DNA of 39,633 nt from an uncultured Bacteroidales bacterium (GTDB lineage Bacteria; Bacteroidota; Bacteroidia; Bacteroidales; F082): NCBI GenBank assembly GCA_900318265.1, contig ONKA01000002.1, positions 39,185 through 78,817 on the forward strand. Reading direction: 5' to 3'. Shown here in pieces: positions 1-39,633 of this stretch. The stretch's first letter is position 1; every line of letters begins with the position of its first letter. The notes beneath the pieces are model-generated. The model did no database searches. It was not told the origin of the DNA and was given only the letters and a program-made list of their open reading frames with translations. A program made the translations under genes and the position numbers.

Positions 1-1
1 G

Positions 2-2968
2 TTTGCCAAGAAAGCAGTGCAAGACTTGCAATTGGCTTACATCCACCACGCCGATAACGGCATGGCGACCATGTATGTCTTCAACTTCAACGGCGGCTAC
101 GTCATCGTGTCGGCCGACGACAGTTCGTCGCCCATCCTTGGCTATTCGGACCAAGGCCAATTCGACTATGCAAGCGCTCCCGACGGACTGCGTTTCATGC
201 TGGATGAGATTTCGAGAGGCATCGCCACGGTGGTGGAACAAGGTCGCCCTGTCTCTAGTGACATTGTTTCCCGTTGGAAGAATCTCGAGGCATACGGATA
301 TCTGCATGCCGACAAGGGCCTCGTCGTTGTTGGACCATTGGTGCAGCAACGTTGGGACCAGATGGCACCTTTCAATATGTATGTTCCCGATGGCTGTCCG
401 ACAGGTTGTGTGGCCACGGCCATGGCTGAGATCATGAAATATTGGGAGTGGCCTGTGACAGGTACTGGCGAGCATAGCTACTATGCCCCGCTGTATGGCG
501 AACAATACGCCAATTTCGGAGCTACCACCTACGACTGGGCCAACATGATTGAATACTATGGCAGCGGTGCTACTCCTGAACAGAGAGAAGCCGTTGCCGT
601 TTTGATGTACCATTGTGGCGTGTCGGTCGACATGAACTACGAACACGGCGGCAGTGGCGCCTATTCGGTGGATGTGCCTGGTGCCATCAGCACCTATTTC
701 TCCTATTCCGAGAGTGCTACGCATATCTCGAAAGGCGGCAACTACGACGAATGGATTGCCCTTTTGAAGTCGTGTATCGACCAACGTATTCCTTTGTATT
801 ACTCGGGACAGAGTGCCGATGGCGGTCACGCTTTCCTCTGCGACGGCTACGATGCCGATGGCTTGTTCCATTTCAATTTTGGTTGGGGCGGTGCATCCAA
901 CAACTTCCTCCTGATCGATGGAGAAAACTTCGAGTATTCGGGTAGCCAAGCCGTCGTTGCGGATTTTGTTCCCAATTACGTCTTTGATGCCATGCCTCAA
1001 GCACCTGATAATCTTGAGGTGAGCATTGATAATGACGTCTCTCTTACTGGTCATTTGTCGTGGACCAATCCCACCCACACTGAGACGGGCGCTCCGTTGA
1101 CCCACCTCGATAAGGTTGTTGTTTTACGTAACGGCTTCATCGTCAAAGAAATAGAGAACGTTGAGCCTGGACAGGCCATGACCTACGATGACGAGGTGCC
1201 TTTTTTCGACCAATACGACTATGCAGTGATGGCGGTGAATGGTGAATCGTATGGACGCACTGCCCATACTAAGGCTGTCTTTGGCCCCTATTGCGAGTGG
1301 ACGGTCATCATGACCTCCTCCGATTTCCATGGGTGGAACGGCGGTGGCATCACGGTGCAAAACGCCGCAGGTTCCTATATCGACTTCCTGACCACAAACA
1401 CGTCGGCTGCCACCATGCAAAGGTTCCCTATGGCACTGGGTAATAATAACCTTTATTGGACTGAGCCCAGCACAGCCATCACCAACCTTTCCTTCAAAGT
1501 GAAAGACTCGCAGAATCAAGTCGTTTATGAATACAGCGGTCCCTCATCGGGATTGGATGCCGGTTTGCTGCGCACCCTGAACAACTCCTGCGGCAACGAG
1601 AATACATGCGAGGCCCCGTATAACCTGAGGGCCACGGTCGACCCGAATAACAATCAGACCATCCTGCTCACTTGGGATTCGGACCATACGCCTGAGTTTG
1701 GCTATTGCATCTATCGTGACGGCTTCCTCTTCAATATGTCACATGAACTCTCTTATGTCGACGAAAACACCGACATTGGAGGCCATCGTTACTATATCAC
1801 TGCCTTATGCAATGGCGGCGAGACCGAAAGCTCCAACGAGTATTGTATCACCTCAGGCTCCGATTGCGAACCTCCGCTGGACTTCTATTACGATTTCACT
1901 GCCGACAACAAACTGCAACTGAATTGGTCGCGTACGGGCAATACAGCCGTTTCGGGTTATCTGGTCTATCGTAAGACTGCCGATACTCCGTACAAGCGTG
2001 TCAAACTGACCTCGGCCAATGTCACCAGCTTCAGGGACCAAAGTGCCATGCCTGGTACGGAGTATCAATATGTGGTTGAGGCTTACTATAGTGCCACGGG
2101 TTGCACTTCTGCCTATGCCAACGACCTCTTTGATCCAGACAAGTTCTTCGTCAACGTGGACTGGTCAAACACACCTAAGGATTTGCAAGTATGGTATAAT
2201 GAAGAGGATTCTTTGGTGAACCTGCGCTGGAAACCCGCTTACCAAGCCGCTTCATACGACATCATGCGCAACGGAGAGAAAGTCGGAGAAGCCACAGGTA
2301 TGACATTCGAAGATGCTGCTGTTGAATTAGGTGAGACCTATTGCTATCAAATCATTGCCCATGGCGATGGGTTTGATACCAATTCCAACGAGGCTTGTGT
2401 CACCATGCCCGAGCCCCCAGTACCTCCTGTCTTGCCTTGCTCGGCACCGACGAATCTCAGGAGAGAGGATCCTATGACTGTGGCTCATATTGCATGGGAT
2501 GCCCCTGAGGAGCGTACTCCGGATAGTTATACCGTTGTCGTCATCGATCACTTGTTAAATGACACAACAGAGGTTTCTGGTATAACCGATCTCTTCTTTG
2601 AACAAGTCCTTGTCACTGATGTAATGGATAAATCATACAAGGTTAAAGCCATTTATCCCGAATGTGAATCCGAATTTGCCTTGGCTGCCAATGGTGAGGA
2701 TGCCATCCGTATCACCAATGTGTCAGTTGATGAGAATCCGCTTTCCGATGTGAAACTCTATCCCAATCCCACTTCGGGACTGCTGAGCGTTGAGGCGGAA
2801 GGAATGACTATGGTTAGCGTTTATGACCTTGTGGGCCAATGCGTGATGCAAATGAATGCCAACGACGGTCGTGCTTCCCTTGACATGAGTCAGTTGCCCA
2901 ATGGCGTCTACTTTGTCAAGGTGAAAGCTTCCCAAGGTGCTGCAGTACAGCGTGTTGTTAAAATGTAA
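2..2968 (+). CDS. C10-family (streptopain-like) secreted cysteine protease, 5' end cut by window
   Basis: The frame is open to the window edge, so the start codon and signal peptide lie upstream; alignment with the next gene suggests about 37 residues are missing. The visible part begins in the Spi-like propeptide region (YVFNFNGGYVIVSADD). The catalytic Cys is in TGCVATAMA (visible residue 136) and the His in GGHAFLCDGY (276), followed by the NFGWGG motif of family C10. Several Ig/Fn3-like modules follow, with a domain shared by the four paralogues encoded at about 1285-1600. The C-terminus (YPNPTSGLLSVEAEG, ending VQRVVKM) is a type IX secretion sorting tail, so the product is probably exported across the outer membrane and either anchored or released. 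Unlike its three neighbours it lacks the GGPGG-x-x-YAG lead-in before the Cys. Family assignment is strong; the substrate is unknown. Confidence 0.9.
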   Translation, partial: FAKKAVQDLQLAYIHHADNGMATMYVFNFNGGYVIVSADDSSSPILGYSDQGQFDYASAPDGLRFMLDEISRGIATVVEQGRPVSSDIVSRWKNLEAYGYLHADKGLVVVGPLVQQRWDQMAPFNMYVPDGCPTGCVATAMAEIMKYWEWPVTGTGEHSYYAPLYGEQYANFGATTYDWANMIEYYGSGATPEQREAVAVLMYHCGVSVDMNYEHGGSGAYSVDVPGAISTYFSYSESATHISKGGNYDEWIALLKSCIDQRIPLYYSGQSADGGHAFLCDGYDADGLFHFNFGWGGASNNFLLIDGENFEYSGSQAVVADFVPNYVFDAMPQAPDNLEVSIDNDVSLTGHLSWTNPTHTETGAPLTHLDKVVVLRNGFIVKEIENVEPGQAMTYDDEVPFFDQYDYAVMAVNGESYGRTAHTKAVFGPYCEWTVIMTSSDFHGWNGGGITVQNAAGSYIDFLTTNTSAATMQRFPMALGNNNLYWTEPSTAITNLSFKVKDSQNQVVYEYSGPSSGLDAGLLRTLNNSCGNENTCEAPYNLRATVDPNNNQTILLTWDSDHTPEFGYCIYRDGFLFNMSHELSYVDENTDIGGHRYYITALCNGGETESSNEYCITSGSDCEPPLDFYYDFTADNKLQLNWSRTGNTAVSGYLVYRKTADTPYKRVKLTSANVTSFRDQSAMPGTEYQYVVEAYYSATGCTSAYANDLFDPDKFFVNVDWSNTPKDLQVWYNEEDSLVNLRWKPAYQAASYDIMRNGEKVGEATGMTFEDAAVELGETYCYQIIAHGDGFDTNSNEACVTMPEPPVPPVLPCSAPTNLRREDPMTVAHIAWDAPEERTPDSYTVVVIDHLLNDTTEVSGITDLFFEQVLVTDVMDKSYKVKAIYPECESEFALAANGEDAIRITNVSVDENPLSDVKLYPNPTSGLLSVEAEGMTMVSVYDLVGQCVMQMNANDGRASLDMSQLPNGVYFVKVKASQGAAVQRVVKM

Positions 2969-3002
2969 ATAATTTAAAATCAATAAATTAATAATAACTA
3001 CG

Positions 3003-5273
3003 ATGAGAAAATCATTATCTATCATGCTGATGTTGGCCTTGTTTGTGGGCCAACTCATCGCTTCGCCCGTCGACGTGAGCACTGCCCGTCAGCTGGGTTT
3101 GAAGTATGTGCAAGGCAATGCCACCAAGCAAATGGCTGAGCTTAACTTGGCCTATACCCAAACGACAGAGCGTGGCGCCAACGCTCTCTATGTCTTCAAC
3201 TTCGATGGCGGCTACATCATCGTGGCTGCCGACGACGTGGCCCAACCCATCCTTGCCTATGGCGAGGAAGGCAACTTCGATGCTGACAACATCGCTGACG
3301 GTCTGGCCTATTATCTCCGTTTCTATGCTCGCCAGATCGAGTATGCCGTTGATAACCACATGACTGCTGCTCCCGACGTTGCCGAGCAATGGGAACAGCT
3401 CAGCCGTTCTGGTGCCATCAAAGGCGAACGTGCCACCTATGGCGACGTGGCTCCTTTGATTGCCACCAACTGGAATCAGGACAATCCCTTTAACTACTAT
3501 TGTCCTACGGGTCAAGGCGGCCCTGGTGGTCGTGCCTACGCTGGTTGCGTTGCCACCGCCATGTCGATGGTGATGAAGAAATGGGACTGGCCCGACCACG
3601 GCCAAGGATCGCACAGCTATACACCTTCGGGTTATCCCATGCAGTCGGCCGATTTTGAGAATACCTATTATGAGTGGAGCAATATGCCTAACAACGTCAA
3701 CAACAGCAACTATCAGGCTGTTGCCCTTTTGATGTACCACTGTGGTGTGGCCGTTGATATGCAATATGGTCCTGGCGGTTCGGGTGCCTATTCGGTTGAC
3801 GTTCCCGATGCCCTTGTCAATTACTTCCGTTACACTGATCACGTCTATCGTTTGGAACGCGATCTTTACACCAAACTTGAGTGGGAAGAGATGCTTATCG
3901 CCAACTTGAGGGAAGGTTTCCCGCTGTATTATTCGGGTGCCGACACTGACGGTGGTCATGCCTTCGTTTGCTGTGGATACCGTGAGAGCGACCGCAAGTT
4001 CTACTTCAACTGGGGCTGGAGCGGATTCAACAACAACTACTTCGCCATCGATGCCTTGAATACTTATTCTGGCAACTTCAACCTGAACCAGGGCGCCATC
4101 TTTGACATGATTCCCGACTATGTCTACAATGCCTTGATTCCTGCTGCCTCCGATCTTAATGTGACCTCCGATAATGCCCACTCGAAGAAAGGTATTGTCA
4201 CGTGGACCAATCCTACGACTACTCTTGACGGAACGACTTTGGAGACCATCGATCACGTGGTCTTGATGCGCAACGACCAACAGATCTTCAGCCAGGCCAA
4301 CGTGACGCCTGGTGAGGTCATGTCGTTTGAGGACAATGTGCCGAACTACGATTGCTACACCTATACGCTTTACTTTATGTCCAATGGAGCAAAGGGACGT
4401 CTCGCCGACTTCAGGTATCAGTATGGTCCCACTTGCACTTGGAAGGTCGTTGGACAAACCACCAACTTCCAAGGCTGGAACGGTGGTAAGATCCAAGTGA
4501 AGAACAGTTTTGGAACGATCCTGCAAGAAGTCACTCTAACTAGTTCGACGCCTCTCAGCCAGCAGATTGCCATGCCTGAGGGCAATGTCACTTTCAGTTG
4601 GGTGGCTCCTAGTTCGCCTGTCACTAGTGTGACCATCAATATCAAGGATTCGTCTAATAGCTCTGTGTATTCCTACTCGGGCAACTCCAACCAAATCCCT
4701 GCCACGCTCTATACGGGCAACAACGACTGCGCAGGTTGCCAGCCTCCAACTGGACTCACTGGCGAATACAGATGGACATCCGAGGGCTTTGGCACTCAGC
4801 TTGAATGGAATTACGATGGTGAGCCACAGTCGTTCAAGGTCTACCGTAGCGAGGACGGTGTCAATTATGAAGTAGTTGCCACGGTCGACAAGAGCTTGCG
4901 CGAATACCTCGACTTGGTGGATGCCGGCGACTATTACTACCAAGTGACGGCCTTCCGCAGCTATTGTGAATCCACGCCTGCATGGGTTGACGACGAAACG
5001 GACTATATCCACGTTGAGGTGACCTCGGTCAGCGAGAACGGCGATGCCAGTCTCAGTGTGTATCCCAACCCCGCCAACGCTTTGATGAGCGTTGAGGCCG
5101 AAGGTTTGCAACAAGTGACCATCTGCAATGTGATGGGGCAGGTGGTGAAAACCCAACGTTGCACCGAAGACGGCGTGGTCGTCAATACTGCCGACCTGGC
5201 CTCAGGCATCTATACCATCAGCGTGAAGACCTCACAGGGCACCATGACGAAACGCTTCTCCGTTATCCATTGA
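3003..5273 (+). CDS. C10-family secreted cysteine protease with T9SS tail
   Basis: The product has 756 residues. It starts with a clear signal peptide (positively charged MRK, then a hydrophobic stretch ending near GQLIAS). Order of parts: signal peptide, Spi-like propeptide (about 22-125), C10 catalytic domain with Cys182 in YAGCVATAMS and His319 in GGHAFVCCGY followed by NWGWSG, Ig-like modules, the shared unnamed domain (GWNGGKIQV region), one Fn3-like module and a T9SS sorting tail (VYPNPANALMSVEAEG). It is about 100 residues shorter than its downstream paralogues because it has fewer Fn3-like modules. It begins only 34 nt after the previous stop and I see no promoter there, so it is probably co-transcribed with the first gene. 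Cysteine endopeptidase activity is inferred from the intact catalytic pair. Confidence 0.92.
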   Translation: MRKSLSIMLMLALFVGQLIASPVDVSTARQLGLKYVQGNATKQMAELNLAYTQTTERGANALYVFNFDGGYIIVAADDVAQPILAYGEEGNFDADNIADGLAYYLRFYARQIEYAVDNHMTAAPDVAEQWEQLSRSGAIKGERATYGDVAPLIATNWNQDNPFNYYCPTGQGGPGGRAYAGCVATAMSMVMKKWDWPDHGQGSHSYTPSGYPMQSADFENTYYEWSNMPNNVNNSNYQAVALLMYHCGVAVDMQYGPGGSGAYSVDVPDALVNYFRYTDHVYRLERDLYTKLEWEEMLIANLREGFPLYYSGADTDGGHAFVCCGYRESDRKFYFNWGWSGFNNNYFAIDALNTYSGNFNLNQGAIFDMIPDYVYNALIPAASDLNVTSDNAHSKKGIVTWTNPTTTLDGTTLETIDHVVLMRNDQQIFSQANVTPGEVMSFEDNVPNYDCYTYTLYFMSNGAKGRLADFRYQYGPTCTWKVVGQTTNFQGWNGGKIQVKNSFGTILQEVTLTSSTPLSQQIAMPEGNVTFSWVAPSSPVTSVTINIKDSSNSSVYSYSGNSNQIPATLYTGNNDCAGCQPPTGLTGEYRWTSEGFGTQLEWNYDGEPQSFKVYRSEDGVNYEVVATVDKSLREYLDLVDAGDYYYQVTAFRSYCESTPAWVDDETDYIHVEVTSVSENGDASLSVYPNPANALMSVEAEGLQQVTICNVMGQVVKTQRCTEDGVVVNTADLASGIYTISVKTSQGTMTKRFSVIH

Positions 5274-5295
5274 TGCCAAAAACAATTTGAAAATG

Positions 5296-5327
5296 AAAAG
5301 GGAACACGGTCGTGTTCCCTTTTTTTT
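5296..5327 (+). terminator. Rho-independent terminator after the second C10 gene
   Basis: A perfect inverted repeat (AAAAGGGAACACG and its complement, 2-nt centre) runs straight into a T tract at 5320-5327, about 20 nt after the stop codon at 5273. Confidence 0.85.
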
Positions 5328-5328
5328 A

Positions 5329-5336
5329 TATCTTTG
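5329..5336 (+). promoter_or_regulatory. Bacteroidetes-type -7 promoter element (TATCTTTG)
   Basis: This is an exact TAnnTTTG match lying between the preceding terminator and the third C10 gene, 31 nt before its ATG at 5368. I see no good TTTG -33 element at 19-21 nt upstream. It suggests the third protease gene is a separate transcription unit. Confidence 0.6.
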
Positions 5337-5367
5337 CAGCTTAGTTTAACAGCAAACACCATTGAAT

Positions 5368-7920
5368 ATGAAAAACTATCTCATTACACTATTGGCGTTA
5401 GCCTTGACAAGTCTCGCTGTGCATGCCGGTCCGGTCGACCAAGAGACAGCCAGACGTTTAGGGCAGTCGTTTGTGGCGTCCAAATTCGAGCACAAAGCCG
5501 ACTTGCATCTTGTGAAAACTGAGTTCTCCGAGAGGGGAGAAGCCTGCTATTACATCTTCAATGTGGAAAATACAGGTTTTGTCATCATGGCTGCCGACGA
5601 CCACTATCGTCCCATCGTCGGTTATTCCGACGAGGGCAACTTCGACGTCAACGATATGGCTCCCGCTTTGGCCGATTATCTTGAAAGCGTTCGCCACGGC
5701 GTGATGGTGGCCGCTCAAGCCCCTGTCGAGCCTTCCGTGGCGGCCGACTGGGCCATGTTGGAAAAGACGGGTCGCATGGTGTCGCGCCACGGAGGCCGCG
5801 AAGACGAATACCTCGTTGAGACCAAATGGAACCAAAACTATCCTTACAACTATTTTTGCCCTGAAGGCGCCGGTGGCCCTGGTGGCCACTGCTATGCCGG
5901 TTGTGTGGCTACGGCTGCTGCCCAGCAAATGCGTTATTGGAACCATCCCCTGCAAGGCCAAGGCAGTCATACCTATTATCCTGAAGACCATCCGGAATAT
6001 GGCCCCCTGACCGTTAACTTTGGCGAGGCCACTTATGATTGGGAACACATGCCCGTGTCAATCAACCAGAACTCGCCACAGCAGGAGATTGAAGCCGTGG
6101 CACAGCTGATCTATCATGCCGGTGTCAGCGTGGATATGAACTACCGTCCTACGAGCAGTGGCGCCGTTACAGGTAGGCTCTGTGAGACGATGCCCGCCTA
6201 TTTCTTCTATACCAACCACATGGCCAACCTGTATCGTGAGGATTACACTCATGAAGAGTATATGGAGCTGATCATCAATGCCATTGATATGAATTGGCCT
6301 ATGGTGCACCGCGGTGGAGGTCACGCCTACGTTTTGGACGGTTACAACGACGAAGACATGGTACACTTCAACTGGGGCTGGAGTGGCAGCAGCGATGGCT
6401 GGTTCAATGTTGATGACCATGGCTACACCGATGGCGAGAGCGTGATCTACAACTACGTGCCCGCTGAAGTCTATGCTGCTACACCTGCAGCTCCCACCGA
6501 CATCAACGTGGTGCCTTCCAACGACAATTCGTTGACGGCTGCCCTAACTTGGAAAAACCCCACCGTCACCTTGACTGGGGAAACGCTTGCAACCATCGAC
6601 CAAATCGTAGTGGAACGCAACGGACAGGTGGTATATTCCGAAGATAATGTGACGCCTGGTGCTGAGATGAGCATCGTGGACGAGTCGGTACCTTATTTCG
6701 ATGCCTTTGCTTATGCGGTGTATGCCGTCAACAATGGCCGTCGTGGAGCCTCCATCAAGGCCGACAAGGTGTATGTGGGCCCCACCTGCGATTGGAAGAT
6801 CATTATGCAGTCTAACTCGTTCCAAGGCTGGAGAGGGGGAGGCGTCGTCATGTATAGCGTGACGGGAAATGAAATCAGCATGCTGACCCTTAACAGCTCT
6901 ACGCCTCAGTCGTTGGATTTTCCCGTTCCCGTGGGCCGAGTCAGCTTCGGCTGGAAAGCTCCTCGCGCCAATGTCAGCAACCTCTCGTTGGTCATCAAGG
7001 ACGCCGAAGGCAATACGATGTATGCTTATACGGGTTCTTCGGCAGACATGGAAGAGGGCATTTTTCTGGAAGTTAACAATGGATGCGGGAATGAGCCGGT
7101 GTTGCCGCCATATAATGTGAGTGCCGAAGCGGGCGATGAGGCTGTCACCCTGCATTGGGAAGTGGCAGGTGATGATCCGGAATTTGGCTACAACATCTAT
7201 CGTGATGAACAACTTTATGCTATGGTCAACAACCCGTCGGAGCGTTCCTTCGTCGATAACGATTTTGTGAACGGACATTGCTATTTTGTGATGTCTGTCG
7301 GACAGGGAGGCGAGTCGGAACCTTCCAATGAGACCTGTGCCTCTGCGGGCGATTGCATGGCAGCCTACAACTTAGACTATGAATATGTCGGTAGCCTTTA
7401 TAAAATCAAGTTGAAATGGGACCGTCCTGAAGCTAGCGAAGGCCTTTCGGGCTATTACTTGTATCGCAAGGATGGGGAAGACGGCACCTACCAAAGAATC
7501 AAGTTGCTGGGTGCTTCGGCCACCAACTATACCGATAACTCAGCCAATCAGGAAGGTATGTATTACTATCGACTCTACGCCTACTATCGTGAAATCGACT
7601 GCATGTCGGCGCCTGCCACGACGAAAAACGACCCGAACAAATACTACCTGAAAGTGTATTATTCGCCTACCGACGTTGCTGAAAGGGAAGCGGTTGCTAT
7701 CAACGTGTTTCCCAATCCTGCTGATCAAAGCCTGAAGATTGAAGCAGAAGGCATGACGCAGGTCTCGGTGTACAATATGCTAGGTCAACAGGTCTATGCC
7801 TCTGCATGCGAAAGCAATGTGTTGAGTGTCAATGTGTCGGGATGGAGTGAAGGTGTATATTTGATGAAGGTGCAGACCGCTGAAGGCATTGTCTCGCGCC
7901 GCGTTACCATCGTTCACTAA
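5368..7920 (+). CDS. C10-family secreted cysteine protease with T9SS tail
   Basis: I chose the ATG at 5368 rather than an in-frame TTG at 5362, because it begins directly with the signal peptide (MKNYLITLLALALTS, cleavage near VHAG) and sits a normal leader length after the -7 element. The product has 850 residues: propeptide, C10 catalytic domain with Cys179 (YAGCVATAAA) and His319 (GGGHAYVLDGY) followed by NWGWSG, Ig/Fn3-like modules, the shared unnamed domain (GWRGGGVVMYS region), a further Fn3 module (GYYLYRKDGEDGTYQRIK) and a T9SS tail (VFPNPADQSLKIEAEG). The Fn3 module just before the tail is very close to that of the next gene, pointing to a recent duplication or conversion between these two. 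Confidence 0.92.
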   Translation: MKNYLITLLALALTSLAVHAGPVDQETARRLGQSFVASKFEHKADLHLVKTEFSERGEACYYIFNVENTGFVIMAADDHYRPIVGYSDEGNFDVNDMAPALADYLESVRHGVMVAAQAPVEPSVAADWAMLEKTGRMVSRHGGREDEYLVETKWNQNYPYNYFCPEGAGGPGGHCYAGCVATAAAQQMRYWNHPLQGQGSHTYYPEDHPEYGPLTVNFGEATYDWEHMPVSINQNSPQQEIEAVAQLIYHAGVSVDMNYRPTSSGAVTGRLCETMPAYFFYTNHMANLYREDYTHEEYMELIINAIDMNWPMVHRGGGHAYVLDGYNDEDMVHFNWGWSGSSDGWFNVDDHGYTDGESVIYNYVPAEVYAATPAAPTDINVVPSNDNSLTAALTWKNPTVTLTGETLATIDQIVVERNGQVVYSEDNVTPGAEMSIVDESVPYFDAFAYAVYAVNNGRRGASIKADKVYVGPTCDWKIIMQSNSFQGWRGGGVVMYSVTGNEISMLTLNSSTPQSLDFPVPVGRVSFGWKAPRANVSNLSLVIKDAEGNTMYAYTGSSADMEEGIFLEVNNGCGNEPVLPPYNVSAEAGDEAVTLHWEVAGDDPEFGYNIYRDEQLYAMVNNPSERSFVDNDFVNGHCYFVMSVGQGGESEPSNETCASAGDCMAAYNLDYEYVGSLYKIKLKWDRPEASEGLSGYYLYRKDGEDGTYQRIKLLGASATNYTDNSANQEGMYYYRLYAYYREIDCMSAPATTKNDPNKYYLKVYYSPTDVAEREAVAINVFPNPADQSLKIEAEGMTQVSVYNMLGQQVYASACESNVLSVNVSGWSEGVYLMKVQTAEGIVSRRVTIVH

Positions 7921-7942
7921 GTGGAGTTTTTTGACAATATGC

Positions 7943-7963
7943 CCCCGCAATATGGCGGGTTTT
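7943..7963 (+). terminator. Weak hairpin terminator after the third C10 gene
   Basis: A short GC stem (CCCGC, 6-nt loop, GCGGG) is followed by only four Ts, 23 nt after the stop codon. Position and shape fit a weak intrinsic terminator. Confidence 0.5.
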
Positions 7964-7974
7964 GGAAAAATATC

Positions 7975-7982
7975 TATATTTG
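7975..7982 (+). promoter_or_regulatory. Bacteroidetes-type -7 promoter element (TATATTTG)
   Basis: This is an exact TAnnTTTG match 36 nt before the ATG of the fourth C10 gene and just after the weak terminator. The -33 region is poor: the only nearby TTTG, at 7961-7964, is too close. Confidence 0.6.
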
Positions 7983-8018
7983 CAGTCTTAATTTAGAATC
8001 TAATTTAAATCCAACACA

Positions 8019-10622
8019 ATGAAAAAGTATTTAATGAGTTTATTCGCTTTGGCTCTCGGTATCGGGATGGTTCATGCCAATCCTGTCAGCTTGAGCCAGG
8101 CCAAGTACGTGGGACAACAATTTGTCCAAGCCAATTTTGAGTTGTCGCGTCAGAGCGACGACCTTACCCTGGTCTACACGGGTACTTCTTCCCGTGGAGA
8201 GGCTTGCTTCTATGTATTTAATGTTGGTGACAACGGCCATGTCATGATCTCGGCTGACGACTATTTCCGTCCTATTTTGGGTTACTCCAAGGAAGGTGTG
8301 TTCCCGGTCGACAATATGCCGGATGGCTTAAGATACATCCTCAACGCCATCATCGACAGCCGTGCTGGTCGTACCGGAGTCGGTTCACCTCAAGTGGCAG
8401 CTGAATGGCAACTGGTTACCAACACCGGCCGCATGATTTCAAGATACGGCAACAGAGCAGGTACTTTCTTGTTGAGCACCAAATGGAACCAAGACTCACC
8501 TTACAATTTGTTCTGCCCTGAATATCCTGGTGGCCCTGGCGGCCGTTGCTATGCAGGCTGTGTGGCTACGGCCATGAGCCAAATCATGAAGTATTGGAAT
8601 CATCCTTTGCAGGGTGTTGGCTCTGTGACCTATACTTCGAGTGGTCCTGGCTATCCTACTTTTCCGAACCTCTCCGCCAACTTTGGCGAGACTACGTATG
8701 ACTGGGATAACATGCCTGTCAGTTTGACTAACTCTTCGCCTCAAGAGCAGAAAGAGGCAGTGGCAACGTTGATGTACCATTGCGGCGTTTCCGTCCATAT
8801 GAAATATGCTCCCGATGGCAGCGGTGCCAATTCACAAGATGTGCCTGGCGCCATCAGTAACTATTTCAAGTATACCAACCAGTCGGTGCGTCGCGACAGA
8901 GGCAACTTCTCCTATGCCGATTGGTTTAAGATGCTGAAGGAACAGATCGATATGGGTTGGCCAGTGTATTATTCAGGCTGCGATGCCGGCACACCTACTC
9001 CAGGCTGCCATGCTTTCGTGTGCGATGGCTATGACGATGCTGGTTTGATGCACTGGAACTTCGGTTGGAGCGGCTCTGGTGACAACTTCATCGATTTTGA
9101 TAATATTGAATACTCAGCTTCCTACGATGCATGTGTAATCAATTTCGTCCCTGTTGACGTTTATAATGCCACACCTCAGGCTCCCACCAACTTCACGGTG
9201 ACTCCTGCTGCCAACAACGAACTGAAAGCCACACTGACGTGGACCAACCCCTCGAAGACCTTGAACAATACTAACCTTACCGCTATTGACCAAATCGTGG
9301 TCGTTCGCGATGGCCGTATCATCTACACCGAGAACAACGTCACTCCTGGCGCTACCATGACCGTGATGGATAATGAAGTGCCTCGTTTCGATGTCTTCAA
9401 TTATGAAGTTTATGCCGTCAACAACGACAGACATGGTAAGCTTGCCTTTGCCGACAATGTCAGCTTTGGTCCTACCTGCAGTTGGACGATTAATATCACC
9501 CAAGCTGCCATGAACGGCTTCCGCGGTGCTGCTATCCACGTCTACAATGCTTCTGGTAAGGAAATCAGTGTAGTGACCGCCACCAATTCCACAGTGCAGT
9601 CCATCCCGGTTGATGTGCCTCTGGGTCACGTCTCCTTCGGCTGGAGTGCCCAAACCTATGGCGATTCCTTCAACATGGGCTTCTCGATCAAGGATTCGGA
9701 AAACCATACCGTTTATACCTATTCTGGTGCGTCGGCTAATATGGCTGAAGGCATCTTCTACGATGGCAACAACAGCTGCGGCAATCAGGTTGGAGACGGT
9801 TGCCCCACCAACCTTGTGGCAGTCGTCGACGAGGTGAATCCGTATGACATCCATGTCTCTTGGGATCCTGTTCCTGGTGCCGAAGGATATGGCTATTCGG
9901 TGTATCGTGACGGCATGCTGCATCGCTTGATTCCTAGTGGCACTTCGTTCGTCGATGAGAATGCTGAGTTAGGCGGTCACTGCTATGTTGTCAGCTATTT
10001 CTACGATGGCGGCGAAAACGGTCAGTACTCGAATGAGTCGTGCGCCACTTCAGGTGCATGCTACGCTCCGACTGGATTTACCTTTGAGTATGCCAACAAT
10101 TACAAGATTAAGTTGATGTGGCAGAAGCCCGATCCTTCTGAGGGTCTCTCCGGCTATTACATCTACAGAAAGGCTGGCGAAGATGGTACCTACCAAAGAA
10201 TTAAGCTGGCAAGTGCCAATTCCACCAACTACACTGACAATTCACTCATCGAAGAAGGCCATTATTACTATACGATCTATGCCTATTATCAGAGCATGGA
10301 TTGCTTCTCGGCACCTGCCGCATGGATTAATGACCATAACCAGTTCTATCTGCACGTCTATTATTCACCCACTGGCGTTGAGGAGAGTGAGATCAGCAGC
10401 GTGGCTGTGTTCCCCAATCCCGCCAAGAGCCAATTTACGGTTGAAGGTCAAGGCTTGACTCATGTGACGGTTTATAACACGCTGGGTCAGACTGTTTACG
10501 ACAGCGATTGCCATGCCGACAGCCAGATCGTCAATATGAACCAGAACGAATCGGGTGTGTATCTTGTGCGCGTCGTGACGGAGAATGGTACGACTACCAA
10601 GCGCATCACCATGATCAAGTGA
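8019..10622 (+). CDS. C10-family secreted cysteine protease with T9SS tail
   Basis: The product has 867 residues and a signal peptide (MKKYLMSLFALALGIG, cleavage near VHAN). The catalytic Cys is residue 181 (YAGCVATAMS) and the catalytic His residue 331 (PGCHAFVCDGY), followed by NFGWSG. The usual GGH before the histidine is GCH here, within a short insertion (CDAGTPTPGC) containing two extra cysteines that could form a local disulphide. Ig/Fn3-like modules, the shared unnamed domain (about 9470-9785), another Fn3 module and a T9SS tail (VFPNPAKSQFTVEGQG) follow. It is the last gene of the four-gene array and ends at a strong bidirectional terminator facing folA. Confidence 0.92.
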   Translation: MKKYLMSLFALALGIGMVHANPVSLSQAKYVGQQFVQANFELSRQSDDLTLVYTGTSSRGEACFYVFNVGDNGHVMISADDYFRPILGYSKEGVFPVDNMPDGLRYILNAIIDSRAGRTGVGSPQVAAEWQLVTNTGRMISRYGNRAGTFLLSTKWNQDSPYNLFCPEYPGGPGGRCYAGCVATAMSQIMKYWNHPLQGVGSVTYTSSGPGYPTFPNLSANFGETTYDWDNMPVSLTNSSPQEQKEAVATLMYHCGVSVHMKYAPDGSGANSQDVPGAISNYFKYTNQSVRRDRGNFSYADWFKMLKEQIDMGWPVYYSGCDAGTPTPGCHAFVCDGYDDAGLMHWNFGWSGSGDNFIDFDNIEYSASYDACVINFVPVDVYNATPQAPTNFTVTPAANNELKATLTWTNPSKTLNNTNLTAIDQIVVVRDGRIIYTENNVTPGATMTVMDNEVPRFDVFNYEVYAVNNDRHGKLAFADNVSFGPTCSWTINITQAAMNGFRGAAIHVYNASGKEISVVTATNSTVQSIPVDVPLGHVSFGWSAQTYGDSFNMGFSIKDSENHTVYTYSGASANMAEGIFYDGNNSCGNQVGDGCPTNLVAVVDEVNPYDIHVSWDPVPGAEGYGYSVYRDGMLHRLIPSGTSFVDENAELGGHCYVVSYFYDGGENGQYSNESCATSGACYAPTGFTFEYANNYKIKLMWQKPDPSEGLSGYYIYRKAGEDGTYQRIKLASANSTNYTDNSLIEEGHYYYTIYAYYQSMDCFSAPAAWINDHNQFYLHVYYSPTGVEESEISSVAVFPNPAKSQFTVEGQGLTHVTVYNTLGQTVYDSDCHADSQIVNMNQNESGVYLVRVVTENGTTTKRITMIK

Positions 10623-10640
10623 TGTTGATGACAATGCATC

Positions 10641-10677
10641 AAAAAAGGTTGCCTCAGGAAAGAGGCAACCTTTTTTT
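10641..10677. terminator. Bidirectional terminator between the C10 array and folA
   Basis: A long perfect stem (AAAAAAGGTTGCCTC and its complement, 6-nt loop) is flanked by an A run on the left and a T run on the right, so it can end transcription from both the + strand protease gene and the - strand folA operon. It lies 19 nt after one stop and 17 nt after the other. Confidence 0.9.
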
Positions 10678-10693
10678 GTTTGTGGATACGTAA

Positions 10694-11191
10694 TTATTGT
10701 TCAGCGCGCTCCCAGACCTCGAAGCGGTAGGAATAGTCCACTTGCGGGTCGTCGTCGACCACCTCAAGGTCGACGAGATTCCATTCGTCGAAGTTGATGT
10801 AAGGGAAGAACGTGTCGGCCTCAAACTCTTTGTCGAGGCGGGTCAGGTAGAGACGGTCGGCCTTGGGCAGGAACTGCTCGTAGATGCTGCCACCACCCAT
10901 GATGAAGACCTCGTCTTCGTTTGCGGCCATCTCCAAGGCTTGTGGGATGGAGGTGGCGAGTTCGTAGCCTTCGGGGGCTTCGTCCAAACGATCGGAGATG
11001 ACGATGTTGCGACGGTTAGGCAAAGCCTTCTGTCCCGGCAACGATAGCCATGTGTTGTGGCCCATGATGACACAATGTCCCGAAGTCACCTTCTTGAAGT
11101 GTTTCAGGTCGTTGCTGTTGTGCCAGATGAGCTGGTTGTTGATGCCGATGGCGCGGTTGGCGGCCATGGCGACGATGATGGATATTGTCAT
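10694..11191 (-). CDS. folA: Dihydrofolate reductase
   Basis: The product has 165 residues, normal for chromosomal DHFR, which makes tetrahydrofolate with NADPH. Visible landmarks are IIVAMAANRAIG at the N-terminus, IWHNSNDL with the substrate-binding acid Asp28, VIMGHNTW in the NADPH-binding region, LPNRRNIVIS, and the FIMGGGSIY nucleotide-binding loop. The residue equivalent to the conserved Arg of MGRxT (Arg44 in E. coli) is His45. The gene follows thyA on the same strand across a 104-nt gap of repeats, and the pairing makes sense because ThyA oxidises the folate that FolA re-reduces. It is the last gene of the operon. Confidence 0.96.
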   Translation of the reverse strand: MTISIIVAMAANRAIGINNQLIWHNSNDLKHFKKVTSGHCVIMGHNTWLSLPGQKALPNRRNIVISDRLDEAPEGYELATSIPQALEMAANEDEVFIMGGGSIYEQFLPKADRLYLTRLDKEFEADTFFPYINFDEWNLVDLEVVDDDPQVDYSYRFEVWERAEQ

Positions 11192-11194
11192 ATT

Positions 11195-11229
11195 AGTTGT
11201 CAGTTGTTCAGTTGTCAGTTGTTCAGTTA
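11195..11229. repeat. 15-bp tandem repeat upstream of folA
   Basis: The 15-bp unit AGTTGTCAGTTGTTC occurs twice without mismatch (11195-11209 and 11210-11224) and is followed by the start of a third copy. It lies immediately upstream of the folA start codon on the - strand, where a leader or ribosome-binding region would be. Confidence 0.85.
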
Positions 11230-11245
11230 TGTTGTTTTAGCCGGA

Positions 11246-11285
11246 AGCCGTCATTGCGGGCTTGACCCGCAATCTCCTGACGGCT
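11246..11285. repeat. Nested palindromic extragenic element in the thyA-folA gap
   Basis: The inner stem ATTGCGGG/CCCGCAAT (5-nt loop) is enclosed by an outer stem AGCCGTC/GACGGCT with a 5-nt bulge on one side. It has no T run, so it is not a standard terminator. It looks like a repetitive extragenic palindrome. Such elements are often present in many copies per genome, which cannot be tested from one window. Confidence 0.7.
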
Positions 11286-11295
11286 GGTCGGATTC

Positions 11296-12123
11296 TCACA
11301 CCGACACCTCGCCCTTGATGGCAGGCCACGGGTCATAGTTCTCTAATGTGAAGTCATCAAATTTGAAGCCAAAGATGTCTTTCACCTCTGGATTTATTTT
11401 CATCGTGGGCAGGGGACGCGGTGTGCGTTGCAGTTGCGTCTTCACCTGCTCGATGAGGTTGTTGTAGATATGCACATCACCAAAGGTGTGGACAAAGTCG
11501 CCGGGCTGAAGCCCACACACCTGTGCCATCATCATGGTGAGGAGGGCGTATGAGGCGATGTTGAAAGGTACGCCGAGAAACACATCGGCGCTGCGTTGGT
11601 AGAGTTGGCACGACAGTTTGCCGTCGGCCACATAGAACTGGAAGAAGGCATGGCAGGGTGGGAGGGCCGCCTTGCCAGCCGCCACGTTTGCGGCGAAGTT
11701 CTTCTCGTGCTCATCGGGCAGCACGCTCGGATTCCATGCCGTGACGATATGCCGACGGCTGTTCGGGTTCTCCTTGATGCTCTTCACCACTTCGGCAATC
11801 TGGTCGATGCCCTCGTTGTTCCAGTTACGCCATTGGGCACCGTAGACGGGACCCAGGTCGCCGTTGGGGTCGGCCCATTCGTCCCAGATGCTGACCTTGT
11901 TGTCGTGCAAATACTTGATGTTGGTGTCGCCGCTCAACAGCCACAACAACTCATGGATGATGCTCTTCAGGTGCACCTTCTTCGTCGTGACCAAGGGGAA
12001 GCCTTCAGAGAGGTCGAAACGCATCTGGTAGCCGAACACGCTGATGGTGCCGGTTCCCGTACGGTCGCCTTTCTGATGGCCGTGGTCGAGGATATATTGG
12101 AGTAGGTCTAGGTATTGCTTCAT
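11296..12123 (-). CDS. thyA: Thymidylate synthase
   Basis: This is the classical folate-dependent thymidylate synthase (dUMP to dTMP), 275 residues, about 11 longer than the E. coli enzyme through an insertion before the active site. Landmarks are [13 protein letters not shown], the catalytic Cys157 in [31 protein letters not shown] and the phosphate-binding Arg pair in NSRRH. Its ATG overlaps the stop of the upstream nucleoside transporter by 4 nt (ATGA), implying translational coupling, and folA follows downstream. There is no sign of flavin-dependent ThyX here. Confidence 0.97.
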
Positions 12124-13391
12124 TTCTTTTCAGGCTCGTGCTTGTACTTGAACAAGATGGCGAACAGGATACCTACCACAAGAGCGAAGGCGGCAAACAC
12201 ATACCATGCGTTCGACCAGCCCGTCATCAGTTCGTTGAAGTCTGCTTTGCCTAGGGTGAAGTGGTTGACGATAGCTTGGGCGCAGAACGAACCGATGGTG
12301 GCACCGAGTCCGTTGGTCATCATCATGAACACGCCTTGGGCACTGCTGCGGATCTTCTCGTCGGTGTTTTGGTCGACGAAGAGCGAACCGCTGATGTTGA
12401 AGAAGTCGAAGGCTACGCCGTAGACGATCATCGAGAGGATAAAGAGTACGAGACCGAAGCCCGTTGGGCTGCCAGCGCCAAGGAAGAAGAAACGCAAGGC
12501 CCAAGCGCCAAAGGCGATGAGCATCACCTTCTTGATACCGAATTTCTTCAGGAAGAAGGGGATGAGCAAGATGCAAAGCGTTTCAGAGACTTGCGAGATG
12601 GACGAAAGGAAAACATTGTTCTTCACTGCGAAGGCATTGGCATATTCCGGCGACTGGCCGAAAGCATCCAAGAAAGGCGTGGCGAAGCCGTTGGTCACCT
12701 GCAGGCACATGCCCAAGAGGAATGAGAAGATGAAGAACACGGCCATGCGTGCGTCCTTGAACAAGGCAAAGGCACGCAGACCGAAGGTGTCGACGAACGA
12801 CTTGCTCTCCACATTCTTGTTGACGGGGCAGTTCGGCAAGGTGAAGGCATAAATAGCCAAGATGATGCCCCATGCGGCGGATACAAACAATTGCTCGTAG
12901 CCGTTCTTATAGCCTGTGAAGTTGACAATCCACATGGAGAGGATGAAGCCGATGGTGCCGAACACACGGATGGGAGGGAAGGCCTTCACCGTGTCGAGGC
13001 CAGCTTGGTTCAAGGCATTGTATGACACCGAGTTACCCAAGGCGATGGTCGGCATAAAGAAAGCCACGCTGATGGCATAGAATGGGAATAGCTGTCCAAA
13101 GGTGACATCTACGCCATATTTCATGCCCATATAGCCAGCCAAGGCCATGAAGACAGCGGCCAAGAAGTGGCAAATGCCCAAGAGTTTTTGTGCGGGAATC
13201 CAACGGTCGGCCACGATGCCCATCAAGGCGGGCATGAAGAGAGAGACGATGCCTTGGATGGCGAAGAATTTACCGATGTTGGCTCCCATGCCGATACGGC
13301 CCAGGTAGATGCCCAACGAGCAAAGATAAGCTCCCCACACCGCAAAGATGAGGAAGTTCATCACGATCAGTCTGAATTTGATTGCTTTCAT
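12120..13391 (-). CDS. Nucleoside:H+ symporter, MFS family (NupG/XapB-like)
   Basis: A 423-residue polytopic membrane protein with about 12 hydrophobic segments. The N-terminus ([23 protein letters not shown]) and the segments [23 protein letters not shown] and [14 protein letters not shown] match the nucleoside:H+ symporter branch typified by NupG and XapB. It probably imports nucleosides, giving a salvage route into the same pool that the downstream ThyA feeds by synthesis; that link rests on gene order. It starts 18 nt after the bifunctional nuclease gene and ends overlapping the thyA start by 4 nt. The exact substrate cannot be read from sequence. Confidence 0.87.
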
Positions 13392-13409
13392 ATTTGTAGT
13401 TTTAATTGT

Positions 13410-13997
13410 TTATTTCCTCCTGTTAATCTCATCCCTTATCTCCGCCGCCTTCTGGTAGTCCTCATTGTCGATGGCTTCTTGAAGCAGCTCTTCCAACTCC
13501 TCAATGGTGAGCAAATCCAGGTTGCTCTTGTCTACTCCTATATTAATGGGTTCGTCGTCGTTATCGTCGACCGAAGGCTTCTCCATGTCATCCATGATGA
13601 TGCCGGCTTCGTCCATGACGGTTTCGTAGGCATAGATCTCGCATCCTGCCCGCACAGCGATGGCGATGGCGTCAGAGGGGCGGGCATCAATCATCGTTAG
13701 CTCGTCACCCTGTTTGCAAATCAGGATGGCATAGAACACTCCGTCGCGGAAGCGGCAGATGACGGCCTCCATGATTTCGATGCCAAATTCATGGGCGAAC
13801 CTCAGAAAGAGGTCGTGGGTGTGTGGACGGCCGTTCTTGTGCTTTTCCATACCTACCGCGATCGATTCGGCCTCGGCACTTCCGATGACGATGGGCAGAC
13901 GGCGCTGCGAGTTCTTGTCGCCTAGGATTAAGACATACGCTCCAGTCGAAGATTCGCTATAGGTCAGGCCTACAATTTCCAAATTGACCTTGTTCAT
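13410..13997 (-). CDS. Bifunctional nuclease (BFN/DUF151) family protein with C-terminal UVR motif
   Basis: The product has 195 residues. The N-terminal two thirds is a bifunctional nuclease (DUF151) domain: LPIVIGSAEAESIA, GRPHTHDL and the ARPSDAIAIAVR signature. An acidic linker (VDDNDDE) leads to a C-terminal UvrB/UvrC-type motif (LEELLQEAIDNEDYQKAAEIRDEI). Plant members of the family have been reported to have nuclease activity, while the bacterial role is unsettled. As first gene of the operon with nucleoside transporter, thyA and folA, a role in nucleotide or DNA metabolism is plausible but inferred. The start follows a consensus promoter. Confidence 0.88.
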   Translation of the reverse strand: MNKVNLEIVGLTYSESSTGAYVLILGDKNSQRRLPIVIGSAEAESIAVGMEKHKNGRPHTHDLFLRFAHEFGIEIMEAVICRFRDGVFYAILICKQGDELTMIDARPSDAIAIAVRAGCEIYAYETVMDEAGIIMDDMEKPSVDDNDDEPINIGVDKSNLDLLTIEELEELLQEAIDNEDYQKAAEIRDEINRRK

Positions 13998-14092
13998 AAC
14001 TGCTCAATTTTGTAAGGATGAGGGTGGCGGCTTTGCTAAAAAACTGATTTTTAAGTTTCTATTCCAAGACAACACCTTTTTCCTTCATTCGT

Positions 14093-14124
14093 CAAAAGTA
14101 GGGACTTTTTTGGAAACGAGCAAA
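14093..14124 (-). promoter_or_regulatory. Consensus Bacteroidetes promoter of the BFN-MFS-thyA-folA operon
   Basis: Read on the - strand, a TTTG -33 element (14124-14121), exactly 20 nt of spacer and a TACTTTTG -7 element (14100-14093) match the Bacteroidetes primary sigma consensus. The first start codon is at 13997, giving a leader of roughly 90 nt. Confidence 0.8.
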
Positions 14125-14160
14125 AAAAGTTGTTTTTACGAAAAAAACTCTGCAAAAAAT

Positions 14161-14237
14161 TTTCATTTCAATATAATTTGTCCTTATTTTTGTCCCCTCA
14201 AAGCGACTGAAAACAGCTAAAAGAACTGTTATTTTTG
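14161..14237 (+). promoter_or_regulatory. Candidate promoter region of the membrane pyrophosphatase gene
   Basis: Two exact TAnnTTTG elements (TATTTTTG) occur at 14185-14192 and 14230-14237. The first has a TTTC at 14161-14164 with a 20-nt spacer, a near-match to the -33 element; the second has no recognisable -33 but is closer to the ATG at 14270. The surrounding divergent gap is very rich in A and T tracts. Confidence 0.5.
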
Positions 14238-14269
14238 AATCAAAGCAAGTTTAACTAAATAACAATCTT

Positions 14270-16492
14270 ATGATTAGCAACAGTATTATTTACATTGTGC
14301 TGGTGGCCTCCATCTTGGCCCTGGCATTTGCTTTCATCTTCTACAAACAGATGATGAAACAAGACGAAGGTACTGACCTGATGAAGAAAATCGCTGCACA
14401 CGTCCGCAAGGGAGCCATGGCTTACCTGAAGCAGCAGTACAAGGTGGTGATCATTGTGTTCATCATCTTGGCAGCCATTTTCGGTATCATGGCCTACTTC
14501 AAGTTGCAGAACGGCATTGTGTGGTTCGCATTCCTCACGGGCGGTTTCTTCTCGGGCTTGGCGGGCTTCTTTGGCATGAAGACGGCCACATACGCCTCGG
14601 CTCGTACAGCCAACGCCGCTCGCAACTCGTTGAATAGCGGCCTGAAGGTGGCCTTCCGTTCGGGTGCTGTCATGGGTCTCGTCGTGGTGGGTCTCGCCCT
14701 CCTCGATGTGTCCGTGTGGTTCCTCGTCTTGAATGGCACGGGTCTGCTTAAGGCTGTTGGAGCCGAAAACGACCTCATCACCATCACCACAACCATGCTG
14801 ACCTTCGGTATGGGTGCCTCTACTCAGGCTCTGTTTGCCCGTGTGGGTGGCGGTATCTACACCAAGGCCGCTGACGTCGGTGCCGACCTTGTGGGTAAGA
14901 CCGAGTACAACATCCCTGAGGATGACCCGCGTAACCCCGCCACCATCGCCGACAATGTGGGCGACAATGTAGGTGACGTGGCTGGCATGGGTGCCGACCT
15001 TTACGAGTCATACGCTGGCTCCATCTTGGCTACCATGGCACTGGGTGCTTCTGCTTTCGCCACTGCTGCCGTTGAAGGCATGCAGTTTAAGGCCGTGCTT
15101 GCTCCTATGCTCATCGCCGCTGTCGGTGTGTTGCTTTCCTTGATTGGTATCTTCTTGGTGCGCACCAAGGAAAACGCTGGCATGAAGGAACTTCTTGGCG
15201 CTTTGAGCCGCGGTACCAATACGGCCGCCGTCTTGATTGCTGCCGCTACCTTCGGCATCATGTATTTCCTCTTTGGAAAAGAGACGGGCGAATATGCCAA
15301 CATGTGGTGGCAGACTTCACTCTCCGTGGTGGTCGGCTTGCTGGCTGGCGTGATCATTGGTAAAGCTACTGAATACTACACCTCACAGAGCTACAAACCC
15401 ACGCAAAAGGTGGCCGAGAGCTCGAAGACAGGTCCTGCCACGGTCATCATCTCTGGCTTGGGCTTGGGTATGCTTTCTACGGCCATCCCCGTCGTCACCG
15501 TGGGTGTGGCCATCGTGTTGGCCTATCTCTGCGCCAATGGCTTCAATATTGAGTTTACTGCCGCTAACCTTTCGAGAGGTCTTTACGGTATCGGTATCGC
15601 TGCCGTGGGTATGCTGTCCACCTTGGGCATCACCCTGGCCACCGACGCTTACGGTCCTATCGCCGACAATGCTGGCGGTAACGCCGAGATGAGCGGTCTG
15701 GAACCTGAAGTGCGCAAACGCACCGATGCTCTCGACGCCCTGGGCAACACCACTGCTGCCACCGGTAAGGGCTTCGCCATCGGCTCGGCCGCTCTGACGG
15801 CTCTCGCCCTGTTGGCTTCATACGTTGAGGAAATCAAGATTGCCTTGATCCGTATCGGACAAGACCTGCCTAACGGCGTGGAAGCCGCCAAAGCCACTTT
15901 GGTTGACTTTATGGAAGCCTACAATGTCAACCTGATGAACCCCGTCGTTCTCGTTGGTGTCTTCATCGGTGCCATGATGGCCTTTGTGTTCTGCGGCATG
16001 ACGATGAATGCCGTGGGTCGTGCCGCCCAGAAGATGGTGGAGGAAGTCCGCCGTCAGTTCAGCACCATTAAGGGAATCCTTGAAGGTAAGGCCGAACCTG
16101 ACTACGAGCGCTGCGTGGCCATCTCCACGAAGGGTGCCCAACACGAGATGCTGGTGCCTTCCATCCTCGCCATCCTCGTCCCGATCTTGACGGGTGTCAT
16201 CCTCGGTGTGCCTGGCGTCCTCGGTCTGTTGATTGGCGGTCTGGCCACAGGCTTCGTGCTGGCTGTGTTTATGGCCAATTCGGGCGGTGCTTGGGACAAT
16301 GCCAAGAAGTATGTCGAAGAAGGCAACTTCGGTGGCAAGGGTTCTGAAAACCACAAGGCTACCGTCGTTGGCGACACCGTCGGTGACCCGTTCAAGGATA
16401 CGTCAGGTCCTTCGCTGAACATCCTCATCAAGCTGATGAGCATGGTGAGCATTGTGATGGCCGGTTTGACGGTCACCTGCCACCTGCTGTAA
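14270..16492 (+). CDS. hppA: Membrane-bound ion-pumping pyrophosphatase, K+-dependent type
   Basis: A 740-residue integral membrane protein of the H+/Na+-translocating pyrophosphatase family, which couples PPi hydrolysis to ion export. Substrate-binding motifs are intact: DVGADLVGKTE (the Dx7KxE motif), DNVGDNVGDVAGMGADL and, near the C-terminus, VVGDTVGDPFKDTSGP. In GNTTAATGKG the diagnostic position is Ala496, with Gly499 three residues later; this is the pattern of K+-dependent enzymes, where K+-independent ones carry Lys. Whether it pumps Na+, H+ or both cannot be decided here; a Bacteroides relative is known to pump both. It is a single-gene unit with its own promoter region and terminator. 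Confidence 0.95.
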   Translation: MISNSIIYIVLVASILALAFAFIFYKQMMKQDEGTDLMKKIAAHVRKGAMAYLKQQYKVVIIVFIILAAIFGIMAYFKLQNGIVWFAFLTGGFFSGLAGFFGMKTATYASARTANAARNSLNSGLKVAFRSGAVMGLVVVGLALLDVSVWFLVLNGTGLLKAVGAENDLITITTTMLTFGMGASTQALFARVGGGIYTKAADVGADLVGKTEYNIPEDDPRNPATIADNVGDNVGDVAGMGADLYESYAGSILATMALGASAFATAAVEGMQFKAVLAPMLIAAVGVLLSLIGIFLVRTKENAGMKELLGALSRGTNTAAVLIAAATFGIMYFLFGKETGEYANMWWQTSLSVVVGLLAGVIIGKATEYYTSQSYKPTQKVAESSKTGPATVIISGLGLGMLSTAIPVVTVGVAIVLAYLCANGFNIEFTAANLSRGLYGIGIAAVGMLSTLGITLATDAYGPIADNAGGNAEMSGLEPEVRKRTDALDALGNTTAATGKGFAIGSAALTALALLASYVEEIKIALIRIGQDLPNGVEAAKATLVDFMEAYNVNLMNPVVLVGVFIGAMMAFVFCGMTMNAVGRAAQKMVEEVRRQFSTIKGILEGKAEPDYERCVAISTKGAQHEMLVPSILAILVPILTGVILGVPGVLGLLIGGLATGFVLAVFMANSGGAWDNAKKYVEEGNFGGKGSENHKATVVGDTVGDPFKDTSGPSLNILIKLMSMVSIVMAGLTVTCHLL

Positions 16493-16520
16493 GGGCAGAG
16501 AGGTCGGTATTATTCCGATA

Positions 16521-16560
16521 AACAATCCCTCGAGATTTTTTCTTGGGGGATTGTTTTTGT
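16521..16560 (+). terminator. Terminator after hppA
   Basis: The stem AACAATCCC/GGGATTGTT with a 17-nt loop is followed by a T-rich run (TTTTTGTTTT), 29 nt after the stop codon. Confidence 0.75.
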
Positions 16561-16609
16561 TTTGGTACGGTTTTTGACAAAGAGAAAAATTGTTGGAAAA
16601 AGTGGCATA

Positions 16610-16643
16610 ATTGAACAACATACAACAATAATTACTAATTTTG
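16610..16643 (+). promoter_or_regulatory. Promoter of the DUF1573 gene
   Basis: An exact -7 element TAATTTTG at 16636-16643 is preceded by a TTG (16611-16613) 22 nt upstream, slightly longer than the usual 19-21. The ATG is at 16667. Confidence 0.6.
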
Positions 16644-16666
16644 CAACAATTTTAAAATCATAAGCA

Positions 16667-17125
16667 ATGAAGAAAGTGATTTACCTGCTTGGCATCATGC
16701 TCCTTATGGCTGGCGTGGCCAAAGCGCAAGACAGCAAGGCCTCCATTGGCCCCGAGATTGAATTTGAGAAAGTCGTCCACGACTACGGTGATGTGCCTTT
16801 CAACGGCAATGGCGAATGTGAGTTCCGTTTCACCAATACGGGCAACGAGCCTCTGCTGATTCAGAAGCCCAAGTCGAGCTGCGGCTGCACCATCCCTTCA
16901 TGGCCTAACGAGCCCATCCTCCCCGGTGAGTCGGATGTCATCAAGGTGACCTATAGGACCAACCGTGCAGGCAATATTAACAAGACCGTAACTGTCACCT
17001 CGAACGCGCTCAAGAATTCGACCGTGGTGTTGCGTATCAAAGGCCGCGTGCTTGAACAGGCTGCCGAAGCCATGCCGGAGAAAAAGAACGATTTCGGAAG
17101 TGGCTCACCTGTCAACAACCGTTAA
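16667..17125 (+). CDS. DUF1573-domain exported protein
   Basis: The product has 152 residues with a signal peptide (MKKVIYLLGIMLLMAGVAKA, cleavage before QDS), so it is periplasmic or cell-surface. The mature part is a single immunoglobulin-like DUF1573 domain with typical features: F-x-x-V-x-x-D-Y-G-x-V, FRFTNTGNEPLLI, SSCGCT and the VTVTSNA strand. Such proteins are very common in Bacteroidetes, and their function is not established. It has its own promoter and a terminator after it. The last 20 or so residues are polar and probably disordered. Confidence 0.9.
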   Translation: MKKVIYLLGIMLLMAGVAKAQDSKASIGPEIEFEKVVHDYGDVPFNGNGECEFRFTNTGNEPLLIQKPKSSCGCTIPSWPNEPILPGESDVIKVTYRTNRAGNINKTVTVTSNALKNSTVVLRIKGRVLEQAAEAMPEKKNDFGSGSPVNNR

Positions 17126-17150
17126 TGAATTTAATCATGTTATTATCATA

Positions 17151-17186
17151 AAAGCCGTCTAATGTTTTCGTTAGATGGCTTTTTAT
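17151..17186 (+). terminator. Terminator after the DUF1573 gene
   Basis: The stem AAAGCCGTCTAA pairs with TTAGATGGCTTT (one G-T pair) around an 8-nt loop and ends in five Ts. The next gene starts only 17 nt later without a visible promoter, so some read-through into the aminotransferase is likely. Confidence 0.8.
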
Positions 17187-17202
17187 ACAAAAACAAAACC
17201 TT

Positions 17203-18423
17203 ATGCCACAGATTTCCAATAAAGGTATGGAATTGCCGCAGTCGGCAATCCGTAAATTGGTTCCTTTCGCTGATGCCGCTAAAGAACGCGGTATTCATGT
17301 GTATCACCTCAACATCGGTCAGCCTGACATCGAGACCCCTAAGGGAGCTTTGAAGGCTTTGTCAGAGACGGCTCTGGAGCTCCCAGCCAGCCACGGTGTG
17401 TTGGAGTATAGCCATTCGGCTGGTATTCCATCCTATCGTCGTGCACTCTGCAACTACTACCACCGTCACGGCATCGATGTGACTCCCAACCAGATTATCG
17501 TCACTACAGGTGGCAGCGAGGCCTTGCAAATGGCCTTCACAGTGTGCCTCAATCCTGGCGACGAAATCATCATCCCGGAACCATATTACACCAACTATAA
17601 CACTTTCGCCAAGCTGTGCGATGCCAAGATCGTTACCATTCCCAGCGATATCAGGACAGGCTTTGCCTTGCCGCCCATCGAGGAATTCGAAAAAGTCATC
17701 ACACCGCGTACCAGGGCTATCATGATTTGTAACCCCAACAACCCCACAGGTTATCTTTACACCCATGAGGAACTGTTGAAGGTGGCTGGTTTGGTCAAGA
17801 AGTATGACCTTTATCTCTTCGCCGATGAGGTGTACCGTGAATTCTGCTACGATGGTCACAAGCACTTCAGCGTGATGCAGCTTGAGGGATTGGAACGCAA
17901 CACCATCCTGTTCGACTCGGTCTCGAAGCGCTATAGCGCTTGCGGTGCCCGTGTGGGTTGCATGGTGACCCGCAACAGTGAGGTCTATGCTATCGCAATG
18001 CGTTTGGCTCAGGCCCGTTTGTCGCCACCGAGCTTTGGTCAAATCTTCGCCGAGGCTGCCGTCGAGACTCCGCAGTCCTACTTTGACGGTGTGTATAACG
18101 AATACATCGCTCGCCGTAATGTCATCGTCGAGGGCGTCAACAAGATTCCGGGCTGCTTCTGCCCGATGCCTAAAGGCGCTTTCTATACGGTGATTGATTT
18201 GCCAGTGGACGATAGCGACAAGTTCTGCCAGTGGCTGCTCACCGACTTCAGCTACAACGGTGCCACGGTGATGCTGGCTCCCGCCACGGGCTTCTATGCG
18301 GATCCCGAGAAGGGACGTCATCAGGCCCGTATCACCTATTGCATCTGCATCGACGACCTGAAGGCGGCCATCAAGTGCCTTGAGGAAGCTTTGAGGGTGT
18401 ATCCTGGTAGATTGAGAAAGTAA
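17203..18423 (+). CDS. PLP-dependent class I/II aminotransferase (aspartate aminotransferase-like)
   Basis: The product has 406 residues, with the fold-type I aminotransferase signature. Visible motifs are HLNIGQPDIETP near the N-terminus, TTGGSEALQMAF for cofactor phosphate binding, NPNNPTGYLY, ADEVYREF with the Asp that contacts the pyridine nitrogen, and SVSKRYSACGARVG with the Schiff-base Lys242. It should transfer an amino group between an amino acid and a 2-oxo acid. The substrate is not decided by sequence; relatives are annotated as aspartate or aromatic aminotransferases. The start at 17203 is supported by the family N-terminus; Met9 is an alternative. Confidence 0.9.
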   Translation: MPQISNKGMELPQSAIRKLVPFADAAKERGIHVYHLNIGQPDIETPKGALKALSETALELPASHGVLEYSHSAGIPSYRRALCNYYHRHGIDVTPNQIIVTTGGSEALQMAFTVCLNPGDEIIIPEPYYTNYNTFAKLCDAKIVTIPSDIRTGFALPPIEEFEKVITPRTRAIMICNPNNPTGYLYTHEELLKVAGLVKKYDLYLFADEVYREFCYDGHKHFSVMQLEGLERNTILFDSVSKRYSACGARVGCMVTRNSEVYAIAMRLAQARLSPPSFGQIFAEAAVETPQSYFDGVYNEYIARRNVIVEGVNKIPGCFCPMPKGAFYTVIDLPVDDSDKFCQWLLTDFSYNGATVMLAPATGFYADPEKGRHQARITYCICIDDLKAAIKCLEEALRVYPGRLRK

Positions 18424-18440
18424 TCATCTGAAAATATGTA

Positions 18441-18474
18441 TGGGGCTGCCATAACATGGCAGCCCCATTTTTTT
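18441..18474. terminator. Terminator after the aminotransferase gene
   Basis: A perfect 12-bp stem (TGGGGCTGCCAT and its complement) with a 3-nt loop is followed by seven Ts on the + strand. It also lies just downstream of the convergent - strand kinase-like gene, where the trailing sequence is only weakly U-rich. Confidence 0.9.
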
Positions 18475-18479
18475 GTCCA

Positions 18480-19313
18480 TCAATGCAAGACTCTCGACAA
18501 CGCAGCACGGAATTGCGGCATGGGGCATTGGGTGTCGCGCTCGACAATGAGTGTTTTTAGTCCGGAGAAAGGCCTGATCTCTTCTTCGATATCCTTGATA
18601 GTGCGGTCGCTGCCGAAATAGGCAGGAGCGAAGCATTTCCAAAATTGGGTCGAGGTGGCCTTGTCCATGTGGAAGACTTCTTTGATGAAGGCCTCGTCGC
18701 TGAGGCAACAGCACAAATAAACCATGCCTACGTCAAAAAGCGGGTTGCCGTAACAGAAGTCGCCGAGATCGATGAAATAGCGTTGGTTGATGGTGAAGAT
18801 GGCGTTAGAGAACTGCAAGTCGCCATGGATTGCTGTATCGGTGTCGGGAACGTCGGCGATGAATTTTGCGATTTTGTCTTTTTCGGCTGTAGTGAAGAAG
18901 GGGTTCTGCTCCAAGAGACGATAATAACGGTCTTTCACGCTTTCAAACTGTGTGGAGTCGACATGTGTGGAGTGGAGTTGGTGACACATTTCAGCGAACT
19001 CTTCGGCATATTGCTGCACCTTTTCGGGATGGTCGGCTGTTGCTCGTGAATAAGAGGTTTTGTCGGGGATCCGGTGGAAACGGATGCCGTAGCGGTTGTC
19101 GTCGGTCACCACATACTCGCCTGGCTCTGGCGTTGGGATACCCATCTGATAGACCTTTCGTGCCAACCTCATCTCGTCCAACGGCTGCTGTATTTTCCCT
19201 GGAAAATAGAGCTTGAGCATGACCGAAGGGTCGGTCTTGTGGTCATAGCTTTCGCCGTTGGCACCACCGCCGGAAAGAACATAGTCATCCAATGAGATCT
19301 TGATGGCTTCCAT
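18480..19313 (-). CDS. Aminoglycoside phosphotransferase (APH)-like kinase
   Basis: With the ATG at 19313 the product has 277 residues; the longer frame to 19340 would need a TTG start and would run into the promoter. The protein has a protein-kinase-like fold: an N-terminal lobe with a Gly-rich loop (LSGGGANGESY) and a Lys in VMLKLYFPG, then the catalytic loop HGDLQFSNAIF and the metal-binding IDLGDFCYGNPLFD. This places it in the APH/choline kinase group, in a branch of standalone proteins common in anaerobes whose substrates are unknown. There is no reason to call it an antibiotic-resistance gene. A -7 element on the - strand (TAATTTTG, 19345-19338) lies 25 nt before the ATG. Confidence 0.8.
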   Translation of the reverse strand: MEAIKISLDDYVLSGGGANGESYDHKTDPSVMLKLYFPGKIQQPLDEMRLARKVYQMGIPTPEPGEYVVTDDNRYGIRFHRIPDKTSYSRATADHPEKVQQYAEEFAEMCHQLHSTHVDSTQFESVKDRYYRLLEQNPFFTTAEKDKIAKFIADVPDTDTAIHGDLQFSNAIFTINQRYFIDLGDFCYGNPLFDVGMVYLCCCLSDEAFIKEVFHMDKATSTQFWKCFAPAYFGSDRTIKDIEEEIRPFSGLKTLIVERDTQCPMPQFRAALSRVLH

Positions 19314-19337
19314 TGACTTGGGAGATGAATTATGCGC

Positions 19338-19393
19338 CAAAATTAGAAAAAAGAATTGGAAATTGTTTGACTAGTCAAGATTTTGTAATTTTG
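19338..19393. promoter_or_regulatory. Divergent promoters for the APH-like gene (-) and the phosphatase operon (+)
   Basis: On the + strand, ATTG (19362-19365), 20 nt of spacer and TAATTTTG (19386-19393) form a good promoter 22 nt before the ATG at 19415. On the - strand an exact TAATTTTG (19345-19338) serves the kinase-like gene, without a clear -33. Both -7 elements have the same sequence. Confidence 0.65.
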
Positions 19394-19414
19394 CTGCGAA
19401 TAAGAAAAGGAAAA

Positions 19415-20530
19415 ATGAGAGGCAAGACGTTTTCGGGCAGGTTGAGTTGGAGAATCATCGGCATTGTGTCGGTTATCTCCATCATCGCCCAAATAGCGGT
19501 GTTTCTTACCTTTAAGTGGTTGCAGGATACCCCTATGATGCACCTGGTCATGCTTGCCATTGGGTTGGCCAGCCTCGCTGCCATCTTTTTTGCCTGTCGT
19601 GCCGTCATCAATTACATGACGCGTCCTGTTTCCGAGCTTTCAAAGGCCGTGCTCAAGATGGCCAATGGCAATCTGAAAGCCGTGTTGCCCGAAATCAAGA
19701 GCGAAGATGAGATGCGGCGACTGCACGACAGTTTCCAAACCATGCAAAGTTCGCTCCTTGAATATATCGAAGAACTGAAGACCACTACCGCTGCCAATGA
19801 GCGCATCCAGTCGGACATTGAGTTGGCCCGTAAGATCCAGAGTGGGATGCTCCTTAAAAAGTTCCCTCCTTTCCTGTATGCGATGCTTCATCCTGCCAAG
19901 AGGGTAGGAGGCGACTTGTACGACTTCACCTTGAAGGGCGACCAACTCTATTTTGCCATTGGCGATGTGTCGGGCAAGGGCGTGGCTGCTTCCATTGTGA
20001 TGGCTATCACGAGAGTGTTGCTTCGTTTTGTGGTGGGAATGGGCCTGCCTTTGGACGAGACCTTGCTTCGTATTAATAACAGCTTTAGTGAAGCCAACGA
20101 AACGGGTATGTTCGTGACGCTGTTTGTGGCCCGCCTCGACCTGAAGACAGGACACATGGACTATTGCAATGCCGGACACAACCAAATCCTAATCATTCCT
20201 CCTGACAGCGAGCCTTATTTTCTTCACAGTAAAGCTAATGTTGCAGTCGGGGTGATGTCTGGTTTTCAATATGAAGCGGAGCAAATCGAATTGAAACGAG
20301 GCACCCGCATCATCGCCTATACTGATGGCGTGACCGAGGCTGAAAAGGCGGATCAAAGTCAATATGGGGAAGAACGGCTGATGGCATGGGCAAAAAGTAT
20401 CGTAGAGACGTTCCCCGAAACGACTGCACAGGAAAAAGACGTCGTGGATAATCTATACGATTCAGTGCAAGCCTTTGTGGAAGGCAATCCGCAGAATGAC
20501 GATTTAACCATAGTCAGTTTGAAGTTATGA
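19415..20530 (+). CDS. Membrane HAMP-SpoIIE (PP2C-type) serine phosphatase, RsbU-like
   Basis: I chose the ATG at 19415 because the longer frame (TTG at 19313) runs through the promoter. The product has 371 residues: two transmembrane segments (about 12-31 and 40-63) with only a short loop between them, a HAMP domain (PVSELSKAVLKMANGNLKA onward), a coiled-coil linker ending ELARKIQSGML, and a SpoIIE/PP2C phosphatase domain with metal-binding motifs GGDLYD (about 165), GDVSGKG (about 187), NAGHN (about 252), TDGVTEA (about 303) and DDLTIV near the end. Such enzymes dephosphorylate STAS-domain antagonists. The STAS and kinase partners follow directly, so this is the likely signal input of a partner-switching module. 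The lack of a periplasmic sensor domain suggests sensing within the membrane or by HAMP contacts. Confidence 0.92.
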   Translation: MRGKTFSGRLSWRIIGIVSVISIIAQIAVFLTFKWLQDTPMMHLVMLAIGLASLAAIFFACRAVINYMTRPVSELSKAVLKMANGNLKAVLPEIKSEDEMRRLHDSFQTMQSSLLEYIEELKTTTAANERIQSDIELARKIQSGMLLKKFPPFLYAMLHPAKRVGGDLYDFTLKGDQLYFAIGDVSGKGVAASIVMAITRVLLRFVVGMGLPLDETLLRINNSFSEANETGMFVTLFVARLDLKTGHMDYCNAGHNQILIIPPDSEPYFLHSKANVAVGVMSGFQYEAEQIELKRGTRIIAYTDGVTEAEKADQSQYGEERLMAWAKSIVETFPETTAQEKDVVDNLYDSVQAFVEGNPQNDDLTIVSLKL

Positions 20531-20580
20531 GTTGTAGGGATGTCGCAGTGCGGCAGCCGTCATTTGAAAAAGAAGAAAAC

Positions 20581-20985
20581 ATGATGAAGAAACGTTTTAA
20601 TCCAATAACGGACCGAAGCAGCGAGATTGTCGCCTTCCTGATGGCCTCGCCCGACATGCCCAAGGATGAAGACCTGCGTTTCAAGATTGAGCTTTCCATT
20701 GAGGAAGCCGTCGAAAACGTGGTTCAATATGCCTACGAAGGCGGTATCGGCTGGCTTGAGGCAGGCACTAGTCTGGATGACAAGTCGTTGATTCTCACGA
20801 TAGAATTGCGAGATGCAGGTATGCCCTTCAACCCCCTTGAGAAAGACGACCCCGACATCACGCTTTCAGCCGGTGAACGTCCCGTCGGGGGACTGGGTAT
20901 TTATATTTGTAAGAGCATGATGGATAGCATTAGCTATCGGTATGAAGATGGGAATAATGTTCTGGTTATGAGTAAGAGAGTTTAG
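20581..20985 (+). CDS. RsbW-like anti-sigma serine kinase / GHKL ATP-binding protein
   Basis: The product has 134 residues. An in-frame ATG at 20527 overlaps the previous stop (ATGA), but the 18 extra residues look unlike the family, whose first strand begins at KKRFNPI; I prefer 20581, where AAGAAG precedes the ATG. The GHKL ATPase boxes are visible: N box IEEAVENVVQYAY, G1 box RDAGMPFNP, and G2 box GGLGIYICKSM. RsbW/SpoIIAB proteins phosphorylate a STAS antagonist and hold a target protein inactive. Position between the phosphatase and the STAS gene makes it the switch kinase. Its held target is unknown, and no sigma factor gene is present in the window. Confidence 0.85.
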   Translation: MMKKRFNPITDRSSEIVAFLMASPDMPKDEDLRFKIELSIEEAVENVVQYAYEGGIGWLEAGTSLDDKSLILTIELRDAGMPFNPLEKDDPDITLSAGERPVGGLGIYICKSMMDSISYRYEDGNNVLVMSKRV

Positions 20986-21046
20986 CGTCATAGGGCTTCC
21001 ACAATGTGACAGCCGATTTAGTAGCGATGAAAAACAATAATAAAAT

Positions 21047-21349
21047 ATGAAGGTAACAATAAACAAACAAAACGAAAAGACCCTTGTTGTGCTTGACGGG
21101 CGCATCGACAGCACCAACGCCGACCAGTTCCAACAAGACATCGCCTCATTGATGGAAGGTGAAAAGCCCGACATCGACATCGATTGCACGAACATGACCT
21201 ATACCTCGTCGCAAGGTCTCCGTGTGTTCCTGCTCTTGCAGAAAAGCGTCATGGCTCGCGATGGCAAGATGGTGTTGCGCAACATGAATCCACGTGTGAA
21301 GGAGGTCTTTGACATCACTGGATTCTCCAATATCATCACCATAATCTAA
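21047..21349 (+). CDS. STAS-domain anti-sigma factor antagonist (RsbV/SpoIIAA-like)
   Basis: A single STAS domain of 100 residues. MKVTINKQNEKTLVVLDGRI and the helix DSTNADQFQQDI match the fold. The phosphorylation site lies in TYTSSQGLRVF, where Ser55 (or Ser54) corresponds to the regulated serine of SpoIIAA/RsbV. Unphosphorylated, it should bind the upstream kinase and free that kinase's target; phosphorylated, it lets go. It sits 61 nt after the kinase gene and 11 nt before the (p)ppGpp synthetase gene on the same strand. Confidence 0.9.
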   Translation: MKVTINKQNEKTLVVLDGRIDSTNADQFQQDIASLMEGEKPDIDIDCTNMTYTSSQGLRVFLLLQKSVMARDGKMVLRNMNPRVKEVFDITGFSNIITII

Positions 21350-21360
21350 TATAGGGTATT

Positions 21361-22440
21361 ATGAAACTCGATATGCACTGTGAGATGCTTCTCAGCGAGT
21401 ATCACGAGAAACTTCCCATTTATGAGAAGATGAAAACCGTGGTTCTCGATTTGTTGCGTAACTGCCTCGACAAGAACAACATCCTTGTTTCGGGTCTTGA
21501 AGCCCGTGTCAAGTCGGAGCAAAGCCTGATTGGGAAGCTGGAGCTGAAAGGCAACAAATATCATACGTTGGAAGATATTACCGATATCCTTGGCGCACGC
21601 ATCATTACCTACTACAGCGATGAAGTTGACATCATTTCCGCCTTGGCCGAAAAGATGTTTGAAATCGACTGGGCTAACTCCGTCGACAAGCGCAAGATGT
21701 TGGAGATTGACCGTTTCGGCTATATGTCGCTGCACTATATCTGCCGTATCCCCGAGACTCTGTACAAAGACCCTGAACTGCCTCAACTTAACCAAATGCA
21801 CTTCGAGCTACAGATGCGAAGCACCTTGCAGCACGTATGGGCCAACATGTACCACTACATCGGTTATAAGAGTGATGTGGAAATTCCCATTGAATATCAG
21901 CGCAATATGAGCCGTCTCGCCGGAATTTTGGAGTTGGCTGACGAGCAGTTTAACCGTATCCGCAAGGATGTCAACAATTACCGTCGCAATGTGCAGTCGA
22001 TGGTGGCTTCGGGCAACTTCGACGAGGTGCCGCTCAACGGTGATACATTCCGTAGCTTCCTTAAACTCAATCCTTTCCGTAATCTTGTCGACAAGATTGC
22101 GGCCATCAACCAAGGAGAGGTCTACGAGGACAGTCTCATGCCATATTACAACGTGCTGCTTCACATGGAGATGAAGACAATCGGCGACATTGTCAGAATG
22201 ATCAACGAAAACAAAGAAAGCGCCTACCAGTTGGCACTGCTCCAGTTGGCTGGCACTGGTTTGGATATTGTGGCCTATTCGGTGGCACTTCAAAACCTCT
22301 GCATCGTCACCATCCTCAAGAAAGGCTACGGTGAGGCCGGATTGATGAGGCTGTTTGATGCGCTTTATGGCGAAAACGAATACCATAAGCAACGTGCCAA
22401 ACGCATCGTTGAGCAGGCCCAAAAAATCAATCTGATCTAG
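21361..22440 (+). CDS. (p)ppGpp synthetase, RelA/SpoT synthetase domain without hydrolase
   Basis: The product has 359 residues. The synthetase motifs of the RelA/SpoT family are complete: R49-V-K51-S-x-x-S-x3-K59 for ATP binding, D75ILGAR80 for metal binding, GYMSLHYI (120-127) as the GTP-stacking G-loop, and ELQMRS (149-154), with H165 later. It should transfer pyrophosphate from ATP to GDP or GTP. There is no N-terminal HD hydrolase and no TGS or ACT domain, so it is a small-alarmone-synthetase-like protein with an extra C-terminal half (about 190-359), predicted helical and of unknown role. The matching hydrolase gene begins 5 nt downstream. Confidence 0.88.
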   Translation: MKLDMHCEMLLSEYHEKLPIYEKMKTVVLDLLRNCLDKNNILVSGLEARVKSEQSLIGKLELKGNKYHTLEDITDILGARIITYYSDEVDIISALAEKMFEIDWANSVDKRKMLEIDRFGYMSLHYICRIPETLYKDPELPQLNQMHFELQMRSTLQHVWANMYHYIGYKSDVEIPIEYQRNMSRLAGILELADEQFNRIRKDVNNYRRNVQSMVASGNFDEVPLNGDTFRSFLKLNPFRNLVDKIAAINQGEVYEDSLMPYYNVLLHMEMKTIGDIVRMINENKESAYQLALLQLAGTGLDIVAYSVALQNLCIVTILKKGYGEAGLMRLFDALYGENEYHKQRAKRIVEQAQKINLI

Positions 22441-22445
22441 TAACC

Positions 22446-23009
22446 ATGAACAACCCATTAGAAACTACTTTCTTCGACAAAGCTGTGAAGTTTGCCACCG
22501 AAGCCCATAGTGGAACAGAGAGGCGCGGCAAAGGCTATCCCTATATCATCCATCCCATGGAGGCCGCCAGCATCGTGGCTACGATAACCAATGACCAGGA
22601 AATGCTGGCTGCGGCCATCTTGCACGATACTGTCGAAGACACTGATGTGACCATCGAGCAGATTCGGGAACAGTTTGGCGATAGGGTGGCTGAACTCGTC
22701 CAGCATGAGACGGCACCTATGGATGAAAGCTTGACATGGCGTGAGCGCAAGGCCATTCAGGTCAAACAATTGTGTGATGCGCCATACGACAGCAAGGTGG
22801 TCGCCCTTGGCGACAAACTCTCCAACATGCGTGGCATCGCCTTGGATTACCGTCAGGTCGGCGACGAGGTATGGAGCCTTTTCCATGCCCCGAATGGCAA
22901 ACCCGATGTGGAATGGTACTATCGTTCATTAGCCGACGCCATGGCGGTACTGTCAGAGACGCTTCCTTATCAGGAGTTTGTCAGGCTGCTTGAAAAGGTT
23001 TTCGGTTAA
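22446..23009 (+). CDS. HD-domain (p)ppGpp hydrolase, MESH1-like
   Basis: The product has 187 residues. HSGTERRGKGYPYIIHP (21-37) matches the hydrolase N-terminus of RelA/SpoT and MESH1 proteins. The metal site is H36, H60-D61 in LHDTVEDT and D123 in GDKLSNMR, with the E64-D65 pair also conserved. It should remove the 3'-pyrophosphate from (p)ppGpp. It is a hydrolase-only protein encoded 5 nt after a synthetase-only protein, so making and breaking the alarmone are split between two neighbouring genes. Its stop abuts the stop of the convergent muramidase gene. Confidence 0.87.
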   Translation: MNNPLETTFFDKAVKFATEAHSGTERRGKGYPYIIHPMEAASIVATITNDQEMLAAAILHDTVEDTDVTIEQIREQFGDRVAELVQHETAPMDESLTWRERKAIQVKQLCDAPYDSKVVALGDKLSNMRGIALDYRQVGDEVWSLFHAPNGKPDVEWYYRSLADAMAVLSETLPYQEFVRLLEKVFG

Positions 23010-24239
23010 TCAATACAATAAATATTTTGCCCTAACGACCTTGAACGACTCAAGGTCGTCTTTCCAAGAAGCACGGATCTCATCTGCGCTTTTCCCGTTC
23101 TCTATGTCGCGCTGCATCTGCTTGTCGCCCGAGAGCAAACGGAAATAATCCTTGAAGAAGCCTTTTTCTTTCAACTGCATATAGGCTTCGATGATCCATT
23201 CCAGTTGGAGTTGATTGTCGTTGAGGGCGTAGTCGTGGGCATATTCAACAAGGTTTTCGCCACGGCAACGTTGACCTTCCAACAGGGGTTTGGAGGCACC
23301 GCTGGTGCTTTTGGGCGTGAAGGTATAGCTGCCGCGCATGTCGGGATGGCCATAGATTTGGAAAGGTGTCTCAGTGCCGCGTCCCACGCTGACATTCGTT
23401 CCTTCGAAGAGACAGAGCGTGGGATAGAGGTACACCGACTCCCAGTTGGGTAGGTTGGGCGAAGGCTTCACGGGCAGTTCGTAAATGGCGTTGCGATTAT
23501 AGCCTTTGATGGGGATGACGGTGAGGTTGCAAGTGACGCCGTTCTTCAGCCAGCCTTCGCCGTTCACCATCTTGGCGTATTCTCCAATGGTCATGCCGTA
23601 GACGATGGGCACTTGATGCATACCAACAAACGAGTTGTTCTCAGTTTTGAGCACAGGGCCGTCCACATAGAAACAATTGGGATTGGGACGGTCGAGGACG
23701 ACGACGGGGAGATGGTTTTCGGCTGCGGCCTCCATCACGTAGGTCATGGTGGAGATATAAGTGTAGAAACGTACGCCAACATCCTGTAAATCAAAAAGGA
23801 TGATGTCGATGCCTTGCAGCATTTCGGGCGTGGGCTTTTTGTTTTTTCCGAAAAGTGAAATTATTGGTAGTCCCGTTTTCTCGTCTTTGCCATTGTTGAT
23901 CCTGGCTCCAGCATCAGCTGTGCCACGGAAGCCATGTTCGGGTGTGTAGATTTTCTTCACTTCGATACCCAGCGAGAGCAAGGAATCCACGAGATGTGTC
24001 TTGCCTATGATGCTGGTTTGGTTGCCTACAATGCCCACACGCTTGCCTTCTATCAAAGGCAGGTAGTCGTTGAGTCGCAAGGCAGCACTGACATAGTGGT
24101 CCTTGTCGATAAAAGCAAGGGAAGTGTCTTCTTCGACTATGGTTTCAGTGATTTCAGTATTCACCTTTTGGCCTTGGGCATGGCATTGGGGAAGAAGGGC
24201 GCAAAAGAGCAAGGCGATGGCAAAGAATTGTCGTTTCAT
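23010..24239 (-). CDS. NamZ-like exo-beta-N-acetylmuramidase (DUF1343, GH171)
   Basis: The ATG at 24239 gives 409 residues beginning with a signal peptide (MKRQFFAIALLFCALLPQCHA, cleavage before QGQ); the frame is open upstream but that part crosses the promoter. The mature protein is a full DUF1343 domain: VGIVGNQTSIIGKTH, TPEHGFRGTADAGARI, FDLQDVGVRFYTYISTM, VLDRPNPNCFYVDGP and EGTNVSVGRGTE. Characterised members (NamZ) release N-acetylmuramic acid from peptidoglycan fragments, so this is likely a periplasmic cell-wall recycling enzyme. It ends exactly where the convergent hydrolase gene ends. Confidence 0.9.
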   Translation of the reverse strand: MKRQFFAIALLFCALLPQCHAQGQKVNTEITETIVEEDTSLAFIDKDHYVSAALRLNDYLPLIEGKRVGIVGNQTSIIGKTHLVDSLLSLGIEVKKIYTPEHGFRGTADAGARINNGKDEKTGLPIISLFGKNKKPTPEMLQGIDIILFDLQDVGVRFYTYISTMTYVMEAAAENHLPVVVLDRPNPNCFYVDGPVLKTENNSFVGMHQVPIVYGMTIGEYAKMVNGEGWLKNGVTCNLTVIPIKGYNRNAIYELPVKPSPNLPNWESVYLYPTLCLFEGTNVSVGRGTETPFQIYGHPDMRGSYTFTPKSTSGASKPLLEGQRCRGENLVEYAHDYALNDNQLQLEWIIEAYMQLKEKGFFKDYFRLLSGDKQMQRDIENGKSADEIRASWKDDLESFKVVRAKYLLY

Positions 24240-24254
24240 TTCGTTTTTATTTTT

Positions 24255-24270
24255 TACTTTTGCAAAATTA
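24255..24270. promoter_or_regulatory. Back-to-back -7 elements for namZ-like (-) and lolC/E-like (+) genes
   Basis: TACTTTTG on the + strand (24255-24262) abuts TAATTTTG on the - strand (24270-24263), forming a 16-bp near-palindrome. The + strand ATG is at 24286 and the - strand ATG at 24239, both at short leader distance. Neither has a clear -33 at the usual spacing. If both are used, one polymerase footprint would exclude the other. Confidence 0.65.
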
Positions 24271-24285
24271 TTGAAAAACCTGCAA

Positions 24286-25509
24286 ATGTCGGGCCCAAAA
24301 TTCATAGCAGACCGAATTTTTTCGCTTTCGAAGGAAAATCTTTCTTCGACGGTAATGCGTTTGGCTGTCGCGAGTGTGGCTTTGGCCATCGTTGTGATGC
24401 TCATTGCATGGGCGGTCGTGGTGGGTTTCAAGAACCAGATCCGCGATAAGGTCATTGGTTTCGTAGCGCCGATTCATGTGCAGGCTTTGGACAAGAACGA
24501 GTCGGTGGAGGAGACTCCTTTTGTATTGGATTCATTGTTAATCAGTAGATTGAGTACCGTTGAGGGCATCAGCCATTACCAACAAGTGGCCAACAAGGCG
24601 GGTATGATCAAGACCGACGACGAGATTCAGGGTGTGGTTTTGAAAGGTGTGGATGAGAACTACGACTGGACGTATTTCGACAGCTATCTCCTTGAGGGAA
24701 AGACACCGAAATACACCGCCGGCGAACGCTCAACCGAGGTGCTGGTCTCCAAGGCAATTGCCGACAAGATGTTGCTCAATGTGGGCGACGATGTCCGTGT
24801 GTGGTTCATCGACAAGGACATGCAGGCGAGAGGCAGGAAGTTTTCAGTTTCAGGCATCTTTGAGACTGGACTCGCTGAGTTTGATGCGCGTTATGTCTTC
24901 GCCGACCTCAACCAAATCCGGAAGTTGAATGGTTGGGAGGACGATGAGGCAGGACTGCTGGAGATTGCTCTGAAAAATGGTGCTGATGTCGACCAAGTCA
25001 ACGAAAAGCTTTACTATGCCTTGCCTTCAGAATTGGCTTCCTATACTGCCCGCGAGAGCAACCCACAAATCTTCGACTGGCTCGATTTGCTTGACACCAA
25101 CGTTTGGCTCATCATGGCCTTGATGCTGCTTGTGGCAGGCATCACGGTCATCAGCATGTTGTTGATTATCATCATCGAACGCACTTCCACCATAGGCTTG
25201 TTGAAGGCCATGGGGGCGAGCAACAAGTTTGTCCGTGAGGTGTTCTTGCGCCGCTCGCTGCGCATCCTACTCATAGGCATGCTCATAGGCAATGTCATTG
25301 GGTTGGGATTCTGTTTCTTGCAGCAATACACTGGGTTTATCAAGCTGGATGCAGCCACCTATTATCTCTCTGCTGTACCTATTGAGTTGCATCTCAGCAC
25401 TGTGGTTTTCATCAATTTGGGTACATTCCTGCTCTGGGTGCTGATGCTTTTGATTCCGACTTCGGTCATCAACCGCATCAGTCCCACAAAGTCGATTCGA
25501 TTTGAATAA
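24286..25509 (+). CDS. LolC/LolE-type ABC transporter permease (FtsX/MacB family)
   Basis: The ATG at 24286 gives 407 residues and removes an unlikely Trp/Phe-rich extension. N-terminal FIADRIFSLSKENLSS and a first transmembrane segment (about 26-50, LAVASVALAIVVMLIAWAVV) are followed by a periplasmic domain (about 55-270) and three C-terminal transmembrane segments, with the FtsX-family coupling stretch ERTSTIGLLKAMGAS. This is the layout of LolC/LolE, which extract lipoproteins from the inner membrane. An ATPase very like LolD is encoded 3.4 kb away on the other strand and is the natural partner. The stop is followed by a weak A/T hairpin (25514-25529). Confidence 0.87.
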   Translation: MSGPKFIADRIFSLSKENLSSTVMRLAVASVALAIVVMLIAWAVVVGFKNQIRDKVIGFVAPIHVQALDKNESVEETPFVLDSLLISRLSTVEGISHYQQVANKAGMIKTDDEIQGVVLKGVDENYDWTYFDSYLLEGKTPKYTAGERSTEVLVSKAIADKMLLNVGDDVRVWFIDKDMQARGRKFSVSGIFETGLAEFDARYVFADLNQIRKLNGWEDDEAGLLEIALKNGADVDQVNEKLYYALPSELASYTARESNPQIFDWLDLLDTNVWLIMALMLLVAGITVISMLLIIIIERTSTIGLLKAMGASNKFVREVFLRRSLRILLIGMLIGNVIGLGFCFLQQYTGFIKLDAATYYLSAVPIELHLSTVVFINLGTFLLWVLMLLIPTSVINRISPTKSIRFE

Positions 25510-25526
25510 GCGAAAAAAACGTGTTT

Positions 25527-25560
25527 TTTGCTTGGCGTTCCAATAATTTGCCTATCTTAG
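25527..25560 (+). promoter_or_regulatory. Candidate promoter upstream of the unknown gene-nth pair
   Basis: TTTG at 25527-25530 and TATCTTAG at 25553-25560 (one mismatch to TAnnTTTG) are 22 nt apart, with the ATG at 25580. The fit is imperfect. Confidence 0.4.
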
Positions 25561-25579
25561 CGGCCGAATCAACTAAGCT

Positions 25580-26029
25580 ATGAAAGACTTTACCATTGTG
25601 CCGCTGAAAGGCTACGGCGAGATACCTTTCGGAATGACCCTTGACGATACCGTCAAACTGTTGAACATGCCTGACTTCTATGAGGAGTTGAGCGACATGG
25701 AAGAGACGGGCAACCGCTCCATCTATTACGAATACGATGCCATCCAGACGAACATCTATTTTGAAGGCGTCACCAAGTCGGTGGTGGCCTGCTTCGAAAC
25801 CGAAAACGAGGCGGCTACTTTGTACGGTAAGAAGGTGTTTGACCTCAAAAAGGATGAAGTCGTCAAGTTGATGAAAGACAACGGCTTCAAGGAGATGGAG
25901 GAAGAGACCGAAGACGGCGAACTGCGTGTTTCCTTCGAGGATGCCATGATCGACTTCTTCTTTGAGGGCGACAAAATCAGCGCTGTGAGCTGGGGCGTGC
26001 TTGTCGACGAACAAGGAGACATCATTTGA
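25580..26029 (+). CDS. Conserved-looking cytoplasmic protein of unknown function
   Basis: The product has 149 residues with no signal peptide or membrane segment; it is acidic, especially at the C-terminus. I do not recognise the family. The sequence opens VPLKGYGEIPFGMTLDDTVKLL, the kind of GxIPFGMS/T motif seen in small SMI1-like or immunity-type proteins, then alternates predicted strands and helices, with an internal echo (YFEGVTKSVVACFETE and FFEGDKISAVSWGV) suggesting two related halves. Its stop overlaps the ATG of nth (TGATG), so the two are translationally coupled. A role linked to DNA repair is possible only by association. Confidence 0.75.
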   Translation: MKDFTIVPLKGYGEIPFGMTLDDTVKLLNMPDFYEELSDMEETGNRSIYYEYDAIQTNIYFEGVTKSVVACFETENEAATLYGKKVFDLKKDEVVKLMKDNGFKEMEEETEDGELRVSFEDAMIDFFFEGDKISAVSWGVLVDEQGDII

Positions 26030-26682
26030 TGAAAACCAAGATCCAACAGAAATACGACGCTTTTGTAAGCTATTTCGAGGAACACATGCCAGTGGCTGAA
26101 ACGGAGTTGGAATACAAAGACCCGTATCAGTTGCTTGTTGCTGTTATCCTCTCGGCGCAGTGTACCGACAAGCGCGTCAACATGACCACACCTGCCTTGT
26201 TTCAGCGTTTCCCAACGGCTCAAGACATGGCGGATTCTACGGTGGAAGAGATTTACACCTATATCAAAAGCATTTCTTATCCCAACAACAAGGCCAAGAA
26301 CCTGTTGGGCATGGCTCAGACTTTGGTGCGCGACTTCAAGGGCATCGTCCCCAACAATCTAGAAGACATGCAGAAACTGCCTGGTGTGGGCCGCAAGACT
26401 GCCAATGTGATGATGGCCGTGGCCTTCGACAAGCCTGCTATGCCGGTCGACACGCATGTGTTTCGTGTCTCGAACCGCATCGGCTTGACCAAAAACTCGA
26501 AGAATGTACTGGAAACCGAAAAGACCTTGGTAGCCCATCTGCCTCAAGAGGTGATTTCGAAGGCGCATCATTGGCTTATATTACATGGACGCTATGTTTG
26601 TATGGCAAGAAAGCCGAAATGCCAGGAGTGCGGCATCACGGCTTTCTGCGACTATTACCAAAAGAAACAAAGAGAGGTTTAA
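26029..26682 (+). CDS. nth: Endonuclease III (DNA glycosylase/AP lyase)
   Basis: The product has 217 residues, normal for the family, and removes oxidised pyrimidines in base excision repair. The helix-hairpin-helix LPGVGRKTANV carries the catalytic Lys123, and VDTHVFRVSNRIGL carries Asp141, the same 18-residue spacing as in E. coli. The [4Fe-4S] cysteines are spaced C-x6-C-x2-C-x5-C near the C-terminus. I chose the ATG at 26029, which overlaps the preceding stop, over the TTG at 26026. The stop codon overlaps the stop of the convergent TPR gene within TTAA. Confidence 0.96.
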   Translation: MKTKIQQKYDAFVSYFEEHMPVAETELEYKDPYQLLVAVILSAQCTDKRVNMTTPALFQRFPTAQDMADSTVEEIYTYIKSISYPNNKAKNLLGMAQTLVRDFKGIVPNNLEDMQKLPGVGRKTANVMMAVAFDKPAMPVDTHVFRVSNRIGLTKNSKNVLETEKTLVAHLPQEVISKAHHWLILHGRYVCMARKPKCQECGITAFCDYYQKKQREV

Positions 26683-28811
26683 TTGCTTCGTGAAACCTCC
26701 AGTTTCCCGATTTCCACTTCGTTGTTCTCGGAGATGATTTCAATCCAGGTGTTGTCTTCGCTGAACCACTTGTATTGCGAGCCGATGCGGAAGATGAAGG
26801 TCTTTTCCTCTTCAGTGGCTGCGATGGGTAGCACGAAGCCGCCGTTCTTGCCACCGGCACCGCCGAAGGAGACAATCATCGGGAAGGTCTTCTCAGGATG
26901 CGGGTTACGCACCTTGATGATGATGTAGTTGGAACGGCGCACGGCCACATCAATCTTGTTGAATTCAAAGCGCTTGGCTTCGCCAGCGGCCAACAGCATG
27001 GGCTCGCTGTTCAGCTCATACAGTTTGTTCTGCTCGATGATCTCGCTGATGCGGGCAATCATCTCGGTGGGGTAGGTCTCCAAACCAAGTTCCTCTGCCT
27101 TGGTGTAAGCCTCGATGGCTTTGTCGAAGGTGTTGGTCTTGAAGTTGGCGTCGCCTTCCTTGACGAACTTCTCGTATTGGCTGCGCAAGGCGGCGATACG
27201 GTCGCTTTCCGACTTCTGGGCAATGGCCAATTGTGCCGTGGCCGTCGGGTCTTCAGGCTTGTATGCCAAGGCTGTCTGATATTGAGCAATGGCTTCGGCG
27301 AAGTTCTCTGCGGTCATGGCGCTGTTGCCAGCACTCATGGCCTTGTTGTAGTTGGCTTCCAACTCAGCTGCCATCTGGGCAAAGATGCCATCGATTTCCT
27401 GGATCTTGGCGGTGGCGGCTGCGTTACCCTCATCGAAAGCCACTACTTCTTGGTATTTCACCTTGGCGTTGGCATATTCCTGTTGGTTGAACAAAGCGTC
27501 GGCAGCATCGAGCATGGTCTTGATGGTGGCTTGACGTTCAGCCTCGGCAGCTGCCAGTGCGGCCTGTCGGGCGGCTTCCTCTTCGGCGGCGATACGCGCG
27601 GCCTCGGCTTCGGCAGCCAGACGTGCGGCTTCTTGTTCTGCAGCGATACGTGCAGCCTCTTCTGCAGCTAAGCGTGCAGCTTCCTGCTCGGCGGCAATAC
27701 GAGCTGCTTCTTGCTCTGCGGCGATACGAGCAGCTTCAGCCTCTGCAGCCAACCTTGCGGCCTCTTGCTCTGCGGCAATACGTGCGGCCTCGGCTTCAGC
27801 AGCCAAGCGTGCTGCTTCGGCCTCAGCAGCCAAGCGTGCTGCTTCCTGCTCAGCGGCAATTCTTGCAGCCTCTTCTGCATCCTGTTCGGCAATGAGCTGG
27901 TCGAGGCGACCGATCATGTCCGTTGCGTAGGCGTCGCCCGCGACGACGGCAAGGGCACTCTGATACTGTGCCTTGGCTTCTCTGTAAGCTTTGTTTTCGT
28001 ATAGTTGGTCGGCAGCGGCAATGATGCCGTTGTATTGGTCGGTCACGCCCTTGGCTGCTTGGTATTCGTTGCGTTTGTTGTTGGCTTCTATGTCGTTGGG
28101 GAAGAGTTCAAGGGCTTGGTTAAGTTTGTCAATGGCGGCTTCGTAGTTCTTGCGCAGCCCGAACTGACGGGCATCTTCCATCAGTTTGTCGAAACGGGCG
28201 ACTTTCTCGTTGTAGAGTTGTTTCTTCTGTCGGGCCTCGGCTAGTTTCTCCTTGGGCAATTTGTCCTTGGGGAAGATCTCGCTTGCCGTTTCAAACTGCA
28301 CGATGGCGGCATCGAAGTTGTCTTCGGCCAGCAGGCTCTCGCCTTGGCTCATGGCGGTGTCGAAGGCATCCTGTTTGTCTTGGCGCTCCTTGAGGATGGC
28401 GCGGACGGCATCGGCCTGACCACCAACATATTTGTCCTCGGGGAAGACCTTTAAGGCTTGCTCGTATTCGGCAAGGGCTTCCTCGTATTTCTGTTGGCCA
28501 TAGTATTGGTCACCGGCATCCAGATGGGCATAGAACACTTCCTGACGGGCACCGTCTTCCTGGATTTTCTTCACGGTCTCGGTCAGCTTTTGCTTGGCGG
28601 TGGGGTCGTTGGCCTTTTGTTTCAATGCCATCTCATAGTAGGTTTTGGCACTGATGAAGTCCTTGGCGTTGTATTTCTCATTGCCTTTCCTCATCAACGA
28701 CTCGTATGATTCGGCGTTTTGGGCTTGGACCACATTGGCACTAAATAGGAGAACTGCACCAAACAATACTGTGAATATGTATTTTTTTTGCATAGAACTC
28801 ATTTTTATCAT
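26679..28811 (-). CDS. Exported TPR protein with Ala/Glu-rich repeat array
   Basis: The product has 710 residues. A signal peptide (MQKKYIFTVLFGAVLLFSANVVQA, with Met1, Met4 and Met7 as possible starts) precedes TPR-like helical repeats (about 30-300: GNEKYNAKDFISAKTYYEMAL, YEEALAEYEQAL, YEAAIDKLNQAL). Then comes a charged helical array of about twelve EAARxAAEx nonapeptides (about 310-425), further TPR units (about 430-600), and a predicted beta-sandwich of about 110 residues at the C-terminus. The array probably forms a long rigid helix, as in TolA. A periplasmic scaffold role is a guess from the architecture. The gene follows lolD by 71 nt on the same strand without a visible promoter. Confidence 0.8.
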   Translation of the reverse strand: MIKMSSMQKKYIFTVLFGAVLLFSANVVQAQNAESYESLMRKGNEKYNAKDFISAKTYYEMALKQKANDPTAKQKLTETVKKIQEDGARQEVFYAHLDAGDQYYGQQKYEEALAEYEQALKVFPEDKYVGGQADAVRAILKERQDKQDAFDTAMSQGESLLAEDNFDAAIVQFETASEIFPKDKLPKEKLAEARQKKQLYNEKVARFDKLMEDARQFGLRKNYEAAIDKLNQALELFPNDIEANNKRNEYQAAKGVTDQYNGIIAAADQLYENKAYREAKAQYQSALAVVAGDAYATDMIGRLDQLIAEQDAEEAARIAAEQEAARLAAEAEAARLAAEAEAARIAAEQEAARLAAEAEAARIAAEQEAARIAAEQEAARLAAEEAARIAAEQEAARLAAEAEAARIAAEEEAARQAALAAAEAERQATIKTMLDAADALFNQQEYANAKVKYQEVVAFDEGNAAATAKIQEIDGIFAQMAAELEANYNKAMSAGNSAMTAENFAEAIAQYQTALAYKPEDPTATAQLAIAQKSESDRIAALRSQYEKFVKEGDANFKTNTFDKAIEAYTKAEELGLETYPTEMIARISEIIEQNKLYELNSEPMLLAAGEAKRFEFNKIDVAVRRSNYIIIKVRNPHPEKTFPMIVSFGGAGGKNGGFVLPIAATEEEKTFIFRIGSQYKWFSEDNTWIEIISENNEVEIGKLEVSRSN
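27537..27890 (-). repeat. Degenerate 27-bp repeat array encoding EAARxAAEx units
   Basis: About twelve tandem copies of a 27-bp unit, diverged at synonymous positions, encode EAAR(I/L)AAE(A/Q). One unit lacks a codon (EAARLAAE followed directly by EAAR), which shifts the helical register once. The array lies between the two TPR regions of the gene at 26679-28811. Confidence 0.85.
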
Positions 28812-28882
28812 TTCCTAACGCACAACTTGTATTAATATTGTGTCTCCTTGAATCGATTTAACTTCCAACTCTAAACTCTAAA

Positions 28883-29530
28883 CTAAATCCTACCGTCTTT
28901 GATAGTAATAGTGCGATCCGACATGGCAGCCAATGTCGGGTTGTGTGTGACGATGACGAAGGTCTGGTTCATCTCGTCGCGGAGGCGGAAGAAGAGCTTG
29001 TGCAGTTCTTCAGCCGATTTGGAGTCGAGGTTGCCCGAAGGCTCGTCGGCCAGCACCACTGCAGGTTGGTTGATGAGAGCACGCGCCACAGCGATACGCT
29101 GTTGTTCACCGCCCGAAAGCTCGGAAGGCTTGTGGGTCTTCCTGTCGGTAAGGTTCAGGTATTCAAGCAGTCTCTCAGCTCTTTCGATGGCTTCTTTCTT
29201 GCCCATGCCGCCTATGTAGGCTGGAATGCAGATGTTCTCAATGGCAGTAAACTCAGGCAAGAGATGGTGGAATTGGAATACGAAACCAATCTTTTGGTTG
29301 CGGAAAGCAGCCAATTGTGTGTCGTTCAGCTTGCCCACTTCAGTGCCGTCGATGATGAGTTGTCCACGGTCGGCCTTGTCCAAGGTACCGATGATGTGGA
29401 GTAGGGTGGACTTGCCCGCACCCGAAGCTCCGACGATGCTCACGATTTCCTTCTTGTTGATGTGGAGGTCGATGCCTTTGAGCACTTCGAGGTTGCCGTA
29501 GGATTTATGGATGCCTGTCGCTTGAATCAT
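28883..29530 (-). CDS. lolD: Lipoprotein-releasing ABC transporter ATPase, LolD-like
   Basis: The product has 215 residues, with all ABC ATPase motifs: Walker [10 protein letters not shown] (34-42), Q-loop [10 protein letters not shown], signature LSGGEQQR, Walker [13 protein letters not shown] and the H-loop VTHN. The sequence around [13 protein letters not shown] is characteristic of LolD, which energises release of lipoproteins from the inner membrane. The likely permease partner is the LolC/E-type protein encoded at 24286-25509. A - strand -7 element (TAATTTTG, 29557-29550) lies 20 nt upstream. Confidence 0.9.
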
Positions 29531-29549
29531 ACCTTGTTGTTTTAGGCCG

Positions 29550-29578
29550 CAAAATTACGAAAAATATGTGTATCTTTG
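29550..29578. promoter_or_regulatory. Divergent -7 elements for lolD (-) and uvrB (+)
   Basis: TAATTTTG on the - strand (29557-29550) and TATCTTTG on the + strand (29571-29578) are both exact TAnnTTTG matches, 13 nt apart. The -33 regions are poor on both sides. The + strand element places the uvrB transcript start after any ATG at 29568, which decides the uvrB start codon. Confidence 0.6.
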
Positions 29579-29603
29579 CAGACTTTGCAAAACGATATCG
29601 ATT

Positions 29604-31616
29604 GTGGATTTCAAATTAGTTTCTGATTTTCAGCCTACTGGTGACCAGCCCGAAGCCATCAAGCAGTTGGTGGACGGATTGAAACGTGGTGACCATGCCC
29701 AAACGTTGCTCGGGGTGACAGGTTCGGGCAAGACTTTCACCATCGCCAATGTGTTGGCGCAGGTGAATCGTCCCGCCTTAGTGTTGAGCCATAACAAGAC
29801 TCTAGCTGCACAGCTTTATGGTGAGTTCAAGCAGTTTTTTCCTGAGAACGCGGTGAATTATTTCGTCTCTTATTACGACTATTATCAGCCTGAAGCCTTC
29901 ATTCCTGCCACCAATACCTATATTGAAAAGGACTTGGCCATCAACATGGACATCGACAAGATGCGTTTGGCGACGACTTCGGCTTTGCTTTCGGGTCGGC
30001 GCGATATCATTGTTGTTTCTTCGGTGTCGTGCCTTTATGGTATTGGCAATCCAGATGACTTCGGCAAGAACATCATCTATCTGGAGCGTGGCATGAAAAT
30101 CAGCCGCGATGAGGTGGCCAAGGCCTTGGTGGGCGCTTTGTATGTGCGCAACGAGATAGAATTCACGCAAGGCAAGTTCCGGGTGAAAGGGGAAACGATG
30201 GACGTGTTTCCTGCCTACGCCGACTATGCCTATCGCATCGTGTTTTGGGATGACGAAATCGACAGCCTGGAGATGCTTAATCCTGTGACGGGTAGGAAGA
30301 TGGAAGAACTCTCTGAGCTGACCATCTTTCCCGCCAACATCTTTGTCACTTCGCAATCCAAGTTGAACTCTGCTGTGGCGGAGATTCAAGATGATATGTT
30401 CAAGCAGGCGGAATATTTTCGTGAGATTGGGAAAAACCTGGAAGCCAAGCGCTTGGAAGATCGTGTGAACTACGATATTGAGATGATGAAGGAGCTGGGC
30501 TATTGCTCAGGCATAGAGAACTATTCACGTTATTTCGACGGACGTAGCCCAGGGACGAGGCCTTTCTGCCTGCTCGACTATTTCCCTGACGATTTCATCA
30601 CGATCATCGATGAAAGCCATGTCACTATTCCACAAATCCGTGGCATGCATGGCGGCGACCGCTCACGCAAGCAGACCTTGGTGGAATACGGCTTCCGCTT
30701 GCCCTCAGCCTTGGACAACCGTCCCTTGCAGTTCGATGAGTTTGAGGCACTTACAGGGCAAACCATCTACGTCAGCGCCACGCCTGCCGACTTCGAGTTG
30801 CAGCAGAGTGAAGGCGTGTATGTCGAGCAACTGATTCGTCCTACGGGCCTGCTCGACCCCGTGATTGAGGTTCGGCCTAGCCTGAATCAAGTCGATGACC
30901 TCATTGATGAGATCCATAAGGTGACAGAGAAAAACCAGCGTGTATTGGTCACCACTTTGACGAAGCGCATGGCAGAGGAGTTGAATACCTATCTCAATGG
31001 TTTGAAGATCAAGACACGCTATATCCATTCCGATGTGGACACCATGGAGCGTGTGGAGATTTTGCAGGGCTTGCGAATGGGTGACTTCGATGTGTTGGTC
31101 GGCGTGAACCTCTTGCGCGAAGGTTTGGATTTGCCTGAAGTGAGCCTTGTTGCTATCCTTGATGCCGACAAAGAGGGCTTCCTTCGTTCGGAGCGTTCCT
31201 TGGTGCAGACGGCAGGCCGTGCCGCCCGTAACGCCGAGAGCAAGGTCATCATGTATGCTGACACGATTACTGATTCCATGCGTAAAACCATTGACGAGAC
31301 GGCTCGCCGTCGCGCCAAGCAAATGGCCTACAACGAAGCCCATGGCATTGTGCCGAAGACCATCGTAAAGGCTATCGACAACTCACTGGGCACCTTGAAA
31401 GGACAGCCTGCACCAGTGTCTTATTCGCAGTCGGGTGATGCAACGATGGCTGCCGAAGACCAAGCCATTTATATGTCGAGGGAGCAACTCCAGAGAGCCA
31501 TCCAACAGGCCAAGAAAAATATGGAGAAAGCTGTCAAAGAAATGGATTTCCTGGCAGCAGCCAAGTTCAGGGATGAAATGCTCCAGTTGCAGATTGAGAT
31601 TGAGAAGATGCAATAA
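29604..31616 (+). CDS. uvrB: Excinuclease ABC subunit B
   Basis: A GTG start at 29604 gives 670 residues beginning M(V)DFKLVSDFQPTGDQP, the normal UvrB N-terminus; the longer frame from 29568 starts inside the -7 promoter element. UvrB is the damage-verifying helicase of nucleotide excision repair. Visible parts: Walker A GVTGSGKT (about 38-44), the Tyr-rich beta-hairpin YYDYYQPEAFIP (about 90-101), helicase motifs including IIDESHVT, GVNLLREGLDLPEVSLVAILDADKEG and QTAGRAARN, and the C-terminal UVR motif that contacts UvrC. recQ follows 2 nt after the stop, forming a repair operon. Confidence 0.98.
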   Translation: MDFKLVSDFQPTGDQPEAIKQLVDGLKRGDHAQTLLGVTGSGKTFTIANVLAQVNRPALVLSHNKTLAAQLYGEFKQFFPENAVNYFVSYYDYYQPEAFIPATNTYIEKDLAINMDIDKMRLATTSALLSGRRDIIVVSSVSCLYGIGNPDDFGKNIIYLERGMKISRDEVAKALVGALYVRNEIEFTQGKFRVKGETMDVFPAYADYAYRIVFWDDEIDSLEMLNPVTGRKMEELSELTIFPANIFVTSQSKLNSAVAEIQDDMFKQAEYFREIGKNLEAKRLEDRVNYDIEMMKELGYCSGIENYSRYFDGRSPGTRPFCLLDYFPDDFITIIDESHVTIPQIRGMHGGDRSRKQTLVEYGFRLPSALDNRPLQFDEFEALTGQTIYVSATPADFELQQSEGVYVEQLIRPTGLLDPVIEVRPSLNQVDDLIDEIHKVTEKNQRVLVTTLTKRMAEELNTYLNGLKIKTRYIHSDVDTMERVEILQGLRMGDFDVLVGVNLLREGLDLPEVSLVAILDADKEGFLRSERSLVQTAGRAARNAESKVIMYADTITDSMRKTIDETARRRAKQMAYNEAHGIVPKTIVKAIDNSLGTLKGQPAPVSYSQSGDATMAAEDQAIYMSREQLQRAIQQAKKNMEKAVKEMDFLAAAKFRDEMLQLQIEIEKMQ

Positions 31617-31618
31617 CC

Positions 31619-33538
31619 ATGTCCGCCGCCACCAGAGCCATATTACAACAGTATTGGGGCTATCCCAGTTTCCGTCCGCTCCAGGAAGACATTGTCGACT
31701 CGGTAATGGCAGGGAGGGACACGCTTGCACTGCTGCCTACGGGTGGTGGCAAGAGCATCTGCTTTCAGGTGCCAGCCATGGCGATGGAGGGCTTATGCCT
31801 CGTCATCACACCCCTCATCGCGCTGATGAAGGACCAGGTGGCACACCTTGTGGACAAAGGCATCCCCGCGGCGGCCATCTATTCGGGCATGCACCCCGAT
31901 GCCTTGGAGTTGGCCTACAACCAGGCAGCATACGGCCGGCTGAAGTTTCTCTATGTCTCGCCTGAACGCCTCCAAACCAATGCTTTCATTGAGGCATTAC
32001 GGAAGATGAAAGTCTGCCTGCTGGCCGTCGACGAGTCGCACTGTATCTCACAATGGGGCTATGACTTCCGTCCTCCTTATCTGAAAATTGCAGACATTCG
32101 ACCCTATATGCCAAAGACCCCCATCTTGGCTTTGACAGCCACTGCTACAGCAAAGGTGGTCGACGACATACAATTCCGTCTCGGCTTCAAGCAGAAAAAC
32201 GTCTTCCAAAGCAGCTTCGAGCGCAAGAACGTGACCTACAACGTGTATCACGAGGCTGACAAATATGGCGTTTTGCGCCGCAAGCTCGAGGCCATGAAAG
32301 AAGGCAGCGCCATCGTGTATGTGCGCAACCGCAAACGCACGCAGGTCATTGCCGATTGGCTCAACTCGGTGGGCATCAGTTCCACCTTTTATCATGCTGG
32401 CTTGGATGCCAAGACCCGTGACGAGCGCCAAGATCTTTGGATGAAAGGTAAGGTGAAGGTCATTGTGGCCACTAATGCCTTCGGTATGGGTATCGACAAA
32501 CCCGATGTGCGCCTTGTCATCCACATGGATTTGCCCGACAGCATTGAGGCCTACTTTCAAGAGGCAGGTCGTGCAGGCCGTGACCTGAAACCTTCCGAGG
32601 CCTTTCTGTTGGTGTCACCTGCTGACATCAAGAAGTTGCAGGAGAACCTGACCCAATCGTTTCCTGAGTTGGATCGCATCAAGTTGATTTATAATGCATT
32701 GGGGAATTATTTCAGTATTCCAGTCGGGGCAGGGGAGAATGTGTCGTATCCTTTCGTTATCAGTGATTTTGCCAATCGCTATGGTTTTTCCATCATTGAG
32801 GTGTTTCACACCTTGAAGATTCTCGAGAAAGAAGGTTTCCTCGTGCTTTCCGATAGCTTCGACGAGCCTTCCAAAGTCATGATCAAGGCCTCGCGGGACG
32901 ACATTTATGGTTTCCAAGTCAACAATCCACAATATAGCGAGTTGGTCAAGTATATGCTTAGAAGCTTGCCTGGTGTCATGTCGGATTTCGTGAAGGTCAA
33001 CGAAGAGATGATGGCCAAGAAAATCGGGATACCAGTTGAAAAGGTCATCGAACAGTTGAAGAAGCTGGAGGCCTATAATTTCCTTTCATACGCGCCACGC
33101 AACGACAAGCCCCAAATTCTCTTCCTTTCTGAATTTGTCGATGCCAAGCATTTCGGCTTGTCAAAGGAAAACTATTACGACCGCAAGAAAGATGCTGAGG
33201 AACGCGTGAAAGCGGTCGTCGATTTTGTGAACAACGATGAGGAATGCCGTAGTGTGCAGCTATTGCGCTATTTCAACGAGAAAACCCGTAAGACTTGTGG
33301 CCGTTGTGACGTGTGTCTGAAGCAACAGCATCGTGTTCCCTACGATGCCATAGAGAATCGGGTGCGGAGTGTGCTGAGTGAAGAGATGATGCCGATGGAT
33401 GAAATCCTCTCCCAATGCAGCGACTTTGAAGAGTCGCAGGTGCTTGACGCCATCCGTTTCTTGGTTGACAACGAGGTTCTGCAAGTGGAAAAGGATGGCT
33501 TTGTGAGCCGAAAGGACAACAAAAAAAGCCGTCAGTAA
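31619..33538 (+). CDS. recQ: RecQ-family ATP-dependent DNA helicase
   Basis: The product has 639 residues, encoded 2 nt after uvrB. RecQ motif 0 (YWGYPSFRPLQEDIV) and the motifs TGGGKSICFQVPA, AVDESHCISQWGYDFRPPY, LTATAT, FYHAGLD, ATNAFGMGIDKPDVR and QEAGRAGRD define an intact helicase core (about 1-340). The zinc-binding cysteines C-x16-C-x2-C-x2-C are at 543, 560, 563 and 566, far later than in E. coli RecQ, because about 190 residues of winged-helix-like sequence separate them from the core. No HRDC domain is visible; a short helical tail ends the protein. The final codons form one arm of the terminator and the stop lies in its loop. Confidence 0.93.
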   Translation: MSAATRAILQQYWGYPSFRPLQEDIVDSVMAGRDTLALLPTGGGKSICFQVPAMAMEGLCLVITPLIALMKDQVAHLVDKGIPAAAIYSGMHPDALELAYNQAAYGRLKFLYVSPERLQTNAFIEALRKMKVCLLAVDESHCISQWGYDFRPPYLKIADIRPYMPKTPILALTATATAKVVDDIQFRLGFKQKNVFQSSFERKNVTYNVYHEADKYGVLRRKLEAMKEGSAIVYVRNRKRTQVIADWLNSVGISSTFYHAGLDAKTRDERQDLWMKGKVKVIVATNAFGMGIDKPDVRLVIHMDLPDSIEAYFQEAGRAGRDLKPSEAFLLVSPADIKKLQENLTQSFPELDRIKLIYNALGNYFSIPVGAGENVSYPFVISDFANRYGFSIIEVFHTLKILEKEGFLVLSDSFDEPSKVMIKASRDDIYGFQVNNPQYSELVKYMLRSLPGVMSDFVKVNEEMMAKKIGIPVEKVIEQLKKLEAYNFLSYAPRNDKPQILFLSEFVDAKHFGLSKENYYDRKKDAEERVKAVVDFVNNDEECRSVQLLRYFNEKTRKTCGRCDVCLKQQHRVPYDAIENRVRSVLSEEMMPMDEILSQCSDFEESQVLDAIRFLVDNEVLQVEKDGFVSRKDNKKSRQ

Positions 33539-33550
33539 TGACGGCTTTTT
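33523..33550. terminator. Bidirectional terminator overlapping the recQ stop codon
   Basis: AAAAAGCCGTCA and its complement form a 12-bp stem around the loop GTAA (33535-33538). The recQ stop codon TAA is 33536-33538, inside the loop. A and T runs flank both sides, so it can also terminate the convergent HU gene. Confidence 0.88.
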
Positions 33551-33568
33551 CCTTTACTTGAATAGAAC

Positions 33569-33835
33569 TTATTTCTTCAGGATGTTTGCAGCGGGTTTGA
33601 ACTTCACAACCTTCTTTGCAGCGATCTTGATGGTCTTACCCGTTCTGGGGTTACGGCCTTGTCTGGCGGGGCGCTTGGTCACGCTCATGGTTCCGAAACC
33701 AACGAGAGCGATCTTACCGTCCTTCTTGAGTTCAGCTTTAGTGACATCCATGATGGCATCGATGGCCTTTCTTGCATCGACTTTGGTCATGCCGGCTTTT
33801 TCAGCAACAGCATTGATTAATTCTACTTTATTCAT
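33569..33835 (-). CDS. HU-family DNA-binding protein
   Basis: A histone-like protein of 88 residues, close to the usual 90. MNKVELINAVAEKAGMTK is the classic helical N-terminus; GFGTMSVTKRPARQGRNPRTGKTIKI is the DNA-contacting arm with the RNPRTG signature; VVKFKPAANILK closes the fold. It forms dimers that bend and compact DNA. It has a single-gene layout with its own promoter upstream on the - strand. Confidence 0.96.
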   Translation of the reverse strand: MNKVELINAVAEKAGMTKVDARKAIDAIMDVTKAELKKDGKIALVGFGTMSVTKRPARQGRNPRTGKTIKIAAKKVVKFKPAANILKK

Positions 33836-33870
33836 ATTAGTTAAAGATTAGTGGTTAAACTTTTACCCGA

Positions 33871-33899
33871 CAAAAATAATGCATTTTTGAATAATGCAA
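33871..33899 (-). promoter_or_regulatory. Promoter of the HU gene
   Basis: On the - strand TATTTTTG (33878-33871) is an exact -7 element, 35 nt before the ATG, with a TTG (33899-33897) 18 nt upstream. Directly upstream of it (33901-33957) is a series of A and T tracts at roughly helical spacing. Confidence 0.6.
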
Positions 33900-33970
33900 G
33901 CTTTTTTTGAAAAAAATGTGCTATTTTTTGCAAAAAAATTGAAAAAAAAGGTAAAAATGGCCTATTTTTC

Positions 33971-34942
33971 TCATTTAGTGGCTGTTTTCCATGCACCATT
34001 GAGCTGTGTTCCCCTCAAAAAATCGGAAATGGGCATGGCTTTTTTCCCGGCTTGTTGTACGTGTGTCAAGTGGATGAAACCGTCACGAAGGGCGATTTTC
34101 AGGTATTTCTTGTTGTCGGTAGCCACAGTGCCAGTAACGATATTGGGTGTGCAAGTCTCCATTTCGGCAGCATAGATCTTCAAATCAATGAGCTCACCGC
34201 TTTCGGACTGCAATTGAGTGTGGGCGGCAGGATAGGGCGAGAGACCACGGATGTGGTTGTAGACGGTCTGGCAGTCGCTGCTCCAATCAATGTTACAAAA
34301 CTCTTTTGAGATCTTAGGGGCGGGTTTTAAGGGTTGGCTCTCCAACAGTTGTTCTTGGGGCAAGGCCTGGACGTCGCCGCTTTCGATCTTCTTGATGGTG
34401 TCGACGACGACTCGGTTGCCCAACAGCATCAGTTCGTCGTGGAGCTCGCCAGCGGTCTCGTCGGGACGGATGGCTACGTGTTCGCGCATGATGACAGCAC
34501 CTTTGTCGATTTCCTCGTTGAGGAAGAAGGTGGTCAGCCCTGTCTCGGTCTCCCCATTGATGATGGCGAAGTTGATGGGTGCTGCGCCACGGTATTGGGG
34601 CAGGAGCGAGGCGTGGAGGTTGAAGGTGCCCAACTCAGGCATCTGCCATACCACAGCCGGCAGCATCCTGAAGGCCACCACGATGAAGAGGTTGGCTTGA
34701 TAGGCAGCCAACTGCTCCAAAAAAGCCGGGTCTTTCAACTTTTCAGGTTGAAGAAGGGGCAGGCCGTGCTCCAAGGCGGTCTTCTTCACGTCGGAGTATT
34801 GGATCTTGCGTCCGCGACCGGCAGGTTTGTCGGGCATGGTGACGACGACGGCCACCTCATAACCCGCTTGGAGGATGGCCTCCAGCTGTGATGCGGCGAA
34901 TTCGGGCGTGCCGAAATAGGCGATTTTGATGTTCTTCTCCAT
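33971..34942 (-). CDS. fmt: Methionyl-tRNA formyltransferase
   Basis: The product has 323 residues, typical for Fmt, which formylates the initiator Met-tRNA with 10-formyl-tetrahydrofolate. KIAYFGTPEFAASQLEAIL opens the Rossmann-like domain, and NLHASLLPQYRGAAPINFAIINGE carries the catalytic Asn, His and formyl-folate site. The C-terminal OB-fold-like tRNA-binding domain follows from about residue 205 (IRGLSPYPAAHT). The next gene downstream on this strand is HU, across a T-rich stretch without a hairpin. The start is 15 nt from the upstream terminator, so its promoter must lie in or beyond that hairpin; I do not see a convincing one. Confidence 0.96.
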   Translation of the reverse strand: MEKNIKIAYFGTPEFAASQLEAILQAGYEVAVVVTMPDKPAGRGRKIQYSDVKKTALEHGLPLLQPEKLKDPAFLEQLAAYQANLFIVVAFRMLPAVVWQMPELGTFNLHASLLPQYRGAAPINFAIINGETETGLTTFFLNEEIDKGAVIMREHVAIRPDETAGELHDELMLLGNRVVVDTIKKIESGDVQALPQEQLLESQPLKPAPKISKEFCNIDWSSDCQTVYNHIRGLSPYPAAHTQLQSESGELIDLKIYAAEMETCTPNIVTGTVATDNKKYLKIALRDGFIHLTHVQQAGKKAMPISDFLRGTQLNGAWKTATK

Positions 34943-34949
34943 AGACTGT

Positions 34950-34984
34950 CAAAAAAATGCCTGACCTTATGAGGCCAGGCATTG
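34950..34984 (-). terminator. Terminator after the membrane TPR gene
   Basis: On the - strand, ATGCCTGGCCT and its partner form a stem with one A-C mismatch and a 4-nt loop, followed by seven Ts (34957-34951). It lies 20 nt after the stop at 35005 and just before the fmt start. Confidence 0.82.
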
Positions 34985-35004
34985 TTATAATAATAACCCT
35001 TGGA

Positions 35005-35736
35005 TTATTTCATCTTCTCTTCGAGGTAGGCGATGGTCTTGCTGATCTCGAAAGCCTCGTTGCTGTTCGGGTACTTTTCCTTCAAGGTCTTGTAGGTTTC
35101 CAAGGCCTTGCTGTAGTTACCCATGATCTCGTAGGTCATGCCCAACTTGACGAGGTGCATCGGCGACGTGAAGTCGTTGGAGCTCTTGTTGGCGGCTTTC
35201 TCGTAGTAGCTGATGGCGTTTTGTTGGTCGCCAAGCTCGAGATAGCAGTCGGCGATGAGGCCTAAAGCCAGAGGAGCAAACACCTGGTCGTTGTTGTTGT
35301 ATTTCTTGAGGTACTCGATGGCGTTGTTGTAGTCGCCTTGCTTCAGGTAGCAGATACCGGCATAGTAGGCGGCGAGATTGCCAGCCTTAGTCGAACCGTA
35401 GTCCTTGACGATATCCAGGAAACCGACCTTTTCGCCGTCACCGTTCAGAGCGGTGGCATAGTTCTCGTTTTGCATGTAATACGAGGCGAAGTCGATGGCC
35501 TGTGTGGCTTTCTCCTCGAAGCTGATTTCGCTCGGGAAACTCAGGTTCTTGGCGGTTTCATTCCTTTTGGTCCTATATCTGCTGATGCCATAGATGGCGA
35601 ATGCAACGATCAGCAGGGCGATGAGGATGATCCACAGGGTCTTCTGGTTATTTTCAATCCAAAGTTCGGTTTTACTTAAAGCTTCTTCGACGTTTTCAAG
35701 TCTTTCGTCTCCTTGTTTTGTGTTCTGTTTTGCCAT
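35005..35736 (-). CDS. Membrane-anchored TPR protein (YfgM-like layout)
   Basis: The product has 243 residues. A cytoplasmic N-terminus rich in charged residues is followed by one transmembrane segment (about 34-50, LWIILIALLIVAFAIYG), a positively charged stop (SRYRTKR) and a periplasmic part with TPR units: AAYYAGICYLKQGDYNNAIEYLKK, LGLIADCYLELGDQQNAISYYEKA and LGMTYEIMGNYSKALETYKTL. The layout resembles YfgM, which accompanies the SecYEG translocon and periplasmic chaperones in E. coli; equivalence here is inferred from architecture only. A -7 element (TACTTTTG, 35764-35757, - strand) lies 21 nt before the ATG. Confidence 0.83.
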   Translation of the reverse strand: MAKQNTKQGDERLENVEEALSKTELWIENNQKTLWIILIALLIVAFAIYGISRYRTKRNETAKNLSFPSEISFEEKATQAIDFASYYMQNENYATALNGDGEKVGFLDIVKDYGSTKAGNLAAYYAGICYLKQGDYNNAIEYLKKYNNNDQVFAPLALGLIADCYLELGDQQNAISYYEKAANKSSNDFTSPMHLVKLGMTYEIMGNYSKALETYKTLKEKYPNSNEAFEISKTIAYLEEKMK

Positions 35737-35756
35737 AGCGTTTCAAAATTTGGCTG

Positions 35757-35764
35757 CAAAAGTA
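35757..35764 (-). promoter_or_regulatory. -7 promoter element (TACTTTTG) of the membrane TPR gene
   Basis: An exact TAnnTTTG match on the - strand, 21 nt before the ATG at 35736. No TTTG lies at the expected -33 spacing. Confidence 0.55.
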
Positions 35765-35793
35765 CGCTTTTTCGGCATACCCTCGTCCATTTT

Positions 35794-35823
35794 TTTGCAA
35801 TTTTTTCTTTTTTCGTATTTTTG
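35794..35823 (+). promoter_or_regulatory. Candidate distal promoter reading toward the TrmH-type gene
   Basis: TTTG (35794-35797), an 18-nt spacer and TATTTTTG (35816-35823) resemble a complete promoter. Its transcript would carry a leader of about 200 nt containing the inverted repeat at 35885-35964. A second -7 element (TAGTTTTG, 36001-36008) lies just 24 nt before the ATG. Confidence 0.5.
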
Positions 35824-35884
35824 CACTCCGTTATAATAAGTAAATGAGCATATTTGGCTTGCATATTGACGCGAGACTATTATT

Positions 35885-35964
35885 TGACCATGACCACTGA
35901 CCATGACCATGACCCGTTTCACCCAAGGTGGGGTGGTCAGGGTTTGGGTCAGCGGTCAGGGTAA
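35885..35964. repeat. Imperfect inverted repeat built from TGACC units
   Basis: The left arm contains repeated TGACCA units. TGACCACTGACC (35891-35902) pairs with GGTCAGCGGTCA (35947-35958) with one mismatch, a further TGACC pairs inside at the same spacing, and a small CACC/GGTG hairpin occupies the loop (35920-35930). No coding sequence of known type covers it. It could be an extragenic repeat or a structured leader of the downstream gene. Confidence 0.7.
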
Positions 35965-36000
35965 AAAGTCCCGTGTCCCGCGTCAAATGATATTGAAGTT

Positions 36001-36008
36001 TAGTTTTG
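36001..36008 (+). promoter_or_regulatory. Proximal -7 element (TAGTTTTG) of the TrmH-type gene
   Basis: An exact TAnnTTTG match 24 nt before the ATG at 36032; no -33 element is recognisable at the usual distance. Confidence 0.5.
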
Positions 36009-36031
36009 AACAGTTCCTTAATACAATCTTC

Positions 36032-36784
36032 ATGAAGAAGTCTATAGTATACGACGGAAGAGAGACTCAGGACATTGAATTGCAGCAGGATACCGCCCGC
36101 GATGCCGCCATGTTGGAGTTCCTGACGCAGTTCATCACCGACGAGCGAAGGCAGCGTTTTGAAGAGATTCTCGACTATCGCACACGGCATATCACCGTCG
36201 TTTTGGAGGATATTTTTCAGCCGCACAACGCCAGTGCGGTGTTGCGCAGTTGTGAGTTGCGCGGCATCCAGGATGTCCACATCGTGGAGAACATGAACCA
36301 TTACGACGTGAATCCCGAGGTGGTGATGGGCAGCACGAAGTGGCTCAACCTGTATCATTACGAGGAAAAGGAGTTCAACACGTCTGTGGCTTACGAACGC
36401 TTGCACGAGAGGGGCTACAAGATCGTGGCCACCTGTCCGCATCGCGACGACTTCACGCCCGAAACACTTCCTTTGGACCAACCTATCGCTTTGGTCTTCG
36501 GCACGGAGAAGCTGGGCCTCTCTGACTATGCTGTCGAGCATGCCGACATGCACGTGCGCATTCCGATGTATGGCTTCACGGAGAGCTACAACATCAGCGT
36601 TTCGGCGGCTTTGCTGCTCTATTCGCTGACCAACCGTCTCCATGCCACGACTGACATTGATTGGCACCTCACCGAGGCGGAGCGCAATGCCTTGCGGCTC
36701 GTTTGGACGCGACGCTCGTTGAACCGCATTCGGCAATACGACAGGAAGTTCCTTCAGCTACATCCCGAGTTTGCCAAAGAATAA
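36032..36784 (+). CDS. TrmH-family (SpoU) RNA 2'-O-methyltransferase
   Basis: The ATG at 36032 gives 250 residues; the longer open frame from 35903 only translates the inverted repeat. It is a SPOUT-class methyltransferase: motif 1 DIFQPHNASAVLRSCE holds the conserved Asn and Arg, motif 2 is LVFGTEKLGLS, and motif 3 IPMYGFTESYNISVSAALLLY holds the Ser/Asn of the AdoMet-binding knot. Length and the QPHNASA motif are closest to tRNA (Gm18) methyltransferase TrmH rather than rRNA-modifying RlmB. The C-terminal tail (TEAERNALRLVWTRRS onward) is basic and probably binds RNA. Confidence 0.9.
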   Translation: MKKSIVYDGRETQDIELQQDTARDAAMLEFLTQFITDERRQRFEEILDYRTRHITVVLEDIFQPHNASAVLRSCELRGIQDVHIVENMNHYDVNPEVVMGSTKWLNLYHYEEKEFNTSVAYERLHERGYKIVATCPHRDDFTPETLPLDQPIALVFGTEKLGLSDYAVEHADMHVRIPMYGFTESYNISVSAALLLYSLTNRLHATTDIDWHLTEAERNALRLVWTRRSLNRIRQYDRKFLQLHPEFAKE

Positions 36785-36786
36785 TG

Positions 36787-36815
36787 AAAAAAGGAACGCC
36801 GCAGCGTTCCTTTTT
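36787..36815. terminator. Bidirectional terminator after the TrmH-type gene
   Basis: GGAACGC/GCGTTCC with a 4-nt loop is flanked by six As and five Ts, between the stop at 36784 and the convergent stop at 36819. Confidence 0.85.
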
Positions 36816-36818
36816 CTA

Positions 36819-37385
36819 CTATTCGCACATTCCCAGAATTTTTTCGCTATCAAGACCTCCTTGAGAAAGAATCTTTGCAAGAATATCCCGAAATTGTTCC
36901 TCATAGTAATTATCCTTGGGACATATTGGGCATTTGAATAAGAACTCAGTAGTTATAGGCCCGTTTGTAATCGAAAGATTAATAGTTGGTTCTGGTCCGG
37001 CAATAATCCAATAAGCAGATGTCTTCATCTTTTCCGATATTATTGTTGAAGCTATCTGATAACATTCACCAGCCAGTTTATTGAAATCTTCTTTGGTAAG
37101 GTTGATAATTGTATCGGTAATGGTTTTCGAACGATAATAGTGACTTGTATTGGTGACATGATCTCGGACTTTGGTCGAACCTTTGCTAAACAAGGTTTTC
37201 TCTGTGGAGACAGTCAGCCAATAACCATGCGTGAATATGTCGTACATCATTTCTATATGCTGTCTGTACTTTGGAGATGCGGGGTCAAAATAATCTATCT
37301 TGACAACTAACCCTTCATATTGTGCCTGCATTGGAATGCATAGACAGAGTGTCATAAAAAACAAAATAAGATGTTTTGCTTTCAT
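36819..37385 (-). CDS. Small exported protein of unknown function (paralogue of 38738-39280)
   Basis: The product has 188 residues with a signal peptide (MKAKHLILFFMTLCLCIPMQA, cleavage before QYEG). I do not recognise a family. It shares a pattern with the protein encoded at 38738-39280: exported start followed by (Y/F)(E/D)GL, a charged (T/I)LTK(E/Q)(D/E)FN helix in the middle, a PTI strand pair, and a final FxxI/V helix. The mature part has paired cysteines (CPIC). It is the last gene of an AT-richer - strand run and could be an immunity or surface protein; neither is shown. Confidence 0.7.
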   Translation of the reverse strand: MKAKHLILFFMTLCLCIPMQAQYEGLVVKIDYFDPASPKYRQHIEMMYDIFTHGYWLTVSTEKTLFSKGSTKVRDHVTNTSHYYRSKTITDTIINLTKEDFNKLAGECYQIASTIISEKMKTSAYWIIAGPEPTINLSITNGPITTEFLFKCPICPKDNYYEEQFRDILAKILSQGGLDSEKILGMCE

Positions 37386-37388
37386 AAT

Positions 37389-37429
37389 AATACAATTTGA
37401 GAATTAATATTTAAGGATAAAATTGTATT
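37389..37429. repeat. AT-rich 10-bp inverted repeat between two exported-protein genes
   Basis: AATACAATTT (37389-37398) and AAATTGTATT (37420-37429) are exact complements, 21 nt apart, immediately upstream of the gene starting at 37385. The stem would be weak. An operator is possible but unsupported. Confidence 0.45.
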
Positions 37430-37484
37430 GATAACTATGAAACAGATGAGAATAATTATAATTCGTGACCATTTGTGGTTCCTG

Positions 37485-38009
37485 TCATGGGATGAACATG
37501 TTGGTGCTGTCGGGCTTGGGGGAGAAGTGGCGGAAATGAAATAGATCTTGTTCTTGACAAACATCGCCAGAATGCGGATTCTCGCATCTTGTGATGATAA
37601 ATGTAGTATCATTGAGAATGCGGCCAGAAAAACGTAGCACGGGATCTCCTCCTTCCAGAATGCCCCATCTTTCAAAAACAATACTATCGTCATGTATTTC
37701 AAACAAGCCCCATCTTCTTCTGTCCGTTCTTAGACGTTGCAAATAAAAATCTGAAGCAAACCAAGTATCATACATGTTAAGGTTGTTGCCCAAAGTATCG
37801 GATGCTATGCCGCAATGCAGAATTCCATTTCTATAAAAGAAATACGTGCTCCAAATCTTTCCATCTTCCATGTCGTAATAATACCCGTCAAGTCTAAGTT
37901 CACTACCGTTGTAAGGTTGTTTGACAATTGTCATCTTTTTGTTTCCCCATTTATTACAGCTTCCCATAATAATAAGGACTGAAAATGTCATAAACAATAA
38001 GTGTTTCAT
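37485..38009 (-). CDS. Small lipoprotein of unknown function
   Basis: The product has 174 residues. MKHLLFMTFSVLIIMGSC is a lipoprotein signal with the lipobox Cys18. The next residues (NKWGNKK) lack the acidic stretch that sends Bacteroidetes lipoproteins to the cell surface, so a periplasm-facing location is more likely. The mature part is rich in Tyr, Trp and Asp with alternating strands (LRLDGYYYDMEDGKIWSTYFFY), resembling a small lipocalin-like beta-barrel, but I cannot assign a family. It sits in a run of small exported genes. Confidence 0.72.
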   Translation of the reverse strand: MKHLLFMTFSVLIIMGSCNKWGNKKMTIVKQPYNGSELRLDGYYYDMEDGKIWSTYFFYRNGILHCGIASDTLGNNLNMYDTWFASDFYLQRLRTDRRRWGLFEIHDDSIVFERWGILEGGDPVLRFSGRILNDTTFIITRCENPHSGDVCQEQDLFHFRHFSPKPDSTNMFIP

Positions 38010-38083
38010 CTGTTTGTTTATTATTTTAGTATGTAGTGGTCGTTTATTGAGTCTTTCATGGCGTTAGTTCGCTGTTTCAGGAA

Positions 38084-38629
38084 TCATTTTTCCAAATAGT
38101 GAATTGTCACAGGGTTTGAATAGATAGTATCGTTATCCATATTTACAAAAACTGCTCGGATCTGATACTCTCCAAAGTCCATGTTCTTAACATCGAATAA
38201 CTCTTCCTTGCTATGTGTCAAAATAATGTTTTCTGGGAGTAAATTGCAAAAATAGAACACCCCATGAATGTCATCACATGGGAACCATCTTGAGAACCAT
38301 GTCTTTTCAGGTTCAATTGTTGTGTGAAAAAGCAATGTCGGATTACCTTCCTCGTATTTTGTGCCATTATGGACGACTTCAAGATATACACAATGATTGA
38401 CATAAGAATACGAGAGTTTGGTGGGCGCAATGTATTTATGCATCTTAACCATTATAGGAAACAGTTTTTCTGTCTCTAGGACTGCTTTCACCTGGATCAG
38501 TTCCCCATAATGAATAGTGTCGTTTATTTCTAGACGGATCCTATATCCTGTCTTGTTTTGTGACATGACAACCTTCGCCGAAAAAAGAAAACACGGCAAA
38601 ATCAAAAACCATAGAACCTTTTTAACCAT
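38084..38629 (-). CDS. Small exported protein of unknown function
   Basis: The ATG at 38629 gives 181 residues; the TTG two codons earlier is less likely. The signal peptide is MVKKVLWFLILPCFLFSAKVVMS, cleaved before QNK. The mature part looks like an all-beta, immunoglobulin-like domain: LEINDTIHYGELIQVKAVLE near the start, and the end GEYQIRAVFVNMDNDTIYSNPVTIHYLE, a typical last-strand pattern of periplasmic Ig-like proteins. No catalytic motif is visible. It is a neighbour of three other small exported proteins on the same strand. Confidence 0.72.
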   Translation of the reverse strand: MVKKVLWFLILPCFLFSAKVVMSQNKTGYRIRLEINDTIHYGELIQVKAVLETEKLFPIMVKMHKYIAPTKLSYSYVNHCVYLEVVHNGTKYEEGNPTLLFHTTIEPEKTWFSRWFPCDDIHGVFYFCNLLPENIILTHSKEELFDVKNMDFGEYQIRAVFVNMDNDTIYSNPVTIHYLEK

Positions 38630-38707
38630 GACCAATACATTTTAAAAGCAATAACTTGAGCTAAAACCATCTGTGAACCCTACCATTGGCCCGGGAATAT
38701 ACAACCC

Positions 38708-38728
38708 TGGCGGCGGAAACCGCCGCCA
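38708..38728. repeat. Perfect GC-rich hairpin downstream of an exported-protein gene
   Basis: TGGCGGCGG, three As and the exact complement form a 9-bp GC stem in otherwise AT-rich sequence, 9 nt after the stop of the - strand gene at 38738. No T run follows on either strand, so it is not a standard terminator; transcript-end stabilisation is an alternative. Confidence 0.6.
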
Positions 38729-38737
38729 CGAAAACAG

Positions 38738-39280
38738 TTACCGTTCATACCTTTTCTTCGCTGCCCTTTCCAAAAACGCATCAGGGTCTCCTTTGGCAAG
38801 CAATATAATGGCTTCACAAACTTCCTCAAACTGCTTGAAATGAGTATTATGACACAATGGTAAAAATAGTCGGTAAGATATAGTCTGTCCATTCATTGAA
38901 AGCTCCAATTCGATTATTGTGGGGTCATGTACAATCTTGAAACTATTGGCATCCAATCCACCAATCAGATTAATCGAGGATAGTCCCAATACCATTTCCG
39001 AAACGACATTGAACTCTTGCTTTGTTATTTCCATCAAAGTGTCGGCATCCCGTTTAAACCATGAATCGGGATTCGAGAAATCCATCTTTGGAGCGGCTTT
39101 GCTGCCCACATAATAATGCTTGCCATCGAAAGAGCAAAAAAGGCTAATCCTTTGGCTTTCACCAATTACCTTGCTCTTCTTTTCAAGGTTGATTTGAAGT
39201 CCATCAAACTGCCCCAACGCCATATTCGCCCGAAAAAGAGCGATTGCAATGGCTAATACAATTATCCAATTCTTGTTCAT
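38738..39280 (-). CDS. Small exported protein of unknown function (paralogue of 36819-37385)
   Basis: The product has 180 residues with a signal peptide (MNKNWIIVLAIAIALFRANMALG, cleavage before QFDG). It aligns loosely with the 36819-37385 protein: QFDGLQINLE against QYEGLVVKID, MEITKQEFNVVSEM against INLTKEDFNKLAGE, and DPTIIELEL against EPTINLSIT. It begins only 3 nt after the stop of the gene truncated by the window edge, so the two are probably co-translated. That spacing is typical of an effector followed by its immunity protein, and an exported immunity protein would fit a periplasmic target; this is inference from position. Confidence 0.72.
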   Translation of the reverse strand: MNKNWIIVLAIAIALFRANMALGQFDGLQINLEKKSKVIGESQRISLFCSFDGKHYYVGSKAAPKMDFSNPDSWFKRDADTLMEITKQEFNVVSEMVLGLSSINLIGGLDANSFKIVHDPTIIELELSMNGQTISYRLFLPLCHNTHFKQFEEVCEAIILLAKGDPDAFLERAAKKRYER

Positions 39281-39283
39281 CTT

Positions 39284-39633
39284 TTATCTAATTTTTAAGT
39301 TGATAATCATTTGATGCTGATAATAATGAAACACCGAATAGTAATTGTATGGAACTCGGTATTGCATAAAATGATTGAGGACGTTTGATTCTGTATTGAC
39401 TTCATTCGTCATATACACCATATGACCATTTCTAGACCCTTGATACATATGTTCACATCCAAGTCTTGTCAAAGCAACTCTCGCAGCCTCGTCACAATGA
39501 TTTATCGGATAGCCCTCCATTTTCGCTCCTTCAACTGTGGACATCAAATCATAGTCTGCAAGATGACTAGGCCATTCGGGGTGCGTGTGGTAGTCGAAGT
39601 TCGCATTTTCGTAATACTTTCCTTCCGTAGATA
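39284..39633 (-). CDS. 3' end of a larger gene, possible toxin or peptidase C-terminal domain (truncated by window)
   Basis: The frame is open to the window edge; the last 115 residues are visible and the start lies beyond 39633. It carries YHTHPEWPSHLADYD, reminiscent of the HxHP...S..D metal motif of JAB/JAMM-type domains found at the ends of polymorphic toxins, although the spacing after HxH is shorter than the classic one. About 28 residues later comes INHCDEAARVALTRLGC, and then RNGHMVYM, a Cys46/His70 pair (visible numbering) reminiscent of papain-like amidases. I cannot choose between these. Any internal start (39544 and below) would cut off the HTHP motif. A small exported protein gene starts 3 nt downstream. 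Confidence 0.6.
   Translation of the reverse strand, partial: STEGKYYENANFDYHTHPEWPSHLADYDLMSTVEGAKMEGYPINHCDEAARVALTRLGCEHMYQGSRNGHMVYMTNEVNTESNVLNHFMQYRVPYNYYSVFHYYQHQMIINLKIR

Follow-up and report, generated by a model that had tools for sequence, protein, structure and literature searches.

Conserved linkage of a SpoIIE-RsbW-STAS partner switch to a split (p)ppGpp synthetase/hydrolase pair in Bacteroidales suggests a candidate route of alarmone control

Within a 39,633-nucleotide stretch of an uncultured Bacteroidales genome (the window), five genes on the + strand are arranged as a sequence-only reading had described them: P, a predicted membrane HAMP-SpoIIE (PP2C) phosphatase of 371 aa (19415..20530; its ATG lies within a longer listed frame), K, a predicted RsbW-type serine kinase with a HATPase_c_2 domain (20527..20985), S, a STAS-domain protein with a TSSQG motif (21047..21349), SAS, a predicted RelA-type (p)ppGpp synthetase (21361..22440), and SAH, a predicted MESH1-type (p)ppGpp hydrolase of the HD_4 type (22446..23009). 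The gaps are short, as that reading also held: P and K overlap by 4 bases, and 61, 11 and 5 bases separate K from S, S from SAS and SAS from SAH, respectively. Divergently from P, on the - strand, lies a gene for an APH-fold kinase of the NCBIfam TIGR02172 family (18480..19313; ORF 18480-19340, with the ATG at 19313 picked from relatives), which scored 231.2 bits, above the cut-off of 228.2. Elsewhere this gene is found downstream of SAH or fused to SAH. We surveyed 63 non-redundant relatives in which SAS is flanked on both sides by 3.5 kb or more of DNA. The TIGR02172 kinase was a recurrent sixth component of the locus, being nearby in 44 of these 63 loci, with an SAH fusion in 13. The sequence-only reading had mentioned neither this kinase nor, as a precedent, the partner switches whose output is a diguanylate cyclase.

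The enzyme and switch activities of P, K and S are putative assignments from homology. P matched Pfam SpoIIE (1.6e-43) and HAMP (2.5e-09), K matched HATPase_c_2 (2.6e-18) and S matched STAS (2.2e-17), all over cut-offs. The catalytic motifs had been called intact, and the residues that we chose for their motif roles were indeed identical in all aligned relatives (58 P, 71 K, 73 S, 81 SAS and 74 SAH, window proteins included). In P these were D201, D218, D338, D396 and D397 (58/58, 405-aa ORF numbering), which we take to be the metal-binding residues of a SpoIIE/PP2C phosphatase, and in K they were E60, N64, D96, G98, G121, G122 and G124 (71/71), presumably the N box and G boxes of a HATPase-type kinase. 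Judging from relatives, the real start of K is probably further inside its frame. S54, S55 and G57 were kept in all 73 aligned S proteins. S consists of a 100-aa STAS domain only, its top PDB match was an anti-sigma-B factor antagonist chain (1.8e-08), and in an alignment with RsbV its Ser55 falls on what we take to be the serine that gets phosphorylated. A sensor domain search of the window P gave no match, and some longer forms of P in relatives carry a dCache-type sensor. The top NCBIfam match of P was SiaA, at 45.1 bits against a cut-off of 700, which does not reach the SiaA equivalog score.

For SAS and SAH, the predicted activities likewise follow from homology. SAS matched Pfam RelA_SpoT (2.7e-15) as its sole Pfam match at 0.01, and SAH matched HD_4 (6.4e-22), both over cut-off; SAH also matched PDB 4yf1 (1.6e-26) and a chain named MESH1 (5vxa, 4.3e-17). 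H36, H60, D61, E64, D65 and N127 of SAH, presumably the metal site of the HD domain, were kept in 74/74 aligned proteins. SAS has the RelA_SpoT synthetase fold and no diguanylate cyclase output. Its residues 1-207 are RelQ-like, although the score against the RelQ (YjbM) equivalog was 43.8 bits and did not reach the cut-off of 320. They are followed by a separate C-terminal domain (∼221–359) with a confident helical model and no clear fold match.

We infer that P to SAH are transcribed together. The sequence-only reading had proposed one good promoter for the five genes, which gained partial support: a Bacteroidetes-type -7 element, TAATTTTG, does lie upstream of P on the + strand (19386..19393, with TTTG at 19366), 21 bases before the gene, at a spacing slightly short of the consensus. 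We assume TAnnTTTG to be the consensus of this element. The sigma-70-type site before P is weak (9/12), and the gapped Bacteroidetes promoter pattern had no match at 19386-19393. The same element, found by a motif scan with this consensus, faces the APH-fold kinase gene on the - strand (19338..19345), and a further copy lies inside K (20902-20909). In relatives, the 150 bases before the first gene contained a -7 element in 38/80 cases, as against 11/281 for inner genes and 0/72 for inner SAS genes. A terminator or promoter between the STAS and synthetase genes, combined with no effect of the switch on (p)ppGpp, had been named as a point that would speak against a single system. No + strand terminator-like site was found between any two of the five genes, and no TAnnTTTG element lies between S and SAS in the window. 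The strongest sigma-70-type site (11/12) does fall within the end of S (21309-21336), directly before SAS. Given that Bacteroidetes promoters differ from the sigma-70 type and that the scan found 9 such sites versus 7.3 in shuffles, this match is probably due to chance; as a second promoter, it could start SAS separately.

Conservation of the five-gene order across Bacteroidales, the check proposed in the sequence-only reading, was borne out: all five genes were present in 46 of the 63 loci, and the set was also found, reordered, in other families. Taken singly, K was present in 57 of these loci, S in 56 and SAH in 61. Among 99 genomes of the genus, 55 had SAS, 55 had SAH and 54 had both, and SAS was present in all 38 genomes with a close K (Fisher 1.9e-14, relatedness ignored). 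Of the 55 SAS-positive genomes, 34 had K at 302-470 bases upstream, and in 11 more a kinase domain was part of a long open frame 2.5-3.3 kb downstream. Three other families of the order carried the same genes in rearranged orders (4/4 genomes), and full-length SAS outside the genus, sought in 247 genomes of the order, was linked to P, K, S, SAH and the APH-fold kinase in 4/4 cases. S and SAS were separated by at most 20 bases in 54 of the 69 loci with S upstream (mechanical starts), and by 853-1112 bases with another gene between them in nine loci. Coincidental proximity, passed on vertically within a small number of clades, would be in line with the 22 of 81 loci that share one chromosomal context and with a strictest flanking-context count of only 7. 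However, the five-gene set occurred in 21 flanking contexts (46 loci) at the 3.5 kb setting; at the four other settings, the counts were 20, 7 and 12 contexts for 40 loci and 9 contexts for 31 loci. These varied contexts, together with the varied orders, the gene fusions and the three further families, already disfavor this explanation, which we regard as very improbable.

Switch and alarmone genes being usually separate would have argued against a joint function, and such separation was the exception, with no K seen in 6/63 loci. One locus counted among these (L027) has K 7.8 kb upstream in genome G091. Two genomes (G014 and G041) have SAS-SAH without local K or S and with an ABC transporter upstream instead, and SAS-SAH pairs in L094, L099, L102 and G562 are also without K. 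Both G014 and G562 carry a P+K gene with S elsewhere in the genome, which could act in trans. P+K genes with S were present in SAS-free genomes too, and therefore this type of switch has other outputs as well.

The three switch proteins belong to the same families as RsbU-RsbW-RsbV and SpoIIE-SpoIIAB-SpoIIAA of Firmicutes. The observation that no sigma factor lies in the window held for the eight proteins scanned. Unlike in the Firmicutes switches, no SigB/F/G-type sigma factor (TIGR02980) was over the NCBI cut-off in the genus (0/99 genomes; 1/14 controls over cut-off), and the matches below cut-off in 98/99 genus genomes were other sigma-70-type proteins. It is conceivable, if rather unlikely, that the genes form one operon whose switch has a different target, such as the main sigma factor or some other regulatory protein, the alarmone enzymes being just co-expressed in a shared stress response. 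Operon-like gene spacing, these sub-cut-off proteins, P+K-S modules away from SAS and the few SAS-SAH loci without a local switch are consistent with such a target. Yet a close K always came with SAS (38/38), whereas such sigma proteins were also present in SAS-free genomes, and co-expression alone would not predict that the same members are kept in at least four gene orders.

We also considered whether SAS could act as a toxic, toxSAS-like synthetase with SAH as its hydrolase antitoxin, armed and disarmed by the switch, perhaps against phages. FaRel of Cellulomonas marina is encoded together with a hydrolase antitoxin in one operon (PMC11782079), and SAH was downstream of SAS on the same strand in 75/75 loci where it was found. 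Furthermore, solitary SAS relatives, which may point to a toxin or defense origin, were seen on a phage-plasmid, in a filamentous Vibrio phage and at loci resembling type I restriction by eye, and there were matches to the PADLOC candidate PDC-S33 (1e-13) and the phage family phrog_9640 (5e-61). A viral_contigs scan with a Bacteroides finegoldii relative, a single-protein query that reaches close relatives only, returned 11 pattern matches and no relative, and phage origin of SAS was set aside. Unlike toxSAS modules such as FaRel and CapRel, the window locus adds a partner switch, and the SAS fold is closer to RelQ/RelP. We judge a toxin-antitoxin role unlikely.

The closest parallel in design is SiaABCD of Pseudomonas aeruginosa, where a SpoIIE/PP2C-type phosphatase, a kinase, a STAS-like protein and a second-messenger synthetase share one operon. 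PMC8457831 describes SiaC as a DUF1987 protein that binds and activates SiaD unless phosphorylated, and HsbA/HsbD and BgrV/BgrR as more partner switches of this kind. In place of the diguanylate cyclase SiaD, the window locus has as its presumed output a RelA-type synthetase accompanied by a hydrolase. It also differs in that K matches HATPase_c_2 and S matches Pfam STAS, and in its extra APH-fold kinase. CapK-CapS, which control anti-phage operons, similarly tie an RsbW-like kinase and a STAS protein to a non-sigma output, but CapS is a winged-helix DNA-binding repressor (PMC13373217), whereas S is a STAS domain alone. Tde-SAS (DsRel, SAS-TPR) of Treponema denticola resembles the window pair in having a C-terminal extension, which brakes the synthetase, and a separate hydrolase, Tde-SAH (PMC10434055). 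That extension is a TPR; the window C-terminal domain had no Pfam TPR match at 0.01, and its confident helical model had no clear fold match. The tags TDE1711 and TDE1690 are not consecutive, and the main text does not contain "operon", "upstream" or "SpoIIE".

In other bacteria, switches of this type mostly govern gene expression. Given that the switch genes of gut and rumen Bacteroidales travel with SAS-SAH as a conserved unit, our results suggest a so far undescribed on/off control of (p)ppGpp. The reading that we favor and consider fairly probable is a dedicated, SiaABCD-like partner switch whose output would be a (p)ppGpp synthetase and which would directly set how much of a pyrophosphorylated nucleotide, in all likelihood (p)ppGpp, is present. 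P would receive a signal at the membrane and dephosphorylate S, K would rephosphorylate S, and the phosphorylation state of S would decide whether the switch engages SAS. By analogy with unphosphorylated SiaC acting on SiaD, unphosphorylated S would bind the C-terminal domain of SAS and stimulate synthesis. SAH would remove the product, such that the signal drops once S is rephosphorylated, and the APH-fold kinase would join in some step of the switch. That the switch contacts SAS, which protein makes the contact and in which direction control runs are what we infer. Pairwise distances of P, K, S, SAS and SAH correlated at 0.61-0.85, and the partial correlations were weak for S-SAS (0.13) and stronger for K-SAS (0.30), which counts against S as the contact; these partial correlations singled out no single contact. 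Binding of K or S to the C-terminal half of SAS, proposed in the sequence-only reading, gained no positive support from a divergence comparison. Ten loci were labelled K-less, of which five remain after removing L027 (K further upstream), L060 (K on another contig) and L037, L083 and L096 (cut near SAS). C- versus N-terminal divergence of K-less SAS was within the spread of the others, and in copies without a local switch the C-terminal domain did not show the faster change that could be expected once a binding partner is lost. An apparent S-SAS fusion in L074, with an SAS frame of 502 residues, was dismissed; S is intact in its own frame (6690-6992), and the SAS frame is merely open upstream of the SAS start.

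To our knowledge, (p)ppGpp is controlled via the ribosome, via direct binding of metabolites or proteins to long Rel, or via transcription of small synthetases. Among the matches listed in the open-licence literature, no title or abstract opening combined a partner switch and a synthetase of (p)ppGpp; given that this search was limited to open-licence papers, novelty is not proven. We lean, by a little, toward direct SpoIIE-RsbW-STAS control of the alarmone via a split synthetase/hydrolase and independently of ribosome-bound Rel, in a module whose sixth part is the APH-fold kinase, that is spread over several Bacteroidales families and that in some species, together with amino-acid-type ABC transporters, may link membrane nutrient sensing to (p)ppGpp. 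The gene set is small, self-contained and within reach of purified-protein tests. If this holds true, rumen and gut bacteria would have a route from a membrane signal to the alarmone via a phosphatase-kinase-STAS switch, and partner switching, besides acting on sigma factors, would serve a second nucleotide messenger in addition to c-di-GMP.

The five-gene cluster at 19415–23009 (+ strand) of the window encodes a phosphatase (P), a kinase (K) and a STAS protein (S), together termed the switch, followed by a RelA-type (p)ppGpp synthetase (SAS) and a MESH1-type hydrolase (SAH). An open reading frame and Pfam check bore out the coordinates that the sequence-only reading had given for these same-strand genes: P has 371 residues with a HAMP and a SpoIIE phosphatase domain, K an RsbW-type kinase domain, the STAS protein 100 residues, SAS a RelA_SpoT domain plus an extension, and SAH an HD_4 hydrolase domain. 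Intergenic gaps are −4 (P-K), 61 (K-S), 11 (S-SAS) and 5 bases (SAS-SAH), and the 3′ end of SAH meets that of a convergent NamZ gene. By eye, the two membrane helices of window P are separated by a very short loop, indicating that this protein has no outer sensor domain. The host assembly (2,975,802 bases, 50 contigs, 89% complete), whose closest relatives are rumen and abomasum MAGs with 97–98% SAS identity, has two more RelA/SpoT proteins, both long (797 and 735 residues by open frame). The cluster therefore supplements the standard Bacteroidia pair, named Rel and RshB in passages of two papers (PMC3153485, PMC6994654).

The five-gene association is real, being conserved and rebuilt in several places and orders. 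A SAS alignment scanned against species-representative genomes gave at least 595 matching stretches, at least 569 of which encoded relatives. The best 80 of these at least 569 relatives, the window and 11 further loci made up 92 loci, or 81 once identical SAS domains were removed; 63 of the 81 had at least 3.5 kb on either side of SAS. Numbers of loci carrying each gene among these 63 were 49 (P), 57 (K), 56 (S), 61 (SAH) and 44 (an APH-fold kinase: APH, TIGR02172). The linkage of all five genes, read from a single stretch by the sequence-only reading, recurred in 46/63 loci, a rate that covers near relatives rather than more distant ones given that these loci were picked by SAS similarity. 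One context held 22 of the 81 loci, and many loci share one chromosomal place because of common descent; all five genes occupied 21 of 31 contexts when the setting was lenient, and 20, 7, 12 and 9 contexts under four alternative settings.

Within the genus, SAS and SAH each occurred in 55 of 99 genomes, 54 of which had both. Close K (≥56% identity) was found in 38 of the 99 genomes searched, all 38 SAS-positive (Fisher's exact test, 1.9e-14, with genomes counted as independent and kinship ignored). In 34 of the 55 SAS-positive genomes, K preceded SAS on its strand at a distance of 302–470 bases; another 11 carried a kinase domain 2.5–3.3 kb downstream of SAS, within an open frame 484–807 residues long. 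The three loci read of those 11 (L028, L128, L129) have the order SAS-SAH-APH-[P+K]-S, with the kinase in a P+K fusion (square brackets mark fusions); the remaining 10 include loci broken by contig ends and switch-free loci. Across the order, SAS matched at 1e-25 in 7/247 genomes. Six matches were full length and retained the C-terminal domain; two of them fall in the genus (the window's genome, G014), two in a second family (G646, G747) and one each in a third (G806) and a fourth (G779). All four genomes outside the genus had the switch, in the orders K-P-S-SAS-[SAH+APH] (two), [P+K]-S-SAS-APH-SAH (one) and SAS-SAH-APH-[P+K]-S (one), and G646 and G747, being L098 and L105 of the locus set, are therefore not independent of the 63 loci. 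The seventh match, in G614, covered the catalytic part only, and no switch genes were found beside it at that locus. Phylum-wide, SAS matched at 1e-20 in 10/395 genomes, including the window's own; at the remaining nine, which all fall outside the order, P, K, S, SAH and APH had no match beside SAS.

In relatives, the Bacteroidetes-type −7 element TAnnTTTG occurred within 150 bases upstream of 38/80 first genes, 11/281 inner genes and 0/72 inner SAS genes, a contrast that is partly compositional given that inner upstream stretches are largely coding and gene starts were placed mechanically. With an S frame upstream (n = 69), the S-SAS gap was at most 20 bases in 54 loci and above 150 in nine, all nine having a further gene in between. 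The 3′ end of window S holds a sigma-70-like match (11 of 12, to a consensus that may not be the host's), and thus SAS may have an additional, separate transcription start there.

APH distances correlated with those of other members at 0.34–0.52, versus 0.61–0.85 among the five. In the 81 loci, APH was divergent upstream in 28, and same-strand copies lay downstream in 16 and upstream in two; it was fused to SAH in 13/63. It recurs beside the alarmone pair, for example at 18480–19340 (− strand) in the window and in L028, L026 and L105, and a strong terminator-like hairpin (13 pairs, 18440–18468) separates the window copy from an aminotransferase gene. Members of one ABC transporter gene cluster lay within about five genes of SAS in 11/63 loci, and 8/63 had a gene from a cluster of which the member tested was YegS/diacylglycerol-kinase-like. 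In L041, L068, L071 and L076, the latter gene sits between S and SAS, and flanking ABC transporter genes encode family-3 solute-binding domains; the neighborhoods of L026, L027 and L109 include a gene that clusters with a tested Y_phosphatase3 (PF13350) protein. P length also varied: the 81 loci yielded 63 P proteins, 22 with fewer than 450 residues (the window's class) and 39 with at least 560. Two long unfused P proteins were scanned, revealing a dCache-type sensor in L105 and HAMP plus SpoIIE only in L086; this sensor also occurs in the P+K fusion of L128.

Several SAS-SAH pairs lacked a local switch (G014 and G041, both with an ABC transporter; L094; L099; G562), and L102 SAS had neither switch nor SAH. 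G014 and G562 carry a P+K gene with S at another genomic site, which could act in trans on SAS. Pairs of the same P+K-S type in SAS-free genomes (G089, G498) indicate that the switch is modular. L138–L143 are P+K fusions away from SAS, with S next in 5/6; in L139–L141 the fusion adjoins a periplasmic binding protein that looks, by eye, like the thiamine-precursor binders. In other genera of the family (L167, L169, L170), K relatives lie amid transport-system genes, including one whose 408-residue product contains a STAS-like stretch. It is possible that SAS is instead a toxic synthetase with SAH as its hydrolase antitoxin, an arrangement already known from passages of PMC11782079 and favored by the phage and plasmid settings of solitary SAS relatives. 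Such relatives lie in a Bacteroides phage-plasmid (L132), a filamentous Vibrio phage (L134) and two loci resembling, by eye, type I restriction or similar systems (L124, L166), and are possibly defense genes.

We consider direct control of alarmone level by the switch the best reading, and a fairly probable one. The SpoIIE, RsbW and STAS families normally signal by whether or not the STAS protein carries a phosphate. Passages on Pseudomonas SiaABCD describe an unphosphorylated STAS-like protein that binds and activates a diguanylate cyclase, which its kinase prevents, and similar HsbA/HsbD and BgrV/BgrR systems (PMC8457831, PMC7647112). As the STAS-like protein is the effector in SiaABCD-type systems, we favor S as the effector that would contact SAS. 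However, partial correlations of gene distances tilt slightly to K as the SAS partner, and SAS copies from K-less loci gave no signal of C-terminal docking, which leaves S touching SAS as a guess by analogy. The SAS C-terminal domain is confidently predicted to be an independent unit; a fold search with it returned no clear match, and none of 13 solitary relatives had a detectable counterpart (best E 0.049), making it a candidate docking site. A C-terminal TPR extension brakes a Treponema denticola small synthetase (PMC10434055). The window's cluster is not one of the known sigma-factor partner switches, nor is it a member of SiaABCD, whose output is a diguanylate cyclase, whereas here a (p)ppGpp synthetase and hydrolase hold the output position. 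The cluster would represent a novel version of partner switching, one directed at a second-messenger enzyme.
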